A stretch of DNA of 64,000 bases, from contig CALMIR010000079.1 of the NCBI GenBank assembly GCA_937864265.1, forward strand, positions 38,732 to 102,731, in the 5' to 3' direction. Under the pieces are notes generated by a model that ran no database searches, was not told where the DNA came from, and saw only the letters and a list, made by a program, of their open reading frames with translations. The position numbers were made by a program, and so were the translations under genes. Of this stretch, positions 1 to 64,000 are shown piece after piece (the first letter of the stretch is position 1; each line of letters starts with the position of its first letter). Source of the stretch: an uncultured Saprospirales bacterium. Lineage in GTDB: Bacteria > Bacteroidota > Bacteroidia > Chitinophagales > Saprospiraceae.

Positions 1-1767
1 CCCATGCAGGTAGGCATACCCGATTTCGTATTGATCCAGTTCCTGGGCGACCAGGCGGGTCATACGCTCCCACTGGCTGAATACGACAATTTTTTGATTG
101 GGATCGGCCAAGGCTTCTTCAAAGATGCAGTTCAATTCGTTGATTTTAGTATCAAACCGACTCTTTTGATCCAAGATGAAGGTGCTATCGGCCACCATGC
201 GCATTTGCGACAAGCACAGCATGAGGATGCGCCGATCTTTTTCGCTGAGAAAATGCAAGCGGTGCCATTTGGCAACCAAACGTACCACCGCATCGCCCAA
301 TTCGCGGTGAATGTCCTTCTGTTCCTGCGTCATGGGTACATAAAGCACCTTATCCAGTCGTTTGGGCAGTTGCTTGAGTACCTCTTTTTTTAGCCGCCTA
401 ATCAGGCAGCCATGAAGCTGTTGCCCGATCTCTTTCAAATTTTGATAGCCTACGACCTGCCCATTATCGCCCAGCACCTGATAGCGATCCAAAAAACGAT
501 ATAAGGGCGGCAGCTTATACTGATCTATAAATTGGGTGATGGCGTATAGTTCTTCCAGTTTGTTTTCAATGGGCGTCCCTGTTAATACAAAACAATACGG
601 GGTACGCACTTTTTTCAGTTGGGCAGACACCTTGGTGCGGAAATTTTTAATGCGCTGGGCTTCGTCAATGATGAGCAAATCGGCATCCATGATATTGATC
701 TTTTCCGCGTCATTGGCCATGCTGTTGTAGCTGAGTATATTGAAAAAAGCACTGCCTTCTTTGTAGTGTTGCAGGCGTTTTTGTTGGCTTCCTTCCACCA
801 CCGCCACGGTAGCATCCGTGAATTTATGTATCTCTGTTTTCCATTGATATTTCAGTGAGGTAGGGCAAACTATCAGTACCTTTTGAATGCCCATTTCCCG
901 ACACATCAGTTCGGCTGCGCCAATCGCCTGAATGGTTTTTCCTAATCCCATTTCATCGCCAATGATGCATCGGCCCGCCCTAACAGCAAAATACACCCCT
1001 GTTTTCTGATAAGGGAAAAGGGTGGTTTTCAACAAATGATCGAGATAGGGATCTTCCACACCCTTGGGCAAGGTCCGGTTCAAAATAGCTTGGCGGTTCA
1101 AACGATCGCGTTCTTGCACGATCAAATCATAGGTGTCCGGAAAACAGCGAAATTCAGGCTGAATCCCCTTAGCTTCTTCCAATACAGTTTCAAAATTGGC
1201 GAAGCCTTCGTCGGCCAAAAAGCCCGCTCCGTCAAACCACTTGATGCTCCAGTTTTCAAAAACAGCCTGCTGAACCGATCCGATGTACAGACGGATGCGG
1301 GGCTCCTGCCGATAATCCACGTACAAAAAGGCATGTTCCGGGCGGAAAGGCATCGAAAAGGCTTTTTTCACACCCCGCTTTTTGCTCAAAAAGGATAAAA
1401 CAGCGCTGATGTGTTTGCACAGCCCCAGGCGATTGGTTTTAAAATCCTGGCAAGTACAGGTATTGCCTATACTGGTAATGGTGTTTTCTGCTGGCAAACC
1501 CTGCTTGGGCAATGCCGCGTTGATGTGCACTTCGTAGCTGTTTTTCGTAGCCGGATTCCACACTTTGAAGGTAGAATAAAAAGGGCTGTTGCCCGTATTG
1601 TGGATGTTGAAAGTATTTTCGGCGCCGAATTGCTTCCTGAGGTTGAACTGCCACATATCCAGGCGCATATCTTCCGGCCGCTTGTGGTAAGTAACTCGTT
1701 TTTCTTTTAATGGCTTTTTCTTTTTTAAGGTCTTTTTTCCCTGCTCCTTGCTGTCTTTGGTAGCCAT
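1..1767 (-). CDS. SNF2-family helicase with SWIM zinc finger (3' end outside window)
   Basis: This is an ATP-dependent DNA translocase of the SNF2/RapA class, of which 589 codons are visible. The start is the ATG at 1767 (protein begins MATKDSKEQGKK), and the frame stays open to the left edge, so the C-terminal helicase lobe is cut off. A lysine-rich N-terminus is followed near residues 100-120 by a SWIM zinc finger (CTC, then 11 residues, then CKH). Next come helicase motifs I (DEMGLGKT), Ia, II (IIDEAQ), III (LTGTPIEN) and the start of lobe 2 (VVFSQWERM). DEAQ instead of DEAH and the SWIM finger are typical of bacterial SNF2 proteins, which are thought to remodel protein-DNA complexes during transcription or repair. 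It is transcribed alone, away from the protease-like gene upstream. The family call is firm; the cellular role is unknown. Confidence 0.9.
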   Translation of the reverse strand, partial: MATKDSKEQGKKTLKKKKPLKEKRVTYHKRPEDMRLDMWQFNLRKQFGAENTFNIHNTGNSPFYSTFKVWNPATKNSYEVHINAALPKQGLPAENTITSIGNTCTCQDFKTNRLGLCKHISAVLSFLSKKRGVKKAFSMPFRPEHAFLYVDYRQEPRIRLYIGSVQQAVFENWSIKWFDGAGFLADEGFANFETVLEEAKGIQPEFRCFPDTYDLIVQERDRLNRQAILNRTLPKGVEDPYLDHLLKTTLFPYQKTGVYFAVRAGRCIIGDEMGLGKTIQAIGAAELMCREMGIQKVLIVCPTSLKYQWKTEIHKFTDATVAVVEGSQQKRLQHYKEGSAFFNILSYNSMANDAEKINIMDADLLIIDEAQRIKNFRTKVSAQLKKVRTPYCFVLTGTPIENKLEELYAITQFIDQYKLPPLYRFLDRYQVLGDNGQVVGYQNLKEIGQQLHGCLIRRLKKEVLKQLPKRLDKVLYVPMTQEQKDIHRELGDAVVRLVAKWHRLHFLSEKDRRILMLCLSQMRMVADSTFILDQKSRFDTKINELNCIFEEALADPNQKIVVFSQWERMTRLVAQELDQYEIGYAYLHG

Positions 1768-1853
1768 AGCGCTCTTTTTCTTTGTTGTTGAACAAATTTA
1801 GAGCTTTATGCCAAAGCCAAGCGAAATGCAGCGCACTAATTTTGAAAATTCAT

Positions 1854-1886
1854 CGCCAACTGGCTTTTGGCTTAAACCAGTTGGCG
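1854..1886 (-). terminator. Hairpin downstream of the aspartic-protease-like gene
   Basis: A perfect 10-bp inverted repeat (CGCCAACTGG / CCAGTTGGCG, 13-nt loop) lies 22 bases past the stop codon of the 1909-2766 gene on its own strand. An A/T-rich stretch follows, without a strict U run. It is probably a transcription terminator that separates this gene from the SNF2 helicase. Confidence 0.55.
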
Positions 1887-1908
1887 AATATCCTTTAATT
1901 AGAATGAG

Positions 1909-2766
1909 CTAAATATTCCGGTAAGGAATTTCCTCCCCGTGCTTCCAGAAGTGAACCGTTTTTGTTTTATAATTGATGGCAAAACGGTATTGCATCAAGA
2001 AGGACATCCCCAGCAGGCCATCCACTTTTCCCAGTTCTTGCGCCTTTAAGTCTTCCAGCGAAAAAGTCACTTGCTCGAAAGCTGTGTCGCCGCTTTCAAG
2101 CTGGTGAATGCGGATGCGGGGGGCAGAGTCATCCTCTGCGTTTTGGGTCAAATCCTTGTAACTGGTAGCAGCCAGCTTGGCCTTACATTGATCTCTTAAA
2201 ATACTGTAACTTTTTCCAGTGTCCAATCCCAAAACCAGCTCCTGCCCTTCTACCTGTAAATTGATGATAGGCATTTGCCCGTACAATTTAAAATTCAGAC
2301 TAAACAAAGGTTTGCCCAACTCATGCACCCAACTATCCTTAGGCGTATAAAGCAGAATTACTTGGTTGCGCGAATCGAACATCACCTCGTAGTATTGCAA
2401 AAGTTCGTACCCGATAATGCCCCAAATGGGGCGTTCTGATACCGTTTCTAGGTGGGTCATATCCATGGCTATAACGTCCATCTGCTGACGTTCTATACCT
2501 CCCCAACTAAAATGGTTGACGTGTACAGGTATCCCATTTCTTGCCTGAGAATTCCATTCCAATCCGCTCACTTTGGTCGAATTGAGCATGATCTCCGGTA
2601 AGCCTGTATTGAGTATAAAATTGCCCGGATCACCATTGACACTGGCCTGTACTACTACTAGTCCATTGACCAGTTCAAAGGGTATTTTCTGGAAAGTTGT
2701 TTTTTGGGCTTTTAAAGCAGCCACGCTGAGCAAACAGCTAAAAATCAATAAGGTAGTCCCTTTCAT
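1909..2766 (-). CDS. Secreted retropepsin-like aspartic protease homologue, first catalytic Asp replaced
   Basis: This 285-aa protein has an N-terminal signal peptide (MKGTTLLIFSCLLSVAALKA) and the two-lobe layout of pepsin/retropepsin-like proteins of Bacteroidota. Lobe 1 has FILNTGLPEIML where a DTG triad is expected and ends GIIGYELLQYY. Lobe 2 has a normal LVLGLDTG and ends GLLGMSFLMQY. Each lobe therefore keeps the closing hydrophobic-Gly loop, but only lobe 2 keeps the catalytic Asp; lobe 1 has Asn. Since the active site needs two Asp residues, one from each lobe, the enzyme may be inactive or may dimerise through lobe 2. It sits alone, with a hairpin behind it. Family placement is good; activity is uncertain. 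Confidence 0.7.
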   Translation of the reverse strand: MKGTTLLIFSCLLSVAALKAQKTTFQKIPFELVNGLVVVQASVNGDPGNFILNTGLPEIMLNSTKVSGLEWNSQARNGIPVHVNHFSWGGIERQQMDVIAMDMTHLETVSERPIWGIIGYELLQYYEVMFDSRNQVILLYTPKDSWVHELGKPLFSLNFKLYGQMPIINLQVEGQELVLGLDTGKSYSILRDQCKAKLAATSYKDLTQNAEDDSAPRIRIHQLESGDTAFEQVTFSLEDLKAQELGKVDGLLGMSFLMQYRFAINYKTKTVHFWKHGEEIPYRNI

Positions 2767-3092
2767 CTCTTTTCTTTTTTAAAAATTAAACCATCAAAAA
2801 CCGAAGACTACCCCGCCCTGCGGGATCATTTGTCGCAATCAGATCTTTATCTGATGCGTATTTGGTGTTTTGGTTTTAGGGGTTGTGTTTTTTGTAAAGG
2901 GCATGTTCCCTATATTACTTTAAATTAACACAAAGTTTACATTAAATTAACATAAGATGCAAGTTTTAGATTCAATTTTTAAAAAAAAATTTCATGCTTG
3001 CGGCTAAATGGCATTAATTTGAGCGCTTATGTTGGCTCAATCATGCTGCAAATGCCCATTTTTGCTACATTTGGAAATTCAGAAATAGCTCC
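2767..3092. other. AT-rich divergent intergenic region
   Basis: This 326-bp gap separates the divergent protease-like and methyltransferase genes. It has long A/T runs and a short CCCGC/GCGGG palindrome near 2810. A TAnnTTTG-type box (TACATTTG, 3066-3073) lies 20 bp before the methyltransferase start, but no clear TTG box is found 17-23 bp further upstream. No coding frame or RNA gene is visible. Confidence 0.4.
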
Positions 3093-4124
3093 ATGAAGAC
3101 TTCCGCTAAGCGAGAGAACCTTGTAAAAAAACTGCGCAGCATCGCGGCTGTGTTGTTGGACAAGCACCTGGATGATGCCCGGCTACAGAGCGCCTGCTCT
3201 GATTTCAAATCGCTGCTGCTAACCATAACCGGCCTGAGTATGGATGACTCGGCAGGTAGGGCGGACATCATTCTGGAAAATGGCAAAGCACTTGGCACCG
3301 TATGGGCAGCCACCTGTATTGACGATTTCATCAGAACCAAACGATTCGTCAGTGGCTTGGCAAAGGCTATAAAGTCACAAGAAAAGTTTGGTCGAAAACC
3401 CATTCATATTTTGTATGCCGGATGTGGGCCATTTGCCACCTTAGCCCTGCCTATTATGCTGCATTTTTCCGCAGCAGACGTTCAATTCTCCTTATTGGAA
3501 ATCAATCCCCTCAGTTTTGAAAAAGTAAAAAAAGTAATTGCTACACTCGGCTTAGAGCCGTACTTGAAGCGCGTGGAGTTGGTTGATGCAAGCACTTACC
3601 GCATTCCCAAAGACGAGGCCGTTGACATTTTGTTGAGCGAAACCATGCAACGGGCCTTGAGCGAGGAACCACAAGTACCCATTGTACTCAACTTATGGCG
3701 TCAGTTAAGTCAGGAAGCCTTGCTCATTCCTGAAAGCATCTGCCTGGAATTGAGCATTTTAAAACCCAATCATTCGGAAGCGGTACCGCAAATGAGGCCT
3801 TCCATCTCTCTGGGAACAATCGCCACCCTTAGTGCTGAGGAGATAATCCAAAGCAACCTGATTCAGCAGTGGGAAAACGGGCAAACGCGGTTCTGGGAAA
3901 ATACATTTCAGTTGAGCGAAGCCGACATAAAGCCTCCTGGGCAATTGGCTGTACTGACCGAAATCCGGGTTTTTGGCGAAGAGCGGATTACCTTCAACCA
4001 AAGCGGTCTGACCACCCCATTGATCCTCTCGGATTTGTCCGCTTTCGCGCCACAAGGCTTGTGCCTCAAATGCTGGTATGAAATCGGAAATATGCCCGGA
4101 CTTCATTATACCTTCATGCCTTGA
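3093..4124 (+). CDS. Class I SAM-dependent methyltransferase-like protein
   Basis: This 343-aa cytoplasmic protein has no signal peptide. A Rossmann-type SAM-binding core lies in the middle: ILYAGCGPFATLALP (motif I, residues about 105-120), an acidic strand end (SLLEINPLSFEKV), and DILLSETMQRAL, which resembles the SE(x)M double-E region of protein-arginine methyltransferases. The N-terminal 100 residues are helical and the C-terminal third is likely beta-rich. The substrate cannot be read from the sequence. It lies 30 bp before a secreted fucosidase gene and may be co-transcribed, but no functional link is obvious. Start: the ATG at 3093, behind an AT-rich leader. Confidence 0.6.
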   Translation: MKTSAKRENLVKKLRSIAAVLLDKHLDDARLQSACSDFKSLLLTITGLSMDDSAGRADIILENGKALGTVWAATCIDDFIRTKRFVSGLAKAIKSQEKFGRKPIHILYAGCGPFATLALPIMLHFSAADVQFSLLEINPLSFEKVKKVIATLGLEPYLKRVELVDASTYRIPKDEAVDILLSETMQRALSEEPQVPIVLNLWRQLSQEALLIPESICLELSILKPNHSEAVPQMRPSISLGTIATLSAEEIIQSNLIQQWENGQTRFWENTFQLSEADIKPPGQLAVLTEIRVFGEERITFNQSGLTTPLILSDLSAFAPQGLCLKCWYEIGNMPGLHYTFMP

Positions 4125-4154
4125 ATGGCTTCTTATCATTAAATACACCAAAAC

Positions 4155-5642
4155 ATGAAAAACTACTGTTTATTCCTCCTTGCTTGTTGTATGATCCCGC
4201 TCCTGGGCACTAGCCAGGCCATCCACGAAGAGGAGCGCTATGTAATGGAAACAGATCCGCTGGTCTGGCAAAAGCTGGAAGCTTGGCAAGACCTCAAATT
4301 CGGCTTGCTCATGCATTGGGGGGCTTACAGCCAATGGGGAATTGTAGAGTCTTGGTCGCTATGCCCGGAAGACTACGGCTGGTGCGAGCGCAAGAAAGGG
4401 CAAAATCCGCAAAATTACTTCGCCTACAAAGCGGAATACGAGGCCCTTCCCACCACCTTCAATCCCACACAGTTCGAACCAGAAAAATGGGCGGACGCGG
4501 CCAAAGCGGCTGGCATGCGCTACGTCGTATTTACCACCAAGCACCACGATGGCTTCTGCATGTTCAATACCCAATATACCGATTATAAAATCACGGGTTC
4601 GCAAAGCCCTTTCCGCCAACACCCCCAAGCCGACGTAACGCGAGCTATTTTTGACGCTTTCCGCGCACAAGGCCTTTGGACGGGGGCCTATTTTTCCAAA
4701 CCCGATTGGCACAGCGAATACTACTGGGATCCCTATTTCCCGCCTCTTGACCGAAATGTCAATTACGATCCCAAACTATATCCTGAAAAATGGGAAAATT
4801 TTGTTCAGTTCACCCATAATCAATTGCTGGAATTGGCTAGTAATTATGGCTCGCTCGACATCCTGTGGCTCGATGGCGGCTGGGTGCAAAAACGCTCAAC
4901 AGAGAATATCATGCAGGGCTATGAAGAAAAGTTTCAGGAGGCAGGCACCACCGGCTTCATCAAGCATCGCATGGTAGATCAAGACATCCGCATGGACGAA
5001 ATAGTGGCCAAGCTGCGCCAAAAACAACCCGGATTGATCGTAGTGGATCGCGCCGTGTATGGCAAAAACCAAAACTACCTGACTCCGGAAAACCGGGTGC
5101 CGGAACAATCGCTCCCCTACCCCTGGGAATCTTGTATCATATCGGGCGGTGGCTGGGCGCATACGCCCGATGCGCAATACATGAGCGGTCGCGAAGGCAT
5201 TCATCTGCTGGTGGACATCGTGGCAAAGGGTGGCAACCTGCTGCTCAACATCGCCCCTACCCCGGAAGGCACCTGGCAAGCAGGTGCTTATGAACTGTTG
5301 AAAGCTTATGCCGATTGGATGCAAGTCAACGGTTCGGCCATTTACAATAGCCGGGCTATCGCTCCATTTAAAGCAGGTAAAATAGCTATGGTGCAACACC
5401 AAGATGGCAGTATGGCTTTTTTCTACTTGGCGGACGAAGGGGAAAATACCCTGCCTGCGGAAATCCGTATCCCGGCATTTCAGCCCAGTTCCAATGCCCA
5501 AGTCAGCCTATTGGGTACAAGCGAGTCCTTGAAATGGGAAAAAGACGGAGAAGGCTTCCGGGTGAAAATTCCCAAAAAATGGCAGAGCAACCCGCCTTGC
5601 CGCTATGCTTGGACAATAAAGGTGTCGGAGGTGCTTAAATAA
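4155..5642 (+). CDS. Secreted alpha-L-fucosidase, GH29 family
   Basis: This 495-aa exported glycosidase hydrolyses terminal alpha-L-fucose. After the signal peptide (MKNYCLFLLACCMIPLLGTSQA) come family marks: KFGLLMHWGAYSQWG near residue 50, the YVVFTTKHHDGFCMF block near 130, and SLDILWLDGGWV, where D240 is the expected catalytic nucleophile. GGNLLLNIAPTPEG then marks the end of the barrel, followed by a C-terminal beta domain. Length is normal for GH29. An inverted repeat follows the gene and ends transcription before the convergent giant gene. It probably works in the periplasm or outside the cell on algal or host fucosylated glycans. Confidence 0.92.
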   Translation: MKNYCLFLLACCMIPLLGTSQAIHEEERYVMETDPLVWQKLEAWQDLKFGLLMHWGAYSQWGIVESWSLCPEDYGWCERKKGQNPQNYFAYKAEYEALPTTFNPTQFEPEKWADAAKAAGMRYVVFTTKHHDGFCMFNTQYTDYKITGSQSPFRQHPQADVTRAIFDAFRAQGLWTGAYFSKPDWHSEYYWDPYFPPLDRNVNYDPKLYPEKWENFVQFTHNQLLELASNYGSLDILWLDGGWVQKRSTENIMQGYEEKFQEAGTTGFIKHRMVDQDIRMDEIVAKLRQKQPGLIVVDRAVYGKNQNYLTPENRVPEQSLPYPWESCIISGGGWAHTPDAQYMSGREGIHLLVDIVAKGGNLLLNIAPTPEGTWQAGAYELLKAYADWMQVNGSAIYNSRAIAPFKAGKIAMVQHQDGSMAFFYLADEGENTLPAEIRIPAFQPSSNAQVSLLGTSESLKWEKDGEGFRVKIPKKWQSNPPCRYAWTIKVSEVLK

Positions 5643-5683
5643 AGGCGCGTTTGATGGCCTCAAAGGAATATTCCAAAAATAAA

Positions 5684-5718
5684 AAACCTGCCAGCAGGTC
5701 AAGCTAGCTGGCAGGTTT
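5684..5718. terminator. Bidirectional terminator hairpin
   Basis: A perfect 12-bp stem (AAACCTGCCAGC / GCTGGCAGGTTT) with an 11-nt loop lies between the convergent fucosidase and MACPF-like genes. The A/T ends on both sides let it act as a terminator in either direction. Confidence 0.8.
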
Positions 5719-5740
5719 GGTATTGGGTAAAAACTATGGC

Positions 5741-8700
5741 TTAATCATCAGAAGACACATTCAAAGTGCCGAAGATGATCATATCGCCCGGTGCGTAGGC
5801 AGAGGTCAGGTCGATCAAATTGCCTGCCGGAAATAGAATACTCTCCAGCGCAAACAAGGAAACCGAACCGAACTGAATACTAGTAGAATTCGTAATAGGC
5901 CCAGGCAGATCGGATGCAGCAAAGGAATTGAGTTCATCCTGAATGCGCGATTTAGCCTTGCCCGTACACATGCCGCTGATGCTCGTCACCGTCAGGGTTG
6001 GCGTGATCTGGGCCGTATTTGGATTCAACTGAACCGTTTGTGTCTTTCCGCTTCCCGACAAGGCAAAAGGTACGCCAAAGCCAACCACAATATTGGTGTC
6101 CATGTGGGCAGAATTCCAATGGGTCCATTTGGCACGGTACATCGTTGTGGTGGTAGTTTGAACAGAAAAATCCTGGTTGTTGTGTGCTTCGTTGTAGCTG
6201 GCGCTCATCATACCCGCTGATGTACCTTTAAAGGTCATACCCGTAAAATCAATGGTCACTGCATTACTGGAAGAGCTTACCCGCCAGTGATCGCCAGGAG
6301 GAACATTGATGGTAATCGCCCCTCCGGTTAGCTGGCCGTAATAAGCACTGGCCGGGCCAGTTGCACCCGGTGACGGAGCTACGGCAGTCACCGCAAACCC
6401 GTTGGGGTTGTTGGCTGCCTGGTAGCTTTTTACAAAAATATCCTGGTACAAAATCTTGGTATTGATCATCAGGCTCACATCCTGCCCATCCGGGATGGGG
6501 TTGGGTACCAGCGTGGAAGGATTGTTCAACAAACCATCACTGCCTGTGGCAATGAATATTTGCAATACAGCAGGCCCATTATTAGGCGTCAGGGTATTGA
6601 AAGTAAAAGTATTGGGCGTCAGCGAGGGCAATAGCTGGCCGCTGAGATTGGTCAAGTCAATGATATTGATGGTAAAAGCGATGTTGTTGTTGGCCATCCA
6701 TTGTTCAATACCGATCGGAAAATACTGGTTATTGCCACTGATCGTGATATTGCTGGTGTTGAAAGCCCCTTTTGCCAGGTTGAGGATCACGCTCATTTGA
6801 GAGTTAGAAGAAGAACCGCCATTGACTACACCAGAAAGCTTATCCAAAGCAACCGAAGCATTGAGGTATTGGGGTGGAGATACCGGGGTCGGATTCGTTG
6901 AAGTAGGTGGTTGATCTATCCAAAAAATCGCATTATTGTTTACCAAAATGGAAATCAAGTCTGCGCAAGCACCCGCGAAGGAAACCCCATTTCCACCTAC
7001 CGTATTGACCAGGCTATTCAGCCCACTGACGTAGGCAGCAGGGATTTGGTTGCTGCTCAACAAGCTTTTGATAATTGAAATATTCACACCCCCATAACCA
7101 TAAAACAGTTTCTCCACCTGCATGGTCAGGGCTACGTTGGTGGTATTGTTGGATTGGAACTGTATTTCAGGCGCACCCAAATCCATTGCAAACTGCGTGA
7201 TGGTAGAATTGCCCCCTGCTTTTTCCACTGATGAAAAGAAAGTGGTCAAAGGGATATTGTCCGTAAAATTGGTACCCGCGTGGTTGTTGCTGGTCCATTG
7301 ATTGGCCAGTATTTGGTTCACCTTCGATTCCGTCAGGTTGAAAACAGCATCCCAGCCATTCATGATGGTTCCCCCATTGTACATCGCCGACAGGATTTCC
7401 GCTTCAGTTGGTGGTGCTGGCGCAGCAGCATCCAATGCCAATACCTTAAATTTGGCGGTATTGATGGCTTCTTCACTCATTCCGGCATCGACCATCCGCC
7501 GAATATTGGGTGGCAAATACCACATACCGTACAAGCTTAAAGTGATATCCACCGTTGTAGCACCGCCAAAGTCAATGCCCGCATTAAAGGAAACATCCGG
7601 TATGGCAATACGCCACTGGGAAAAGGGGGTGATGGGTGAAATGTTCGGCCCAAAAGGCAGATTACCCGTTGCAGGGCCGCTAGGACATGGCCCGGATTGC
7701 CCGGTCTGGCAAGTCAGGAATAGAAAATCAAAAAAGCGGGATGGCGTATGGAAAGTCATCACATTGCCATCTTTGTTGCGATCCCAGAATGGATGGCCGT
7801 CATAAGACAAATCAATCTGGTATTTACCACTACCGGTTGACTTAACACCGGAAATATCGGCCACTACCTGATCGACCCGAACCAAATCGAAGCCTGCAAA
7901 TTCAGAAGCAGACAGCGGTATCGTAAAAGCGAAAGAATTGCCGTTGAGCAAAGACATGACCGGAACGCCTTTCACGACATACTGAACAGGCTGATTGCCC
8001 GGATTGAATGGATGGAAATAGGAAGAATTGTTCGCTATGCCCGCCAAGATATTCGCATTTTCAGCGACGATCACTTGAGACAAGCTCACCAAATCAAAAT
8101 CGGTAATAGAAACAGGTTGTGATTCTGGATACTCGTATTGGATCGCGCTGTTTTGGAGCATCAATATCCTGGCCAACATGGCCCCCATCCTTTTTTGGCT
8201 GGACAAAAGCGTGCTGGTCAAGCCCATCAAATCAACGGTAGCAGGATCAACACTGCCACCGCCGTTTGTGCTGGTGGTGCGGGTCGTTTGGCCATCGGAC
8301 TGGGACTGGCATTTAAACGGCAGTTTTCCAAAATTGGCCGCCTGCTGCTGGCTCAATTGCTGGCGTTTCTGGTTCAGGTAAATTTCTGTTACCAGTTGCT
8401 GCAACTGCGCCTGAGCCGTCACTAAGGCTTGCCCGCGAATGGTCAAGATATTGAACCCATTGATCAAGTTATTTTTAGCCACCGTCACGCCGTTATCGTT
8501 GATGCCGGCCAATTGATTGTTGATCGAAGTGTTAAAGTTGGCGCTGAATTCCTGCCACTGCTCAGACGACATGGTAGAAACGCCGTTTGGCCCCAGCAAA
8601 TGCAGGGTATTGATGGCATCTTGGATATTGCCGAGCGACTGATCCATATTTTCAAAGGTCTGAATGGCTTTGATCAGTTTTTGCAAATCCTGAGCCACCG

Positions 8701-10996
8701 TGATCAAATCCTTGATGGCCGTGATAACCCCCGTTTCTGGATTGGCAATATCTTTGGCCAGTGAAAAAGTATCGGTTGCTACAGAAACGATGCTTTTCAA
8801 AATTTCCATCGTTTCATAATTCTCCACAGCATCTTTCAAAGAACTGACCAGCCCGCCTACTACTCCCTGCTGTAAAGCCAGCGATTGGGAAAGGGTAGAA
8901 ATATTGCCCTGTAACTGCGTCAGGCTATTCTGCTGGCTCGCAATAATCGAACCATAATAATCGGCGGAAAGCTGCTCATTTTCCATCTGTGCCTGGATCA
9001 GGCAGGCTACTTCATTGCCGGTTGCAGCAATGGCCTTTTCCAATTCGTTGAAATCTTTGACCAATTCCTCTTCTAGTTTGCGGGCACTGATCTGGTTCTG
9101 TATGCCGTCAATCTGCGTTTGTATATCCGAAAGCGCATTTTGCAAGCTATCGCTCATTGGTGTATAGGCCGCAAAAGTCAGGAGCGGTACGGAAATCCCC
9201 TGGAAGCGCAACTGCACAGCAACCCGGGCAATGTAAAGTGCCCTCAATTTCAGCTCTGATAAGGTGTCGGACGTATCCGAATCCCAGTTGCTGCCGTATT
9301 GGATAGAACTTGTAGGAGCTGGAATGGCACTAGCTACCCACCCCAGGTAATCCAGGATTAAGGGCTGGCCAGCCGCCTGTGCCGTCCCAGCTTGAGCATC
9401 CAGGATGAATTCGGAAACGGTCAACGAAAAGTCAATGTTGGTTGCAATACTGGGGAGCGTAGCCACCTGAGGTGTATTGCGCACCGTGCCATTCAGTACT
9501 ACGGTTGACTTGCCAGGATATTGGGTGCTGTTTTGCAAGCCATAATTAAAGCCATCGACAATGGTCATGGATTTGGTACCCGAAGTATTGTTGATGCTCA
9601 GGTTGCCGATGAAGTATTGGCAAGCCAATTGCAAAGAATCGTAAGCCTGATCGCTGAGGGTGATGGTCGCATCGTTGTTGGCCGACATATCAAAGGTATG
9701 GGCAATTAAGGTAACTGAGCTACCCGGGCTGGCAAAACTATCCGCGTTGACCATTTGCATGACCTGAGCCATCAATAAGAAATCCTGCACCTCATCTGGC
9801 ATCACGACGGTAACTTCAGAAAGGTCAATTTTCTCTTTATAAACATTAATAGAGGTAGTAGCCAGGTAGGAAATCAGGCCCGACAAGACATCGCTAGGGA
9901 ATATACTGTCATAATCATATTGGGCGATATTTCTAAAATCGGGGGAAATGGTATTGCCATATTTGGCATAGGCGAAGGATTTAAAAATGCGATTGCCGAC
10001 CATTTGCGTTCGGAAAGCCATCAAATCCAGTACTTCCGTCAGCTCCAAGGCGATGGGCACCACCTTAGTAAAGGTAGAAAGGTTGACGTTTCCCAAAAGT
10101 TGCATGAGGATGCTGTTGATGGAAAAGTTGCTATCATTCCAATCGCCATTGACTACGCTTTGTGCAAAAGCGGCATCATTGCTCATGATGTTGAGCAACC
10201 CGACTTGGGTAGCATAACCAAAAGTGTTGTTGCCTACTTGGTGCTTTGGATTGGTGTAAACTTCAAAGGAAAGCGCCTGAAGACCATACAACTTATCGGG
10301 ATTGGCCTTGTAATAAGCCGAGATGGTTGCATAGTCGCTGGCATTAAAAGAAAAAATCTGGTAGATCACATCGCCTGTGGTGACTTGCGAAACATAGTGT
10401 GAACCATAGCGATTGAAAAAATCCAGGAAGTTTTGGATGTCTGCGGTACCCAGATTGCCCATGATTTTGCCTAAGGCGCTGAGGCTTACCGGGCCAGTGC
10501 CCAAGTTTTTTTCCAGACCCTGCACAGCAGTATTAAAATCAAACGCATACTGACTGCTGATGGCCGCGTTGCCGCTATAGGGATAGTTTTGGGTGCCTTC
10601 GTTGCGGGTAATGGCGATAAAGGCATAGCCCCCGTCATCCTGTGAAAGATCAATGCCAGTCAGGGTTTTGATACTGGCGATACTGGCCGCCTTATCGGTA
10701 TCGTTTAAAATCAGGGATCCGGCGGGCAGAGATGCGGTGTCGCCCGATTGGAACAAGACGTTGTAGTGGTTCAATTGACTGAGTAGTTCCTCGGCGGTGT
10801 CGCAAAGGGTGATTTCCAATTGCCCCCAAGAGGTGCCGTTGTTGTTCAAGTCAATGGCTTTGGTATTCAAAGCCTGTACGGTTGCAGCGTATAATGGGGT
10901 GGCTGATGGAGACGAAGCATCCCATACAGATTGAAACCCATTGATCAAAAAGGAGGTAGCGCCCAGCGAAAGGGAGGGCGACGGAGTTGGTGCCAT
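5741..10996 (-). CDS. Giant MACPF-like pore-forming protein (MACPF-A)
   Basis: This 1751-aa protein has no signal peptide. Residues 1 to about 430 look like a MACPF/perforin fold: the signature region FFNRYGSHYVSQVTTGDVIY (YGSHY at 197-201) matches the MACPF pattern Y-G-[ST]-H-[FY]-x6-G-G, except that the last Gly is Asp (GD, 208-209). About 600-900 is a long helical, Gln-rich, coiled-coil-like region. From about 915 on, the protein is low-charge, Asn/Thr/Ser-rich and probably beta-structured; ITPFSQWRIAIPD near 1128 recalls jelly-roll domains of insecticidal toxins (weak, by eye). The first 900 residues are homologous to the 903-aa MACPF-B upstream. A three-copy palindromic repeat separates the gene from the rest of the cluster. 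Likely role: a large pore-forming toxin or prey/host-binding protein, exported without a Sec signal or released by lysis. Confidence 0.6.
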   Translation of the reverse strand: MAPTPSPSLSLGATSFLINGFQSVWDASSPSATPLYAATVQALNTKAIDLNNNGTSWGQLEITLCDTAEELLSQLNHYNVLFQSGDTASLPAGSLILNDTDKAASIASIKTLTGIDLSQDDGGYAFIAITRNEGTQNYPYSGNAAISSQYAFDFNTAVQGLEKNLGTGPVSLSALGKIMGNLGTADIQNFLDFFNRYGSHYVSQVTTGDVIYQIFSFNASDYATISAYYKANPDKLYGLQALSFEVYTNPKHQVGNNTFGYATQVGLLNIMSNDAAFAQSVVNGDWNDSNFSINSILMQLLGNVNLSTFTKVVPIALELTEVLDLMAFRTQMVGNRIFKSFAYAKYGNTISPDFRNIAQYDYDSIFPSDVLSGLISYLATTSINVYKEKIDLSEVTVVMPDEVQDFLLMAQVMQMVNADSFASPGSSVTLIAHTFDMSANNDATITLSDQAYDSLQLACQYFIGNLSINNTSGTKSMTIVDGFNYGLQNSTQYPGKSTVVLNGTVRNTPQVATLPSIATNIDFSLTVSEFILDAQAGTAQAAGQPLILDYLGWVASAIPAPTSSIQYGSNWDSDTSDTLSELKLRALYIARVAVQLRFQGISVPLLTFAAYTPMSDSLQNALSDIQTQIDGIQNQISARKLEEELVKDFNELEKAIAATGNEVACLIQAQMENEQLSADYYGSIIASQQNSLTQLQGNISTLSQSLALQQGVVGGLVSSLKDAVENYETMEILKSIVSVATDTFSLAKDIANPETGVITAIKDLITVAQDLQKLIKAIQTFENMDQSLGNIQDAINTLHLLGPNGVSTMSSEQWQEFSANFNTSINNQLAGINDNGVTVAKNNLINGFNILTIRGQALVTAQAQLQQLVTEIYLNQKRQQLSQQQAANFGKLPFKCQSQSDGQTTRTTSTNGGGSVDPATVDLMGLTSTLLSSQKRMGAMLARILMLQNSAIQYEYPESQPVSITDFDLVSLSQVIVAENANILAGIANNSSYFHPFNPGNQPVQYVVKGVPVMSLLNGNSFAFTIPLSASEFAGFDLVRVDQVVADISGVKSTGSGKYQIDLSYDGHPFWDRNKDGNVMTFHTPSRFFDFLFLTCQTGQSGPCPSGPATGNLPFGPNISPITPFSQWRIAIPDVSFNAGIDFGGATTVDITLSLYGMWYLPPNIRRMVDAGMSEEAINTAKFKVLALDAAAPAPPTEAEILSAMYNGGTIMNGWDAVFNLTESKVNQILANQWTSNNHAGTNFTDNIPLTTFFSSVEKAGGNSTITQFAMDLGAPEIQFQSNNTTNVALTMQVEKLFYGYGGVNISIIKSLLSSNQIPAAYVSGLNSLVNTVGGNGVSFAGACADLISILVNNNAIFWIDQPPTSTNPTPVSPPQYLNASVALDKLSGVVNGGSSSNSQMSVILNLAKGAFNTSNITISGNNQYFPIGIEQWMANNNIAFTINIIDLTNLSGQLLPSLTPNTFTFNTLTPNNGPAVLQIFIATGSDGLLNNPSTLVPNPIPDGQDVSLMINTKILYQDIFVKSYQAANNPNGFAVTAVAPSPGATGPASAYYGQLTGGAITINVPPGDHWRVSSSSNAVTIDFTGMTFKGTSAGMMSASYNEAHNNQDFSVQTTTTTMYRAKWTHWNSAHMDTNIVVGFGVPFALSGSGKTQTVQLNPNTAQITPTLTVTSISGMCTGKAKSRIQDELNSFAASDLPGPITNSTSIQFGSVSLFALESILFPAGNLIDLTSAYAPGDMIIFGTLNVSSDD

Positions 10997-11308
10997 GTGT
11001 TGAGTTTTAGGTGTTTAACTGATATAAAAACTGGTTCTAACTGCCCTGCGCAGGGGTGGTATGGAAATCCTATGGTGCATCCATGCACTTGGTCAGTTAT
11101 AGAAAAAATTTGCTTGTTTTGATCCACTTCATCGGCACTGGCTTAGCGGCAAATGCAGTAGCCAAATCACACATCTAGCTCAGAAAATGTTGTGAACCAT
11201 TTGAATAAACTTAGGTAAAAAGGAAACGAAACTTAGGAGTGAAACGATTGCAAATATAGGTATAAGCCAGCTACATTTTACCATTCATTTCGATTTATTT
11301 TTGATTTA
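10997..11308 (-). promoter_or_regulatory. Leader/promoter region of the giant MACPF-A gene
   Basis: This 312-bp stretch without a gene lies between the giant gene's ATG and the tandem repeats. On the minus strand it has a TATATTTG box (11251-11258) that fits the Bacteroidota -7 pattern TAnnTTTG, without a clear TTG partner. Nearer the gene are a perfect 12-bp palindrome CCCTGCGCAGGG (11044-11055) and a small hairpin GTGCAT-CC-ATGCAC. These could structure a long 5' leader of about 240 nt. This is inference from pattern only. Confidence 0.35.
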
Positions 11309-11667
11309 ACGCAGAAAAATTAAACTTCCCGATTTGTCCTTACCCTAGCGGGCTAAACGGTTCATTTTAAGTGTGTCCGCTAGGGTAAGGACTTTGATCA
11401 ATCGGGAAGTCATTTTTTGCACACTACTAAGGCAGAAAAATTAAACTTCCCGATTTGTCCTTACCCTAGCGGGCTAAACGGTTCATTTTAAGTGTGTCCG
11501 CTAGGGTAAGGACTTTGATCAATCGGGAAGTCATTTTTTGCACACTACTAAGGCAGAAAAATTAAACTTCCCGATTTGTCCTTACCCTAGCGGGCTAAAC
11601 GGTTCATTTTAAGTGTGTCCGCTAGGGTAAGGACTTTGATCAATCGGGAAGTCATTTTTTGCACACT
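11309..11667 (-). repeat. Three perfect tandem copies of the ~120-bp palindromic element
   Basis: Three copies with a 121-bp period start at 11312, 11433 and 11554 and show no differences between them over the shared element. Each copy read on the minus strand runs TAGTGTGCAAAAAATGAC, then TTCCCGATTGATCAAAG, then a 15-bp stem GTCCTTACCCTAGCG, a loop, the returning CGCTAGGGTAAGGAC, and ends AATTTTTCTGC. Almost the whole element is an inverted repeat. The third copy overlaps the last codons of the pentapeptide/methyltransferase gene. Perfect identity suggests recent tandem duplication, and the stacked hairpins may block transcription between the two halves of the cluster. Confidence 0.9.
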
Positions 11668-13108
11668 GCATTAATACATAAAAAGCAGCAATGCCTTTGT
11701 GGCTGATTTTGACCCGCTGTATGACCTTGGCCATTGCTTCCAGCCGTGCCGGGTTCAATACAGAAGGCGTGAGGCTGCACACGATCAACTGGCCATTGGG
11801 CTGGAGTATGCGTAAACCTTCCTGAATCATTTTTTCTGCTTCCGCAGGGCTAACTACGGCTTGGCCTGTGGCCCTCAGAATCACTACATCAGCTTTGATC
11901 GCTCCCAAATCAAGCGCGTTGCCGACTTGAATATCGGCCTCAGGAAGCTTCTCAGCCGCTTTAGCCACCATTTCAGGGGCAATATCGCGCCCCATTAAAT
12001 GAAGAGAAGGTTTCAGGGCATGCAATTGCTGCAAAACCAGCCCATGCGAACAAGCAACATCGATGACGGTCTGCACCCGACTCAACTGATCTTTCAGGTA
12101 ATCGCAAATCAGGTCGCTTACCCATTGTTCATCGAGCATCATTTGCCCTAGTATTTCCTGCGCTTTTTGATTCCAGGCATCGACCTTGATGGTTTGTTGT
12201 GGCGGATAGGGCCAGTAGATGGCTTGTATGGATTCGAGCGTCGGAGGAGGGCACTTTTCACCCAATACGCTGATAATAGCTGTTTGTTGGGTGGGGTATT
12301 TGTGATCCATTTGATGGTCGAGCAGCTTAGCCCGAATATCTTGGGCAGCAATCAAGTTTTGCCCCTTGGTGGTGGCATAGTAGGAGGCTTCCTGGCTATA
12401 AAGCATGGCAAAGTTTTGGGGCAAAATGGTCTCCCAAATCAAGGCATCCAAGGGTACATTGGAAAGGTTTTCCTCAAAGCTTAACCCCCATTTCCGAAAA
12501 TTGGACTCCAGCCCCGAATCCGGGTTAGATTGGCAAATTTTGTCTATCCATTTTTTAAAAACCAATGGCAGGTCTTGCAAGCTTTTTTGCAACACATCTG
12601 GTTGGATCGTTTCATCAGCAATCAACTGGGCTATCCGGTGCTTTTCTGCCGACTGACCCGCGTGCTGGCTCAAAAAAAGCCCTATGAGTATCCGGTTGGC
12701 GCCAATATTAAGCCCCCTTTCCCATTTGATGTCGGAAAAAAAGCAGCCCTCAGTTGCTAGGCCACGCACATCTGCTGCATCCAAAATAGCTTGCTCGATG
12801 ATGCAATGGATAAATTGGGCTTCCTGGAGTTGGGCATGAGTAAAATCAGTTGCTTTGAAGATGCAATTGAAAAAAGAGCTACGAGATAAATCGGCCTCCC
12901 GGAAATTGGCTTTTTGAAAGCGGCAATTGGAAAAACGATAGGCTTTTATATCGCTGGAAGAAAAATCCGTTTGGAAGAAAAAACAGGCATCCATGGATTT
13001 GGACAAAAAAGCATCGCTCCGAAATCGGTTTCCCGGCAAGGCAGGAACGGCCAATTCTATTTGGGTTAGCGCTGTCCGAATTTCCGCCTCACTCCGCTTG
13101 TTCTTCAT
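11609..13108 (-). CDS. Pentapeptide-repeat protein fused to a SAM methyltransferase
   Basis: This is a 499-aa protein. Residues about 25-125 are pentapeptide repeats with central Phe/Leu (CRFQKANFREADLSRSSF), a fold forming a right-handed four-sided helix. A helical linker follows, then from about 335 a class I methyltransferase core: TVIDVACSHG (motif I, with Cys-Ser-His in place of the usual glycines), MGRDIAPEMV and LQPNGQLIVCSL. The ATG overlaps the TGA of MACPF-B by 4 bp, so the two are translationally coupled. After FYVLM the frame runs into the palindromic element: the last 18 or so residues (QCAKNDFPIDQS and on) and the TAA stop are element DNA, so the original C-terminus was probably changed. 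Possible roles are modifying, protecting against or assembling the MACPF proteins; the substrate is unknown. Confidence 0.65.
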   Translation of the reverse strand: MKNKRSEAEIRTALTQIELAVPALPGNRFRSDAFLSKSMDACFFFQTDFSSSDIKAYRFSNCRFQKANFREADLSRSSFFNCIFKATDFTHAQLQEAQFIHCIIEQAILDAADVRGLATEGCFFSDIKWERGLNIGANRILIGLFLSQHAGQSAEKHRIAQLIADETIQPDVLQKSLQDLPLVFKKWIDKICQSNPDSGLESNFRKWGLSFEENLSNVPLDALIWETILPQNFAMLYSQEASYYATTKGQNLIAAQDIRAKLLDHQMDHKYPTQQTAIISVLGEKCPPPTLESIQAIYWPYPPQQTIKVDAWNQKAQEILGQMMLDEQWVSDLICDYLKDQLSRVQTVIDVACSHGLVLQQLHALKPSLHLMGRDIAPEMVAKAAEKLPEADIQVGNALDLGAIKADVVILRATGQAVVSPAEAEKMIQEGLRILQPNGQLIVCSLTPSVLNPARLEAMAKVIQRVKISHKGIAAFYVLMQCAKNDFPIDQSPYPSGHT

Positions 13109-15816
13109 GCCATAGATTGCTTTAAGAGGGAATACACGCTGCTTATTCTTTGATAAAGTTGATCGTGAAAATGGGAAATTTCCATTAAAGTGTCAACAGA
13201 TTGTACGGATGCAGCCCCATCAGTAGCCAGAAAGTCCATTTGCTGTTGGTGCCTACTTTCGTAATACGACCAACTATTTCTGTAATGACTGTACCAAAAT
13301 AACCTGGCTCGAATAGCCATCAAGTGCCGAGCGGATTGAATCATATGATGAAACGCCTCCACTGCGTTTTCCAGCAGCTCCTCCAAGGAGAAAAAAGCGT
13401 CAGTTTTTATTTCTTGCTGCACGAGTAGTCGAAAATATTCCGTCAAGGATTGCCAGTCTTTATCCCGCAACCAAACGATGCCGTTGCGACCCAAGCCTTG
13501 CAAAATGGCGGCTGTGCCTGCTTGCGATTCGCCAGCTTTTGTCAAAGCAGCCAAATCAGCCATCAGGTTTTGTAAGTGTTGTATATTTCTGAACCAGGCG
13601 GCGGCTTCTTTGTTGGCATGCTTTTTATCAAAATCCCTCGAATGATTGGATTGAAGACATGTAAGTGCCTGTTGAAAGACCTCATCCAGCAAGGCGGAAT
13701 GAGCCTCAGCAGGTAAACGGTTTTCCAACTGCTGCAGGTATTCACGAAATTGTTGTAGCTGCTGGTTTAAATCCCTTTCAGCCATCTCGGCAGTTGAACC
13801 CATGTTTTGAATACACTCCTGCAGCTTTTCTCGCATTAAGTTGCGGGCATTTTCCAGCGCTGCGTAATCTTCCAGCATAGATTTCACTTGTTGGCGAAAG
13901 GCCGCTAGCCATGTTTGCCTTTTCCCATCGTCTGTATCTGATTGTTGGATATGAAACCATTGCTGTTGGATGGCTACACAGTGCTTGAGTCTATCTCTAT
14001 TTGCCTGCTCGATAATATCAACAAAGCCTTGTAAAAGATCCCCCTGCTCTCTGCTGATTGCTGGCCATTCTATTTTGGCCATCACCCTAGCCAGTGAATG
14101 GGCTTGCAATTGCCAAGTTAAAAATGCCGCATCAGCCTTCAAAGGCAAGCCGCAAAGCCAATTCAGGTATCGGCTGACCCATATTCTATGCCCACCCGGC
14201 GCAGGTGTCCTGTTTATATCTAGTATGCTTTCTGCCATTAATAAGGTATGCTCCCAAAAGGAGGTTGGCGAATCTATTTCCCGGACAGCCATAGCTGTCT
14301 TGATTTCGCTACAAAGTTGCACCTCTTTTACCGATGGATCAGCCGAATTGCTGAGCATCTGATACCGAAAACCATCTGCCAAGGTAAAAGCATCGCCTGT
14401 GGATTCATTGATGATATGCAGCACTCCGTAGAAATCCTCGCAATGGATTTGCAGGGAATGGAATGCCCGATCGCTTAATAGAATTTCAACAGGTTTGTCC
14501 TCAACGATGATCGCATGGGCCACGATAGTTATCTCATCGCCAGGTAATCGAATGGCATGCTCTGATTTCAACTGAAACAAGGGGCTGGACAAACACAATT
14601 TTGTAATTGTATCCGCTTCCGCAAAACAAAGATTTTCGGCTTGCAAAAGGTCTTTAAAGCCATAATAATTGCCTTTTGTATGGCGAATGATCTGGTGGTT
14701 AAAGTTTTTTTGAGTTGGCAACTCCAGGGGTAGATTGGGAAAAAGTATATCTGCTTTTGATCCGTACTTATTGAATAACAGTGCCTTAAAAATCCTGTTG
14801 CCCTTCATCTTTAAAGCGGGTCGGGTAAACCCCAAAATCTCGGACAGTTCAAATCCGACGGGAACCAGGTGCTCAAATGCTTGGAGGCGACCTGCTTGGG
14901 CGGCGCAATTAAAAATGCTATTGCTGCCAATGGCTGTATCCATCCAATGCCTAGCTGTTACACGTTCCAAAAAGGAATCATCCTGACTTTTGATGCACAA
15001 GTGACCGATTTGTGCGGCGTAGCCTGTTGTTTTTCCCGAAGAAACTTGAACTGGGGTGGTAAATTTTCTAAAGGACAGGATGGCTGCGCTATTGAATGAA
15101 TCTTTGTGCTTTTGGTACAAGTTTTTTATGCTTGCAAAAACGGCTGCATCGTAGGCAAAAATTTGGTAAATCACATCGCCAGTGATGACCTTCGATACAT
15201 AATGGGTGCCGTATTGATTAAAAAAGTCTATGAAGCGTTGAACGCCACTGGCATCCATCCCTTGCTGCCATTTTCCATCAGCAGCCTGATAAAAGGCACC
15301 GCCATTTAAAGCCGATTGTAGCTTTACCAGTTCCCTCCTCAGCGCATGGCTCATGACTTCATTTTTATAGAAAAGGGCATTGCTAAAGCCCAGCTTTTCA
15401 ATGGCCGGATGGTTCAAGGTTTGGCTGATTCTGGAAAGTTTTAGTAAAGCATACTTGGTATCCGGTTTTCCCAGATCAATGCCCGTTTCCTGAAAAAACT
15501 GCCCCAGCGCGAGGGTTGATCGAAGGTCATCCGCCAATAAAGCGCCAACAGAAATGGCCGAGGCATCGCCAGCGTCCGCTAATACTTTGTAAGGGAATAA
15601 CTTTTCAAATAAAACCTCTCTGGAATCACATAAGTCCAGTTGTAGCGGCCCCCAGGCACTTACTTCACCCGTGGTATCGATAGGAAATGGCAAAAATTCC
15701 TGTTTGGGAGAGGGATAAAACGGCCAATGCCCTGGGTCGGAAGCATGCCACACAGCTTTGAATCCATGCAATAAATTGGCGGTAGAACCGATGCAAAAAG
15801 AGGGAGCTGCTGGCAT
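13105..15816 (-). CDS. MACPF-like pore-forming protein (MACPF-B)
   Basis: This 903-aa paralogue of the first half of MACPF-A has no signal peptide. The N-termini align (LLHGFKAVWHASDP against LINGFQSVWDASSP), and so does the MACPF signature FFNQYGTHYVSKVITGDVIY (YGTHY at 202-206, again GD instead of GG at 213-214). The last 300 residues are helical with coiled-coil character, and a DKDWQSLTEYF stretch matches SEQWQEFSANF of MACPF-A. It lacks the roughly 850-aa beta-rich C-terminus of MACPF-A. It starts 27 bp after the sulfotransferase stop and overlaps the next gene by 4 bp. The pair might form a mixed pore or a binder/pore-former couple; this is inference. Confidence 0.6.
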   Translation of the reverse strand: MPAAPSFCIGSTANLLHGFKAVWHASDPGHWPFYPSPKQEFLPFPIDTTGEVSAWGPLQLDLCDSREVLFEKLFPYKVLADAGDASAISVGALLADDLRSTLALGQFFQETGIDLGKPDTKYALLKLSRISQTLNHPAIEKLGFSNALFYKNEVMSHALRRELVKLQSALNGGAFYQAADGKWQQGMDASGVQRFIDFFNQYGTHYVSKVITGDVIYQIFAYDAAVFASIKNLYQKHKDSFNSAAILSFRKFTTPVQVSSGKTTGYAAQIGHLCIKSQDDSFLERVTARHWMDTAIGSNSIFNCAAQAGRLQAFEHLVPVGFELSEILGFTRPALKMKGNRIFKALLFNKYGSKADILFPNLPLELPTQKNFNHQIIRHTKGNYYGFKDLLQAENLCFAEADTITKLCLSSPLFQLKSEHAIRLPGDEITIVAHAIIVEDKPVEILLSDRAFHSLQIHCEDFYGVLHIINESTGDAFTLADGFRYQMLSNSADPSVKEVQLCSEIKTAMAVREIDSPTSFWEHTLLMAESILDINRTPAPGGHRIWVSRYLNWLCGLPLKADAAFLTWQLQAHSLARVMAKIEWPAISREQGDLLQGFVDIIEQANRDRLKHCVAIQQQWFHIQQSDTDDGKRQTWLAAFRQQVKSMLEDYAALENARNLMREKLQECIQNMGSTAEMAERDLNQQLQQFREYLQQLENRLPAEAHSALLDEVFQQALTCLQSNHSRDFDKKHANKEAAAWFRNIQHLQNLMADLAALTKAGESQAGTAAILQGLGRNGIVWLRDKDWQSLTEYFRLLVQQEIKTDAFFSLEELLENAVEAFHHMIQSARHLMAIRARLFWYSHYRNSWSYYESRHQQQMDFLATDGAASVQSVDTLMEISHFHDQLYQRISSVYSLLKQSMA

Positions 15817-15843
15817 TATTCACGTTTAAATGAACAGAAAACA

Positions 15844-16890
15844 TCAAATGGTACTGGCGTTTTTCAAAAGCTTATACTGTGGCTGCGCCCAATGTTTTGC
15901 AGCCTCTTTGACTTCCAGACTAGCACTGGTTCGCTTTCGTTCGCTGTCTTTTTCAAAGATTTGTGCCTTTTTATTTTTGGAATAGAATTGGCTGACCTCC
16001 AACATTGCATGGGCTTGTTTGCCGCTTATTGTTAGGCCAAAGTGTGGCGCGATCGCAGAAAAGAAAGCGCGGGGCAGATCGGCATAATCAACGGCCAATC
16101 CTTGTTGGCTGAGATTGGAAAGTGCAGCGCTTATCATTTGTGCAATGACCTTTGCGCCTATCTCTTCACGGGGCATTTTTTCAATATCAAGCGGGTTCAA
16201 TTGCAATTGTTTGGCGAGGTATAGCGGCTTGTTGTGTTGATGGAGTCGCATCGAAAAGGGGCCTTTATCTTCCTCGTTTTCAAACCAGGAAGCCATGATT
16301 TCCAATGGATCCCGATATAGAAAAATCCAGGGTACATCTGGAAAAGCTTTCCGAATGATATCTAAATGAAAAATGGGAAATTCCTGAAATTTGATGAATA
16401 GCTTTTTTTTGCGGAAGCCCATCGAATGAGCATGCGCCAGCACGAGCGCTTTAAACCTTTTGGCGACTAATGCTTCATCTTCGCAAATCCATTCATTCTG
16501 AAATAAGATATTGGAAATGCCCGATGGCTCACTGATAACCAGTAAATCTTCCAGCACTTTCATCATTTGGGTCACTAAAGTAGAGCCACATCGGGAGAGG
16601 TGAAATATAAATCCACCTACGGGAATATGAGGCGTCGCAATGATGTGATGGAGTAAAGGATCGAGCAAGAAGCCCTTTGTCGCATAATCTGGTTTTTCTC
16701 CCATTCTGACCATCGGATCGGGCGCCATAAATGGGTTGTCAAATGCTTCCAGGGGGAGCGCTGCGAATTTTACGAAAGGTTGCTGGTTCAAGCGGGTTAT
16801 CCTCACCGGGAAAAAGCCTGTCAAATCCGGCAAATCATGATAGGGATGCGGGCTATTCATGTCGTGTGGGTTGAAGGTCGTATAATGCAT
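15844..16890 (-). CDS. Sulfotransferase-family protein
   Basis: This 348-aa protein is a PAPS-dependent sulfotransferase by motif. HLSRCGSTLVTQMM (about 97-110) is the 5'-phosphosulfate-binding loop, and WIFLYRDPLEIMASW near 190 is the 3'-phosphate-binding strand with its Arg. The first ATG in frame is at 16890; a longer reading would need a TTG at 16941. The ATG lies at the foot of an 11-bp perfect hairpin, which could control its translation. Its neighbours are the TIR-TPR-SDR fusion (77 bp upstream) and MACPF-B (27 bp downstream). It could sulfate a protein, lipid or polysaccharide; the acceptor cannot be predicted. Confidence 0.75.
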   Translation of the reverse strand: MHYTTFNPHDMNSPHPYHDLPDLTGFFPVRITRLNQQPFVKFAALPLEAFDNPFMAPDPMVRMGEKPDYATKGFLLDPLLHHIIATPHIPVGGFIFHLSRCGSTLVTQMMKVLEDLLVISEPSGISNILFQNEWICEDEALVAKRFKALVLAHAHSMGFRKKKLFIKFQEFPIFHLDIIRKAFPDVPWIFLYRDPLEIMASWFENEEDKGPFSMRLHQHNKPLYLAKQLQLNPLDIEKMPREEIGAKVIAQMISAALSNLSQQGLAVDYADLPRAFFSAIAPHFGLTISGKQAHAMLEVSQFYSKNKKAQIFEKDSERKRTSASLEVKEAAKHWAQPQYKLLKNASTI

Positions 16891-16927
16891 TGCGTTTACC
16901 AAACCTTCGGGTCTTAGTAAACGCAAT
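16889..16927 (-). promoter_or_regulatory. Hairpin occluding the sulfotransferase start codon
   Basis: A perfect 11-bp inverted repeat (ATTGCGTTTAC / GTAAACGCAAT, 17-nt loop) lies between the TIR-TPR-SDR stop and the sulfotransferase. In the transcript the right arm contains the first two bases of the sulfotransferase ATG (16890). It may reduce translation of the downstream genes, act as a weak attenuator, or be a degraded terminator. No U run follows. Confidence 0.5.
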
Positions 16928-16967
16928 GACTTAATGATCAATAACTTACAATACAGCTCCTCGACGA

Positions 16968-19673
16968 TTATTCCTCCTCTTCAAACTGCGCCCGTCCGGA
17001 GCGATCAATCAAGGTGCTGCTGGCTTGCTGTACGCCCTGCATCACGATGTCCAATATGTTGACATGCGCGGGTTGGCTGGCGATGAAGAAAATGGTTTCG
17101 GCTACATCGCGGGCATTCAGCGGTTTAAAATCTTCGTATATTTTAGCCTTGTCGGCATCGCCATCAAAACGCACCAGCGCAAATTCAGTATCTTCTACAT
17201 GAGCAGGCGATATTTGGCTCACTTTGATGCTGTGGCGCACCAGATCCAAGCGCATGCTGCGGGTAAGGGCATCGACGGCAAATTTGGTGGCGCAATACAC
17301 ATTGCCATCAGGGTAAACCTCCTTACCTGCCGTTGAACCGATGTTAATGATATGTCCCGATTTGCGGGCTACCATACCTGGTGCTACTGCTCTGGTCACG
17401 TATAGCAAGCCTTTTACATTGGTATCAATCATTTCCTCCCAGTGTCGCAATTCGCCTTCCTGTATGGGTGCTAAACCTTTAGCTTTGCCCGCATTATTGA
17501 CCAAAATATCAATTTGCTGCCATGCTTCCGGCAGCGCTTTCAAACTAGATTCTACCGCCTCCTGGTCTCTGACATCAAAGTGCAGGGCGCATACCTCTGC
17601 GGAAAAATCATCTTCTAGTTCTTCTTTGAATGCTTTGAGTCGATCCAGCCTTCTTCCAGTGATGATCAGGCGGTAGCCCATTTCTGCAAATATGGCAGCC
17701 GTAGCCTGCCCAATGCCCGAAGTAGCACCGGTAATCATCACGGTGATGTCATTTTTGGGCATGGCCTCTTCTTCCTCTTCGGCTTCCAGGTGCTGCACCA
17801 ATTGTTCGGCCTGTTCTTCCTTGTTACGGAGCAATTCTTCCAGGCGGTTGATGTTTTCTTTCAGCGCTTCGATGGTATCAAATCCCAGTCCCGCATGAAC
17901 CGATGGCGCCGCACTGGTTTTTATCACTTTGGCCAAACCAAAAGCCTCGTCATTTTGTGGCGTTTTGAATTCAGGATTGATTTCTACGGATTTCAGATAG
18001 GCTTTCTGGGCTTTGCCCTTCTCCCCAATTTGGTGGTAAAACAGCGCCAGATCATAGTAGGCAAAAGGGTGTTGTGGCTGTAAGTCCAAAACATCTTTCA
18101 AGTAGCCGATGGCTTTTTTGGGTTTACCCAAGGATTCGCCCAATAAAAGGGCATAGCGGTACATGATTTCTGGGTTGCTCTCGTTTAATTTAGCGGCCTT
18201 TTTCAAATATTTAGCGGCCTGCTTTTGCTGGTCGGGGTATTGATCGGCTAAAATAACCCCCAAACGATAATAGCCATTGGGGTAATGCGGATTGAGTTCT
18301 ACCAACTGGCTGTAATACGCCTGCGCTGCATCGTATCTGCCCCGAAGTTCTTCTAATTCGCCCAACAAGAAGAGGGCATCCGGATTGATCGGCGATTCCT
18401 GCATCAGAGGTTGCAGTATTTGCAAAGCGCCTTCTATATCCCGGCCTTCCTGAGCTACCATTACGCCATAATGGTAGCGCAGCAGCGTATTTTGGGGCTG
18501 ATCTTCCAAAGATTGCGCCATGAAGGCCAAGCCCTTTTCCGTTTGACCGCTATTGAAATACTCCAGCGCTTCTTCTACCACAAGGGCTGTTTGGCTTTCA
18601 AAGTCTTCTTCCCCCTCTTCATCATCGTCGAATTCTTCGTCTGAGTCCTCTTCCTCCTCCACTTCATCCATATCAACCGGCATTGCCACCTCCTCTATCT
18701 CTTCCATCTCATCGCTTTCTTCCTCTGTGACCCCTTCGTAGTGTCCTTCTTCTACCGTACTGTCACCCGATCCAGATTGCCCGATTTCATCTGACATATC
18801 CAATACATCTTCTTCCTCCTCCTCTTGACCAAAATGCTGTAAATCGGCCCCATCCTGGGTTTGCAGTGGCATAGAGACGACCTCATCGCTTACCTCTGAG
18901 CCGTATGCCGCCAATTCTTCAGGCGTGGTAAGTTCCTCTTTTTCATCCGAATGTTGGCCCGCGCCTTCATCCGGCAATAATTCGATTCCAGGTATATCAG
19001 ATAAATCTAGTTCTGGCTCAGATGGATCGGGGGTAACTATACTGGGTGTTGCAAAATCGGTAGTCAATACAGCTTTGCTTTTGAATTCCAGCCACTGCCC
19101 GTGGTCGTTGTTGAATTTAAAGAATGCTTCGTAATGGTTGGCCATGAGGTGCTCCAAAGTCATGTAATTGATTCCGCGCAGCAAACGCAGGTATTCCCCA
19201 GCCTCGCTGGATATTTCCCGCATGACCTTGAGGTGCGCGTTGAACTCTTCATCGTTGATGTCTTGCAATTGCCTTTTTTGTTTTCTCAAATCCAAGTACT
19301 GATCTTGCCAGTAATTGATGTACTGGATGATATCGCTGACTCTTTCAAAATTGGTCGCTACTGGTACCGCTGAACCATCGTCTTCGCGGATGATGCCGGG
19401 CGTGATAATGGGCAAAATCAAATGTCTTTTATCTTGAAGTAGCCGCAGGCCATGATTCATACACTGGGCTGATTTCAAAAAATTATCGCTGATCAGCAAT
19501 AGGATGGGAAAAGACTGCTGAAGCAATTGATCAGACAAGGACGACTGAACGCTGGATCGGTTGCAGGGATAGTGCTGAAAACGATAAATCGATGGTTGGA
19601 GCTCCCGCTCGATTTTCTGGGCGAAGTCTTGGTTTTCTGCGTGATAAGCAATGGCAATGTTTCTGGTACTCAT
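16968..19673 (-). CDS. TIR-TPR-SDR fusion protein
   Basis: This single uninterrupted 901-aa frame joins three known folds. Residues 1-130 resemble a TIR domain: NIAIAYHAENQDFAQKIE (box 1), ILLLISDNFLKSAQCMNHGL, then LILPIITPGI. The Glu that NAD-cleaving TIR enzymes need after this Cys/Trp position appears to be Gly/His here. About 200-365 is a very acidic Glu/Asp linker. About 370-590 holds six or so TPR repeats, followed by a short coiled coil (IEALKENINRLEELL). About 640-895 is a complete classical SDR: TGATSGIG (648-655), NNAG, Ser780, Tyr793 and Lys797, closest by eye to the YdfG-like NADP enzymes. It starts 5 bp after the TlpA-like gene. The TIR and TPR parts probably scaffold or sense, while the SDR keeps its catalytic residues. 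Confidence 0.75.
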   Translation of the reverse strand: MSTRNIAIAYHAENQDFAQKIERELQPSIYRFQHYPCNRSSVQSSLSDQLLQQSFPILLLISDNFLKSAQCMNHGLRLLQDKRHLILPIITPGIIREDDGSAVPVATNFERVSDIIQYINYWQDQYLDLRKQKRQLQDINDEEFNAHLKVMREISSEAGEYLRLLRGINYMTLEHLMANHYEAFFKFNNDHGQWLEFKSKAVLTTDFATPSIVTPDPSEPELDLSDIPGIELLPDEGAGQHSDEKEELTTPEELAAYGSEVSDEVVSMPLQTQDGADLQHFGQEEEEEDVLDMSDEIGQSGSGDSTVEEGHYEGVTEEESDEMEEIEEVAMPVDMDEVEEEEDSDEEFDDDEEGEEDFESQTALVVEEALEYFNSGQTEKGLAFMAQSLEDQPQNTLLRYHYGVMVAQEGRDIEGALQILQPLMQESPINPDALFLLGELEELRGRYDAAQAYYSQLVELNPHYPNGYYRLGVILADQYPDQQKQAAKYLKKAAKLNESNPEIMYRYALLLGESLGKPKKAIGYLKDVLDLQPQHPFAYYDLALFYHQIGEKGKAQKAYLKSVEINPEFKTPQNDEAFGLAKVIKTSAAPSVHAGLGFDTIEALKENINRLEELLRNKEEQAEQLVQHLEAEEEEEAMPKNDITVMITGATSGIGQATAAIFAEMGYRLIITGRRLDRLKAFKEELEDDFSAEVCALHFDVRDQEAVESSLKALPEAWQQIDILVNNAGKAKGLAPIQEGELRHWEEMIDTNVKGLLYVTRAVAPGMVARKSGHIINIGSTAGKEVYPDGNVYCATKFAVDALTRSMRLDLVRHSIKVSQISPAHVEDTEFALVRFDGDADKAKIYEDFKPLNARDVAETIFFIASQPAHVNILDIVMQGVQQASSTLIDRSGRAQFEEEE

Positions 19674-19678
19674 GTTTT

Positions 19679-21025
19679 TTATTTGATAGATTCTGCTAGA
19701 AGTTGGTTGATGAAAGTATCGAATTCTGTTTTAAACGCTTCGTACTCGCTGGTAGCAGGTCCCGAAAAACCCGTATGTATTTTTCTAACCTGTCCTTTTT
19801 TGTCTATAAAAATCAAGGTTGGATAAGACAATATCTGGTTGAGCATGGGCAGTGACTGGGCTGCTTCTTCTTTTTTGTAAGAACCCGCGTACAGTACCTC
19901 GTAAGGAATGTCCATGCGCTCTTTGTAGGTTCGCAGCACTTTTAGCGCTTTCTCTTGATCCTGATAGCGTTCAAAAGCCAAAGCGATAACGGCGATGTCT
20001 TTACCGGGGTGATTTGCCAGATAATCTTTTAAGAAAAGCGTTTCATCCCGGCAATTGGGACACCAAGTACCCATGATTTGGATCAAACAGACTTTACTCT
20101 GGAAAGCCGAATCAGAAAGAGAAATGGTCTTTCGCTGGGTATTCTGAAAGGAAAAATCCAACCGATCATAACCTTTTTTCAAAAACGTCAGCGAATCTGG
20201 ATCGCTGAGTGTGAATTCTGAATTTCTGCGCCCCTCCCACAATGCCTTGTAATGGCTGCCCGAACGAAAGGAGCCGATCAGCGTGCTGTCTTCCTGAATT
20301 TTGGCTTCAAAAAGAAAAGCGTGAGAACCATCAAAACAAGACAAGTACAGCTTGTTCTCTTGGATGGTGCCTTCCAAAAAACGATAATCGCCCGTTTCAG
20401 TCAAAAAAGTACCCGTCAGATAATTGCCGTCTTGCTGAAATTCACCGATAGCAGGAAATGGCTTGTCGGTATCTACCTCAAACAACACCTCCCAACGACC
20501 GCTGACATCCATCACAGGAGTTTTGCGCAAGGTTGTAAAGCGGTAGTTTTGCCCTTGGTGAGCTACAAAAGGAATGCGATAATTCTCTTTGTAATTGACC
20601 ACCCATTCGCCTTCAATGACATTGGCCTCGCAAGTAGCACGGATATAGGAATCAAACACCGGAAAATTGATCAGGATCGTATCTTTGGAAATGCGCTGGT
20701 CACGGCCTATTTTTATATCGTCCACCCGCAGGCGCTCCTCCCCATTGATGATATCGATGTAAAAATCCTGCTCATTCTCATAAATCACTTCAAATACAAA
20801 GGGCAGTTCTCCGGCTGTTACTTCCTCAAATTGCACATCAACCGCTTCTGGTATAGGTCTTCCTTCTGGATTGTCGATCCGGTACTTGGGATCCAACTGA
20901 AGGCTGGCACGCCAATACCCAGGAGCAATAGCTGTATAGGGATCATTAACGACCAAACAGCCGTCCAATAGTATTACTAGAAAGGCTAATAGTGTTAACG
21001 AAGGAATGGCATTCATTCTTATCAT
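19679..21025 (-). CDS. TlpA/ResA-like thioredoxin-fold lipoprotein
   Basis: This 448-aa protein is a probable outer- or periplasm-facing lipoprotein with signal peptide and lipobox LLDGC. About 25-300 is a beta-rich N-terminal region of the kind found before thioredoxin domains in Bacteroidota. The C-terminal 150 residues are a thioredoxin fold with redox pair WCPNC (Cys322, Cys325) and cis-Pro loop SYPTLIF. It is expected to reduce or exchange disulfides outside the cytoplasm. It ends 5 bp before the TIR-TPR-SDR gene, so the two are co-transcribed; 54 bp separate it from the upstream small protein. Start: ATG at 21025, with a second ATG three codons in. Confidence 0.85.
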   Translation of the reverse strand: MIRMNAIPSLTLLAFLVILLDGCLVVNDPYTAIAPGYWRASLQLDPKYRIDNPEGRPIPEAVDVQFEEVTAGELPFVFEVIYENEQDFYIDIINGEERLRVDDIKIGRDQRISKDTILINFPVFDSYIRATCEANVIEGEWVVNYKENYRIPFVAHQGQNYRFTTLRKTPVMDVSGRWEVLFEVDTDKPFPAIGEFQQDGNYLTGTFLTETGDYRFLEGTIQENKLYLSCFDGSHAFLFEAKIQEDSTLIGSFRSGSHYKALWEGRRNSEFTLSDPDSLTFLKKGYDRLDFSFQNTQRKTISLSDSAFQSKVCLIQIMGTWCPNCRDETLFLKDYLANHPGKDIAVIALAFERYQDQEKALKVLRTYKERMDIPYEVLYAGSYKKEEAAQSLPMLNQILSYPTLIFIDKKGQVRKIHTGFSGPATSEYEAFKTEFDTFINQLLAESIK

Positions 21026-21079
21026 TTTTCTGCTTGCTTTAACGCTATGTAAGTATCAAAACCTAAAACACAAGCAGGT

Positions 21080-21616
21080 CTAATTGGTTTTCTCGCCCAC
21101 AAAGTAGTTTTCCTTATACTTGAACAGCACATTAAAAGTAGTCAAACTGCCGTAAATCCGCGTGATGTACTGTTGCAAATTGACTTTCTCCTCGTCTGTC
21201 AGGTTACTGCTATTGATCCGCTGCTCCATCACGCGAAGGCGGTCTCTTAACATAACGATTTTGTGGAAAAAAGTTTCAATAGGAAGCTCTTTTGCTTTCA
21301 AATTGGGGTCAGAAGGTTGCAAAATGAGCATCCCTTTTTCCCAGCGATCGCCCAAGGGTATCTCTTCCTGTATCCCTGCGTAGGTTTTCAGGATTTTGAT
21401 CAGCGATTTTTCTGCTTCCGTAAAGGTCACTTCCTCTTCGGGCGGCAGGGCTTCTACGATTTCCCATTTATCGTATTCTTTGCCCACCTGCTTGACCCCG
21501 TAAAGCATAAAACACACATCGTACACCATTTTGTGCAAACGAATAATGACGCCATCGCCAAAAGCCGGATGGCGTACCCTCGAACCAATGCCTAATGTTG
21601 TTGTTGTCTCACTCAT
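21080..21616 (-). CDS. Conserved hypothetical protein with N-terminal Tudor/KOW-like segment
   Basis: This 178-aa cytoplasmic protein starts with GIGSRVRHPAFGDGVI, a small beta-barrel motif as seen in CarD/UvrD-C-terminal Tudor-like domains. A charged helical half follows (EKSLIKILKTYAGIQEE, then DRLRVMEQRIN). The start overlaps the end of the symporter gene by 8 bp. The function is not known to me; a nucleic-acid or RNA-polymerase contact is only suggested by the barrel motif. Confidence 0.6.
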   Translation of the reverse strand: MSETTTTLGIGSRVRHPAFGDGVIIRLHKMVYDVCFMLYGVKQVGKEYDKWEIVEALPPEEEVTFTEAEKSLIKILKTYAGIQEEIPLGDRWEKGMLILQPSDPNLKAKELPIETFFHKIVMLRDRLRVMEQRINSSNLTDEEKVNLQQYITRIYGSLTTFNVLFKYKENYFVGEKTN

Positions 21617-23030
21617 TTTTGTATAAATCCAGGTTTATTTCATTTTCAGTTTTGGCGATGATGGTTGACACCGACATATCGCCTGTCACATTTACTACGG
21701 TACGACACATGTCTAGGATTCGGTCAACGGGAAAAATTATAGCAATCCAGGCCGGATTTAACTCTACGGACTGCAAAACTACGATCAGCATCACCAAACC
21801 GGCGCTCGGTACTGCCGCCGAACCGATAGATGCCAACGTAGCAGTGACCACAATGACCAATTGTTGGGACAGGGTCAAATCGACCATGTGCATCTGTGCT
21901 AAAAATACAACGGCTACGGCCTGATAAAGGCTGGTACCATCCATGTTGACGGTAGCGCCTATCGGCAAAACAAAATTCGTAACATTACTGGAAACCCCCA
22001 AATTGTCGCGCACACATTCCATCGTAACCGGCAGCGTAGCCGCACTAGAGCTGGTTGAAAAAGCCAAGAACTGCGCCGGGCTGATTCTTTTGAAAAATGT
22101 GCCGTAATTCAGCTGCTTGACGAACATCCGAACCAAAATCGGATAAAACACAAAAATCATGATGGCCAGTCCAAGTGCCACAACCACGGAATAACTAAGG
22201 AGTGCTTTAAAAATCTCAATTACCTCTCCGAGTGTACCCGCCATTTTGGAAATCACGCCTGCCATGAGCGCAAAAACAAAAAAAGGAGCAGCTTGCATCA
22301 CCATTTCCACCATTTTCAGGAAAACCTCATTGATGCCATTGACGAGGTTGATGACCGGCTGGGTGGTTGCTTGGGGCAAAAACAGGAGGGTGATCCCAAA
22401 AAAGATGCCAAAAAAGATGACCTGTAACATTTTTTTGCTATCCGTCAGCGCTGCAAAAATATTATCAGGAACAAAATCGACGAAGAACTGTAGAGGGCCG
22501 GCGTCTTTGAAGGACTCAGCGTCTTGCATGCGGCTTTGAACCACATCGCTGGAGCTTTCCCCCGCCGCCGCCGTCGTGGCATCTGCTATCATATCTGCAT
22601 ATTTGGGGTCTTGCAGCAGGTGCTTATTGTCTAAGATTTCTGCTTCTCCGGTATTTTGTACCCATATTTCATATTTGATACGGTTTTTTATGCGCTGATT
22701 TTCTTCGATATAGCTGCCGGGCTGCAAAATATTGACCAATAACAATCCCAAGCCAACTGCTGCCACGGTGGTCGTGATGTAGGCAACCAATGTTTTAATA
22801 CCCATACGCCCCAATTTGGAAGGATCGGGCAAGCTGGAAACGCCGCTAATAATGGAAAACAATACCAGTGGTACGGCGATGAATTTGAGTAAACGAATAA
22901 AAATAGTACCAAAAGGATCAATCCAGTCTTGGGTAAATTTGTTCCAGCCAAAAGCGCTGGAAAGTAAAGAATAGATAATACCTAATGTGAGACCGATGAT
23001 GATCTGCCAATGTAATGCTAGTTTTTTCAT
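21609..23030 (-). CDS. Dicarboxylate/amino acid:cation symporter (DAACS family)
   Basis: This 473-aa inner-membrane protein of the GltP/DctA/EAAT family drives Na+- or H+-coupled uptake of glutamate, aspartate or C4-dicarboxylates. Visible marks are the serine-rich hairpin AFSTSSSAATLPVTMECV, the MDGTSLYQAVAVVFLAQ helix and PSAGLVMLIVVL. The start is the ATG at 23030 (MKKLALHWQIIIGLT). A longer frame to 23147 would be read through the palindromic element and is rejected. An unusual insertion of about 100 residues between early transmembrane helices (acidic, ending FFVDFVPDNIF) is common in Bacteroidota members. Confidence 0.9.
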   Translation of the reverse strand: MKKLALHWQIIIGLTLGIIYSLLSSAFGWNKFTQDWIDPFGTIFIRLLKFIAVPLVLFSIISGVSSLPDPSKLGRMGIKTLVAYITTTVAAVGLGLLLVNILQPGSYIEENQRIKNRIKYEIWVQNTGEAEILDNKHLLQDPKYADMIADATTAAAGESSSDVVQSRMQDAESFKDAGPLQFFVDFVPDNIFAALTDSKKMLQVIFFGIFFGITLLFLPQATTQPVINLVNGINEVFLKMVEMVMQAAPFFVFALMAGVISKMAGTLGEVIEIFKALLSYSVVVALGLAIMIFVFYPILVRMFVKQLNYGTFFKRISPAQFLAFSTSSSAATLPVTMECVRDNLGVSSNVTNFVLPIGATVNMDGTSLYQAVAVVFLAQMHMVDLTLSQQLVIVVTATLASIGSAAVPSAGLVMLIVVLQSVELNPAWIAIIFPVDRILDMCRTVVNVTGDMSVSTIIAKTENEINLDLYKNE

Positions 23031-23093
23031 GGATGTGCGTGGTTGGATAAAATCAGCCCAAAATAGATAAATTCTGAAACTTGTACGCATTTG

Positions 23094-23213
23094 TAGTGTG
23101 CAAAAAATTACTTCTCGATTTACTAAAGTCCTTACCCTAGCGAACACACTTAAAATGAAACGTTTAGTCCGCTAGGGTAAGGCCAAAATCGGGAAGTTAA
23201 TTTTTCTGCGTTA
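23094..23213 (+). repeat. Palindromic element copy, divergent variant
   Basis: This full-length but mutated member of the ~120-bp family lies between the divergent symporter and hemE genes, TAGTGTGC end first on the + strand. The inner stem carries changes on both arms (CCTAGCGAAC, GTCCGCTAGG), and one outer arm reads TTCTCGATTT, so it is probably an older insertion. It ends about 53 bp before hemE and lies inside the shared promoter region. Confidence 0.85.
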
Positions 23214-23266
23214 TTTGTACCAAAAATACGAGGCTGCACCGTCTATTTTTTACCTACTTTTGCGCG

Positions 23267-24304
23267 ATGAAATGGCAAAATGACCTTTTTATCAGGACGG
23301 CATTGGGCGAAGAAGTGGAACGCCCCCCTGTGTGGCTGATGCGGCAAGCAGGTCGTATTCTACCCCAATACCGGGAACTGAGGGCCGGATTGGGCGACTT
23401 CAAGGAATTGGTCAAACGACCGGATTTGGCGGCGGAGGCTACCCTACAGCCCTTGGACGAACTAGGGGTGGATGCGGCCATCATTTTTTCCGACATTTTA
23501 GTCGTACCAGAGGCGATGGGGCTGGATTATGAGATGGAAGAACGAATTGGCCCTGTTTTCCCAAATGTCATTACCGACGCGGCCACTGTGCGCGCCTTGC
23601 GAAGTGGAACGGATGCTGCCGACCAGTTGGAATATGTTTATCAAGCCCTCGCAATAACCAAGCAGCGACTCGAAGCTCGTGTGCCACTCATCGGCTTTTC
23701 CGGCACGCCCTGGACCCTGCTCGCCTATATGGTAGAAGGTAAAGGCAGCAAAACATTCTCCAAAGCCAAAGCTTTTTTATATCGGGAAGAACACCTGGCA
23801 CATGCGCTACTAGACAAGCTCACCGACACCATTATCGCTTATCTAAAAAGGCAAATTGCTCACGGTGCCGATCTGGTACAGCTTTTCGATTCTTGGGCGG
23901 GGATACTGAGCCAGGAACAATACCGAAGCTTTTCTGTTCCTTATATCCGACAAATATGCGCGGCCATTACGGAAGTGCCGGTTACTGTTTTTGCCAAGGG
24001 CGCCTGGTTTGCCTTGGAAGATTGGGCGGATACGGCCTGTGAGGTGGTGGGGTTGGATTGGACGATGTCGCCCGTGAACAGCCGACAGCAAATCGGGCCA
24101 GACAAAATTTTGCAGGGCAATTTAGATCCCTGCCAATTGTACGCCAGCGAGGAGGCTGTAGCCACGGCTACACTTGATATGTTAGATCAATTTGGCAGAA
24201 GGCATATTGCCAATTTAGGCCACGGTGTGTACCCCGATACTCCGCTTCCTGCGGTCAAGTCATTCGTAAACACGGTGAAAAACTATCGCTATCCGATCGC
24301 ATAA
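23267..24304 (+). CDS. hemE: Uroporphyrinogen decarboxylase
   Basis: This 345-aa cytoplasmic enzyme of haem synthesis decarboxylates the four acetate side chains of uroporphyrinogen III to give coproporphyrinogen III. Both family signatures are present: [11 protein letters not shown] near residue 22, and [16 protein letters not shown] near 145. The catalytic Asp lies in [12 protein letters not shown]. Length and start (ATG at 23267) match the family. No other haem gene is close; accD follows after 84 bp with its own likely promoter. A TACTTTTG box ends only 4 bp before the ATG, which might mean a very short or absent leader. Confidence 0.97.
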
Positions 24305-24332
24305 TATTTGACTTTTTTTTTAGGTATTTACT

Positions 24333-24360
24333 TTGATTTCCTGTCGGAAGCGTATTTTTG
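24333..24360 (+). promoter_or_regulatory. Bacteroidota-type promoter for accD
   Basis: TTG at 24333-24335 and TATTTTTG at 24353-24360 are 17 bp apart. This fits the Flavobacterium-type consensus TTG-N17-23-TAnnTTTG. The predicted transcript would start about 20 bp before the accD ATG. Confidence 0.5.
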
Positions 24361-24388
24361 AAGTTCTTTTTCCAACAAAATTGCAAAT

Positions 24389-25264
24389 ATGGGTTGGTTC
24401 AAACGCCTAAAAGACGGTATTCAAACAGCTACTCGCAACAAGAAAGAAGCGCCAGAGGGGTTGTGGTACAAATGTGAAAGTTGCAAAGAAGCCTCGACGA
24501 TGAAGGAGATGAAGGAGAATTTCTACAAATGTCCTCATTGCAATTACCACACCCGTATCAATTCTTTCGATTATTTCAGCCTATTATTCGATGGCCCTTA
24601 TGAGGAATTGTTCATCGATTTGGTATCTAAGGATCACCTGCATTTCACCGATTTAAAAGCTTACCCCGATCGATTGAACGAAGCGTATCGCAAAACCCAA
24701 TTATCAGACGCCATAGCGGTAGCGCACGGCAAAATCAACCGCCGCCCGCTTATCGTTGCCGCGATGGACTTCAAGTTTATCGGCGGCTCTATGGGTTCGG
24801 TCGTTGGGGAAAGGATTGCCCGAGCCATTGATTTCGCCCGTCAAAACCGCACGCCCCTGCTCATCATTTCCAAATCGGGTGGCGCTCGCATGATGGAATC
24901 GGCCTTTTCGCTGATGCAAATGGCCAAGACCTCGGCCAAGCTTTCTCAATTGGCCAAAGCCGGTGTGCCGTATTTTTCCATGCTCACCGATCCCACTACG
25001 GGCGGTGTAACGGCTTCCTTTGCCATGTTAGGCGACATTAACTTCGCAGAACCCAAAGCATTGATCGGCTTTGCAGGGCCGCGCGTCATCAAGGAAACCA
25101 TCAAGCGCGACCTGCCGGAAGATTTCCAGACTTCCGAGTTTTTGCTGGAGCACGGTTTTCTCGACTTTATCGTTGACCGCAAAGATTTGAAAGAAACGGT
25201 GTCAGATATGGTATCTTATTTTGACCCTCAGAAAATGGACAAAAGCAAAATGCTGGAGGAGTAG
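24389..25264 (+). CDS. accD: Acetyl-CoA carboxylase carboxyltransferase subunit beta
   Basis: This 291-aa subunit transfers the carboxyl group from biotin to acetyl-CoA in the first step of fatty acid synthesis, together with AccA, which is not in this window. A four-Cys zinc ribbon (Cys29, Cys32, Cys48, Cys51) lies at the N-terminus. The crotonase-like core follows, with SKSGGARMMESAFSLMQMAK and the TTGGVTASFAMLGDI oxyanion region. It is complete and of normal length, and ends 2 bp from the convergent glpK stop. Confidence 0.97.
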   Translation: MGWFKRLKDGIQTATRNKKEAPEGLWYKCESCKEASTMKEMKENFYKCPHCNYHTRINSFDYFSLLFDGPYEELFIDLVSKDHLHFTDLKAYPDRLNEAYRKTQLSDAIAVAHGKINRRPLIVAAMDFKFIGGSMGSVVGERIARAIDFARQNRTPLLIISKSGGARMMESAFSLMQMAKTSAKLSQLAKAGVPYFSMLTDPTTGGVTASFAMLGDINFAEPKALIGFAGPRVIKETIKRDLPEDFQTSEFLLEHGFLDFIVDRKDLKETVSDMVSYFDPQKMDKSKMLEE

Positions 25265-25266
25265 CT

Positions 25267-26754
<1,488 letters not shown>

Positions 26755-26805
26755 TTAGACAGCTTTAAACCATTAGCAGGGTAATATCATTCTATACTAG
26801 ATTCC

Positions 26806-26832
26806 CAAATATACCTTTTCTTGAAAAAACAA
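26806..26832 (-). promoter_or_regulatory. Possible Bacteroidota-type promoter for glpK
   Basis: On the minus strand TATATTTG (26806-26813) is preceded by TTG (26830-26832) at 16 bp, one short of the usual 17-23 bp spacing. The start of glpK is about 60 bp further on. Confidence 0.4.
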
Positions 26833-26843
26833 GGCTTTTTTTG

Positions 26844-28436
26844 ATGATAATCCACCAAATTCCCTTTGATCGCATTGATCAAATAGCACCCAGAGACAAA
26901 GCGTATGCCCTTCAAGCCCCTGAATTGAGGTCTTTTTACAAATATCCGCCATCGCTGGAAGGCTTCGGCGCTGCTATTCAGGATAAATCGAAGGAGGCCC
27001 TTCGCCGGGATTTACTGGTAAAGGTTTTGAAAGAACAGTACCAGAACATACCTACATCGGAGCAGGTAAAAGCTAATATCGAGCGGCTGGCTGATGACAA
27101 TACCTTTACCGTGACGACGGCCCACCAGCCGAGCTTGTTCACCGGGCCATTGTACTATATTTATAAAATCATATCGACCATAAAACTGGCTCAACAACTG
27201 ACGGAGCATTATCCCGCTTATCAGTTTGTGCCCATTTTTATCACTGGAGGGGAAGACCACGACTTTGAAGAGGTCAACCACCTGCACCTGTTTGGCAAGA
27301 CCATAAGTTGGGAAAGCGGCGAAAGCGGCTCGGTAGGCATGATGAAAAGCGAAAGCCTGGCGACTGTTCTGGAAGCCGTAAAACAGGTGTTGGGATCGTC
27401 CGAAAACGCCAATAAGATCAGTGCTGTATTGGAAGCTGCTGTCAGCGAGCAAGCATTTTATTCCGGTACCGCCCGCCAATTGGCGGATGCGCTTTTTCAA
27501 ACCTATGGGCTGGTGCAATTGGATGGCAACCACGCGGCATTGAAACGCAGCTTTATCCCCATCATCAAAGAAGAAATATTCCAGCAAGTATCCAAACCGC
27601 TGGTGGAGGCGACAGTTGCCCAATTGGAGGCGCTGGGTTTTTCTGAACAAGCTTTTCCCCGAGAGATCAACTTTTTCTACCTGATGCCCGGCTTGCGCGA
27701 AAGGATTGTTTGGACCGGCGAATTTTACGAAGTGTTGAATACGGAATGGCGCTTTAGTCGGGAATCGCTGGAACAGGAAATCGAACAATACCCGGAGCGG
27801 TTCAGCCCCAATGTGGTGATGCGCCCGCTTTATCAGGAGTGGCTATTGCCCAATCTGGCCTATATAGGGGGCGGCGGTGAGCTGGCTTACTGGCTGGAGC
27901 GCAAAAGCCAGTTTGAACACTTTGGCATCAATTATCCGGTGCTGGTGCGGCGCAATTCGGTGCTATGGATAGACGACACCCATGCCCAAAAGATGGAAAA
28001 ACTGGGGCTAGGCGTTGAGGCGCTGTTTGAGGAAACCGAACAACTCATCAAAGATTACGTCAAAAGCCAAACCGAACACGAATTGAGTTTGGAGGAGGAA
28101 AAGGATCACTTGACGCAATTGTACCAATCGGTAGAGGCCAAAGCCAACTCGATCGATCCCACTCTGGCAAAGGCCGTTGCTGCCGAAGCGACTAAACAAT
28201 ACAAGGTGTTGGAACAATTGGAAGGACGCCTGATGCGGGCAGAAAAGCTAAAGCACGACACGGCGATCAACCAAATCCGCAGCTTGAAGGAAAAACTTTT
28301 TCCGGGCAACGGCTTGCAAGAAAGGAAAGACAATTTTATCCCCTTTTACCTGAAATACGGGGCCTCCTTTTTTGAAGTTCTGATGAAAGAGTTGGAACCC
28401 CTGCAAGCTGAGTTTGTGGTGGTGGTAGATGGGTAA
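26844..28436 (+). CDS. bshC: Bacillithiol biosynthesis cysteine-adding enzyme BshC
   Basis: This 530-aa protein adds cysteine to glucosaminyl-malate to finish bacillithiol, the low-molecular-weight thiol of Firmicutes and many Bacteroidota. Family marks are FTVTTAHQPSLFTGPLYYIYK near residue 90, FITGGEDHDFEEVNHLHLFG near 135, and AYIGGGGELAYWLERK near 340. A long charged coiled coil follows at about 390-480. Start: the ATG at 26844, since the codon before it is TTG. bshA and bshB are not nearby. Confidence 0.95.
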   Translation: MIIHQIPFDRIDQIAPRDKAYALQAPELRSFYKYPPSLEGFGAAIQDKSKEALRRDLLVKVLKEQYQNIPTSEQVKANIERLADDNTFTVTTAHQPSLFTGPLYYIYKIISTIKLAQQLTEHYPAYQFVPIFITGGEDHDFEEVNHLHLFGKTISWESGESGSVGMMKSESLATVLEAVKQVLGSSENANKISAVLEAAVSEQAFYSGTARQLADALFQTYGLVQLDGNHAALKRSFIPIIKEEIFQQVSKPLVEATVAQLEALGFSEQAFPREINFFYLMPGLRERIVWTGEFYEVLNTEWRFSRESLEQEIEQYPERFSPNVVMRPLYQEWLLPNLAYIGGGGELAYWLERKSQFEHFGINYPVLVRRNSVLWIDDTHAQKMEKLGLGVEALFEETEQLIKDYVKSQTEHELSLEEEKDHLTQLYQSVEAKANSIDPTLAKAVAAEATKQYKVLEQLEGRLMRAEKLKHDTAINQIRSLKEKLFPGNGLQERKDNFIPFYLKYGASFFEVLMKELEPLQAEFVVVVDG

Positions 28437-28569
28437 AAGGTATTTTTATCTAAACTTAGATTTTTTAATGATCGCTACAGAACAAGAAAATTAAAAGCAT
28501 TGAATCAATTTTTACTGTATTTTTGTTATTAGTAGTACAAAATGCATTATTTTACTGCAAATACACAAA

Positions 28570-29337
28570 ATGGTAGCGATAAATGAACCTATTGGTGGAT
28601 TCGTGGCACTAGCTAACTTGGAAAAAGGTTTATTCGCTCAAAGATCTATTGAGCAAGAAGTAGCCAATTTAGTTGATTTGATAAGTATCCGAATCAAAGA
28701 GAAATCTGTGGAAGAAGTAGCCGATAGTTTATTTGAAAAACTATTTGACCTTCGAATTGATTTAATCAAATGGCTATTAGAAAGTAAGAAAGACCTCAAT
28801 TATTATCTTGCGTCTTTAAATAAGCATATCACTGTTAATCTTCAAATAGCACCATATTCCGATTTAGCAGAAACGATCTCCTCTGTTCTTTTGGCGTACA
28901 AAAAAATAATTACTCCATTATTTGAATCCTTACCTCTTTCACTTGAGGGCTTTGTTGAATCCATCCAAAAGGGAAAACTAGAATACGATACATTCAATTT
29001 ATTTTCTATTCATCCTTCGCCACAAATTAGATCTTTGAAGAATTGGATAGATTTATCATTACAATTGGATTTAGGGTTAATTTTGGCTAATTTAATCCTT
29101 ACCGATCAAGTCCAAATACCTAAAAAAAGAATCAAGTCTGAGATAGTTGAATTCCTTCTTAGTAAAATCACAAAATTTGGAGCCTATTCTATTTTCACGG
29201 GATTTTGGATTCCTGACGCTGACGACCATTCGATTTTAACCAATAGAATGAAAATTTTTTCCGCTACCCTAGAATTAGATAACAAAATATTCTATCGAAC
29301 TTCAAAAGAAGGTCTATTAAAAATGGTTAACAATTAA
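28570..29337 (+). CDS. Unrecognised 255-aa protein in an operon with a YoeB toxin (antitoxin candidate)
   Basis: This mostly helical, AT-rich gene product has no signal peptide, no clear transmembrane segment and no motif I can name. It is rich in Leu/Ile, with helices such as SIEQEVANLVDLISIRIKEK and LIKWLLESKKDLNYYL. Its TAA is followed after 2 bp by the ATG of a YoeB-type toxin, so the two are co-translated. A YefM antitoxin is about 80-90 aa and DNA-binding, and this protein does not look like one. Position argues for an antitoxin or chaperone-like antitoxin role. A TATTTTTG box (28518-28525) precedes it. Base composition is much more AT-rich than the flanking housekeeping genes, suggesting transfer. 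Confidence 0.55.
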   Translation: MVAINEPIGGFVALANLEKGLFAQRSIEQEVANLVDLISIRIKEKSVEEVADSLFEKLFDLRIDLIKWLLESKKDLNYYLASLNKHITVNLQIAPYSDLAETISSVLLAYKKIITPLFESLPLSLEGFVESIQKGKLEYDTFNLFSIHPSPQIRSLKNWIDLSLQLDLGLILANLILTDQVQIPKKRIKSEIVEFLLSKITKFGAYSIFTGFWIPDADDHSILTNRMKIFSATLELDNKIFYRTSKEGLLKMVNN

Positions 29338-29339
29338 GG

Positions 29340-29606
29340 ATGTACCCGATTCATCTGAGCAAAAAGTCCATCGAGGATATCTTACTTTTAAAAAAAGAAA
29401 ACCCAAAGTATCCTTCAAAGCTCTGGGAACTTATTCTAGATATATTCAAGAACCCATTTGATGGGCTTGGTCAACCAGAACCCTTAAAAGGAGACCTTCA
29501 GGGTTGGTGGTCAAGAAGAATAACCGAAAAGCACCGATTGATTTACAGAATAGAAGATGACAGTTTAGAAATCGCCTCTTGCTTCGGGCATTATGGTGAT
29601 AAATAA
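29340..29606 (+). CDS. yoeB: YoeB/Txe-family mRNA interferase toxin
   Basis: This 88-aa RelE-superfamily ribosome-dependent endonuclease cuts mRNA in the ribosomal A site and stops growth when free. It closely follows E. coli YoeB: GQPEPLKGDLQGWWSRRIT, KHRLIYRIEDDSLEIASC and a terminal GHY. The residues matching E. coli Glu46, Arg65, His83 and Tyr84 are present as Glu47, Arg66, His84 and Tyr85, so it should be active. The partner upstream is not a recognisable YefM. A degenerate palindromic element begins 8 bp after its stop. Confidence 0.92.
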   Translation: MYPIHLSKKSIEDILLLKKENPKYPSKLWELILDIFKNPFDGLGQPEPLKGDLQGWWSRRITEKHRLIYRIEDDSLEIASCFGHYGDK

Positions 29607-29614
29607 TATACTGA

Positions 29615-29716
29615 GTAGCTTACAAAAAACTACTTCCCAATTGATCAAAGTCCTTACTATAGCGGACACACTTAAAATGAACCGTTTAATCGGGAAGTTA
29701 ATTTTTCTGCATTACT
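29615..29716 (+). repeat. Internally deleted palindromic element
   Basis: This member of the ~120-bp family has lost the returning inner stem: the loop sequence AACCGTTTA joins directly to ATCGGGAAG, removing about 20 bp. The first stem arm is also mutated (CCTTACTATAGCG). It begins 8 bp after the yoeB stop and reads TAGCTTAC where TAGTGTGC is expected. It is an old, decayed copy. Confidence 0.8.
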
Positions 29717-30110
29717 GAACCGATCTTTTCCTACCAATTGCCCCCAAAATTGTCGCATCTTTTGCCCCCTCGTCGCGTCATTCCGCCCTTGCGACTATTT
29801 TTAAACATCCTGCGACCTAGTTAAAAGCAAGCTACGTCCGCCTACCCACATCTTTGCATCGTCAACCAACTACATTCACCTTCAACTTTTGAAAGCCATG
29901 AATTCTACTAATTACCTGATGATGCACCTGGTGTTTTTCATGATCCTGGCAACTGGCATTAGCCTTACACCGATGCTTTTTGAAGCCTGTTCGACGCTAT
30001 GCAGCTTGATCGAAAATGGCTACTCAGATCTGTCACGCGAAATAGGCAGCCTATATCCCGGTCATCCATAAGCTCATCCCCACTTTTATCAATCAAAAAA
30101 ATCATTTCAA
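29717..30110. other. Mostly non-coding gap upstream of a membrane protein gene
   Basis: This stretch of about 390 bp holds scattered GCGAC/GTCGC words (29750-29820), no convincing promoter pair, and one possible small frame at 29898-30071, listed separately. No RNA gene is recognised. Confidence 0.4.
29898..30071 (+). CDS. Possible 57-aa small membrane protein
   Basis: A short frame starts at the ATG at 29898 with one hydrophobic segment (LMMHLVFFMILATGISL) and a polar tail, and ends 39 bp before the next gene. Composition and position fit a small membrane peptide or leader peptide, but nothing else supports it. It may be non-coding. Confidence 0.25.
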   Translation: MNSTNYLMMHLVFFMILATGISLTPMLFEACSTLCSLIENGYSDLSREIGSLYPGHP

Positions 30111-30719
30111 ATGGAAAATCAAGTATCAAAACTTCAACAAAATGTCTGGTCAGCTTGCCTGATCCTGGCTCCTGCATTGATCGTGGCAGCGCAGTTTTTC
30201 TGGAAAGACGGAGTAGTAACCGCTACTGCTGGCGTCATTCAGGTGCTAGCTTTCACTTGCTGGATTTTTGCCTTCCAGGGCATGTTCAATGCCCTAAAAT
30301 CCGATATGCCACGCTATGCTGTCGTTGGATTTGTGATCGCCGTATATGCATGCATCGGGGGCAACAACTTTGGTGTGGACGGCATTTACGCTGAAGCTAT
30401 GGGCATTACAAGCTTAGAAGAAGCAGACCAATTGATCCAACAAATCGGATTTCCCAGCGCTATTTATCTTTTTATTCCTGGTACTCTTTTTCCATTGAGC
30501 TTATTGCTCTTGGGCATTCAGCTGTGGAGGACGAAAAAGATAAGTACCCTCGCGGGGCTTTTATTATGTGTGGGCGCGGTGTGTTTCCCGCTCAGCCGCA
30601 TTCCGCGCATTGACCTACTGGCGCACATAGACAACCTGCTCTTATTGGCCGCTCATGTGATGATTGCCCTTGAGCTTTTCGGGAAACGCCAATCGGCCGC
30701 CCGTCTGGCAACCATCTAA
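30111..30719 (+). CDS. Multi-pass membrane protein of unknown function
   Basis: This 202-aa protein has about six hydrophobic segments (for example ACLILAPALIVAAQFFW, YAVVGFVIAVYACIGG, LAGLLLCVGAVCFPLS). It resembles small integral membrane proteins annotated only as hypothetical. No catalytic motif is visible. The TAA is followed one base later by a complete palindromic element, which probably acts as the transcript's 3' end. Confidence 0.6.
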   Translation: MENQVSKLQQNVWSACLILAPALIVAAQFFWKDGVVTATAGVIQVLAFTCWIFAFQGMFNALKSDMPRYAVVGFVIAVYACIGGNNFGVDGIYAEAMGITSLEEADQLIQQIGFPSAIYLFIPGTLFPLSLLLLGIQLWRTKKISTLAGLLLCVGAVCFPLSRIPRIDLLAHIDNLLLLAAHVMIALELFGKRQSAARLATI

Positions 30720-30720
30720 G

Positions 30721-30842
30721 TAGTGTGCAAAAAATTACTTCCTGATTTATTGAAGTCCTTACCCTAGCGGACACACTTAAAATGAACCGTTTAGCCCGCT
30801 AGGGTAAGGACAAATCGGGAACTTAATTTTTCTGCTTTACTA
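30721..30842 (+). repeat. Palindromic element, full length
   Basis: This 122-bp copy runs from TAGTGTGC to CTGCTTTACTA with the perfect 15-bp inner stem (GTCCTTACCCTAGCG / CGCTAGGGTAAGGAC) intact. It is nearly identical to the copy at 31432-31553. It begins one base after a TAA stop; CTAAG is found on both sides and may be a target duplication or part of the element. Confidence 0.92.
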
Positions 30843-30878
30843 AGCATACATTTTACCAAACTTTAATCTTTTCAAATC

Positions 30879-31430
30879 ATGAAAACAATTCCTTTTTTCT
30901 GTTTTTTGAGTATTTCCGTGTTCGCATCATTCGTAGCGACCGCCCAAAGCGAACTTTCAACCGATGAAACCACCATTCATCAAATCGTCCAAAATATGCA
31001 GGACGGCTGGAATAATAAAAGCGGGGAGCAGTTTGCCGCCCATTTTTCCAATGATCATTCTTACGTAGTTTGGAATGGCATGTACATGCCTCACGTCGAT
31101 CGGAGTAGCAATGCCCAAGTCCACCAGAGCCTTTTTGATGGGCCATACAGGTCTTCATTCATCATCATTAAAGTGGACAACCTGCGCTTTATCCATCCTG
31201 ATGTGGCAATGGTGCATACTCTAATCAATAGTAGGGAGGGCGATTCAGCAGCGCCACTCTACCCAGAACTTGTGGCCACCATACTTATGGTTAAAAATGG
31301 CAATGAATGGGAAATTGTCTCCTTTCACAACCTTAACATTGAATACGATCAATTGCTGAGAAAGCCGGAGCCAACGGATGAAGAAAAACTGGCTTTAGCC
31401 AAGGAAAATTATCCGGGTTGGTACCGTTAA
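30879..31430 (+). CDS. Secreted NTF2-like protein (DUF4440, SgcJ/EcaC type)
   Basis: This 183-aa exported protein has a signal peptide (MKTIPFFCFLSISVFASFVATA) and one cone-shaped NTF2-like domain: TIHQIVQNMQDGWNNKSGEQFAAHFSND at the start and VKNGNEWEIVSFHNLNI at the end. Such domains bind small molecules, and this gene gives no hint of the ligand. It lies between two near-identical palindromic elements. Confidence 0.75.
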   Translation: MKTIPFFCFLSISVFASFVATAQSELSTDETTIHQIVQNMQDGWNNKSGEQFAAHFSNDHSYVVWNGMYMPHVDRSSNAQVHQSLFDGPYRSSFIIIKVDNLRFIHPDVAMVHTLINSREGDSAAPLYPELVATILMVKNGNEWEIVSFHNLNIEYDQLLRKPEPTDEEKLALAKENYPGWYR

Positions 31431-31431
31431 G

Positions 31432-31553
31432 TAGTGTGCAAAAAATTACTTCCCGATTTATTGAAGTCCTTACCCTAGCGGACACACTTAAAATGAACCG
31501 TTTAGCCCGCTAGGGTAAGGACAAATCGGGAACTTAATTTTTCTGCTTTACTA
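31432..31553 (+). repeat. Palindromic element, full length
   Basis: This 122-bp copy is almost identical to the one at 30721-30842 and also begins one base after a TAA stop (GTTAAG|TAGTGTGC). The inner 15-bp stem is perfect. It lies about 98 bp before the hybrid kinase gene. Confidence 0.92.
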
Positions 31554-31650
31554 AGTTTTGAACGACCAGTAACAGTTGTGTCGGCTTTTTAAGCGCTGGC
31601 ACAACTGCATTTATAGTAATTTCCTATCTTTATCATCAAGAAATATTGCC

Positions 31651-34485
31651 ATGAAACGATTCATACCCATTTTCCTACTGGTTTTGGCAAATATCCTGGT
31701 AGCACAACCTGATAGCCTTTTAAAAATTGAAAATCATTTACAGGTTAATCTTTTGGATAAATGGGTTCAAGTGTTCGAAGACAGCACGGAAACATTGACC
31801 TTTGAAACAGTCAGACAAGCATCGTTTCAAGCAAACTTTCTTCCATTAAACAACCCGACTCCAAGCAACAAGCCCCATCGAGCTTACTGGCTTAAAACCC
31901 GTTTTATAGCCGCTGATAGCTTGAATGACTGGTTGCTGTTGTTGAAAAACCCCACCTATGAAACATGGACCAACCGATCCGTTTATACAGCTGGCAATCT
32001 CTATGTTGATGCGTATTTGGTAAAGGCTAATGGCGAATTCACCCACCTCCAAGATGGGTTCAACGTTCCGAAAAGCAAGCGTTCCTACTATCAGCAACCC
32101 CTACTCAATACCTTTCCCTTTTCTTTAGCCAAAGGTGACACGCTAACGGCTTTTATTCGGGTACATAACCCCAATGATGATTCGGCTGGGCTTTTGATGG
32201 AACTACGCCCCCAAGCTTTGGAAATTCCATTTGGGCGATCGGCCTTTAACTTTTCTTCGGGTGTCTGGATCGGGGTTACCTTCATTTTGGCATTGATCTG
32301 CTTTTTCTTTTTTCTGGCAGATCGGGATGTCTCCAACCTGTATTTCAGTCTATTCAGTTTTTGCCTGATGCTTCACTATAGTATCCTACATCCAGAGGTT
32401 TTATTTGTCAGTTGGTTTATTCCGGAAAAGCCCTGGCTCGCAGAGTATAGTTGGATGTTATTGACCAGCGGATTATTTATTTTATTCATCCTGTTCGGAC
32501 GATCATTTGTCAATCTGAAACAGCAATCGCTGTTATTAGATAAAGTATCGTTGGGTTTGGTTGTCATTATTTTTTTGTCCACAGTTACATCTATGCTTAG
32601 CTATGGTTTTTCTTGGGGAATTAATTTGTCATGGGTGGGTATAGTCACGATGCTGATCATGATAATACTAGCTTTGCGTATCGGCTTTTTTCCGGGACGC
32701 CTAAACAAAATTTTTGCACTTGGTGCAGTCTGTCTGATGTTGTTCTCCGGTTTAGGTTTTTTACACAGTGCGGGTTACTTTAAGCTTTTTCTACCTTGGC
32801 CCATCGGGCAGATGGGGCTGATGGTCATTTATACCTACGGCCTCGCCTACAAGCTGCAGCTCAAAGAAAGAGCCAGATCAGAAGCCCAGCGGGTAATCGA
32901 ATTGGACGCCGTAAAAAGCCGTTTCTTCGCCAATATTTCTCATGAATTTCGCACCCCGCTTACGCTCATTCTGGGGCCTCTGAAAAAAGCACAGGAGCAA
33001 GTGCCGGTGAGCGAACAAGAAGCACTATTTGAAAATGGAACAGCAGAGATCCACCTGCCAGTTCAGCACATCAGCATGATGCGGCGCAATGCCGAACGCC
33101 TCGGTCAACTCATAGATCAGCTACTTGATCTTTCAAAATTGGAAAACGGCAGTATGAAACTGCAACTAGCGGAAGGCGATCTGGTCGCTTTTTTACGCGC
33201 AATGATTTTGAGCTTTGAAAGCCTGGCCGAGCGGCGTCAAATACACTTCCAAACAGCTTTTCCAGCATCCAGCGAATTGACCTTTTTTGATCGAGATAAG
33301 CTGGAAAAAATTATCGTCAACCTCCTTTCCAATGCCTTCAAATATACCCCCGAGAAAGGCAAGGTTTCTGTGAAAACGGTATTGGAAAAAGGCCGTCTAA
33401 AGGTAAGTGTGGAAGACAGCGGCCCTGGTATTTCTGACGAAGAATTGGACAAGGTTTTCGAGCGTTTTTATCAAGTTGAAGGCACAGAGACCCAAGGTAC
33501 AGGCATTGGCTTGTCTTTGGTCAAAGAGCTGGTAGAACTACACCGCGGACAAATAACGGTAGAAAGCGCACCCGGGAAAGGCAGTATTTTCAAAGTCAAT
33601 TTGCCTATCACCAAAGCAGCTTTCAATGAAAATGAAATCGTTGTAACTGATACCTCCAACAGGCTACTGGTACCATCCGTATCCCCAGTACTGCTAGACG
33701 CCTCGTATGGAGCTAACCAACCAGCTTTTCAAACCAATAATAGCCATCCCCTATTGCTCATCGTAGAAGACAACCCCGACCTGCGCCGCTTTATAGGCGA
33801 AACGATGGCCCATGAATACCAGATACTGACGGCTGAAAATGGAAAACTGGGCTTTGCTGCGGCGCTCGAACATACCCCCGATCTCATCGTCAGCGACGTG
33901 ATGATGCCTGAAATGGACGGATTTGAGTTGTGCCAGTACCTCAAAACCGACGAACGAACCAGCCATATCCCAGTCATTTTGTTAACCGCTAAAGCAGGCC
34001 AACAACACAAAATCGAAGGGCTGGAAACGGGTGCGGACGACTACTTGACCAAGCCTTTCGATGAAACCGAACTGCTGGTTCGAGCCAAAAATCTGGTAGA
34101 GCAAAGAAAAAAACTGCGGGATCAGTACGATAGAGGCGCAGTACTGATGCCTGGTAAAATAAGCGTTACCTCTGCCGATGAGCGCTTTTTGAAAAAAGTA
34201 TGCGAAGCCATTGAAGCCAATATGGACAACGAGTTTTTCTCGGTAGAAGACCTGGCCAGCGCCGTTGCTTTTAGCCGCAGTCAACTCCACCGCAAGCTAA
34301 AAACCCTGACAGGCAAAAGCCCTACCGATCTCATCCGGGAATTCCGGCTCACTCGCGCCAAGGAATTACTGGAAAAAGGCCACGGCAATGTATCAGAGGT
34401 AGCCATAGAAGTAGGCTATAGCAGCTTATCCTATTTTACCAGAAGTTTTAAGGCAGAGTTTGGGGTGCTGCCCAGTGAAGTGTGA
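31651..34485 (+). CDS. Hybrid two-component sensor kinase/response regulator with AraC output domain
   Basis: This 944-aa one-protein phosphorelay starts at ATG 31651, directly before a signal peptide (MKRFIPIFLLVLANILVAQ). A periplasmic 7TMR-DISM ligand domain (to about 190) and seven membrane helices (about 195-395) come first. HisKA follows with NISHEFRTPL (His431), then HATPase_c (NLLSNAFKYTPEKG, DSGPGIS, GTGIGLSLVKEL), a receiver (IVEDNPDLRR, Asp749 in SDVMMPEMDG, conserved TAK and KPFD) and a C-terminal AraC/XylS helix-turn-helix pair. In Bacteroidota such proteins turn on nearby uptake or catabolic genes, but no SusCD pair is present here. A TATCTTTA box, near TAnnTTTG, lies about 20 bp upstream. 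Confidence 0.93.
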   Translation: MKRFIPIFLLVLANILVAQPDSLLKIENHLQVNLLDKWVQVFEDSTETLTFETVRQASFQANFLPLNNPTPSNKPHRAYWLKTRFIAADSLNDWLLLLKNPTYETWTNRSVYTAGNLYVDAYLVKANGEFTHLQDGFNVPKSKRSYYQQPLLNTFPFSLAKGDTLTAFIRVHNPNDDSAGLLMELRPQALEIPFGRSAFNFSSGVWIGVTFILALICFFFFLADRDVSNLYFSLFSFCLMLHYSILHPEVLFVSWFIPEKPWLAEYSWMLLTSGLFILFILFGRSFVNLKQQSLLLDKVSLGLVVIIFLSTVTSMLSYGFSWGINLSWVGIVTMLIMIILALRIGFFPGRLNKIFALGAVCLMLFSGLGFLHSAGYFKLFLPWPIGQMGLMVIYTYGLAYKLQLKERARSEAQRVIELDAVKSRFFANISHEFRTPLTLILGPLKKAQEQVPVSEQEALFENGTAEIHLPVQHISMMRRNAERLGQLIDQLLDLSKLENGSMKLQLAEGDLVAFLRAMILSFESLAERRQIHFQTAFPASSELTFFDRDKLEKIIVNLLSNAFKYTPEKGKVSVKTVLEKGRLKVSVEDSGPGISDEELDKVFERFYQVEGTETQGTGIGLSLVKELVELHRGQITVESAPGKGSIFKVNLPITKAAFNENEIVVTDTSNRLLVPSVSPVLLDASYGANQPAFQTNNSHPLLLIVEDNPDLRRFIGETMAHEYQILTAENGKLGFAAALEHTPDLIVSDVMMPEMDGFELCQYLKTDERTSHIPVILLTAKAGQQHKIEGLETGADDYLTKPFDETELLVRAKNLVEQRKKLRDQYDRGAVLMPGKISVTSADERFLKKVCEAIEANMDNEFFSVEDLASAVAFSRSQLHRKLKTLTGKSPTDLIREFRLTRAKELLEKGHGNVSEVAIEVGYSSLSYFTRSFKAEFGVLPSEV

Positions 34486-34492
34486 AAGGAAT

Positions 34493-34515
34493 GGGTGGTT
34501 CATAGCGAATCACCC
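34493..34515. terminator. Hairpin between convergent genes
   Basis: GGGTG(g)TTC pairs with GAA(t)CACCC across the short gap between the hybrid kinase and the convergent immunity-like gene: five plus three paired bases around one mismatch. It is a weak shared terminator. Confidence 0.4.
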
Positions 34516-34875
34516 CTACGCCGCTACCAGCCAACCTTTTTGCTCAAATAGCTGTACCACATCGTGCCGAAAGTGGGGCATGTCAAAGTCGGGTATTTTT
34601 TTGGTGGCGAGCAGGTCAATGGCTTGCAAATACGTGTTGGCCACCAAGCTTTTGAATTCGTCCAGGCTTGCATCCATCGCTTGCTGATAATCCATCCGAA
34701 CTTCTGCATCCATCCGTTTTTTCTTCTTGACGTAGCGAAATTTGGTAGGAAAAAATTCGCGGGGCTCTATGATGACTGTAAAGTTGAATACCTCTATACC
34801 TAAGCCATAATCGGAGAAATTGAGCGCATGATTGAGCATGTGATTCATAGAATATATGACGATGCATTTATCCAT
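34516..34875 (-). CDS. Putative immunity protein (Imm44-like)
   Basis: This protein is 119 aa from the ATG at 34875; an upstream ATG at 34938 would add 21 residues. The pattern EVFNFTVIIEP, then KKKKRMDAEVRMDY and LLATKKIPDFDMPHFRHD, resembles by eye the Imm44 family of polymorphic-toxin immunity proteins. It is cytoplasmic and small, and lies directly downstream of a putative membrane-anchored nuclease toxin on the same strand, which fits a toxin/immunity order. The family call is tentative. Confidence 0.4.
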   Translation of the reverse strand: MDKCIVIYSMNHMLNHALNFSDYGLGIEVFNFTVIIEPREFFPTKFRYVKKKKRMDAEVRMDYQQAMDASLDEFKSLVANTYLQAIDLLATKKIPDFDMPHFRHDVVQLFEQKGWLVAA

Positions 34876-35015
34876 TGCTACTTCTCGCCATACTCGGGAA
34901 GTAGCTGAAAAAGGTAACTCTGGTGATAAAGTATGCATAATTTATCTCAATATGGTCAAAAATAACAATTCAAAACACTGGTTTTATCTTACTGCCTCCT
35001 ATTTTTCTCATATAG

Positions 35016-35573
35016 TCAGCTATCATTGCGATTTCCAGGAGGACGAATCAAAGGAGAAGCCCTATTCAAGTTTTCTGGTAAAATAGGGTACGCATAGATT
35101 TTCCTTTTTTCTTCTTTTAAACATTCAGCATAATTCCCAAAAAATTGATCAATATACTGTAAACGTACATCTGGATACTGACCTCTATAACGTCCTGCTT
35201 CTCCTTTTCTAGTTACCCCATATTTCCAAATATGGCCGACTTTCAGATAAATTGTCGTTGCCTTACCGGGGCAACTAAAGCATGGATAATCGCCATCAAC
35301 AGAGGCAATAAGCGCATATTGTACTGCATCATCTATCTCCTCCAACTCCTTATCCAGTTTCTCTTTACGCCAAGGCGCCAATTCCCGCTTACCATCCCGA
35401 ATCACTACAAAATCCTCATAGGCTTTACTTTGTTGCTTTGTTAAAAACCACACGGTGCAGCCAGCAACGACGGCTACTGCCACCAGCCATAAAATGTTGT
35501 ATCCCTTTTTGGTCGTTAAAGACCTGGCGTTTTTTTTGCTTTCAAAGGTTGCTTTAGTAGGGGTTTTTACCAT
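35016..35573 (-). CDS. Putative membrane-anchored GIY-YIG-like toxin
   Basis: This is a 185-aa protein. A basic N-terminus precedes one transmembrane segment (residues about 27-46, ILWLVAVAVVAGCTVWFL). A charged helical region and a C-terminal domain of about 95 residues follow. That domain has YPCFSCPG, GHIWKYGVTRKGEAGRY and EEKRKIYAYPI, and ends RPPGNRND. The order (Y/W-K-x-G-x-T, then Arg, then Glu, then Asn) fits a GIY-YIG/URI-like nuclease of the polymorphic-toxin type. The short gene downstream looks like its immunity protein. No secretion-system repeat domain is fused, so delivery, if any, is unclear. Confidence 0.4.
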   Translation of the reverse strand: MVKTPTKATFESKKNARSLTTKKGYNILWLVAVAVVAGCTVWFLTKQQSKAYEDFVVIRDGKRELAPWRKEKLDKELEEIDDAVQYALIASVDGDYPCFSCPGKATTIYLKVGHIWKYGVTRKGEAGRYRGQYPDVRLQYIDQFFGNYAECLKEEKRKIYAYPILPENLNRASPLIRPPGNRNDS

Positions 35574-35630
35574 AGGGTATTGTTTTGTTGCCTCAAAAGG
35601 CAGAAAACAAAGCTACAAAAAAAAATCCAA

Positions 35631-37067
35631 TTAAGCAATGCCTGCCAACTCTGATATACGCCCCATCAAGGCGGCCAAATGCTGTTCGTTCGTATTCGGA
35701 TTGATGAGGGTAACACGCAGATAATGCCGACCGCGAATATTGGTTTGAACGATATAAAAGGTGCCTTCCTCCAGCAAGGCTTGCCGGATAGATAAGTTGA
35801 GCGCGTCATTCTGGGCTTCATCCTCATGCGGGTGTACGCGAAAACAGACGATGTTGCACTGGGGCGGGCAGGCCATTTCAAAAGCCGGATGTGCGGCTAG
35901 CATGCTGGCAAAACGCTGGCTCAACGCCATCATCTGGTCGAGATAGCTTTCAAAAAAGGCATCGCCATACTGGTGCATCAAGCGGTATATCTTGATGACC
36001 ATCATGGACTTGGTGCATTCAAAGGTGCGTTTGCCCATATTGTACCATTCCTGCTCGGTTTGGCTGCTCCACAGGTAATGCGCCTTTTGGGCAAATGTCT
36101 GATAACTGTGCCGCCCATTTTTAAAGACCAGAGCCGTCGTAATGGATGGGGTCATCATCATTTTGTGGAAATCGGTGACCACCGAATCCGCCATCTCAAT
36201 GCCATTCAACAGTTCCTTGTGCTGTTTTGAAAAAACAAAAGCCCCGCCGTGCGCTCCATCCACATGAAACCAAAGCTGGTGTTGCTGGCAAAATTGGCCT
36301 ATGGCCTCTAGGTCGTCAAATGAACCCGTGGAGGTCGAGCAAGCGCTGCCAACTACGGCGATGACTTCTTTACCTTCCGCTTTGGCTTGTTCATAGTACT
36401 CCTCTAACAATTCTGTGCGCATACGAAATCGGTCGTCAGATGGGATTTTGATGATGCCTTCGCTGCCCCAGCCCATGATGCGGGCAGCCCGATCCACACA
36501 ATAGTGGGCTTCTTCGGATACCAGTAGCGCCAGGCGGCTGTTAGAACCACTCTCCCATACCTGATCCTTGGCTTTAACCTGACGCGCTGCGAGCAGTGCC
36601 GTAAGATTAGCCAAAGTACCTCCCGAAGTGATAATGCCTTCCGCCTCCTCGCCAAAACCGATTTTTCGAGCCAGCTTTTTCAGAATAGCCCTTTCCATGG
36701 GCGTCCCCACCATGCCCATTTCATACACAGCGCCGCCGTTATTCAGCAAACTGTCCACCAGGGCAGCTAAAGCAGCTTCCGGTGCTACGCTGCACACCTG
36801 ATGCCCCATGTAATTGGGGTGGTGTACAGCGATTGCCCGGTTCAGCACTTCCTGAAAAAAGTCCATACTGGACAGCTTTTCAGGAGACTCCGCACTGAGT
36901 TGGTTTTCCCAAAACTCAAATGCCCCATCGGGGCGATCAAAGTATATGGTTTTTGGCCGCTGTCCCGATTGTACATGCTCCAGGTGATTCGCTAATAAAT
37001 CGATCAATTGGTGACCGGTTTTTCTGAAATTTTCCGGGTGATAGGCCGCTTGAAGCAGTTCGTCCAT
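35631..37067 (-). CDS. PLP-dependent amino acid decarboxylase (group II)
   Basis: This 478-aa enzyme starts at the ATG at 37067 (MDELLQAAYHPENF). It belongs to the aromatic-amino-acid/diaminobutyrate/glutamate decarboxylase family. The cofactor region includes GIITSGGTLANLTALLAAR, the His ring-stacker in EEAHYCV, the Asp in WFHVDGAHGG, and the PLP lysine in TDFHKMMMTP (Lys302). The usual motif is HK followed by an aromatic or small residue; the MMM after it is uncommon. The substrate cannot be decided. It is divergent from an amidase across 55 bp. Confidence 0.9.
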   Translation of the reverse strand: MDELLQAAYHPENFRKTGHQLIDLLANHLEHVQSGQRPKTIYFDRPDGAFEFWENQLSAESPEKLSSMDFFQEVLNRAIAVHHPNYMGHQVCSVAPEAALAALVDSLLNNGGAVYEMGMVGTPMERAILKKLARKIGFGEEAEGIITSGGTLANLTALLAARQVKAKDQVWESGSNSRLALLVSEEAHYCVDRAARIMGWGSEGIIKIPSDDRFRMRTELLEEYYEQAKAEGKEVIAVVGSACSTSTGSFDDLEAIGQFCQQHQLWFHVDGAHGGAFVFSKQHKELLNGIEMADSVVTDFHKMMMTPSITTALVFKNGRHSYQTFAQKAHYLWSSQTEQEWYNMGKRTFECTKSMMVIKIYRLMHQYGDAFFESYLDQMMALSQRFASMLAAHPAFEMACPPQCNIVCFRVHPHEDEAQNDALNLSIRQALLEEGTFYIVQTNIRGRHYLRVTLINPNTNEQHLAALMGRISELAGIA

Positions 37068-37122
37068 TTTTTTACAGCAAAAAACGTATTTTGACGCTAA
37101 ATTCAGGCACAAATTTTCAAAA

Positions 37123-38610
37123 ATGACGCAAGAAGAATACCTATCCTACGACGGCCTGGGCTTGGCACAATTGGTAAAAACCAAACAGGTAAAAGCCATC
37201 GAGCTGGTTGAGCAAGCCATTCAAAGAGCAGAAACCGTCAATCCCAGCATCAATGCCATCATCCACCCACTATACGATATGGCCAAAATGATGGCCGAAA
37301 CAGCCGATCCGGATAGCCTTTTTGCGGGTGTACCCTATCTTTTTAAAGACCTTGAAATTCATATAGCGGGGGTACCTATGCGTTCGGGTTGCCGGGGCTA
37401 CCAGCATTTCATTTCCGATGTGGACAGCCATATTACCACGAGTTGTAGAAAAGCCGGGCTGTCCTTTTTGGGGCGAACGAACACCCCGGAATTTGGCCTC
37501 ACCCCTTTCACAGAACCCCTGCTTTTTGGCCCTACCCGAAATCCCTGGAATTTGCAAAAAACAACAGGCGGTTCTAGTGGAGGTTCAGCCGCCGCAGTAG
37601 CCGCAGGCATTGTGCCTATTGCCAGTGCCAGCGATGGTGGCGGTTCTATACGCATTCCAGCATCCTGCTGTGGTTTGTTTGGATTAAAACCCAGCCGGGG
37701 CAGGGTCAGCGTTGGCCCTGTGTATGGAGAAGTATGGGGTGGCGCCGTGGTGGAGCATTGTGTATCCAAATCGGTACGCGACAGTGCGGCTTTATTGGAC
37801 GCGACCAGCCCGCCTTTCCCCGGAGAATTGTACCTGCACAGCGCCCCAGAAAAACCTTATGTGGATGTCATCCAGGAAAAACCGGGGAAGTTGCGTATAG
37901 GTTTTGGGGCACAGCACCCGCTCGGTCTTCCAGTAGAAAAACCCTGTTTGGATGCGCTCGATCATACGGTACAGTTGTTAGAATCGTTGGGGCACGAGGT
38001 CGAGGCCATCCAATTGCCCTATGAGCGCGCCGATATACAGGAAGTTTTTTTGACCATGACACTTGGCGAAACGGCAGCAACCATCAAACAGTTGGAGCTT
38101 TTTCTAGGTCGCTCCGTAAAATCTGAGGAAATAGAACCTTCCACTTGGGCGCTGAAAATGATGGGCGACAAGCTCAGCGCCCGCGATTTTGCCTGGCAAA
38201 AATGGCGCTGGAATGATATAGCCAGAAGAATGGGCGATTTTCACCAAAAATATGATTTACTCCTAAGCCCTACCTTGGCCAAAGCGCCTTTTGATATAGG
38301 CACCTTACAACCTTCCAAAGCCGAAGAAAGCTTATTGGCATGGGTCAAAACTTTTGGCTTGAGCAGTTTGCTCAAAGCTCGGCTGCCGGAGTTGGCTGAA
38401 AAAATATTTGGCTTCATTCCTTTTACTTTATTTGCCAACATGACCGGACAACCCTCCATGTCGGTGCCGCTTTTTTGGTCGGAAGATGGTTTGCCCATTG
38501 GAACGATGTTTACGGCAGCGCTAGGCCGGGAAGACCTGCTTTTCCGTTTAGCGGCACAATTGGAAGAGGCGCAGCCTTGGGCACATCGCCTGCCAGTGTT
38601 TGCAGGCTGA
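37123..38610 (+). CDS. Amidase signature family hydrolase
   Basis: This 495-aa cytoplasmic amidohydrolase has an intact Ser-cisSer-Lys triad: Lys75 (YLFKDLEI), Ser151 in the GGSSGGSAAAVAAG signature, and nucleophile Ser175 in DGGGSIRIPAS. The length fits stand-alone amidases rather than GatA, and no gatB or gatC is near. The substrate is unknown. It ends 75 bp before ribH. Confidence 0.92.
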   Translation: MTQEEYLSYDGLGLAQLVKTKQVKAIELVEQAIQRAETVNPSINAIIHPLYDMAKMMAETADPDSLFAGVPYLFKDLEIHIAGVPMRSGCRGYQHFISDVDSHITTSCRKAGLSFLGRTNTPEFGLTPFTEPLLFGPTRNPWNLQKTTGGSSGGSAAAVAAGIVPIASASDGGGSIRIPASCCGLFGLKPSRGRVSVGPVYGEVWGGAVVEHCVSKSVRDSAALLDATSPPFPGELYLHSAPEKPYVDVIQEKPGKLRIGFGAQHPLGLPVEKPCLDALDHTVQLLESLGHEVEAIQLPYERADIQEVFLTMTLGETAATIKQLELFLGRSVKSEEIEPSTWALKMMGDKLSARDFAWQKWRWNDIARRMGDFHQKYDLLLSPTLAKAPFDIGTLQPSKAEESLLAWVKTFGLSSLLKARLPELAEKIFGFIPFTLFANMTGQPSMSVPLFWSEDGLPIGTMFTAALGREDLLFRLAAQLEEAQPWAHRLPVFAG

Positions 38611-38685
38611 GAGATTGATTTTGTATCCATGCACCAACCTTATAACAGATTATCTTGTTTTCAGAGGAAATTTTATCCACAACTT

Positions 38686-39204
38686 ATGGCCAGTTCATTA
38701 CAGAATCTATCTCATTACAATGAAGAAAATATGCCCTCTGCCGAGGCGCTTTCTTTTGGAATAGTGGTATCCGAATGGAACCAACACATCACACATGCCT
38801 TGTACGAGGGCTGCAGGGAAACGCTGATCAAGCATGGTGTCAAGGAAGAAAACATCCATACCCTGCAAGTACCCGGTTCTTTCGAGTTGCCCCTTGGGGG
38901 TAAATGGATGGCCGATAACCACAAAGTGGATGCCGTCATTTGTCTGGGCTGTGTGATTCAGGGCGAAACCCGGCACAACGAATACATCAATCAGTCGGTT
39001 TCTACTGGTTTGACCAACCTCAGCTTGTTTTATGCCCGGCCTTTTATTTTTGGCTTACTCACCCCCAACGATGAGCAGCAGGCGTTGGATCGGGCGGGCG
39101 GCAAGCATGGCAACAAGGGGGTGGAGGCAGCGACGACGGCCATCCGCATGGCGGCCCTAAAAAAGGGGTTTAAGGCTCAAAAACAAAACATTGGGTTTCA
39201 ATGA
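38686..39204 (+). CDS. ribH: 6,7-dimethyl-8-ribityllumazine synthase
   Basis: This 172-aa protein starts at the ATG at 38686 (MASSLQNLSHYNEENMP). It condenses the ribityl-pyrimidine with dihydroxybutanone phosphate in riboflavin synthesis and normally forms a 60-mer shell. Marks are VPGSFELPLGG, CLGCVIQGETRHNEYI (with the catalytic His) and GLLTPNDEQQALDRAGGKHGNKG. Its TGA overlaps the next gene's ATG by 4 bp. Confidence 0.95.
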   Translation: MASSLQNLSHYNEENMPSAEALSFGIVVSEWNQHITHALYEGCRETLIKHGVKEENIHTLQVPGSFELPLGGKWMADNHKVDAVICLGCVIQGETRHNEYINQSVSTGLTNLSLFYARPFIFGLLTPNDEQQALDRAGGKHGNKGVEAATTAIRMAALKKGFKAQKQNIGFQ

Positions 39205-40040
39205 AAGTAAGTATTGTAGAAACGGGTTTTCTGAAGCTGGACGGCGGTGCCATGTTTGGTATCGTGCCCAAACCGCTTTGGCAAAAACTCAACCCACCCG
39301 ATGAGAACAACAAGTGCACCTGGGCCTTGCGCTGCTTATTGGTTGAAAAAGGTGATCGGAAAATACTCATCGATACCGGAATCGGCAACAAGCAGGATGC
39401 CATTTTTCAAAGTCGATTTGAACCACATGGCGACGAATCGCTGCTGGATTCCATCGCTAAAAATGGCATAGCTGCCGAGTCCATTACCGATGTACTGCTG
39501 ACGCATTTGCATTTTGACCATGTTGGCGGAGCGGTACAATACGACAACAAAGGGGAGCTAGTGCCTGCATTTCCCAATGCCCGCTACTGGACCAATGATG
39601 TGCACTATCGCTGGGCTTGTGAACCAAATGCACGGGAAAAAGCTTCCTTCTTACCAGAAAATTTCCTACCACTGGAAAAAGCTGGGGTGCTATCGTTTTT
39701 AAGCCCGCAAAAGGATGACCTAGAGTGGCTGGCCGGTATTAAGCTCCGATTCGTTTATGGCCATACAGAGGCCATGATGGTGCCGATTATTCCTTACCGA
39801 AGCCGCCAATTGATCTATTGCGCCGATGTGATGCCTTCCTCCTACCATGTAGGCATGCCCTACGTGATGAGCTACGACATTCGTCCACTCTTGACCCTGG
39901 AGGAAAAAGAACGCATACTGACTGATGCTGCCGAAAATGGAGACTGGCTGATTTTTGAACACGATCCCAAATTGGCTTGTGTCGGGGTTGTCAAAGATGA
40001 AAAGGGCCGCATCGCGGTAGGAGCGGAAATAGCACTTTAG
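39201..40040 (+). CDS. MBL-fold metallo-hydrolase
   Basis: This 279-aa metallo-beta-lactamase-fold hydrolase has metal site HLHFDHVGG (102 onward), FVYGHTEAMMVP, IYCADVMPSSYH and a final LIFEHDP. It is cytoplasmic and its start overlaps ribH (ATGA), so the two are translationally coupled. The pairing with ribH is common in related bacteria in my recollection but gives no substrate. It is convergent with priA at 21 bp. Confidence 0.9.
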   Translation: MKVSIVETGFLKLDGGAMFGIVPKPLWQKLNPPDENNKCTWALRCLLVEKGDRKILIDTGIGNKQDAIFQSRFEPHGDESLLDSIAKNGIAAESITDVLLTHLHFDHVGGAVQYDNKGELVPAFPNARYWTNDVHYRWACEPNAREKASFLPENFLPLEKAGVLSFLSPQKDDLEWLAGIKLRFVYGHTEAMMVPIIPYRSRQLIYCADVMPSSYHVGMPYVMSYDIRPLLTLEEKERILTDAAENGDWLIFEHDPKLACVGVVKDEKGRIAVGAEIAL

Positions 40041-40061
40041 AAATACGGTAAATAGCGCCTG

Positions 40062-42545
40062 CTAATAAGGATCCACATCAATATTGACCCGGATACTGCT
40101 GAGTTTTTTTTGCGTTTGCAAACGTTCGCTGGTCTCGGCTATTACTTTTTTGGCAAAACTGATCTGCTCTGGACTTTTGTTGATCTTGATGAGGAAGTCA
40201 ATTAAATAATAGCTCCTCAATCGGGCTACCGGGGGGCTAGCAGGGCCTATGACCCACTCGCCCAACTGCTTTTTCAGCCATTTTTCCATCATTCGTACAC
40301 CATCCTCCAACAATTGAGGCTTTTTATGCTTCAGCGTTACCCGTATCAGGCGCACATAAGGAGGATAGCGGAATTCGTACCTTTCCTGCATTTCCCGCTG
40401 GAAAAAACCAGAGTAGTCATTGTCCATGACTTCCCGAATCACAGGATGGGCTGTATTGAAAGCCTGGATGATGACTTTGCCATGCTGGTGCTTGCGCCCG
40501 GCGCGGCCACTGACCTGCAACATCAACTGAAAAGCCCGCTCACCCGCCCTAAAGTCGGGAAACTGGATGAGCTGATCGGCGCTGAGGATGCCCACGATGC
40601 CTACTTTCTCAAAGTCAAGCCCTTTGGTCACCATTTGGGTACCTACCAATACTTCAATGCGGCCTTCCTCAAAATCATGGATGATCTTGGCATGGGCATT
40701 TTTGCTGCGTACTGTGTCCAAATCCATGCGCCCTATTTTGGCTTCTGGCAGGTATATTTTTAGCTCGTCCTCGATTTTTTCTGTACCAAACCCTTGTAAA
40801 TGTAGGGCTTTGGTGCCGCAAGCCGGGCATTCGGTGGGCAACTTCGTCTGATAGCCACAATAATGGCATTTGAGGATATCGTAAAATTTATGGTAAGTCA
40901 GGCTCACATCGCAGTGAATGCACTCGGAGTGCCAATTGCAAGTCGGGCAGCGGTACATCGGGGAATAGCCCCGCCGGTTTTGGAATAGGATGGCCTGCTC
41001 TCCTTTCGCTAAGGTGGCTTTCAGCGCTTCTGTAAGCGTAGTGGAAAAGTGCGATTGAAGCTTTCTTTGTTTGTACTCTTCTTTTAAATCGGCAACGACA
41101 ATTTCCGGGAGTTCCAGTCCGCCGAAGCGCTCCTTCATTTCCACCAGGCCATATTTCCCATTTTTGGCATTAAAATAAGACTCTAGGGATGGTGTGGCTG
41201 TACCGAGCAAGACTTTGGCACCGTGAATGCGCGCCAAATACATCGCGGCATCGCGGGCGTTGTAGCGCGGATTGGGGTCGTGTTGCTTGTAGGAGGGATC
41301 ATGCTCTTCGTCCACGATGATAAGCCCCAATTCGCAAAAGGGCAAAAACAAGGCCGATCGTGCACCTAGTAATACCGGTTTGCCTTTTAGTGCAGCATTC
41401 CACAGCTCCACCCGTTCATTGTTGCTCAGGCGGGAATGATAGACGGCAATTTGGTCGCCAAATATTTTTTCCAATCTGGAAATGATTTGGGTGGTGAGGG
41501 CGATTTCTGGCAACAGGTACAACACTTGTTTGCCTTGAGCGATACATTCCTGAATCAGTTCGACATACACCCTGGTTTTGCCGCTGCCTGTTACCCCATG
41601 TAGCAAAACAGCTTGTTTTTCCTGAAAATGAAGTTCGATTGCTGCTAAGGCATCTTTTTGTTGAGCGGAAAGCTCCTGGGTTTCGACGGTTTCTTCTTCG
41701 TAAGCCCCCAAGCGGCTGACGTTTTTATCATACAACTCAAAAATGCCCTTATTGACCATGGCTTTGAGGACACTATTGTCCACCTTGGCGGCTTTGTACA
41801 AATCTTGCTTTCGGATAAAAGGCTCGGTTTTCACCAATTGGATGTATGCGACTAAAGCCTCCATCTGGCGGGTTGATTTTTCCAATAAATCAAAAGCCGC
41901 CGCGAGGGTATTGGGCTGGCTTCGGTAAGGCTCTTGCAGTTGCACACAAGCAACCGTTTTCGGGACATATTTGGTTTTTAAATCCTCTTTCAGGTAAATG
42001 ACCCGCTTTTCGAGCAAGCGCCGGATGAGGGGGTACACCGTTTTTTGCCCCAAAATATCGCGCACATCTTCAATGCTGATTTCGTTTTGTATGCTGAGGG
42101 CTTCGGCTATCTGGTATTCCTTGTGGTCTAAGCCTTCAAAGTCCTCGTCGAACAGCGGGCTTAGGGTGATCAGGGTTTCGCTGGCCAGCTTCAAGTTGGC
42201 GGGCAGGGCGGCGTGCATCACTTCGCCGAGGGTAGCCAGATAGTAGTCGGCTACCCATTTCCAAAGCTCGTATTGCCGCTCGTGGATGATGGGCAATTCG
42301 TCCACCACCGAAAGGATGGGCTTGGCCCGGTGCTGATCGGGGGCTTGTTGGTGTACAGCTACCACCAATGCGGTGTATAGCTTGGATTTTCCAAATTGCA
42401 CTTCCACTCGTTTGCCAAAAGTGGCTTCCGCTACCAAATGCTCCGGCACGGCATACGTATAGGTTTTGGGGATGGCCAGTGGCAATACCACTTCGACATA
42501 ATAAGCGGTGGCCAAACCGGGAAAAAGGGTATCAGTACCAGACAT
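40062..42545 (-). CDS. priA: Primosomal protein N' (replication restart helicase)
   Basis: This 827-aa protein starts at the ATG at 42545; one three codons upstream is also possible. It is a superfamily 2 helicase that recognises stalled forks and reloads the replisome. The N-terminal DNA-binding domain begins YYVEVVLPLAIPKTYTY. Helicase motifs are GVTGSGKT, IIVDEEHD and GTATPS. The zinc-binding Cys cluster (CPTCNWHSECIHC and CHYCGY, then CPACG) and VGTQMVTKGLDF are intact. Confidence 0.97.
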   Translation of the reverse strand: MSGTDTLFPGLATAYYVEVVLPLAIPKTYTYAVPEHLVAEATFGKRVEVQFGKSKLYTALVVAVHQQAPDQHRAKPILSVVDELPIIHERQYELWKWVADYYLATLGEVMHAALPANLKLASETLITLSPLFDEDFEGLDHKEYQIAEALSIQNEISIEDVRDILGQKTVYPLIRRLLEKRVIYLKEDLKTKYVPKTVACVQLQEPYRSQPNTLAAAFDLLEKSTRQMEALVAYIQLVKTEPFIRKQDLYKAAKVDNSVLKAMVNKGIFELYDKNVSRLGAYEEETVETQELSAQQKDALAAIELHFQEKQAVLLHGVTGSGKTRVYVELIQECIAQGKQVLYLLPEIALTTQIISRLEKIFGDQIAVYHSRLSNNERVELWNAALKGKPVLLGARSALFLPFCELGLIIVDEEHDPSYKQHDPNPRYNARDAAMYLARIHGAKVLLGTATPSLESYFNAKNGKYGLVEMKERFGGLELPEIVVADLKEEYKQRKLQSHFSTTLTEALKATLAKGEQAILFQNRRGYSPMYRCPTCNWHSECIHCDVSLTYHKFYDILKCHYCGYQTKLPTECPACGTKALHLQGFGTEKIEDELKIYLPEAKIGRMDLDTVRSKNAHAKIIHDFEEGRIEVLVGTQMVTKGLDFEKVGIVGILSADQLIQFPDFRAGERAFQLMLQVSGRAGRKHQHGKVIIQAFNTAHPVIREVMDNDYSGFFQREMQERYEFRYPPYVRLIRVTLKHKKPQLLEDGVRMMEKWLKKQLGEWVIGPASPPVARLRSYYLIDFLIKINKSPEQISFAKKVIAETSERLQTQKKLSSIRVNIDVDPY

Positions 42546-42643
42546 GGACAGCATTTCTGTGTTTAGACAAATTTAATGGAAGATGTGGAAATGAAGGTTT
42601 TTTTTGTTATATTTGTTGATTGTAGAAAATCTAAGATAGAACT

Positions 42644-43279
42644 ATGGCTGCAGCAAGCACCTTATCGCTGGAAAAAAAGACCTTGGCTGAATTGGGAGCG
42701 GATGAATTGCTTCGCTTTCCGGGCAGTCTGGATGAATATTGGGATCTGGCCGTTCAGCCGGAATATCGGGTAGATTATCAAAACGGTGAAATAATAGCTG
42801 GTATGAGTTATGAATCGGCAATTCATTCTGATTTAGTCAGTGAATTGATGTACATGCTTCGGCAAATTTTTTCAAAAGAAGATTACAGATTTGGCAATAG
42901 CAACCGCCCAATAGCTATCCCTGCCTGTGGACATGCGATTTTCAACCCCGATGGTTCTGTACTAAATAAAGGCGGTGCTATCTACGAATACCGCCCAGGC
43001 ATGAATGCGGAATTAGAGCCAATTTTAGTTTTTGAAGTCTTATCCAAAACTACCCGTGCCAGAGATTGGGGCGAAAAACTTGTTTGCTACAAAAAGATTC
43101 CTACCGTGCAGCACATCCTTTATGTGGACAGTGAGGCCCTAGAAGTGCACCTGTTCAAACGCGTGGAGGGCGCTGCCCAATGGCTCGAAACCATCTACAC
43201 CGAGCGGGAAGCCGTTTTAGAATTGTCCGACAAAGCCATTCCTTTGGCCGCTATTTATGAGGGTACTTTGGAAGGATAG
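42644..43279 (+). CDS. Uma2-family PD-(D/E)XK nuclease-like protein
   Basis: This 211-aa protein of the Uma2 (DUF820) restriction-endonuclease-like fold has RVDYQNGEIIAGMS near residue 45, IFNPDGSV near 105 (the PD position), and LVFEVLSKTTRARDWGEKLVCYK (the E-x-x and conserved Asp/Lys). These genes multiply in Cyanobacteria and some Bacteroidota and have no settled function. It is a single gene, convergent with yebC. Confidence 0.8.
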   Translation: MAAASTLSLEKKTLAELGADELLRFPGSLDEYWDLAVQPEYRVDYQNGEIIAGMSYESAIHSDLVSELMYMLRQIFSKEDYRFGNSNRPIAIPACGHAIFNPDGSVLNKGGAIYEYRPGMNAELEPILVFEVLSKTTRARDWGEKLVCYKKIPTVQHILYVDSEALEVHLFKRVEGAAQWLETIYTEREAVLELSDKAIPLAAIYEGTLEG

Positions 43280-43290
43280 GCGTACTACCC

Positions 43291-44010
43291 TCAACCCTCG
43301 CTCATATCCATATTGTGGAAAACGTTCACCACGTCTTCGTCTTCTTCCATTTTCTCGATGAGCTTGATCACATCTTCCACTTCTTCATCGTTCAGGCTTT
43401 TGGTATGCCCAGGAATGCGCACCAACTCGGATTCCTGCACTTCCAGATTGCGCTCCTCCAGTGCTTTTTGCAAACTGCCAAAATCTTCAAACGCGCATTG
43501 CAAAATGGCCTGCTTTTCTTCGGCATGCAATTGTTCCAGGCCATGATCAATCAGTTCCAATTCCAGTTCTTCCAAATCGAGGTTCTCGAGCCCAACTTTG
43601 AAGATAGCTTTGCGGCTGAACATGTAATCCACTGAACCAGAGGTGCTGAGGTTGCCGCCGTATTTAGAGAAAACGTGCCGTACATTGGCCACGGTACGGG
43701 TCGTGTTGTTGGTAGCTGTTTCTACAATCACCGCCACGCCATGCGGGGCATAGCCTTCATACACGACTTCCGTAAAGTTTTCCGCGTCTTTGGACATCGC
43801 CTTTTTAATGGCGTTTTCCACGTTGGCTTTTGGCATGTTCACGGCCTTGGCGTTCTGCATCGCCATACGGAGGCGGGAATTGTAGTTGGGATCTCCCCCA
43901 CCCTCTTTTACGGCGATAGCAATTTCGCGGCCAACGCGGGTAAAGTTTTTGGCCATGTCGGCCCAACGCTTGAACTTCCTGGCTTTGCGGTATTCAAATG
44001 CACGTCCCAT
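43291..44010 (-). CDS. YebC/PmpR (TACO1) family regulator
   Basis: This 239-aa protein begins MGRAFEYRKARKFKRWADMAK and carries the family stretches GGGDPNYNSRLRMAMQNAKA, YEGYAPHGVAVIVE and NTTRTVANVRHVFSKYGGNL. Members bind DNA as regulators or help ribosomes with proline stretches, as in TACO1 and newer YebC work. Complete and unremarkable. Confidence 0.95.
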   Translation of the reverse strand: MGRAFEYRKARKFKRWADMAKNFTRVGREIAIAVKEGGGDPNYNSRLRMAMQNAKAVNMPKANVENAIKKAMSKDAENFTEVVYEGYAPHGVAVIVETATNNTTRTVANVRHVFSKYGGNLSTSGSVDYMFSRKAIFKVGLENLDLEELELELIDHGLEQLHAEEKQAILQCAFEDFGSLQKALEERNLEVQESELVRIPGHTKSLNDEEVEDVIKLIEKMEEDEDVVNVFHNMDMSEG

Positions 44011-44155
44011 ACAGCTATTTTTGGTTCAAAGTGATCAAAGCGATGCCTTCTCGACGAAGGCTTTTCAAAAGCGGTGCAAAAATAAGCTTTGTGGGGAAAA
44101 AATAGGGGTTAAACAGGGGAATTTTTCTGAAAGTGTTACAGCGAAGGGTGTTTTC

Positions 44156-46975
44156 TCAAGTTAAGGCTTTTTTGATCTCAGATACGTTTTGCAGTTCCTG
44201 AAATAATCTTTGTATTTTTCTTTTTTTACTGAGCAAAGCATCTGCTAATTCTTTGTTGCCCTTATCGATGATACTTAACACAGGCACTGAGACATCGTTG
44301 CGGTCGTCATTATCGCGGGTAATGAGGATGATAGAGGTATTAAAGTCGTAAAGGGGGTCAATTAAAATTAGATTGAAATTGGATAGCTGAAAGTTGTCAT
44401 TGCTGGCATAAAGGTGAAATCGGTCTCCATATTTGGCTTTCAATTGCAATAGCTTTTTCAACCAAACTGGTGCAACGGGCTTTACCGTTTGGTATCTGTA
44501 CACTTCTATGGCTGCATCTTTATCAAGCACAAATTCAATGGTATCGTATAGCTTTTCGATCAATGACTCATTTTGTTTGGATACGTTTTGGGCTACTTCG
44601 CCAACAATATGTAATTCGTGCGCGGTTTTTCGATATAATTCAAAGAGGTAGTCAATAAATGGCTCGTTGTACTTGCCGTGGTAAGGAACTTGAAAGACTT
44701 GGGCGGTACTTTTGAAAAGAGGAACGATATCCGAGGTCTTTACTTTGAATAGCTCCTTTTTAAGAAAATCGGGAATCTCGATATGACTTCGGCGTTGGCC
44801 TAAAATTTGATAATTGTTAAGGGCTTGCCTTAGGATAGGTATATCCTTGAATCCGTGCCGGAATGCTTCCTCCAATAAGCGGATGATCTTTGAATCTGCA
44901 TCATTTACCAATGACGCATAACAGGCCGCATAGAAATACAACTCTCCATAATCGAAACGACGTGAAATTATTGTGTTCGCATTTAAAGCCCTTTTTTGTC
45001 TGAGGTAATTATCCGTGAATCCGACCAAGTGTAAAAAAGCATTTTCTTGAATTTGGTTAATCTTTTGGATAACTTCATTGGATAAGGGAAGTATGGCGGG
45101 AGCAGAACTCGCGCCTTTTATTTTCACCAATAGCTCCCGAGCGCCGACAATATCATTGTTGCTATTGGTGTACAGGTTGATACCACTAATTGTATCCGCA
45201 TACTTTTCAATAGAATTGATGAAAAAAATCGCATATCGGATCCGGGTTTCTGTTTTTACTTGCACATACAAATAGTTGCCAAAAAGTTGAGCCGAACCAG
45301 TAAGAGATGCCCCATGCAATATTTCAATCTTCACCGCTCCATTCGATTGAATGGTTAAAATATCTTTGGATATGGCTTTTCCAAAATGCCCAGCATCTTC
45401 GCGTTCTTCCGGAGTGAGGTGAAAGAGTTCATAGTTGCCCACCAAAAACTTCGGAATAGAACCTGATGCCGGAGTTTCAGCAAATTGTGGCAACCAATTT
45501 ATGATTTTGGGAATAGGCGAATCTTTATACTCCTCAAAAAAATGATCAATCTGGTATTTTTCGCACAATTGTTGATAGTGAGCACTTTCCCTTGCATGTT
45601 CGGTGGCTTTTAACGCCTCAAAAGGGGCTGATCCTGTATAGGGAATAAATACCTCCCGCCCCGCCCTTGGCCGACCCTCATAGTCCCATCCAAAGTAAAG
45701 TCCGTAAAAAATTTGGGGGTGGTTTTTATCGCTATTTTTTAAAAACACCTCGTACTCATCGCCCCGATTACCCCAGATATGAATGCAAGTCCAGCCATTT
45801 TTGGTAGTCAGTTTGCCCCGATAGTTGTAGTCTTCAATATGTACATTATCCTCTTTGTCAATGACGCGCAAGGATACCTTCCCCCTAACGATTTTTTCAG
45901 GGGAAATTTCATAAATGCATTCCCTAAGGTTGTGACCACTGATGCTTAAAAAATAACACTTATAGACTCCGTCCATGGTGCTTTCATCCGGGATTAAGTC
46001 GGTCAGTTTGCGAATGTTTTTTTGAGGAATGGTTAATCTCTTACCGGATAGGTGATGGAAAACAATTTCAGGCACCTCTTTTTCAAAAAAGTCAGCGATC
46101 TCATCTGCTGCATCTACCTTTTCCAACAATAGTTGCCCTGCAACTGGTGCCGTACCTTGCTTGTCCACCGCACAAAAAACACCTAAAGTAACTTCATTGT
46201 AAAAAAAGCTTCTATTGGGCGCGTAAAGTATCCAATGCGCTTTTTTAAGTTCCGTAAAATCAGCATAACAAATCTCTTCTTTTTCGCTCAAAGTGCCCAC
46301 ATATTGCTGATAAGCTAAGCCTTCCTCGCTCTTTATCTGCAATGTTAAGCTGGCGCTAAAAAAGTCATCTTTACTATTTAGGCGCTCTAAAATTAATTTC
46401 CCTTTTGTAATTTCTTTATTATCCGCCAAATAGCATTTGAAAAAGAAATTTGAATTTTGGAATACCTCAACCTTCTTAAATTCTTTTAATTGATTGTCAT
46501 ATTCGCCAAAAGAAATGTCGTTATTCAGATGATCTTTTAGTTGGCTTTTTACACGAAATTCAAAAGCGTTTTCTATATCAATGTAGCTAAATGGAATATC
46601 CAAAAACAATAAATAGTATTCTAAATAGGGGTCATCTACCTTTAGTTCACTTGGCTTCTTCGCCCTGTAAGCTTTCCAAATGTTAATGTATATGCATTGC
46701 TGATTAACGCGAGCTATCGTCCTGTTTTGTTTTTCGAGTTTATCTGTAATTTTTTCAATGAAAAAAGCACCCAATGTCTTCTGCTTGAATTTGCCAGAAC
46801 CATTGTCAAACAGGTGAAAAATCTTCACCTTATCCAAATTGTTAGGAATAACAGGCACATCATCCTTAATTCGGTTTTCATCGTTGTACTTTTGGATTAA
46901 ATACGTGAGAATATATGCCTGGAGTGGTCTGTAAATCCGAACGGACTTAAAATCTTCCTGTGCTGAACCTGCCAT
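44156..46975 (-). CDS. Unrecognised 939-aa protein with an internally triplicated beta domain
   Basis: This protein matches no family I know. It is AT-rich compared with yebC and priA and has no signal peptide or membrane segment. About residues 1-160 are helical (FFIEKITDKLEKQNRTIARV may be helix-turn-helix-like). Three similar units of roughly 110 residues follow, near 170-290, 335-450 and 515-630. Each starts with a cytosine-rich strand such as YKCYFLSISG, FKCYLADNK or YELFHLTPEE, has a (Y)xG turn, and ends in GxxxxxxxxGxPxAGRxLL-like text (PVAGQLLLEKV, RPRAGREVFIP, VGARELLVKI). The last 150 residues form another domain (EVYRYQTVKPVAPVWLKKL, NLILIDPLYDFNTSIILITRD). It is divergent from two small genes across 464 bp. 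Confidence 0.55.
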   Translation of the reverse strand: MAGSAQEDFKSVRIYRPLQAYILTYLIQKYNDENRIKDDVPVIPNNLDKVKIFHLFDNGSGKFKQKTLGAFFIEKITDKLEKQNRTIARVNQQCIYINIWKAYRAKKPSELKVDDPYLEYYLLFLDIPFSYIDIENAFEFRVKSQLKDHLNNDISFGEYDNQLKEFKKVEVFQNSNFFFKCYLADNKEITKGKLILERLNSKDDFFSASLTLQIKSEEGLAYQQYVGTLSEKEEICYADFTELKKAHWILYAPNRSFFYNEVTLGVFCAVDKQGTAPVAGQLLLEKVDAADEIADFFEKEVPEIVFHHLSGKRLTIPQKNIRKLTDLIPDESTMDGVYKCYFLSISGHNLRECIYEISPEKIVRGKVSLRVIDKEDNVHIEDYNYRGKLTTKNGWTCIHIWGNRGDEYEVFLKNSDKNHPQIFYGLYFGWDYEGRPRAGREVFIPYTGSAPFEALKATEHARESAHYQQLCEKYQIDHFFEEYKDSPIPKIINWLPQFAETPASGSIPKFLVGNYELFHLTPEEREDAGHFGKAISKDILTIQSNGAVKIEILHGASLTGSAQLFGNYLYVQVKTETRIRYAIFFINSIEKYADTISGINLYTNSNNDIVGARELLVKIKGASSAPAILPLSNEVIQKINQIQENAFLHLVGFTDNYLRQKRALNANTIISRRFDYGELYFYAACYASLVNDADSKIIRLLEEAFRHGFKDIPILRQALNNYQILGQRRSHIEIPDFLKKELFKVKTSDIVPLFKSTAQVFQVPYHGKYNEPFIDYLFELYRKTAHELHIVGEVAQNVSKQNESLIEKLYDTIEFVLDKDAAIEVYRYQTVKPVAPVWLKKLLQLKAKYGDRFHLYASNDNFQLSNFNLILIDPLYDFNTSIILITRDNDDRNDVSVPVLSIIDKGNKELADALLSKKRKIQRLFQELQNVSEIKKALT

Positions 46976-47439
46976 TCTTCTTGCTTTTGTCGCCTTTTAA
47001 AAAGGAATGGATGCAATTATAAAAAAAATTTGCAGGTTACATTGCTTTTTTTAAGAGAAATCGCGATTTTTTTAAAAAAGAAATGGCATTTTTTAAAAAC
47101 AAGATATAAAATAGAAGAAATTAGGGTTATATGCTTGGTAGTTAATGTGTTAGAGGAGTGAAGTGCCCGTTATTGAGAACCCCTGCAATACAAACATAAA
47201 ATAACAGTATAACGAACGTTTGTTTTTTTTGTTATCTTTGCAAGGCGTCAACAAAAGAAAAAGGGTTGCATTTTGCGCCAACAAAACGTAACCCTGCCAC
47301 TACGATTGGATAACCAAATGTAGCGTTTCAAAAAGATGAGCAAAATTAGCAAGAACTTTTGAAATAATGAAATTTCTTGTTGAAAAATTCCCTTCCTGGT
47401 GGCCTTTTGTTGATTTTTATTCATCAAAAATTTACGGCC
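46976..47439. promoter_or_regulatory. AT-rich divergent regulatory region
   Basis: This 464-bp region has no gene. Poly-A/T tracts lie near 47020-47100, close to the 939-aa gene. Facing the small membrane protein gene is TATCTTTG (47233-47240), a good -7 box of the TAnnTTTG type, with no TTG at the right distance. The implied 5' leader would be about 190 nt, which is long. No repeat element or RNA gene is recognised. Confidence 0.45.
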
Positions 47440-47772
47440 ATGTCGCAAAGCATCCAATCGCAAGGCCATTTCTTACAATGGCCATTATTAGCTCTGATGA
47501 GCGTCCTCATCCTCAACGGATCTTGTGCCTCTTTGCCGATAGAAACGGCAACTCAAGACAGCCTCACCTACCATGCTACTGGGTTAATTCTGATTGTACT
47601 TTTCGTAATTGTACTTTTCAGTTTATTGAACAAACTGGTTGAGGCTGCCGGGCAAATCCTGAAAGGCTTTTTCATTTTTTTAGCCGTTGTTCTTCTGTTG
47701 GCCTGGTTTTTTGCACCCGAAGAAATAGTTGTTTTACTGGAAGTTATAGAAGAAGCGGTACTGCTTGGTTGA
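47440..47772 (+). CDS. Small membrane protein, 110 aa
   Basis: The start is the ATG at 47440 (MSQSIQSQGHFLQWP). Two hydrophobic stretches are visible: an N-terminal signal-like one ending LILNGSCA, and ATGLILIVLFVIVLFSLL, with a third (FFIFLAVVLLLAWFF) before an acidic end. It may be a lipoprotein or a three-helix protein. The function is unknown. A second small gene follows 40 bp later. Confidence 0.5.
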   Translation: MSQSIQSQGHFLQWPLLALMSVLILNGSCASLPIETATQDSLTYHATGLILIVLFVIVLFSLLNKLVEAAGQILKGFFIFLAVVLLLAWFFAPEEIVVLLEVIEEAVLLG

Positions 47773-47812
47773 TTTTGTTATTCCATTGATTGAACACAAA
47801 AATCTGAGCATC

Positions 47813-48535
47813 ATGAAAGATATACTTATTATTTTAGAAGAGGCAATAGTATGGCTTGTCAATTTTTTAGTGTACGTCATGATCGCTATTGCTCATGGAA
47901 TTGCGCGGCTTTTTGCATTCCTTAAAAGTGCATTGAAATTATACCTCCACAGAAATACCTTCTACGGAAAGTTAGAGGCCTTGGGCGCTTTATTGTCCGA
48001 TAGAAGGCAGTTTTTCAAATATTGTTTGAACCACTTGAAGCAAGGTCACCAAGAAGTCACGACCAAGCGAAAAGACATTTACCTAATCAGTGATCAAGTT
48101 TTTTGCTTTTCGGAAAAAGAGCTGATCGCCAATAGCATCACACAGAAGATACTCGAGACTTGGATTATTCTGATTGGAGGCCGTGAAAGAAGGCTGGAAG
48201 CTATAAAACAGGAAAAAGAATTGCTAGATGTGTTGCGAAAAAACCATAAAAAGCAACTTCTGAGTAGAAATGATCAGGTACATGAGTTGGACTTGGCTTT
48301 GCCTGATTTTCAAAGTGCTGATTTTGGAGAAGAAACGCTGAGCTTGGAAACAGCACTTAGAACTGACAACATTGAGGCTTTGAACCTGCATCAAGCATTT
48401 ATTGATTTGCAAATAACGGTTGAGAACGGGAGTCATTTGGTTTTGACTGATTCGGAACTGGAGCAAATCCAGCTCAATATGGACGAGATTGACTTGCAGC
48501 TTGAAAAGATTGAATTTTTAGATTTTGTCATGTGA
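47813..48535 (+). CDS. Membrane-tethered coiled-coil protein, 240 aa, unknown
   Basis: The start is the ATG at 47813 (MKDILIILEEAIVWL). One long hydrophobic segment at the N-terminus (about 10-45) is followed by a charged helical body (KLEALGALLSDRRQFFKYCL, RERRLEAIKQEKELLDVL) and an acidic tail. No family is recognised. It is co-oriented with the small membrane gene before it, and a strong terminator follows, so the pair forms one unit. Confidence 0.5.
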   Translation: MKDILIILEEAIVWLVNFLVYVMIAIAHGIARLFAFLKSALKLYLHRNTFYGKLEALGALLSDRRQFFKYCLNHLKQGHQEVTTKRKDIYLISDQVFCFSEKELIANSITQKILETWIILIGGRERRLEAIKQEKELLDVLRKNHKKQLLSRNDQVHELDLALPDFQSADFGEETLSLETALRTDNIEALNLHQAFIDLQITVENGSHLVLTDSELEQIQLNMDEIDLQLEKIEFLDFVM

Positions 48536-48542
48536 TCCATTG

Positions 48543-48577
48543 GAGGAATGGCCAGGCAAGTCAAACCTGGCCACCTC
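48543..48577. terminator. Bidirectional terminator hairpin
   Basis: The stem is GAGG-aa-TGGCCAGG pairing with CCTGGCCA-CCTC around a 9-nt loop, followed on the + strand by a TTTTT run. It lies between convergent genes that end at 48535 and 48581. Confidence 0.8.
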
Positions 48578-48580
48578 TTT

Positions 48581-49441
48581 TTATCGCTTCATCAGCTCCA
48601 AAAACCCATCCACCTTTTCATTCGGTACGGCAATTGCCAGGTTGTAATGCCGAATTTTCCAGCCCGCATCGGTTTTGCTCAATACGCCAGAGCCGCGACA
48701 GGTTCCCATCCAGGTCGCCAACAGTTCTTCAAACCAGGCGGTTTGACCGTCATTGGAAAAATAGATGACCCGATTGGAAGGGGTGAATGCCCAGGCCGAT
48801 TCCCGTTCAAAATATTTGGCCGACCAGGCTTTCAACTCGTCGCGCAGCCAGCGCTCTGAAGCATCGGTGCCGAGATAAATCCCATCTTCCGTCATACTTC
48901 CAAAAAAAACATCCTCGTCGGCCACCGCAGCAGCGTGATGCCAGGCATCCATGAGTTGATGAATCAGCGCCTGGTCGTCGGGCTGAGTCGTGTGGCAGTT
49001 TTCGCGCCTGCGGGTATCGGTGATGTGCAATATTTTCCAACCTTCATCGCTATTAAATAGCTGAAAGGCATTGACCCCGCAATGGCTGAACTGATCGCCC
49101 AAGAAAAAGGAATATTCCGTCCAGGCAGTAGCTAGCAATCCATCTATTTGAATGTCGTATGACCAGATTTTTTCATCATACACGGCGTCGTGCGGGCTGC
49201 CTACGGCTTGCGCAAAGGCATCTATGCTTTCTTCCTTGACCTGGCGCTTGCCAGCTTTATCCGTAAACACCGTTTGCAGGCGCGCATTCGGATGGAAAGC
49301 CGATTTCAGCATCGCGCTATCTCCTGCCCGCATGGCATCGAATAAAGTGATGATTGGCGCTTTTACAGCAGCCGTATCTGCTGTGCTTTGTGCGGCCAGC
49401 CAAAAAGGAAAAAAAATCAGCAATAGCATCCAATTTTTCAT
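48581..49441 (-). CDS. Secreted tandem NTF2-like protein (DUF4440/SnoaL type)
   Basis: This 286-aa protein starts at the ATG at 49441, directly before the signal peptide (MKNWMLLLIFFPFWLAAQ). Two NTF2-like domains lie in a row: APIITLFDAMRAGDSAMLKSAF to GWKILHITDTRRR, then ALIHQLMDAWHHAAAVADEDVFFGSM to GWKIRHYNLAIAVPN. The second matches the SnoaL_3 type by eye. It is extracytoplasmic and its ligand is unknown. Confidence 0.75.
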   Translation of the reverse strand: MKNWMLLLIFFPFWLAAQSTADTAAVKAPIITLFDAMRAGDSAMLKSAFHPNARLQTVFTDKAGKRQVKEESIDAFAQAVGSPHDAVYDEKIWSYDIQIDGLLATAWTEYSFFLGDQFSHCGVNAFQLFNSDEGWKILHITDTRRRENCHTTQPDDQALIHQLMDAWHHAAAVADEDVFFGSMTEDGIYLGTDASERWLRDELKAWSAKYFERESAWAFTPSNRVIYFSNDGQTAWFEELLATWMGTCRGSGVLSKTDAGWKIRHYNLAIAVPNEKVDGFLELMKR

Positions 49442-49511
49442 ATTGTTTTTTTTAATGAGCCGGAACGACTCTTGTGCCCTTATGAGCGTTCCGGCCACCG
49501 AAAATAAAAAG

Positions 49512-49553
49512 TAGTGTGCAAAAAAATAACTCTTCGATTTTTCTGCACTACTA
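49512..49553 (+). repeat. Core-deleted relic of the palindromic element
   Basis: Only the two ends remain: TAGTGTGCAAAAAAATAAC joined through TCTTCGA to TTTTTCTGCACTACTA, about 42 bp. The whole 80-bp central hairpin has been lost. It lies 70 bp upstream of the NTF2-like gene's start. Confidence 0.75.
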
Positions 49554-49701
49554 AGATGGGCAAGAAAGTTGATTTATTTTCTACTGAGGGGCATTTTATT
49601 GCTAAACAACGACCATACAGCCATTAAAAATTATTGCTTATTTTGCACGTTATGTAGTTAAGTATCTCTAAAACCCCAGCAGCCTGTTTATTTAAAAGTC
49701 T

Positions 49702-50892
49702 ATGGACATCTATTCAAAAAAGTCACTTTGGAAATTATACCTGGGTATTGCCGGTTTGATCATCGTGCTCATCACGATGGCCTATGCCAATTACCTGACC
49801 GACCGCCTGGCCGAAGAAGAACGCATCAAGGCCGAACTGTGGGTATTGGCGCAGGAGAAAATCAATGATCCCGCTTATACGGATCCCGCTTTCTTGCGCA
49901 ACATCATCCGCAATGGCTGTCCGGAGCCGGATGTAACGCTGCATCTGGCCATTTTACAATCCAACAATACCATCCCTGTGGTGGTACAAAACGATCGGGG
50001 CGGCATCGACTTCCACGTCAATTTCAGGGATACCAGTGAGGCTGCCTTGAAAGCGGCCATAAGTGAAATGGAAGCAGAGGGTCAAAAACCCATTGCAGGT
50101 TACGGCTATTCCATTTATTACAGAGAATCGAAGCTATTACAGCAATTGCGTTTCTTCCCGATTGTCCAATTGATTTTAATCGGGGCTTTCATTGCCATTG
50201 GTTATACGAGCTTCAACTCGGCCCGGCGGGCAGAACAAAACCGGGTGTGGGTGGGTATGGCCAAAGAAACAGCGCACCAATTGGGTACGCCAATTTCAGC
50301 CATTGTTGCCTGGATCGAGCACCTCAAAGCCATACGCGAAGGGGACGAAGAAACCCAGGAGGTGCTCGGTGAATTGCGCAACGATGTCAGCCGCCTTGAA
50401 TTGATCGCCGACCGCTTTTCTAAGATTGGTTCTGCGCCCAGCCTGGAGCCGACCAATGTTTATCAGGAGTTGGAAAAATGCCGCGATTACATGCAGCGCC
50501 GCGCTTCGCGCAGGGTGAGCTTTCATTTTCCGGATCCGACATCTCCAGCAAAATCAGTGCGCATCAATCCCCCTCTTTTTGATTGGGTGATCGAAAACAT
50601 CCTGCGCAATGCCTTGGATGCCATGGATGGAAAAGGAAAAATTACAGCGGAGGTATATGACGATGCCGACAACGTCTATATTGATCTGAGCGATACCGGC
50701 AAAGGCATTCCAGCCAGCAAGTTCAAAACGGTTTTTCAACCGGGCTATACCACTAAAACACGGGGCTGGGGCTTGGGGCTATCGCTGGCCAAGCGCATCA
50801 TCGAAGAGTACCATTCCGGCAAGATATTTGTCAAACATTCGGAGGAAGGCAAGGGCAGCACTTTTACCATACAGTTGCCTAAAGGGGCATAA
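49702..50892 (+). CDS. Membrane sensor histidine kinase
   Basis: This is a 396-aa protein. Helix 1 (about 12-28), a periplasmic domain of about 120 residues and helix 2 (about 152-168) form the sensor. The kinase core has the non-classical phospho-acceptor text AKETAHQLGTPISAI (His192), then an N box (NILRNALDAMDGKG), DTGKGIP and GWGLGLSLAKRI. The HQLGTP form is common in Bacteroidota kinases. There is no receiver partner next to it on the same strand, so its response regulator is elsewhere. Confidence 0.9.
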   Translation: MDIYSKKSLWKLYLGIAGLIIVLITMAYANYLTDRLAEEERIKAELWVLAQEKINDPAYTDPAFLRNIIRNGCPEPDVTLHLAILQSNNTIPVVVQNDRGGIDFHVNFRDTSEAALKAAISEMEAEGQKPIAGYGYSIYYRESKLLQQLRFFPIVQLILIGAFIAIGYTSFNSARRAEQNRVWVGMAKETAHQLGTPISAIVAWIEHLKAIREGDEETQEVLGELRNDVSRLELIADRFSKIGSAPSLEPTNVYQELEKCRDYMQRRASRRVSFHFPDPTSPAKSVRINPPLFDWVIENILRNALDAMDGKGKITAEVYDDADNVYIDLSDTGKGIPASKFKTVFQPGYTTKTRGWGLGLSLAKRIIEEYHSGKIFVKHSEEGKGSTFTIQLPKGA

Positions 50893-50895
50893 AAA

Positions 50896-50919
50896 TGGAG
50901 GCGACCTCAATCGCCTCCA
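50896..50919. terminator. Bidirectional terminator hairpin
   Basis: A perfect 9-bp stem TGGAGGCGA / TCGCCTCCA with a 6-nt loop lies between convergent genes, with A runs before it and GTTTTC after it. Confidence 0.8.
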
Positions 50920-50932
50920 CGTTTTCAGGATA

Positions 50933-51892
50933 TTAATGGGATGTATTCAGGGCTACTTTTTTCAATAGTGCCGATGCGGGGGTCATGCCGGTCTCTGCCA
51001 CTGCTTTTTGCCCTTCTACACTGGTCATGAACGAAATGAATGCATCTTCCAAGCTGCTCGCCCCAGATGATTGAATCAAATAAAATTCGCGAATAAAGGG
51101 ATAGCTTTTTTGGGCGATAGCACTCGCTTCAGGCGCTACAAATTGATTGCCACCTTCCTGCTCCAATTGCATAGCCACCACTAAAGGATAAGCCGATTTC
51201 ACTTGCGTCCATTCTGAAAAATGCAGAATACCCACCGCATTGACGTTATCCACCACAAACTGGGCAACAGATTCAGTGGATGAAATAGGCATTTCACTTT
51301 TCAGCAGTGCTTCTCCGGCGCAAATGTCTTGGCTCAGGTGTTGTAGCCAAGCGGCATCGCTGTGATCGTCGAAGACGAGTTGAATGGCCTGTTCGGTTCC
51401 CTCAAATGCCAGAGGCCATGCTTCGGTGCTGCCCGTTAAAAGCGATTGTAGCTGTTGGCGGGTTGCTTTGTCATTCACATTGCTTGAATGGATGATAAAA
51501 ACAGGTGCATCTAGGGCCATCCTTTGCTGGGAAACACTCAGACTTTGTTGTTCCAGCGTTTGTATTTCCGCAGTCGTCAAGTCTGTTGGTAAACAGATTA
51601 AATGGGTTTTCCCCGAACTCAAATCCGCCAACAATTGGTCTTTGTCTGCATATTTGGCAGCAATTGAAACGGCTTGATGGTTTGCTTTGAATGCTGTAAG
51701 TAGAGGATCTAGTAATGCTTTCAAATCGGACTGAGCAGAGATATTGAGTGCTTGGACAGCAACGGGAGGGCTTTCGTGCTGCCCTTTTATGTTTTTAATC
51801 CATTGCTCAGGCATCAATAATACGAAGGCGAGAACGAAAAAACCGAGGAAAATCATCCCCATAAAAAAGCGAAAAGCAAGTTTATCACTCAT
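50933..51892 (-). CDS. PstS-like periplasmic substrate-binding protein, membrane anchored
   Basis: This 319-aa protein has one N-terminal transmembrane anchor (about 8-30, FFMGMIFLGFFVLAFVLLM), then a type II periplasmic-binding-protein fold: VQALNISAQSDLKALLDPLLTAF, FIIHSSN and VDNVNAVGILHFSEW, ending in a YPFIREFYLIQSS/ISFMTSVEGQKAV block typical of phosphate-binding PstS proteins. No pstC, pstA, pstB or phoU is nearby, so it may act as an orphan binder or sensor accessory. It is followed upstream by a two-component pair on the same strand, 117 bp away. Confidence 0.7.
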   Translation of the reverse strand: MSDKLAFRFFMGMIFLGFFVLAFVLLMPEQWIKNIKGQHESPPVAVQALNISAQSDLKALLDPLLTAFKANHQAVSIAAKYADKDQLLADLSSGKTHLICLPTDLTTAEIQTLEQQSLSVSQQRMALDAPVFIIHSSNVNDKATRQQLQSLLTGSTEAWPLAFEGTEQAIQLVFDDHSDAAWLQHLSQDICAGEALLKSEMPISSTESVAQFVVDNVNAVGILHFSEWTQVKSAYPLVVAMQLEQEGGNQFVAPEASAIAQKSYPFIREFYLIQSSGASSLEDAFISFMTSVEGQKAVAETGMTPASALLKKVALNTSH

Positions 51893-52009
51893 GTTGTTAA
51901 AAATTTACGCATTGACAAATTGGCATATTGATCTTACTGCCTACCTCCGGGTAGAACACCTCAATACTCCAGTTTTTTTTAAAAAAGCAGTTCAGAATAA
52001 AGAAGAGCT

Positions 52010-52654
52010 TTATTCCATATAGCCGTGTTGGATGGCATACTTTACCAGGCTGGCAGTGTTTTTTAGTCGCAGTTTTTCCAGCAAATTCCGACGGTGGGTA
52101 TCCACTGTCCGGGGGCTGATAAAAAGCTTATCGGCTATTTCCTGATTGGTATATTCTCCAGCAATGAGTTTCAGGACTTCAATTTCTCTTCGGGTCAGCA
52201 ACACCGAATCTTTGCGTTTTACCGCAGGGCTTAGTTTGTTTTGCAAAAAGGCAATGATAATGGCTGAAGCTTGTTGGCTAAAATAACTATCGCCCGCTGA
52301 GACGGAGCGAATGGCGTTCAACACCTCAACTTTACCCGCATCTTTCAATATATAGCCCGCAGCACCTATTTCCAGCATTTTGAGAATGTAACTGCTTTCC
52401 GTGTGCATGGTGACGACCAGAATGCGCAGTTTGGGGTATTTTTCCCGCAAAATTTTGGCAATTTCCACACCGTTCTCTTCGCCCAGGGTAATATCGAGCA
52501 GAACGATGTCTGGTTGATTTTTACTGATCAAATCAAATATTTCCCGCGCTGAGCCAGCCTCCCCCACTACCTCAATGTCTGATTCCTGTTCCAGGATGGC
52601 ACGCAAACCTTCCCGAAACATTTTATGATCATCTGCAATGAGGGTTTTAATCAT
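52010..52654 (-). CDS. NarL/LuxR-family response regulator
   Basis: This 214-aa regulator has a receiver with IADDHKMFREGL, phospho-acceptor Asp54 (VLLDITLGEENG), and the Thr and Lys (VVTMHTE, ILKDAGK). The LuxR-type helix-turn-helix is LTRREIEVLKLIAGEYTNQEIADKLFISPRTVDTHR. The partner kinase ends 24 bp upstream on the same strand, so they form a working pair. Confidence 0.95.
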   Translation of the reverse strand: MIKTLIADDHKMFREGLRAILEQESDIEVVGEAGSAREIFDLISKNQPDIVLLDITLGEENGVEIAKILREKYPKLRILVVTMHTESSYILKMLEIGAAGYILKDAGKVEVLNAIRSVSAGDSYFSQQASAIIIAFLQNKLSPAVKRKDSVLLTRREIEVLKLIAGEYTNQEIADKLFISPRTVDTHRRNLLEKLRLKNTASLVKYAIQHGYME

Positions 52655-52677
52655 ATCCTATTCGATTTGATGCATTT

Positions 52678-53667
52678 TCATTCTACGGGAACTTCAATGG
52701 TAGCCAAAACGCCCTGACCAGGCGCTGCTTCAAGGGTGAATTGCCCCTGTAAGGATTTTGCCCTGGCCTGAATGTCGCCCAATCCCAAACCGCTGAAGTT
52801 ATCGGGTTGCTTGCTGGGGTCAAATCCTTTACCATCATCCTCTACCATTAACACCAGTGTTTTTTCATGTCGGATCAACTGAAGCGTAATTTCACTGGCC
52901 GCAGCGTGTTTCAAAGCATTGTTGATCAATTCCTGTCCAATTCGGTAAAGCCCCAATTCAATAGCTGGTTCCAGTCGGCGTTCCGGGTCATTGGAAAAAA
53001 AGGCGACTTTTGTCTTGCCTTTTAGGGAAACCCGGCTGCACAATTGCTGAAGCGCCGTATTCAGGCCAAAATCCAGTAGTGCTGCCGGCATCAGGGCATG
53101 AGAAATGTGGCGCAATTCCTCAGCCATCTGATCCATCATGCCCATCACCTGTTGAAATCGGGCGGCATGTTCTGCATCCAATTGTTCGTCAGGAGGTTGC
53201 AGGTATTCGATGTTCAACTTTAGCGCAGAAAGCAACGGGCCGATGCCATCGTGAATTTCCCGTGCCAGCCTACGCCTTTCTGCCTCTTGCCCATCCAGCA
53301 TGGCATTGTAAGTCGCTATTTCCATCTCCTTGAGCTTGGAAATATTCATAAAAGTGAGCAAAACGCCAGGTTGTACCGAGCGGCAACGCACAATGACATA
53401 GCGTTGCCCCAGCTTTACTTCCGGTAAATCAAAATCCAGGTCACCTGCTGGAATGCGGCTGAGCAACCAGTCTTTCAAAGGGCTGTCCAAGTGCTCGAGC
53501 AAAGGTTGACCGATGACATTATCCTTCTTAACATCCAAATAATTACAACCCCGCGGATTGATCATTACAATGTCCAGGTTTTCATCCAGCACCACCATCG
53601 CCATGGGCGCTGAATGGATGACGGACTCTAAAAAACTGCTTTTTTCCAATAAATCCTGCAAAGGCAT
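52678..53667 (-). CDS. PAS-domain histidine kinase (HisKA_3 type)
   Basis: This 329-aa cytoplasmic kinase has no membrane helix. A PAS domain (about 10-110, MVVLDENLDIVMINPRG) comes first. The dimerisation helix follows with RRRLAREIHDGIGPLLSALK (His139), then HATPase_c (ELINNALKHAAASEITL, VEDDGKGFD, GLGLGDIQARA). This is the NarX/DesK-like class that works with LuxR-type regulators, and one lies next to it. The signal could be redox, a ligand or a small molecule bound by PAS. A palindromic element lies 32 bp upstream of the start. Confidence 0.93.
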   Translation of the reverse strand: MPLQDLLEKSSFLESVIHSAPMAMVVLDENLDIVMINPRGCNYLDVKKDNVIGQPLLEHLDSPLKDWLLSRIPAGDLDFDLPEVKLGQRYVIVRCRSVQPGVLLTFMNISKLKEMEIATYNAMLDGQEAERRRLAREIHDGIGPLLSALKLNIEYLQPPDEQLDAEHAARFQQVMGMMDQMAEELRHISHALMPAALLDFGLNTALQQLCSRVSLKGKTKVAFFSNDPERRLEPAIELGLYRIGQELINNALKHAAASEITLQLIRHEKTLVLMVEDDGKGFDPSKQPDNFSGLGLGDIQARAKSLQGQFTLEAAPGQGVLATIEVPVE

Positions 53668-53698
53668 CGCCCAATTTTTTTCTAAAAAGGATTATTCG

Positions 53699-53820
53699 TA
53701 GTGTGCAAAAAATGACTTCCCGATTGATCAAAGTCCTTACCCTAGCGGACACACTTAAAATGAACCGTTTAGCCCGCTAGGGTAAGGACAAATCGGGAAC
53801 TTAATTTTTCTGCGTTACTC
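53699..53820 (+). repeat. Palindromic element, full length
   Basis: This 122-bp copy runs from TAGTGTGC to TGCGTTACT with an intact 15-bp inner stem; the outer arm has the GATTGATCAAAG variant shared with the tandem copies at 11.3-11.7 kb. It lies between the PAS kinase start and the end of the pyrophosphatase gene, where it may end the nhaD-CaCA-ppa transcript. Confidence 0.92.
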
Positions 53821-53866
53821 AAGCGAAATGGTCAAAGAACTATAAAAATAATACCAATTGTTCAAA

Positions 53867-54580
53867 TTAGGAATCCTCCTCCGTTTTTTGAATGCGCAAC
53901 AGGTTGAGCACCATCTCTGACATTTTAGATTCCAGTCCTCCAAATGAATTTTCATAGTCTTCTTGGCAACAACGAATGACTTCCTGGGCTTCTGTTCTGC
54001 CATAAACATGCGTGATTTCACACTGTGGTGCCTGATTGGGCAACTGCTTATAAGTCAAAAAATAGTGCTTCAAACGATTGATAATAGCGTCGGGCAACTC
54101 TGTAATGTCTCTCAGTTGGCCATATATTTCATCTTGCTGCAAAACCGCTATGATCTTGTCATCAGCCTCCCGGTTGTCAATGAGTCTAAACCCCCCAATC
54201 GGTACTACTTGTACAATGATACCCCCAGTTGGAATGAGCCTTTCTGTCAGTACACAAATATCCAGTGGATCGCCATCCCCGATCATGTCTTTTCTGCCTG
54301 TTTTTTGCATGCAATACGCAGCAGCCGCGTCCTGGCAATAAGTTTGCGGAATAAATCCGTATAGGGTTGGGACGATATTAGAAAATTTCTGCGGGCGATC
54401 CACTTTTAGAAAGCCCGTTCTTTTGTCGATTTCGTACTTCACGGTGTCCGAAGGCGTAATCTCTATAAAAGCCGTCACGACATCGGGTGCCCGTTCGCCG
54501 ATCGGGATACCATGCCAGGGATGCGATTGATACCGCAGTCCGAGCATTGCCCATAATTTCTGTAGCTCATTTTCTTCCAT
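53867..54580 (-). CDS. ppa: Inorganic pyrophosphatase (family I)
   Basis: This 237-aa soluble enzyme hydrolyses PPi to two phosphates. The active-site text is intact: ITPSDTVKYEIDKRTG, VPTLYGFIPQTYC, IGDGDPLDICVL (metal-binding Asp residues) and GGFRLIDNREADDKIIAV. It is longer than the E. coli enzyme through a C-terminal extension. It starts 12 bp after the CaCA antiporter stop, so it is in an operon with nhaD and CaCA. Confidence 0.95.
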   Translation of the reverse strand: MEENELQKLWAMLGLRYQSHPWHGIPIGERAPDVVTAFIEITPSDTVKYEIDKRTGFLKVDRPQKFSNIVPTLYGFIPQTYCQDAAAAYCMQKTGRKDMIGDGDPLDICVLTERLIPTGGIIVQVVPIGGFRLIDNREADDKIIAVLQQDEIYGQLRDITELPDAIINRLKHYFLTYKQLPNQAPQCEITHVYGRTEAQEVIRCCQEDYENSFGGLESKMSEMVLNLLRIQKTEEDS

Positions 54581-54592
54581 GTACCTAGCTTT

Positions 54593-55684
54593 TCATTTTT
54601 TAGTACCTTTCCCATTGACCATAAATTCTCTGATGCTCATCACCACTAAGGTCAGAATGGTCAAAGGTATAACGAACCAGGTCATGGCAACCGTGTATGC
54701 TTTTAACGATTCGTATTGGGCATTTTTCAAAATGAGGTAAAAAACATAAGCCAGATAATAGCCTAGGAAAACAAAGCCTTCCCAGCGATCGAGCCGCTTG
54801 CCGGTGAAAAAAATGGGCATACAGGCTAGGGATACGGCCACCATGACGGGTAAATCAAACCACAGGGCAGCAGGCGTTACAGGGACTCCATTGCCTACTA
54901 CAGCTACAATGCCCAGGATGAATACGATGTTGAAAATATTACTGCCCACTACATTGCCTACAGCAATATCCCTTTCCCCTCTGATGCTGGCAATTATGGA
55001 CGTGGCGACTTCTGGTAAAGATGTCCCCGCAGCAATGATGGTTAACCCGATCACCATTTCACTGATACCCAAGCTTTGAGCCATCAGGATAGCGCTATCG
55101 ACCAGCCATCGGGAGCCGAGTATCAGCATACCCAGCCCGACCAGGATCAGCAGGAGGAAAAACCATTTTTTATTTGCTACCTTTTTTGAAGGAAGCGCAT
55201 ACTCTTCGCGGTATTCCTCCAACACAGCCGGATCTTTTTCCTGCTTGCTCATACGAATCAGGAAAACCACATAGGCGATGCCGATAAGCAACAACACCAA
55301 GCCTTCCCAAAGCCGGATCGTTCCGTCAAGCGCAAAACCCAGGGCGATCAAGGCTGTTGCAATCATGATGGGCACGTCCAGGCGGATCAATTGCTGGGCA
55401 ACGACCAGCGGTAAAATCAGGGATGTAATTCCTAGAATGAATAGCACATTGAAAATATTGCTGCCCACTACATTGCCTAAAGCAATACCAGTCGAGCCTT
55501 CCATGCTGGACATCAAACTAACTGCTAATTCCGGCGAACTCGTTCCAAACGCCACGACGGTCAGCCCAATGACCAGCGGCGGTATCCCAAGCATGGCGGC
55601 TATTCTGGAAGCACCTTTTACAAATACTTCTGCACCAACAATTAATACAACCAGCCCCCCAACAAATTTCAATAAAAGCATCAT
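54593..55684 (-). CDS. Calcium/sodium antiporter (CaCA family, YrbG type)
   Basis: This 363-aa inner-membrane protein has two inverted repeats, each with an alpha motif: GTSSPELAVSLMSS with GNVVGSNIFNVLFI, and AAGTSLPEVATSI with GNVVGSNIFNIVFI. It exchanges Na+ (or H+) for Ca2+. The gap to nhaD is 4 bp, so the two are co-transcribed. Confidence 0.93.
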   Translation of the reverse strand: MMLLLKFVGGLVVLIVGAEVFVKGASRIAAMLGIPPLVIGLTVVAFGTSSPELAVSLMSSMEGSTGIALGNVVGSNIFNVLFILGITSLILPLVVAQQLIRLDVPIMIATALIALGFALDGTIRLWEGLVLLLIGIAYVVFLIRMSKQEKDPAVLEEYREEYALPSKKVANKKWFFLLLILVGLGMLILGSRWLVDSAILMAQSLGISEMVIGLTIIAAGTSLPEVATSIIASIRGERDIAVGNVVGSNIFNIVFILGIVAVVGNGVPVTPAALWFDLPVMVAVSLACMPIFFTGKRLDRWEGFVFLGYYLAYVFYLILKNAQYESLKAYTVAMTWFVIPLTILTLVVMSIREFMVNGKGTKK

Positions 55685-55688
55685 ACAA

Positions 55689-57041
55689 TCAAGCTAATAA
55701 CAATTGATAGACGATCAGGAAAACAATAACCCCGGCTATATATCCAGCCAATGCAATCCAGGACATTTTTTTCAAATACCAAATGAAGTCAATCCGCTCC
55801 ATACCCATCGCCGCCACACCTGCCGCCGATCCTATGATAAAAATGCTGCCCCCTGTGCCGGCTGCATAAGCGATGAATTGCCACAACTTGGCATCCATCG
55901 GATATTCATTCATAGGGAACATGCCCATAATGGCCGCTACCAAGGGTACATTATCCACTATAGCGGATAGCAAACCCAGTATAATAACGACGATGTCGAG
56001 TTGGGGAATGGCTTTTTGCAAGGCATAAGCCACAGAAGTGAGGAAACCGATCGGATGTTCCGCCGTATGTGATCCAACCACCATAGCATCCAGCGAGGAT
56101 ACCGCCAATAATATACCGAGGAAGAATAAGATGCTGGACAATTCTATTCGCGATAAAGCATGCCGGACAGAGTACATTTGCTTGCGTTCTTCTGTAAAGT
56201 TTTCCTCTGGGTGAATGTACTCACTCACCATCCAAACGACCGACAACGAAAACAACATGCCCATGTAAGGCGGCAAGCCGGTAACTGCTTTCACTATGGG
56301 TACAAAAATCAAACCACCGACGCCGAAAATCAACATAGTTTTACTGCTCAGAAGTCGGTGGGCAGCATGCGAGGCATCTGATGGTTCCGTGGCTTTTTCA
56401 CTCCATTTCCCTTTAAAAACAGGAAGGAAGCCTGCAATAAGAAGCGGAATACCCAGGCAAGCTAATGAAGGCAGCAATAAATGCTCGATCAGCCCTAGGG
56501 TACTGACTTTTTCTTTGATCCAAAGCATGGTGGTCGTCACATCGCCAATGGGCGTCCAGACACCGCCGGCATTGGCAGCGATGACAACAAAACTGGCAAA
56601 CCATATCCGGTCTTTCGCATCGGGAATCAATTTGCGCAGCAGCGATATAAAAACAATAGTAGTGGTCAGGTTGTCCAGAATAGCCGAAAAGAAAAAGGCC
56701 ATCCAACTGATCAGCCACAGCAATTTTCGCTTGTTCTTGGTTTGTATCTGGTTGGTGATCACCGTAAAACCCTGGTGCAGGTCAACCAACTCCACAATCA
56801 CCATCGCGCCTATGAGGAAGAACAGGATTTGAGCTATTTCACCCAAATGGTGCAGCAATACCTCTTTGGAACTGTTGATATGGTGCTCCGCGTCCAAAAC
56901 AGGCAACTCAGCCATGAAAATAATAGCCCAGCACAACACGCCGCCTAATAGGGCAGGCACGGCTTTGTCCAGTTTGAGCGGATGTTCGAGAACGATGAGT
57001 AAATAGGCTAAAACAAAGATTGCGACGACAAGGGTAACCAT
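55689..57041 (-). CDS. nhaD: Na+/H+ antiporter NhaD type
   Basis: This 450-aa polytopic membrane protein of the ion transporter superfamily has NLTTTIVFISLLRKLIPD, NAGGVWTPIGDVTTTMLW and VDNVPLVAAIMGM blocks that mark NhaD exchangers. It exports Na+ for H+. Together with the Ca2+ exchanger and pyrophosphatase it forms a three-gene operon for ion balance, which suits a marine or brackish life. Confidence 0.93.
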   Translation of the reverse strand: MVTLVVAIFVLAYLLIVLEHPLKLDKAVPALLGGVLCWAIIFMAELPVLDAEHHINSSKEVLLHHLGEIAQILFFLIGAMVIVELVDLHQGFTVITNQIQTKNKRKLLWLISWMAFFFSAILDNLTTTIVFISLLRKLIPDAKDRIWFASFVVIAANAGGVWTPIGDVTTTMLWIKEKVSTLGLIEHLLLPSLACLGIPLLIAGFLPVFKGKWSEKATEPSDASHAAHRLLSSKTMLIFGVGGLIFVPIVKAVTGLPPYMGMLFSLSVVWMVSEYIHPEENFTEERKQMYSVRHALSRIELSSILFFLGILLAVSSLDAMVVGSHTAEHPIGFLTSVAYALQKAIPQLDIVVIILGLLSAIVDNVPLVAAIMGMFPMNEYPMDAKLWQFIAYAAGTGGSIFIIGSAAGVAAMGMERIDFIWYLKKMSWIALAGYIAGVIVFLIVYQLLLA

Positions 57042-57324
57042 TCAGTGCCTGCTTTGATGCAGCAGCAAAGGTATAGTGCCCACATGGGCATAATTATTAC
57101 CAAATTCAGGATTTTTTTGCCTAAAAGAAAAGCGTATTTTCTAAGAGATTCTCGCAGTAAAATGCCGGCTACTCCATAAAGTGGCCGGCTAAGAATGCAG
57201 GAAGATGTGTATTTTTCTTTTGAGGATATTAGAAACAGAGATATATGCAGCGGCAGCCTTGTCCTACGCACACCTCAGCCGCATGAAACTACACCTAGCT
57301 TTCACCTAGCTTGCAACCACACTT

Positions 57325-57849
57325 TCAAGCCCTGGGCGTTTTCTTGGGTTCCGGTATTTTTTTCAGGTGTTCTGCGCCTTCCACATCAAAGTCGAGGTCG
57401 TTGAGGTCGCTGAGTTGGAATTTGCCCTCTAGGCTGAGCAGCACAAACTGATCGTCGCCTGAAACCAGCAACAAGACATCCGTAATCGATTCAGCATCTT
57501 CGCGGATGAAGATATCGATGACTTCTTTGCCTTCGCGCAAGTTCATCAGTAGTTCAAATTTATCCTTGCCTACTTTTTTTACCAGCGACTTGTATTCATC
57601 GGGGCTGACAAGGTTGCCCTCTTCCATGACGAGTACGCGCAGTTGGGTGATTTTTTCCAGGAGCTTTTTGCCTTCCTCATCGTCGGAAAAATTGGAGGCC
57701 AGCTTGAGTACCCAGCCCTGCATTTTTACATTGGTGACATTTTCCTGCTGCTTGTATTTGTCATAAAATTGCAGGATGGATTCCGATTGGGCGAATACGC
57801 CTACATAACTGAGGAATAACAGGATGATGGACAACAGTAGGGTTTTCAT
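57325..57849 (-). CDS. DUF4252 protein with signal peptide
   Basis: This 174-aa exported protein has signal MKTLLLSIILLFLSYVGVFA and the DUF4252 pattern ILQFYDKYKQQENVTNVKMQG, RVLVMEEGN, FELLMNLREGKEVIDIFIRED and DQFVLLSLEGKFQLSDL. It is the last of three paralogues behind an ECF sigma factor. The function is unknown; the operon suggests an extracytoplasmic response. Confidence 0.85.
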   Translation of the reverse strand: MKTLLLSIILLFLSYVGVFAQSESILQFYDKYKQQENVTNVKMQGWVLKLASNFSDDEEGKKLLEKITQLRVLVMEEGNLVSPDEYKSLVKKVGKDKFELLMNLREGKEVIDIFIREDAESITDVLLLVSGDDQFVLLSLEGKFQLSDLNDLDFDVEGAEHLKKIPEPKKTPRA

Positions 57850-57866
57850 AAGTATTGTTTTTTTTG

Positions 57867-58451
57867 TTATGCTCGTGGCTTGGTTTCTTTCGGTTTTTCT
57901 TCCACGGGTGGCGCGGGTGGTACTTCCTCTTCTTTGGCCCAGTTCTTTTTCTCCATAAAGTGGTGGATGAGCTTGGAGAGGTCTTTGTATCGGATGCTAG
58001 ATTTTATGTCAAAAAACACAAAGGAGTCTGCTTCGTCAACCACCAACACGATGTCGTGTAATTTATCTTTTTTCTCTTTGATCAGAAAATTGACTTTAGC
58101 TCCTTCGCTTTGAACCATGAAGAGGTCGTCGTAGCCGTTGCTGCGTATGTTGCTCACAAAGCTATTGATCTCTGAACGCGGAATACCAGCCATGCCTTCT
58201 TCCTTATCCACCACCATCATGCGCATTTTTTTGACCTTGCGCGCCAGGCGGAAATACATTTTCTTTTCTTTATCGGCAGTAAACCAGGATGCGACGTGGC
58301 TTCCCGTCCAAACCAGCCAGCCCGGCAATTTGAAGTTGACGACGCCTTCCCTGCCTTTGTTGTATTGGTAAAATTGGGCCACCGATGTAGGTGAATCGCA
58401 GGAGCTCAATAAAGCAAAAAAGATAACGGATATAAATATGGTGGAGCGCAT
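57867..58451 (-). CDS. DUF4252 lipoprotein
   Basis: This 194-aa second paralogue is a lipoprotein (lipobox LLSSC). It follows the same layout: VAQFYQYNKGREGVVNFKLPG, RMMVVDKEEG, DLFMVQSEGAKVNFLIKEKK and DSFVFFDIKSSIRYKDL. The C-terminal tail is rich in Pro, Glu and Lys. Gap to the last paralogue: 17 bp. Confidence 0.82.
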   Translation of the reverse strand: MRSTIFISVIFFALLSSCDSPTSVAQFYQYNKGREGVVNFKLPGWLVWTGSHVASWFTADKEKKMYFRLARKVKKMRMMVVDKEEGMAGIPRSEINSFVSNIRSNGYDDLFMVQSEGAKVNFLIKEKKDKLHDIVLVVDEADSFVFFDIKSSIRYKDLSKLIHHFMEKKNWAKEEEVPPAPPVEEKPKETKPRA

Positions 58452-58541
58452 GGGGAAATCTTTTAAAATTTAGACAATAGACTTTTGAGGATAGACCAGC
58501 GACCTTTTACTAGCTAGTCTATCCTCTAATACAGCGGTCAA

Positions 58542-59084
58542 TCAATACTTGCGATCCTCGCTGTCGTTGTCGTCCTCGTCGTCGAACTCGTTGGCCAATT
58601 TGGACACCTTATCGAGGTCAATTTTGCCGACGAAACTCATGAGTACGAATTCTTCATCGCCCCCTACCAACAAGAGCAGTTCATTGATGATCTTGTTGCC
58701 ATCGTCCTTGACCAGGAAATCGACATTCTGGCCGTCCTTATCGCGTACCGTCATCAGGATTTCATACTCTTTGGTGTCAATTTTTTGCTTGGCTTCCTTG
58801 TAAAATTGCAGGCCGTTTTCTTCAGCTACCAGGATGCGAATGCCTTCCAGGTCTTTGGCCAATTCGATGATGGCTTGAACTTCCTTGTCGTCCATGTCCA
58901 TTTCGTCAATTTCCAGTTTGCCAAACATGGACAGCAATTTGGAGCTGATATAGACCACCGTGAAGCGATCGTCTTCCATGTATTGCTTGAAATACTTTTC
59001 GATGGCATTGCTTGAAGTTTGGGCTTGAGCCATAGCCACTACACCTAAGAATAAGGCAGTAAAAATCCATTTAGAAAATCTCAT
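58542..59084 (-). CDS. DUF4252 protein with signal peptide
   Basis: This 180-aa first paralogue has signal MRFSKWIFTALFLGVVAMAQA and the same layout: AIEKYFKQYMEDDRFTVVYIS, RILVAEENG, YEILMTVRDKDGQNVDFLVKD and EEFVLMSFVGKIDLDKV, with an acidic tail. It starts 41 bp after the anti-sigma-like gene. Confidence 0.85.
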   Translation of the reverse strand: MRFSKWIFTALFLGVVAMAQAQTSSNAIEKYFKQYMEDDRFTVVYISSKLLSMFGKLEIDEMDMDDKEVQAIIELAKDLEGIRILVAEENGLQFYKEAKQKIDTKEYEILMTVRDKDGQNVDFLVKDDGNKIINELLLLVGGDEEFVLMSFVGKIDLDKVSKLANEFDDEDDNDSEDRKY

Positions 59085-59125
59085 GGTGATTTCTGTTTTT
59101 TAAAAGTGAATGATTGAGTAGTTTG

Positions 59126-59647
59126 TTATTTTAAAAATCGGGTGATTTCCTTTAGGTTGTCCACCTCTTTGGCGGCCATGTTGGCACCTTGGTTGAGTTC
59201 GGCAGATGCCTTGTGCAGGGCAGCAGCGGTTAGTTTGAACGCTTGCTGGGGGTCTTTGACCTCGTATTTCGACCAGTCCACCGCCGCAGTTTCTTCGGCT
59301 GCCGCTTTGGGCAAGTGGTGTTGAACCGTCCACCATACGCCCAGGGCCAGTACCACCACTGCCGCTACGCGAACCAGGTAAAAGTGGAGCGACCGTATTT
59401 TGGCTTGCGCCGAAATGGGCTGCTTTTTATCCAGGGCTTCGATTTGCTGGAAAAGGCGTTCGTCGAAATCCTGGCCCAGCTCCGCTTGGGCTTCGCCGGA
59501 AAAGTACTGGAATAGCGTTTGGTACTTTTCCAGTTCGGCAGGTACTTCGTCTTGCGAGAAATAGCGGCGCAATTGGGCTTCTTCCTGCAAGGAGGTTTCC
59601 CCCTCGAAGTAGCGGTCTATCAGCGTGTTGATTCTTTTATTGTCCAT
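59126..59647 (-). CDS. Putative anti-sigma or sigma-operon membrane protein
   Basis: This is a 173-aa protein. The N-terminal part (RINTLIDRYFEGETSLQEEAQLRRYF) resembles the N-terminal zinc-finger-less anti-sigma pattern common in Bacteroidota. It has one transmembrane segment near residue 95 (FYLVRVAAVVVLALGVWW) and a short outside tail. It overlaps the end of the sigma gene by 28 bp, a strong coupling that supports an anti-sigma role. Confidence 0.7.
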   Translation of the reverse strand: MDNKRINTLIDRYFEGETSLQEEAQLRRYFSQDEVPAELEKYQTLFQYFSGEAQAELGQDFDERLFQQIEALDKKQPISAQAKIRSLHFYLVRVAAVVVLALGVWWTVQHHLPKAAAEETAAVDWSKYEVKDPQQAFKLTAAALHKASAELNQGANMAAKEVDNLKEITRFLK

Positions 59648-60138
59648 AATTGCAACAATTTCGATTGAATGGTTTTTCTGGCTCTGAAAATATTGGTTTT
59701 CACCTGTGCCAGCGACAGTTGCAGGGTATCTGCGATCTCCTCATAACTCAGGCCTTCGATATCGCGCAGTTCCATGCTCATTTTTTGGGCTTCGGGCAAT
59801 TGGCACATCAGCCTTTTAATGTGCCCAAGGGTATCCTGTAGCTCCAACTCGCGTTCCGGGTTGTGTCCATTTGAGCTAAACCCATAAGCCAACTCCAAAT
59901 CTTCCGATTGGTGGTGCCTTGAGCGGGTTTTGTCGATGGCTCGGTTTTTGGTCAACTGCATACACCAAGCTTCCACATTGGCAATATGGCTGAGCTGGTC
60001 GCGGGTTTGCCAAAGCTTGATGAACACCTCCTGCACCACATCCTCCGCCTCTGCCGGATTGCCCGTTATGCGCAGGGCCAGCCGGTAGAGCTTGTTTTTG
60101 ACGGGTAATATGCTTGTTTTAAATGCTTCGGTATTCAT
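59620..60138 (-). CDS. ECF RNA polymerase sigma factor
   Basis: This 172-aa sigma-70 family protein of the extracytoplasmic function type starts at the ATG at 60138 (MNTEAFKTSILPVKNKL). Region 2 contains AEDVVQEVFIKLWQTRD and VEAWCMQLTKNRAID. Region 4 is MELRDIEGLSYEEIADTLQLSLAQVKTNIFRARK. It leads the operon with the anti-sigma-like protein and three DUF4252 proteins, which it probably controls. Confidence 0.93.
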   Translation of the reverse strand: MNTEAFKTSILPVKNKLYRLALRITGNPAEAEDVVQEVFIKLWQTRDQLSHIANVEAWCMQLTKNRAIDKTRSRHHQSEDLELAYGFSSNGHNPERELELQDTLGHIKRLMCQLPEAQKMSMELRDIEGLSYEEIADTLQLSLAQVKTNIFRARKTIQSKLLQLWTIKESTR

Positions 60139-60188
60139 CACAAAAAGACGACGGATGGGTTTGGGAAAAAGTTACAACTGGGTGAAAA

Positions 60189-60211
60189 TAATTTTTTTCT
60201 GCGTTACTTAG
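60189..60211 (+). repeat. Short end fragment of the palindromic element
   Basis: AATTTTTTTCTGCGTTACTTA matches the right end of the family (AATTTTTCTGCGTTACTA). The rest is gone. It lies in the 141-bp divergent gap between the sigma factor and permease genes. Confidence 0.5.
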
Positions 60212-60279
60212 CAACAAAAGCCACCTATTGAACGCTGTTGTGACTTTAATTAGAGCATCTGAATAGAAACCATCCACTT

Positions 60280-62766
60280 ATGTTGCACCATTACTTACTC
60301 ATCGCCCTGCGCAACCTGTTGAAGCAAAAACTATTTTCGGGTCTCAATATCGTCGGCCTTGCTATTGGCATTGCCGTTTTTCTGCTGATTGCTTTATATG
60401 TTCATTTTGAACGCAGCTATGAATCTTTTTTGCCTCAAGCAGATGACCTCTACCGGGTAGCATTGGAGCGTTACCACGGCGGAGAATTGATGTTGGCTAC
60501 TGCAGAGAATGTGCCAGGAGTAGGCCCCGCTATGCAGCAAGAAATCCCGGAGGTAGAAAGCTATGCCCGATTGTACAACCTAGGCTACAAAAACAACCTC
60601 ATCATCACAAATGAAGCGGCTACACCACAGCCAATTGCCTTCAAACACCGCCGTTTTTTATATGCAGACTCCTCTTTCCTGTCAATGATGGGTTATGAAA
60701 TGGCGGTAGGCGACCCTGCTACAGCTTTAGCAGCACCTTTCAAGGCCGTTATTTCGGAAGAATATGCCAAAAAATATTTTGGAACAACCAATCCGATAGG
60801 TCAACACTTGCGCATGCAGGACGACGATTTCAACGATGAAAAAGTAGAAGTGAGCGGCGTTTTTAAAAATCTACCTGCCAATACCCACTTGAAATTTGAT
60901 GTATTGTTTTCTTACAAGACCTTATTTACGAGAGGCAATCCAGAGCGGTCACAAATTCGATATGGTTCAACCTGGGATCGCAATGATATGTACACTTTCG
61001 TAAAATTGAAAGCTGGAACGAATCCTAAAACGGTAGCAGCAAAGCTACCCGCTTTGTTAGCAAAATACAGTCCTTCAGAACTGGCAGAAAACAACCGGAA
61101 AGATGTGCTCTATTTGCAACCCTTACGCGACATACACCTTTATTCCGATTTGGCGGAAGAACCTGAACCCAATGGAGATGCCAGGATAGTCTGGTTTATG
61201 GCCATGATTGGCATATTGGTATTGATGATTGCTTGGATCAATTACATCAACCTATCCACCGCAAGAGCATTAGAACGAGCCAGAGAAGTAGGCGTGCGAA
61301 AAGTGGCGGGAGCGCGAAGAGCGCAATTGATCGGGCAATTTTTGCTGGAATCAGCCTTGATTAATGGATTTGCGGTGCTATTCGCCTTTATGCTCACAGC
61401 CCTTGCTATTCCGGGCTTTAATTCATTGACCGGGCTTCGTTTTAGCTTGAACGATCTTTTTCAAGGCTGGCTATGGTTGCTTTTATTGGGCATCTGGATT
61501 GCGGGCACCCTGCTATCTGGGTTTTATCCCGCAACTGTACTGGCGGCGTTCCGGCCGATTGCTGTGCTGAAAGGTCAGTTGAAGCATTCGAGCGGTGGTT
61601 TGTGGTTGCGCAAAGGTTTAGTCGTTGCACAATTTACCGCCTCTGTAGCACTGATTGCCAGTACTTTTATCCTGCATAGGCAATTGAGGTACCTGCTTCA
61701 CCAGGATTTAGGCGTAAATATCGACGAAGTATTGGTTGTCGAACGGCCTGGTATTGCACCACGTGAAAATGCTGATTTTCAATCGGCTATTGACGTTTTC
61801 AGGGCCGAGTTATTGAAAAATCCGGATCTGAGTGCCGTCGCGGCATCATTTACAGTTCCTGGGAAGCAACGTGAATACAAAGCCCCCATCCGGCGCTTGG
61901 GTGCCCCAGCGGAAGAGGCAATTGCTGTAAGGGCTAATAGCATGGATTATTATTTTATGGATATTTTTGAAATGCAATTGCTAGCTGGCAGGGTTTTTTC
62001 AGCCGACTTTCCAAGCGATCAGGACACGAGTTGCATCCTGACGGAATCAGCTACGCGATTGTTAGGTTTTGCCAAACCGGAGGATGCCATTGGGCATACT
62101 TTATCTTTGGATACCTGGCAGTGGCATCCAATAGTAGTCGGAGTAGTCAATGATTACCACCAGGTTTCGCTGAAAAAAGCGCTAGAACCCACCCTGTTTT
62201 TCTGTTCGCCTTATCAGGGTGAGTTTTATTCCATACGTGTAAAAACCAACCATCTGGCTCAAACAATTGACCATGTGCAGCAATCCTGGGAACTGGCTTT
62301 CCCCGGCAATCCTTTTGAATATTTTTTCTTGGACGAATATTTTGCCGCTCAATATCAAAACGAAGCGCGGTTGAGTCAGCTCTCCACTGTTTTTGCTTTG
62401 TTATCCATTTTGGTCGGTTGTTTGGGCTTATTTGGCTTGTCGGGTTATACCGTAGCGCAGCGTACTAAAGAAATTGGCATTCGGAAAGTGCTGGGAGCCA
62501 GCACCAGCGGGCTGTTAAGGCTTTTGTCTAAAGACATCCTTCAATTGGTCGGAGTGGCCATTTTACTAGCCATACCGCTTTCCTGGTGGGCTATGGAAAA
62601 GTGGTTGCTGCCACAAACCTTTGGTATCGCACACCGCATTGGCATCGAATGGTGGATTTTTGCCCTGGCGGGGGCAACGGCTATACTCATCGCTTTTTTA
62701 ACCATAAGCATGCAAAGTTTGAAGGCGACACGGGCTAATCCCGTGGAATCGCTACGACGGGAATGA
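60280..62766 (+). CDS. FtsX-like ABC transporter permease, stand-alone
   Basis: This 828-aa MacB/FtsX-class permease starts HHYLLIALRNLLKQKLFSGLNIVGLAIG (coupling helix and TM1), followed by a periplasmic MacB core domain of about 240 residues. An FtsX domain (TAREVGVRKVAGARR-like text at about 345), a second periplasmic domain, and a last FtsX domain (GYTVAQRTKEIGIRKVLGAS) follow. Bacteroidota often carry such permeases without an adjacent ATPase, and none lies here. The substrate (lipid, peptide, antibiotic or signal transmission) is unknown. Confidence 0.9.
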   Translation: MLHHYLLIALRNLLKQKLFSGLNIVGLAIGIAVFLLIALYVHFERSYESFLPQADDLYRVALERYHGGELMLATAENVPGVGPAMQQEIPEVESYARLYNLGYKNNLIITNEAATPQPIAFKHRRFLYADSSFLSMMGYEMAVGDPATALAAPFKAVISEEYAKKYFGTTNPIGQHLRMQDDDFNDEKVEVSGVFKNLPANTHLKFDVLFSYKTLFTRGNPERSQIRYGSTWDRNDMYTFVKLKAGTNPKTVAAKLPALLAKYSPSELAENNRKDVLYLQPLRDIHLYSDLAEEPEPNGDARIVWFMAMIGILVLMIAWINYINLSTARALERAREVGVRKVAGARRAQLIGQFLLESALINGFAVLFAFMLTALAIPGFNSLTGLRFSLNDLFQGWLWLLLLGIWIAGTLLSGFYPATVLAAFRPIAVLKGQLKHSSGGLWLRKGLVVAQFTASVALIASTFILHRQLRYLLHQDLGVNIDEVLVVERPGIAPRENADFQSAIDVFRAELLKNPDLSAVAASFTVPGKQREYKAPIRRLGAPAEEAIAVRANSMDYYFMDIFEMQLLAGRVFSADFPSDQDTSCILTESATRLLGFAKPEDAIGHTLSLDTWQWHPIVVGVVNDYHQVSLKKALEPTLFFCSPYQGEFYSIRVKTNHLAQTIDHVQQSWELAFPGNPFEYFFLDEYFAAQYQNEARLSQLSTVFALLSILVGCLGLFGLSGYTVAQRTKEIGIRKVLGASTSGLLRLLSKDILQLVGVAILLAIPLSWWAMEKWLLPQTFGIAHRIGIEWWIFALAGATAILIAFLTISMQSLKATRANPVESLRRE

Positions 62767-63005
62767 ATATCAAGCGTTGTTCACTACCTTATCAATGGAG
62801 CAAGCGGCCTTGCGCATTTCTTACTAGCCTTAATAACTAGGGATTACCTGAAAACCTCCTAATTAAATTTTATTCTAATTTATGGGGTTTCAAGCGCATT
62901 ATGTGGCGCTTTAATCAAAATACAGCCAGCTTTCAGGGAATCCCGAAATCCCCTCTGGTATCCTTTTTTTAAAGAGGAGTGAACACTTTGGGCTAGCCAG
63001 GTTGC

Positions 63006-63932
63006 TTAATTCTTCTTTTCTTGTTTACTGTAGTGTTCGACGAATTCTTCTCGTGTTAACTTTTTTAACACCCATTCAGATTTTAACCAAAAAAGGTATT
63101 TTCCCCTATCTAAAAAAACAGGCTTACCTGCATGACTCCATATTTTTTGTCTTCTTGCCCATTTGTATCCATAGTATCTACCATCATCACTATTGTCTGT
63201 CTCTAATTTTATTAATCTTCTAATTTCATCTTTTGCATTATTAAAAATTGGATGAAGTAAATCCTTCAAAAACTGGTTCTGATCTGCTCCATCAGGCCTA
63301 CGATCACCTGTCTCATGTTGGTTTACCAAAATAGCGATTTCTTTATTAAATAAGTCTATTAGGCTAAGAACCTGTTGTTCACCTAACATCATTTCTTTAA
63401 TTATTTCATCCCTTTTCACTAATAGCTTTTTCTGAATTTCAGGTGGGACTGCAAAAAAAGAGTTTACCGTACTTACAGAATGTTTTAATTCTATCTCTGC
63501 TATGTTATTTTCGGCTAATTGCAATGGAAAGGTTTCAATATTGGAGTCTATAGCGTTCACCACCCATATCATTTTTTCATAAAATCGTTCTCTTGATTTT
63601 AATTCATTGAGATCAATTGGAGAACGTTGGAACTCAATAACTAATTCTTTAAAAGGATTAAAAATATCAGCAATGTGTTTGTCTTTATTTTCATGGTCAT
63701 ACTTGATAACCTCTTGCCAGTCAAGTGGAAACTCATTTTTCCAACTTCTGTGCCATTCTGATTCAGGTTCCCACCAATGTTCACATACATTTCCCTTTGG
63801 GTGCGCCCAATGGTGTACCTTGATATTGCCACATTTTGGTACTAAATCTAAACCGCAACACTGACAAATTGCGATTGCTCCCTTTTTGGGTTCGATTCTT
63901 TTCTTTGTTTCCTTATCAAGTCCAATTCTCAC
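63006..63932 (-). CDS. CoiA-like nuclease
   Basis: This 308-aa protein starts at a GTG at 63932; in-frame stops lie just upstream. The N-terminal zinc-ribbon-like part (AICQCCGLDLVPKCG, HHWAHPKG) is followed by a PD-(D/E)XK core: SEWHRSWK, KHIADIF (Asp), LVIEFQRSPIDLNELKSRERFY (Glu-x-Gln), then MIWVVNA. This matches CoiA, the competence protein tied to recombination of incoming DNA. The C-terminal half is helical and ends KWARRQKIWSHAGKPVFLDRG. It is AT-rich compared with the permease gene, which suggests transfer. Confidence 0.75.
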   Translation of the reverse strand: MRIGLDKETKKRIEPKKGAIAICQCCGLDLVPKCGNIKVHHWAHPKGNVCEHWWEPESEWHRSWKNEFPLDWQEVIKYDHENKDKHIADIFNPFKELVIEFQRSPIDLNELKSRERFYEKMIWVVNAIDSNIETFPLQLAENNIAEIELKHSVSTVNSFFAVPPEIQKKLLVKRDEIIKEMMLGEQQVLSLIDLFNKEIAILVNQHETGDRRPDGADQNQFLKDLLHPIFNNAKDEIRRLIKLETDNSDDGRYYGYKWARRQKIWSHAGKPVFLDRGKYLFWLKSEWVLKKLTREEFVEHYSKQEKKN

Positions 63933-64000
63933 TATTTATAATTATTTACTTGACCCGACAAAAAATTAAATTCGTAATATGAGATACAAAGTATTCCACA

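Follow-up and report, generated by a model that had tools for sequence, protein, structure and literature searches.

The most notable object in the DNA analysed here (the window, a stretch of 64,000 nucleotides from an uncultured Saprospiraceae bacterium) is a single large protein, A, more than the gene cluster in which it is encoded. Its structure model predicts four modules in one chain, i.e., a MACPF module, a long helical module like those of the ClyA superfamily and Tc toxins, a beta-sandwich of the Tc type and a TULIP module like that of the P47/OrfX proteins. As predicted, this is a new architecture within known families, and none of the papers listed in the literature searches describes it, judged by titles and abstract openings. 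We consider it reasonably probable that A docks on and perforates the membrane of another cell, with a shorter paralogue, B, as its likely partner. A first-pass annotation of the window had picked out a genuine cluster and the correct superfamily; what it said about a four-gene unit, tight packing and shared sequence has to be revised in part, and it did not cover the C-terminal half of A with its two further predicted modules.

Gene layout

The cluster consists of four minus-strand open reading frames, in the order ST, B, MT and A as read on that strand, with two repeat elements beside them.

5741-10996, minus strand: A, open reading frame of 1,751 aa with relatives over its full length and a structure model
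11609-13108, minus strand: MT, 499 aa, pentapeptide repeats plus class-I methyltransferase
13105-15816, minus strand: B, 903 aa, short MACPF paralogue with a MACPF part and a poorly conserved helical part
15844-16860 (ATG start) or 16941 (TTG start), minus strand: ST, sulfotransferase-like, 338 aa from the ATG
11307-11684, no strand: tandem palindromic repeat between MT and A, its 121-bp unit present twice in full and twice in part
5685-5717, no strand: inverted repeat flanked by the 3' ends of A and of a convergent fucosidase gene

The description of this run as tightly packed is right for ST and B (27 bp apart) and for B and MT (4-bp overlap); A, in contrast, is separated from MT by a gap of 612 bp. 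This gap carries the tandem hairpin repeat, so A is probably transcribed as a unit of its own. The 121-bp unit is predicted to fold into a long hairpin (-53 kcal/mol, z -9.15) and has 120 matches genome-wide (pieces and both strands counted), several of them at contig ends; the final 76 bp of the repeat (11609-11684) fall inside the 3' end of MT. The inverted repeat beyond A is perhaps a two-way terminator; terminator-like matches were found there at 5708-5690 and 5700-5685, such matches being as frequent in shuffled sequence. Scans for sigma-70 promoters and terminators gave counts about as in shuffles, or fewer, and a Bacteroidota promoter pattern matched three times against 2.74 expected. 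In base composition the four genes (0.451-0.483) differ little from the window as a whole (mean 0.460) and so give no sign of recent import.

Two other reading frames of the window deserve mention. Directly upstream of ST, positions 16968-19673 encode a 901-aa protein that unusually combines TPR repeats and a short-chain dehydrogenase domain with a weak match to TIR_2, and the 939-aa frame at 44156-46975 has no Pfam match at E up to 1e-6.

The predicted MACPF module

The predicted parts of A, all on the minus strand, are the following.

Residues 8-350, 9947-10975, minus strand: MACPF module, by predicted fold
Residues 197-209, 10370-10408, minus strand: MACPF-type signature YGSHYVSQVTTGD, ending in GD
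Residues 380-505, 9482-9859, minus strand: beta-rich part after the MACPF module, by secondary structure of the model
Residues 510-957, 8126-9469, minus strand: long helical module, ClyA-superfamily/TcA-like, by structure model
Residues 726-776, 8669-8821, minus strand: candidate hydrophobic hairpin within the helical module, by hydropathy
Residues 992-1159, 7520-8023, minus strand: beta-sandwich like the TcB-binding domain at the TcA end, by structure model
Residues 1214-1747, 5756-7357, minus strand: TULIP module like P47/OrfX, by structure model

Both large proteins had been assigned to the MACPF superfamily. For B this is borne out by the Pfam model PF01823 (24.6 bits, above the cut-off of 21.5), which matches 18 of 20 family members at E up to 0.1; A falls below on sequence alone (17.3 bits) and owes its assignment to the predicted fold, since the comparison of structures that had been suggested as a check does find a MACPF fold in its model. 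This predicted fold of residues 8-350 is common to MPEG-1/perforin-2, perforin, GNIP1Aa, Mpf2Ba1 and the Bacteroides thetaiotaomicron protein 3kk7, and the alignments with MPEG-1 (up to residue 503) also cover the beta-rich part. Unlike these proteins, A adds about 1,250 residues of other predicted modules, and its signature ends in GD. The canonical MACPF signature is (Y/W)G(T/S)H(F/Y)-x6-GG; its first half is present in the A and B of the window, and the GG reads GD in 27 out of 27 aligned rows. A solved-structure search with single sequences returned nothing convincing for A, B or ST.

MACPF proteins are not always lytic, and Astrotactin-2, which has a non-lytic role, is among the structural matches to the model of A. 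Together with the deviating signature, this is what speaks for A being a large non-lytic protein, either lipid-binding or adhesive/structural, that uses MACPF and TULIP folds. We regard this as rather unlikely, because its remaining modules look like portions of toxins or of proteins encoded beside toxins, and because carriage on four plasmids with hosts in two phyla would fit a weapon better than a structural protein. Perforation of a membrane by A is the reading that we follow.

The predicted helical, sandwich and TULIP modules

Tc toxins head the Foldseek list of the first model of A. They are absent from its 50 VIA rows, an absence that excludes nothing, and the best helical VIA rows are ClyA-superfamily toxins. 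To members of this superfamily (ClyA, Cry6Aa, Hbl/Nhe, MakE, AhlB, SmhA) A may be similar in its predicted elongated bundle of helices, which includes a stretch of moderate hydrophobicity. The putative likeness to TcA lies in the succession of a helical part and a beta-sandwich of the TcB-binding-domain type. However, TcA also has a shell and receptor-binding domains, counterparts of which were not seen in A, and no Rhs-type TcB/TcC partner was matched in a scan of 17 proteins of the window, A and B among them. A PDB profile search with the helical/Tc-like part gave a dehydrogenase as best row (E 0.013). A defence-library match, LmuB, over the helical part was read as generic. On the four plasmids the A-type genes are annotated as "FliJ family protein" or "hypothetical protein".

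The C-terminal half has no Pfam or NCBIfam match and was modelled with low confidence (pLDDT 44). Both facts would suit the view that the matches found there are artefacts of the model and that this half has a family-specific fold, unrelated to TULIP or Tc toxins. We find this improbable, given that the nine Foldseek rows under E 0.001 are all OrfX, P47, LBP, CETP or BPI (the next row has E 0.16) and that there is a separate hhalign match, run with controls. The TULIP part also has a TNGWDxVF-type motif at its N-terminus, as in P47/OrfX. The Pfam P47 model, PF06597, is absent from the matches of 12 family members at E up to 10 and has no match in the bacterium's own genome at E up to 1e-5; we therefore call this part P47-like and do not class it as P47. 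It also differs in being the C-terminal part of a MACPF protein, whereas TULIP proteins of the P47/OrfX type are known as products of genes of their own that accompany toxin genes, with a function still under debate (PMC7020563). In one survey most orfX-p47 clusters adjoin toxin genes, and OrfX1, OrfX2 and P47 bind lipid in vitro (PMC7020563).

In one genome (G772) the TULIP part of A occurs as a free-standing 583-aa reading frame (C19, L052:403-2151), on a different contig from that genome's MACPF part (L012). In another genome, G390, three further proteins near the P47 genes were scanned, and none of them is toxin-like.

Spread of A and B

The protein searches, which scored 7,991 and 7,998 candidates sharing most words, gave at least five A-type and at least five B-type relatives besides the window's own. 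A profile search added one (P0013) among at least four rows, with some of the earlier relatives not among the matches listed. A pattern scan of species genomes, which covers only relatives bearing both patterns, gave 10 loci among 45 matching stretches: six in the nitrifying bacteria Nitrosospira/Nitrosovibrio, one in a unicellular cyanobacterium, one in Pseudomonas entomophila and two in Saprospiraceae MAGs. A-type genes are also carried by four of 72,556 plasmid records, i.e., a Gloeothece plasmid, two of Undibacterium and a 15.6-kb Nostocales plasmid. Phages gave no match, and none of the 46 stretches of viral contigs that fit the patterns was a relative. Closer to home, relatives were found, own genome included, in one of 298 genomes of the order, one of 60 close relatives and two of 296 genomes of the phylum, too few for statistics on gene neighbourhoods within the Saprospirales. 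The one further Bacteroidota genome with a relative is G515, where the first ca. 35 residues of the A homologue (C1:3142037-3142138, L033) are in another frame, from a frameshift or a sequencing error. The nearest homologues of ST, A and B are in MAGs titled Saprospiraceae.

In a tree of 27 rows (21 A-type and six B-type) all the B sequences form one clade on a long branch (support 100/100). The A of the window groups with P0002, P0003 and P0013, the other 17 rows making up the rest; 7 of the 24 inner branches are open, and no supported branch unites the cyanobacterial row from a contig with the cyanobacterial ones from plasmids. The scattered hosts and the carriage on plasmids point to transfer between lineages.

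The search of BFVD with the model of A residues 1-1165 gave as first row a protein of Mimivirus LCMiAC02 (A0A481Z1I0, 1,032 aa; E 6e-12 over 983 columns). The TM-scores of this structural match are low (0.10-0.11) and leave the placement of domains unproven, and the viral contigs gave no sequence relative. The bacterium's own genome also encodes a third MACPF protein (L040:4251-7475 on G000:C187; 1,074 aa, MACPF at 664-890 with 61.7 bits), with weak laminin-G and jacalin lectin matches. It is not among the matches listed for B in that genome, which are A and B.

A and B compared

A and B are homologous over 889 BLASTP columns (25% identity, E 9e-81). The first-pass annotation had them sharing their first 900 residues, but by region identity drops from 35% in the MACPF part to 23% in the beta part and 13% in the helical part. 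P0002 and P0003 match the window's A at 80-85% identity in the helical, sandwich and TULIP parts, at 79-85% in the beta part and at 75-78% in the MACPF part; with P0013, identity hardly varies among the MACPF, beta and helical parts (53-57%). For the window's B and five relatives the MACPF part keeps 59-63%, the beta part 37-42% and the helical part 32-40%. The candidate hairpin at 726-776 has a mean hydropathy above zero, if only moderately so, in 19 of the 21 A-type rows and in one of the six B-type rows. Taken together, these figures suggest that the helical part is constrained in A and much less so in B, which, judging from its sequence, seems to matter through its MACPF part.

Closely spaced genes for a longer and a shorter paralogue also encode the two-component CDC-like toxins CDCL-L and CDCL-S of the Bacteroidota, although these are of the CDC branch with about 500 and 365 aa, and A and B are of the MACPF branch with 1,751 and 903 aa. 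CDCL is the nearest worked pair of this kind, and its long subunit acts as platform and its short subunit forms the polymer (PMC11169675).

A different role for B would be in self-protection or dosage: as a truncated MACPF it would block the ring of A in the producer, and A alone would be the complete weapon. We give this limited credence. It would suit a protein that lacks both C-terminal modules and has a poorly conserved helical part, and A-type genes occur without B in all 13 other loci examined, yet those carriers manage without it, so protection cannot be a general need. The two MACPF hairpin candidates of B are more charged than those of the window's A (19% vs. 11% and 19% vs. 9%), but lone A-type rows have about as many charges as B in the same stretches, so that charge says little on the role of B. 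In B conservation is highest in the MACPF part, which agrees with contact with A under both roles. We continue with B as a partner of A.

The neighbouring enzymes

The identities given to the two enzymes hold for MT, in which both the methyltransferase (PF13649, E 2.7e-11, residues 348-439) and the pentapeptide repeats (PF00805, E 4.3e-11) exceed their cut-offs, and less firmly for ST, which is just under that of PF13469 (Sulfotransfer_3; 25.0 bits vs. 27). ST does have an SRCGST loop and an RDP motif, as candidate motifs of a PAPS-dependent sulfotransferase. Its ATG start at 16860 is likelier than the TTG at 16941, since the homologue at locus L011 has 337 aa and its first residue aligns to residue 28 of the TTG form. 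A defence-library match, mad2, over the methyltransferase part of MT was read as generic.

The first-pass annotation saw the four genes as one dedicated pore-forming system, in which ST and MT may act on a partner, a receptor or a shield by sulfation or methylation. As a prediction, the pore-forming system stands, with the MACPF fold of the A model and the joint presence of A and B in one further genome, the Saprospiraceae MAG ES-bin-93. There (L011) an ST homologue (74% identical) directly precedes a B homologue (46%), inside which the contig ends, and a second contig has a 294-codon fragment of A (79% identical) at its edge. Both P0003 (A-type) and P0011 (B-type) come from a contig of 10,939 bases, perhaps the same one. 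The four genes as a necessary unit fare differently: none of the 13 lone A-type loci (L005-L010, L013, L014, L026-L029 and L041, in stretches of 8.5 to 25 kb, L007 being a whole short contig) has a homologue of ST, MT or a second MACPF at E up to 1e-5 near A. What favours a function of the enzymes in the system is the conserved position of ST before B in two genomes, the 4-bp overlap of MT with B, and an APS kinase gene in the genome, by which PAPS is likely made, so that ST could be active. Besides the lone loci, however, a search of 198 genomes from the class gave MT in a single one, its own, and the 3' end of MT is part of a dispersed repeat. Weak relatives of ST (25-35% identity) are found in seven further genomes of the 198, with one more in its own genome; this enzyme family is clearly wider than A. 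A four-gene pore system of the kind proposed appears quite unlikely to us.

A possible mode of action

In the reading that we prefer, A would be made as a soluble cytosolic protein, as its N-terminus (MAPTPSPSLSLG...) is by eye without a signal peptide, and would leave the cell by lysis or through an injection device. Its TULIP module would bind lipid and dock A, its MACPF modules would gather into a ring, and the candidate hairpins of the MACPF module, perhaps with that of the helical module, would insert. B, without the docking modules, may add to or cap the ring of A, like the short CDCL subunit joining the long one, as a partner on the Saprospiraceae side, and ST and MT would be passengers or modifiers. 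Of the two purposes offered by the first-pass annotation, prey killing and host interaction, either may apply. A PVC/eCIS-like cluster in this genome (L039, on G000:C57), with Pvc16_N, sheath and baseplate hub genes, is a possible injection device of this bacterium. It was considered as the exporter of A and put aside, as it is encoded on a different contig and shows no link to A.

Pore-forming toxins are classified as either alpha or beta. A bolder possibility, which we put forward tentatively and hold to be doubtful, is that A is a natural double-pore machine, combining a beta-pore (MACPF) and an alpha-pore (ClyA/TcA type) with its own TULIP docking, moved by plasmids between phyla as a single-gene weapon, to which a short MACPF subunit was added in the Saprospiraceae, giving a two-component complex. 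If the four-module chain of A is true, it would link the MACPF, ClyA/Tc and P47 families and suggest that the P47/OrfX proteins are membrane-docking aids of toxins. It would also provide a system of one gene, already plasmid-borne, for testing in what order docking, ring formation and insertion take place.
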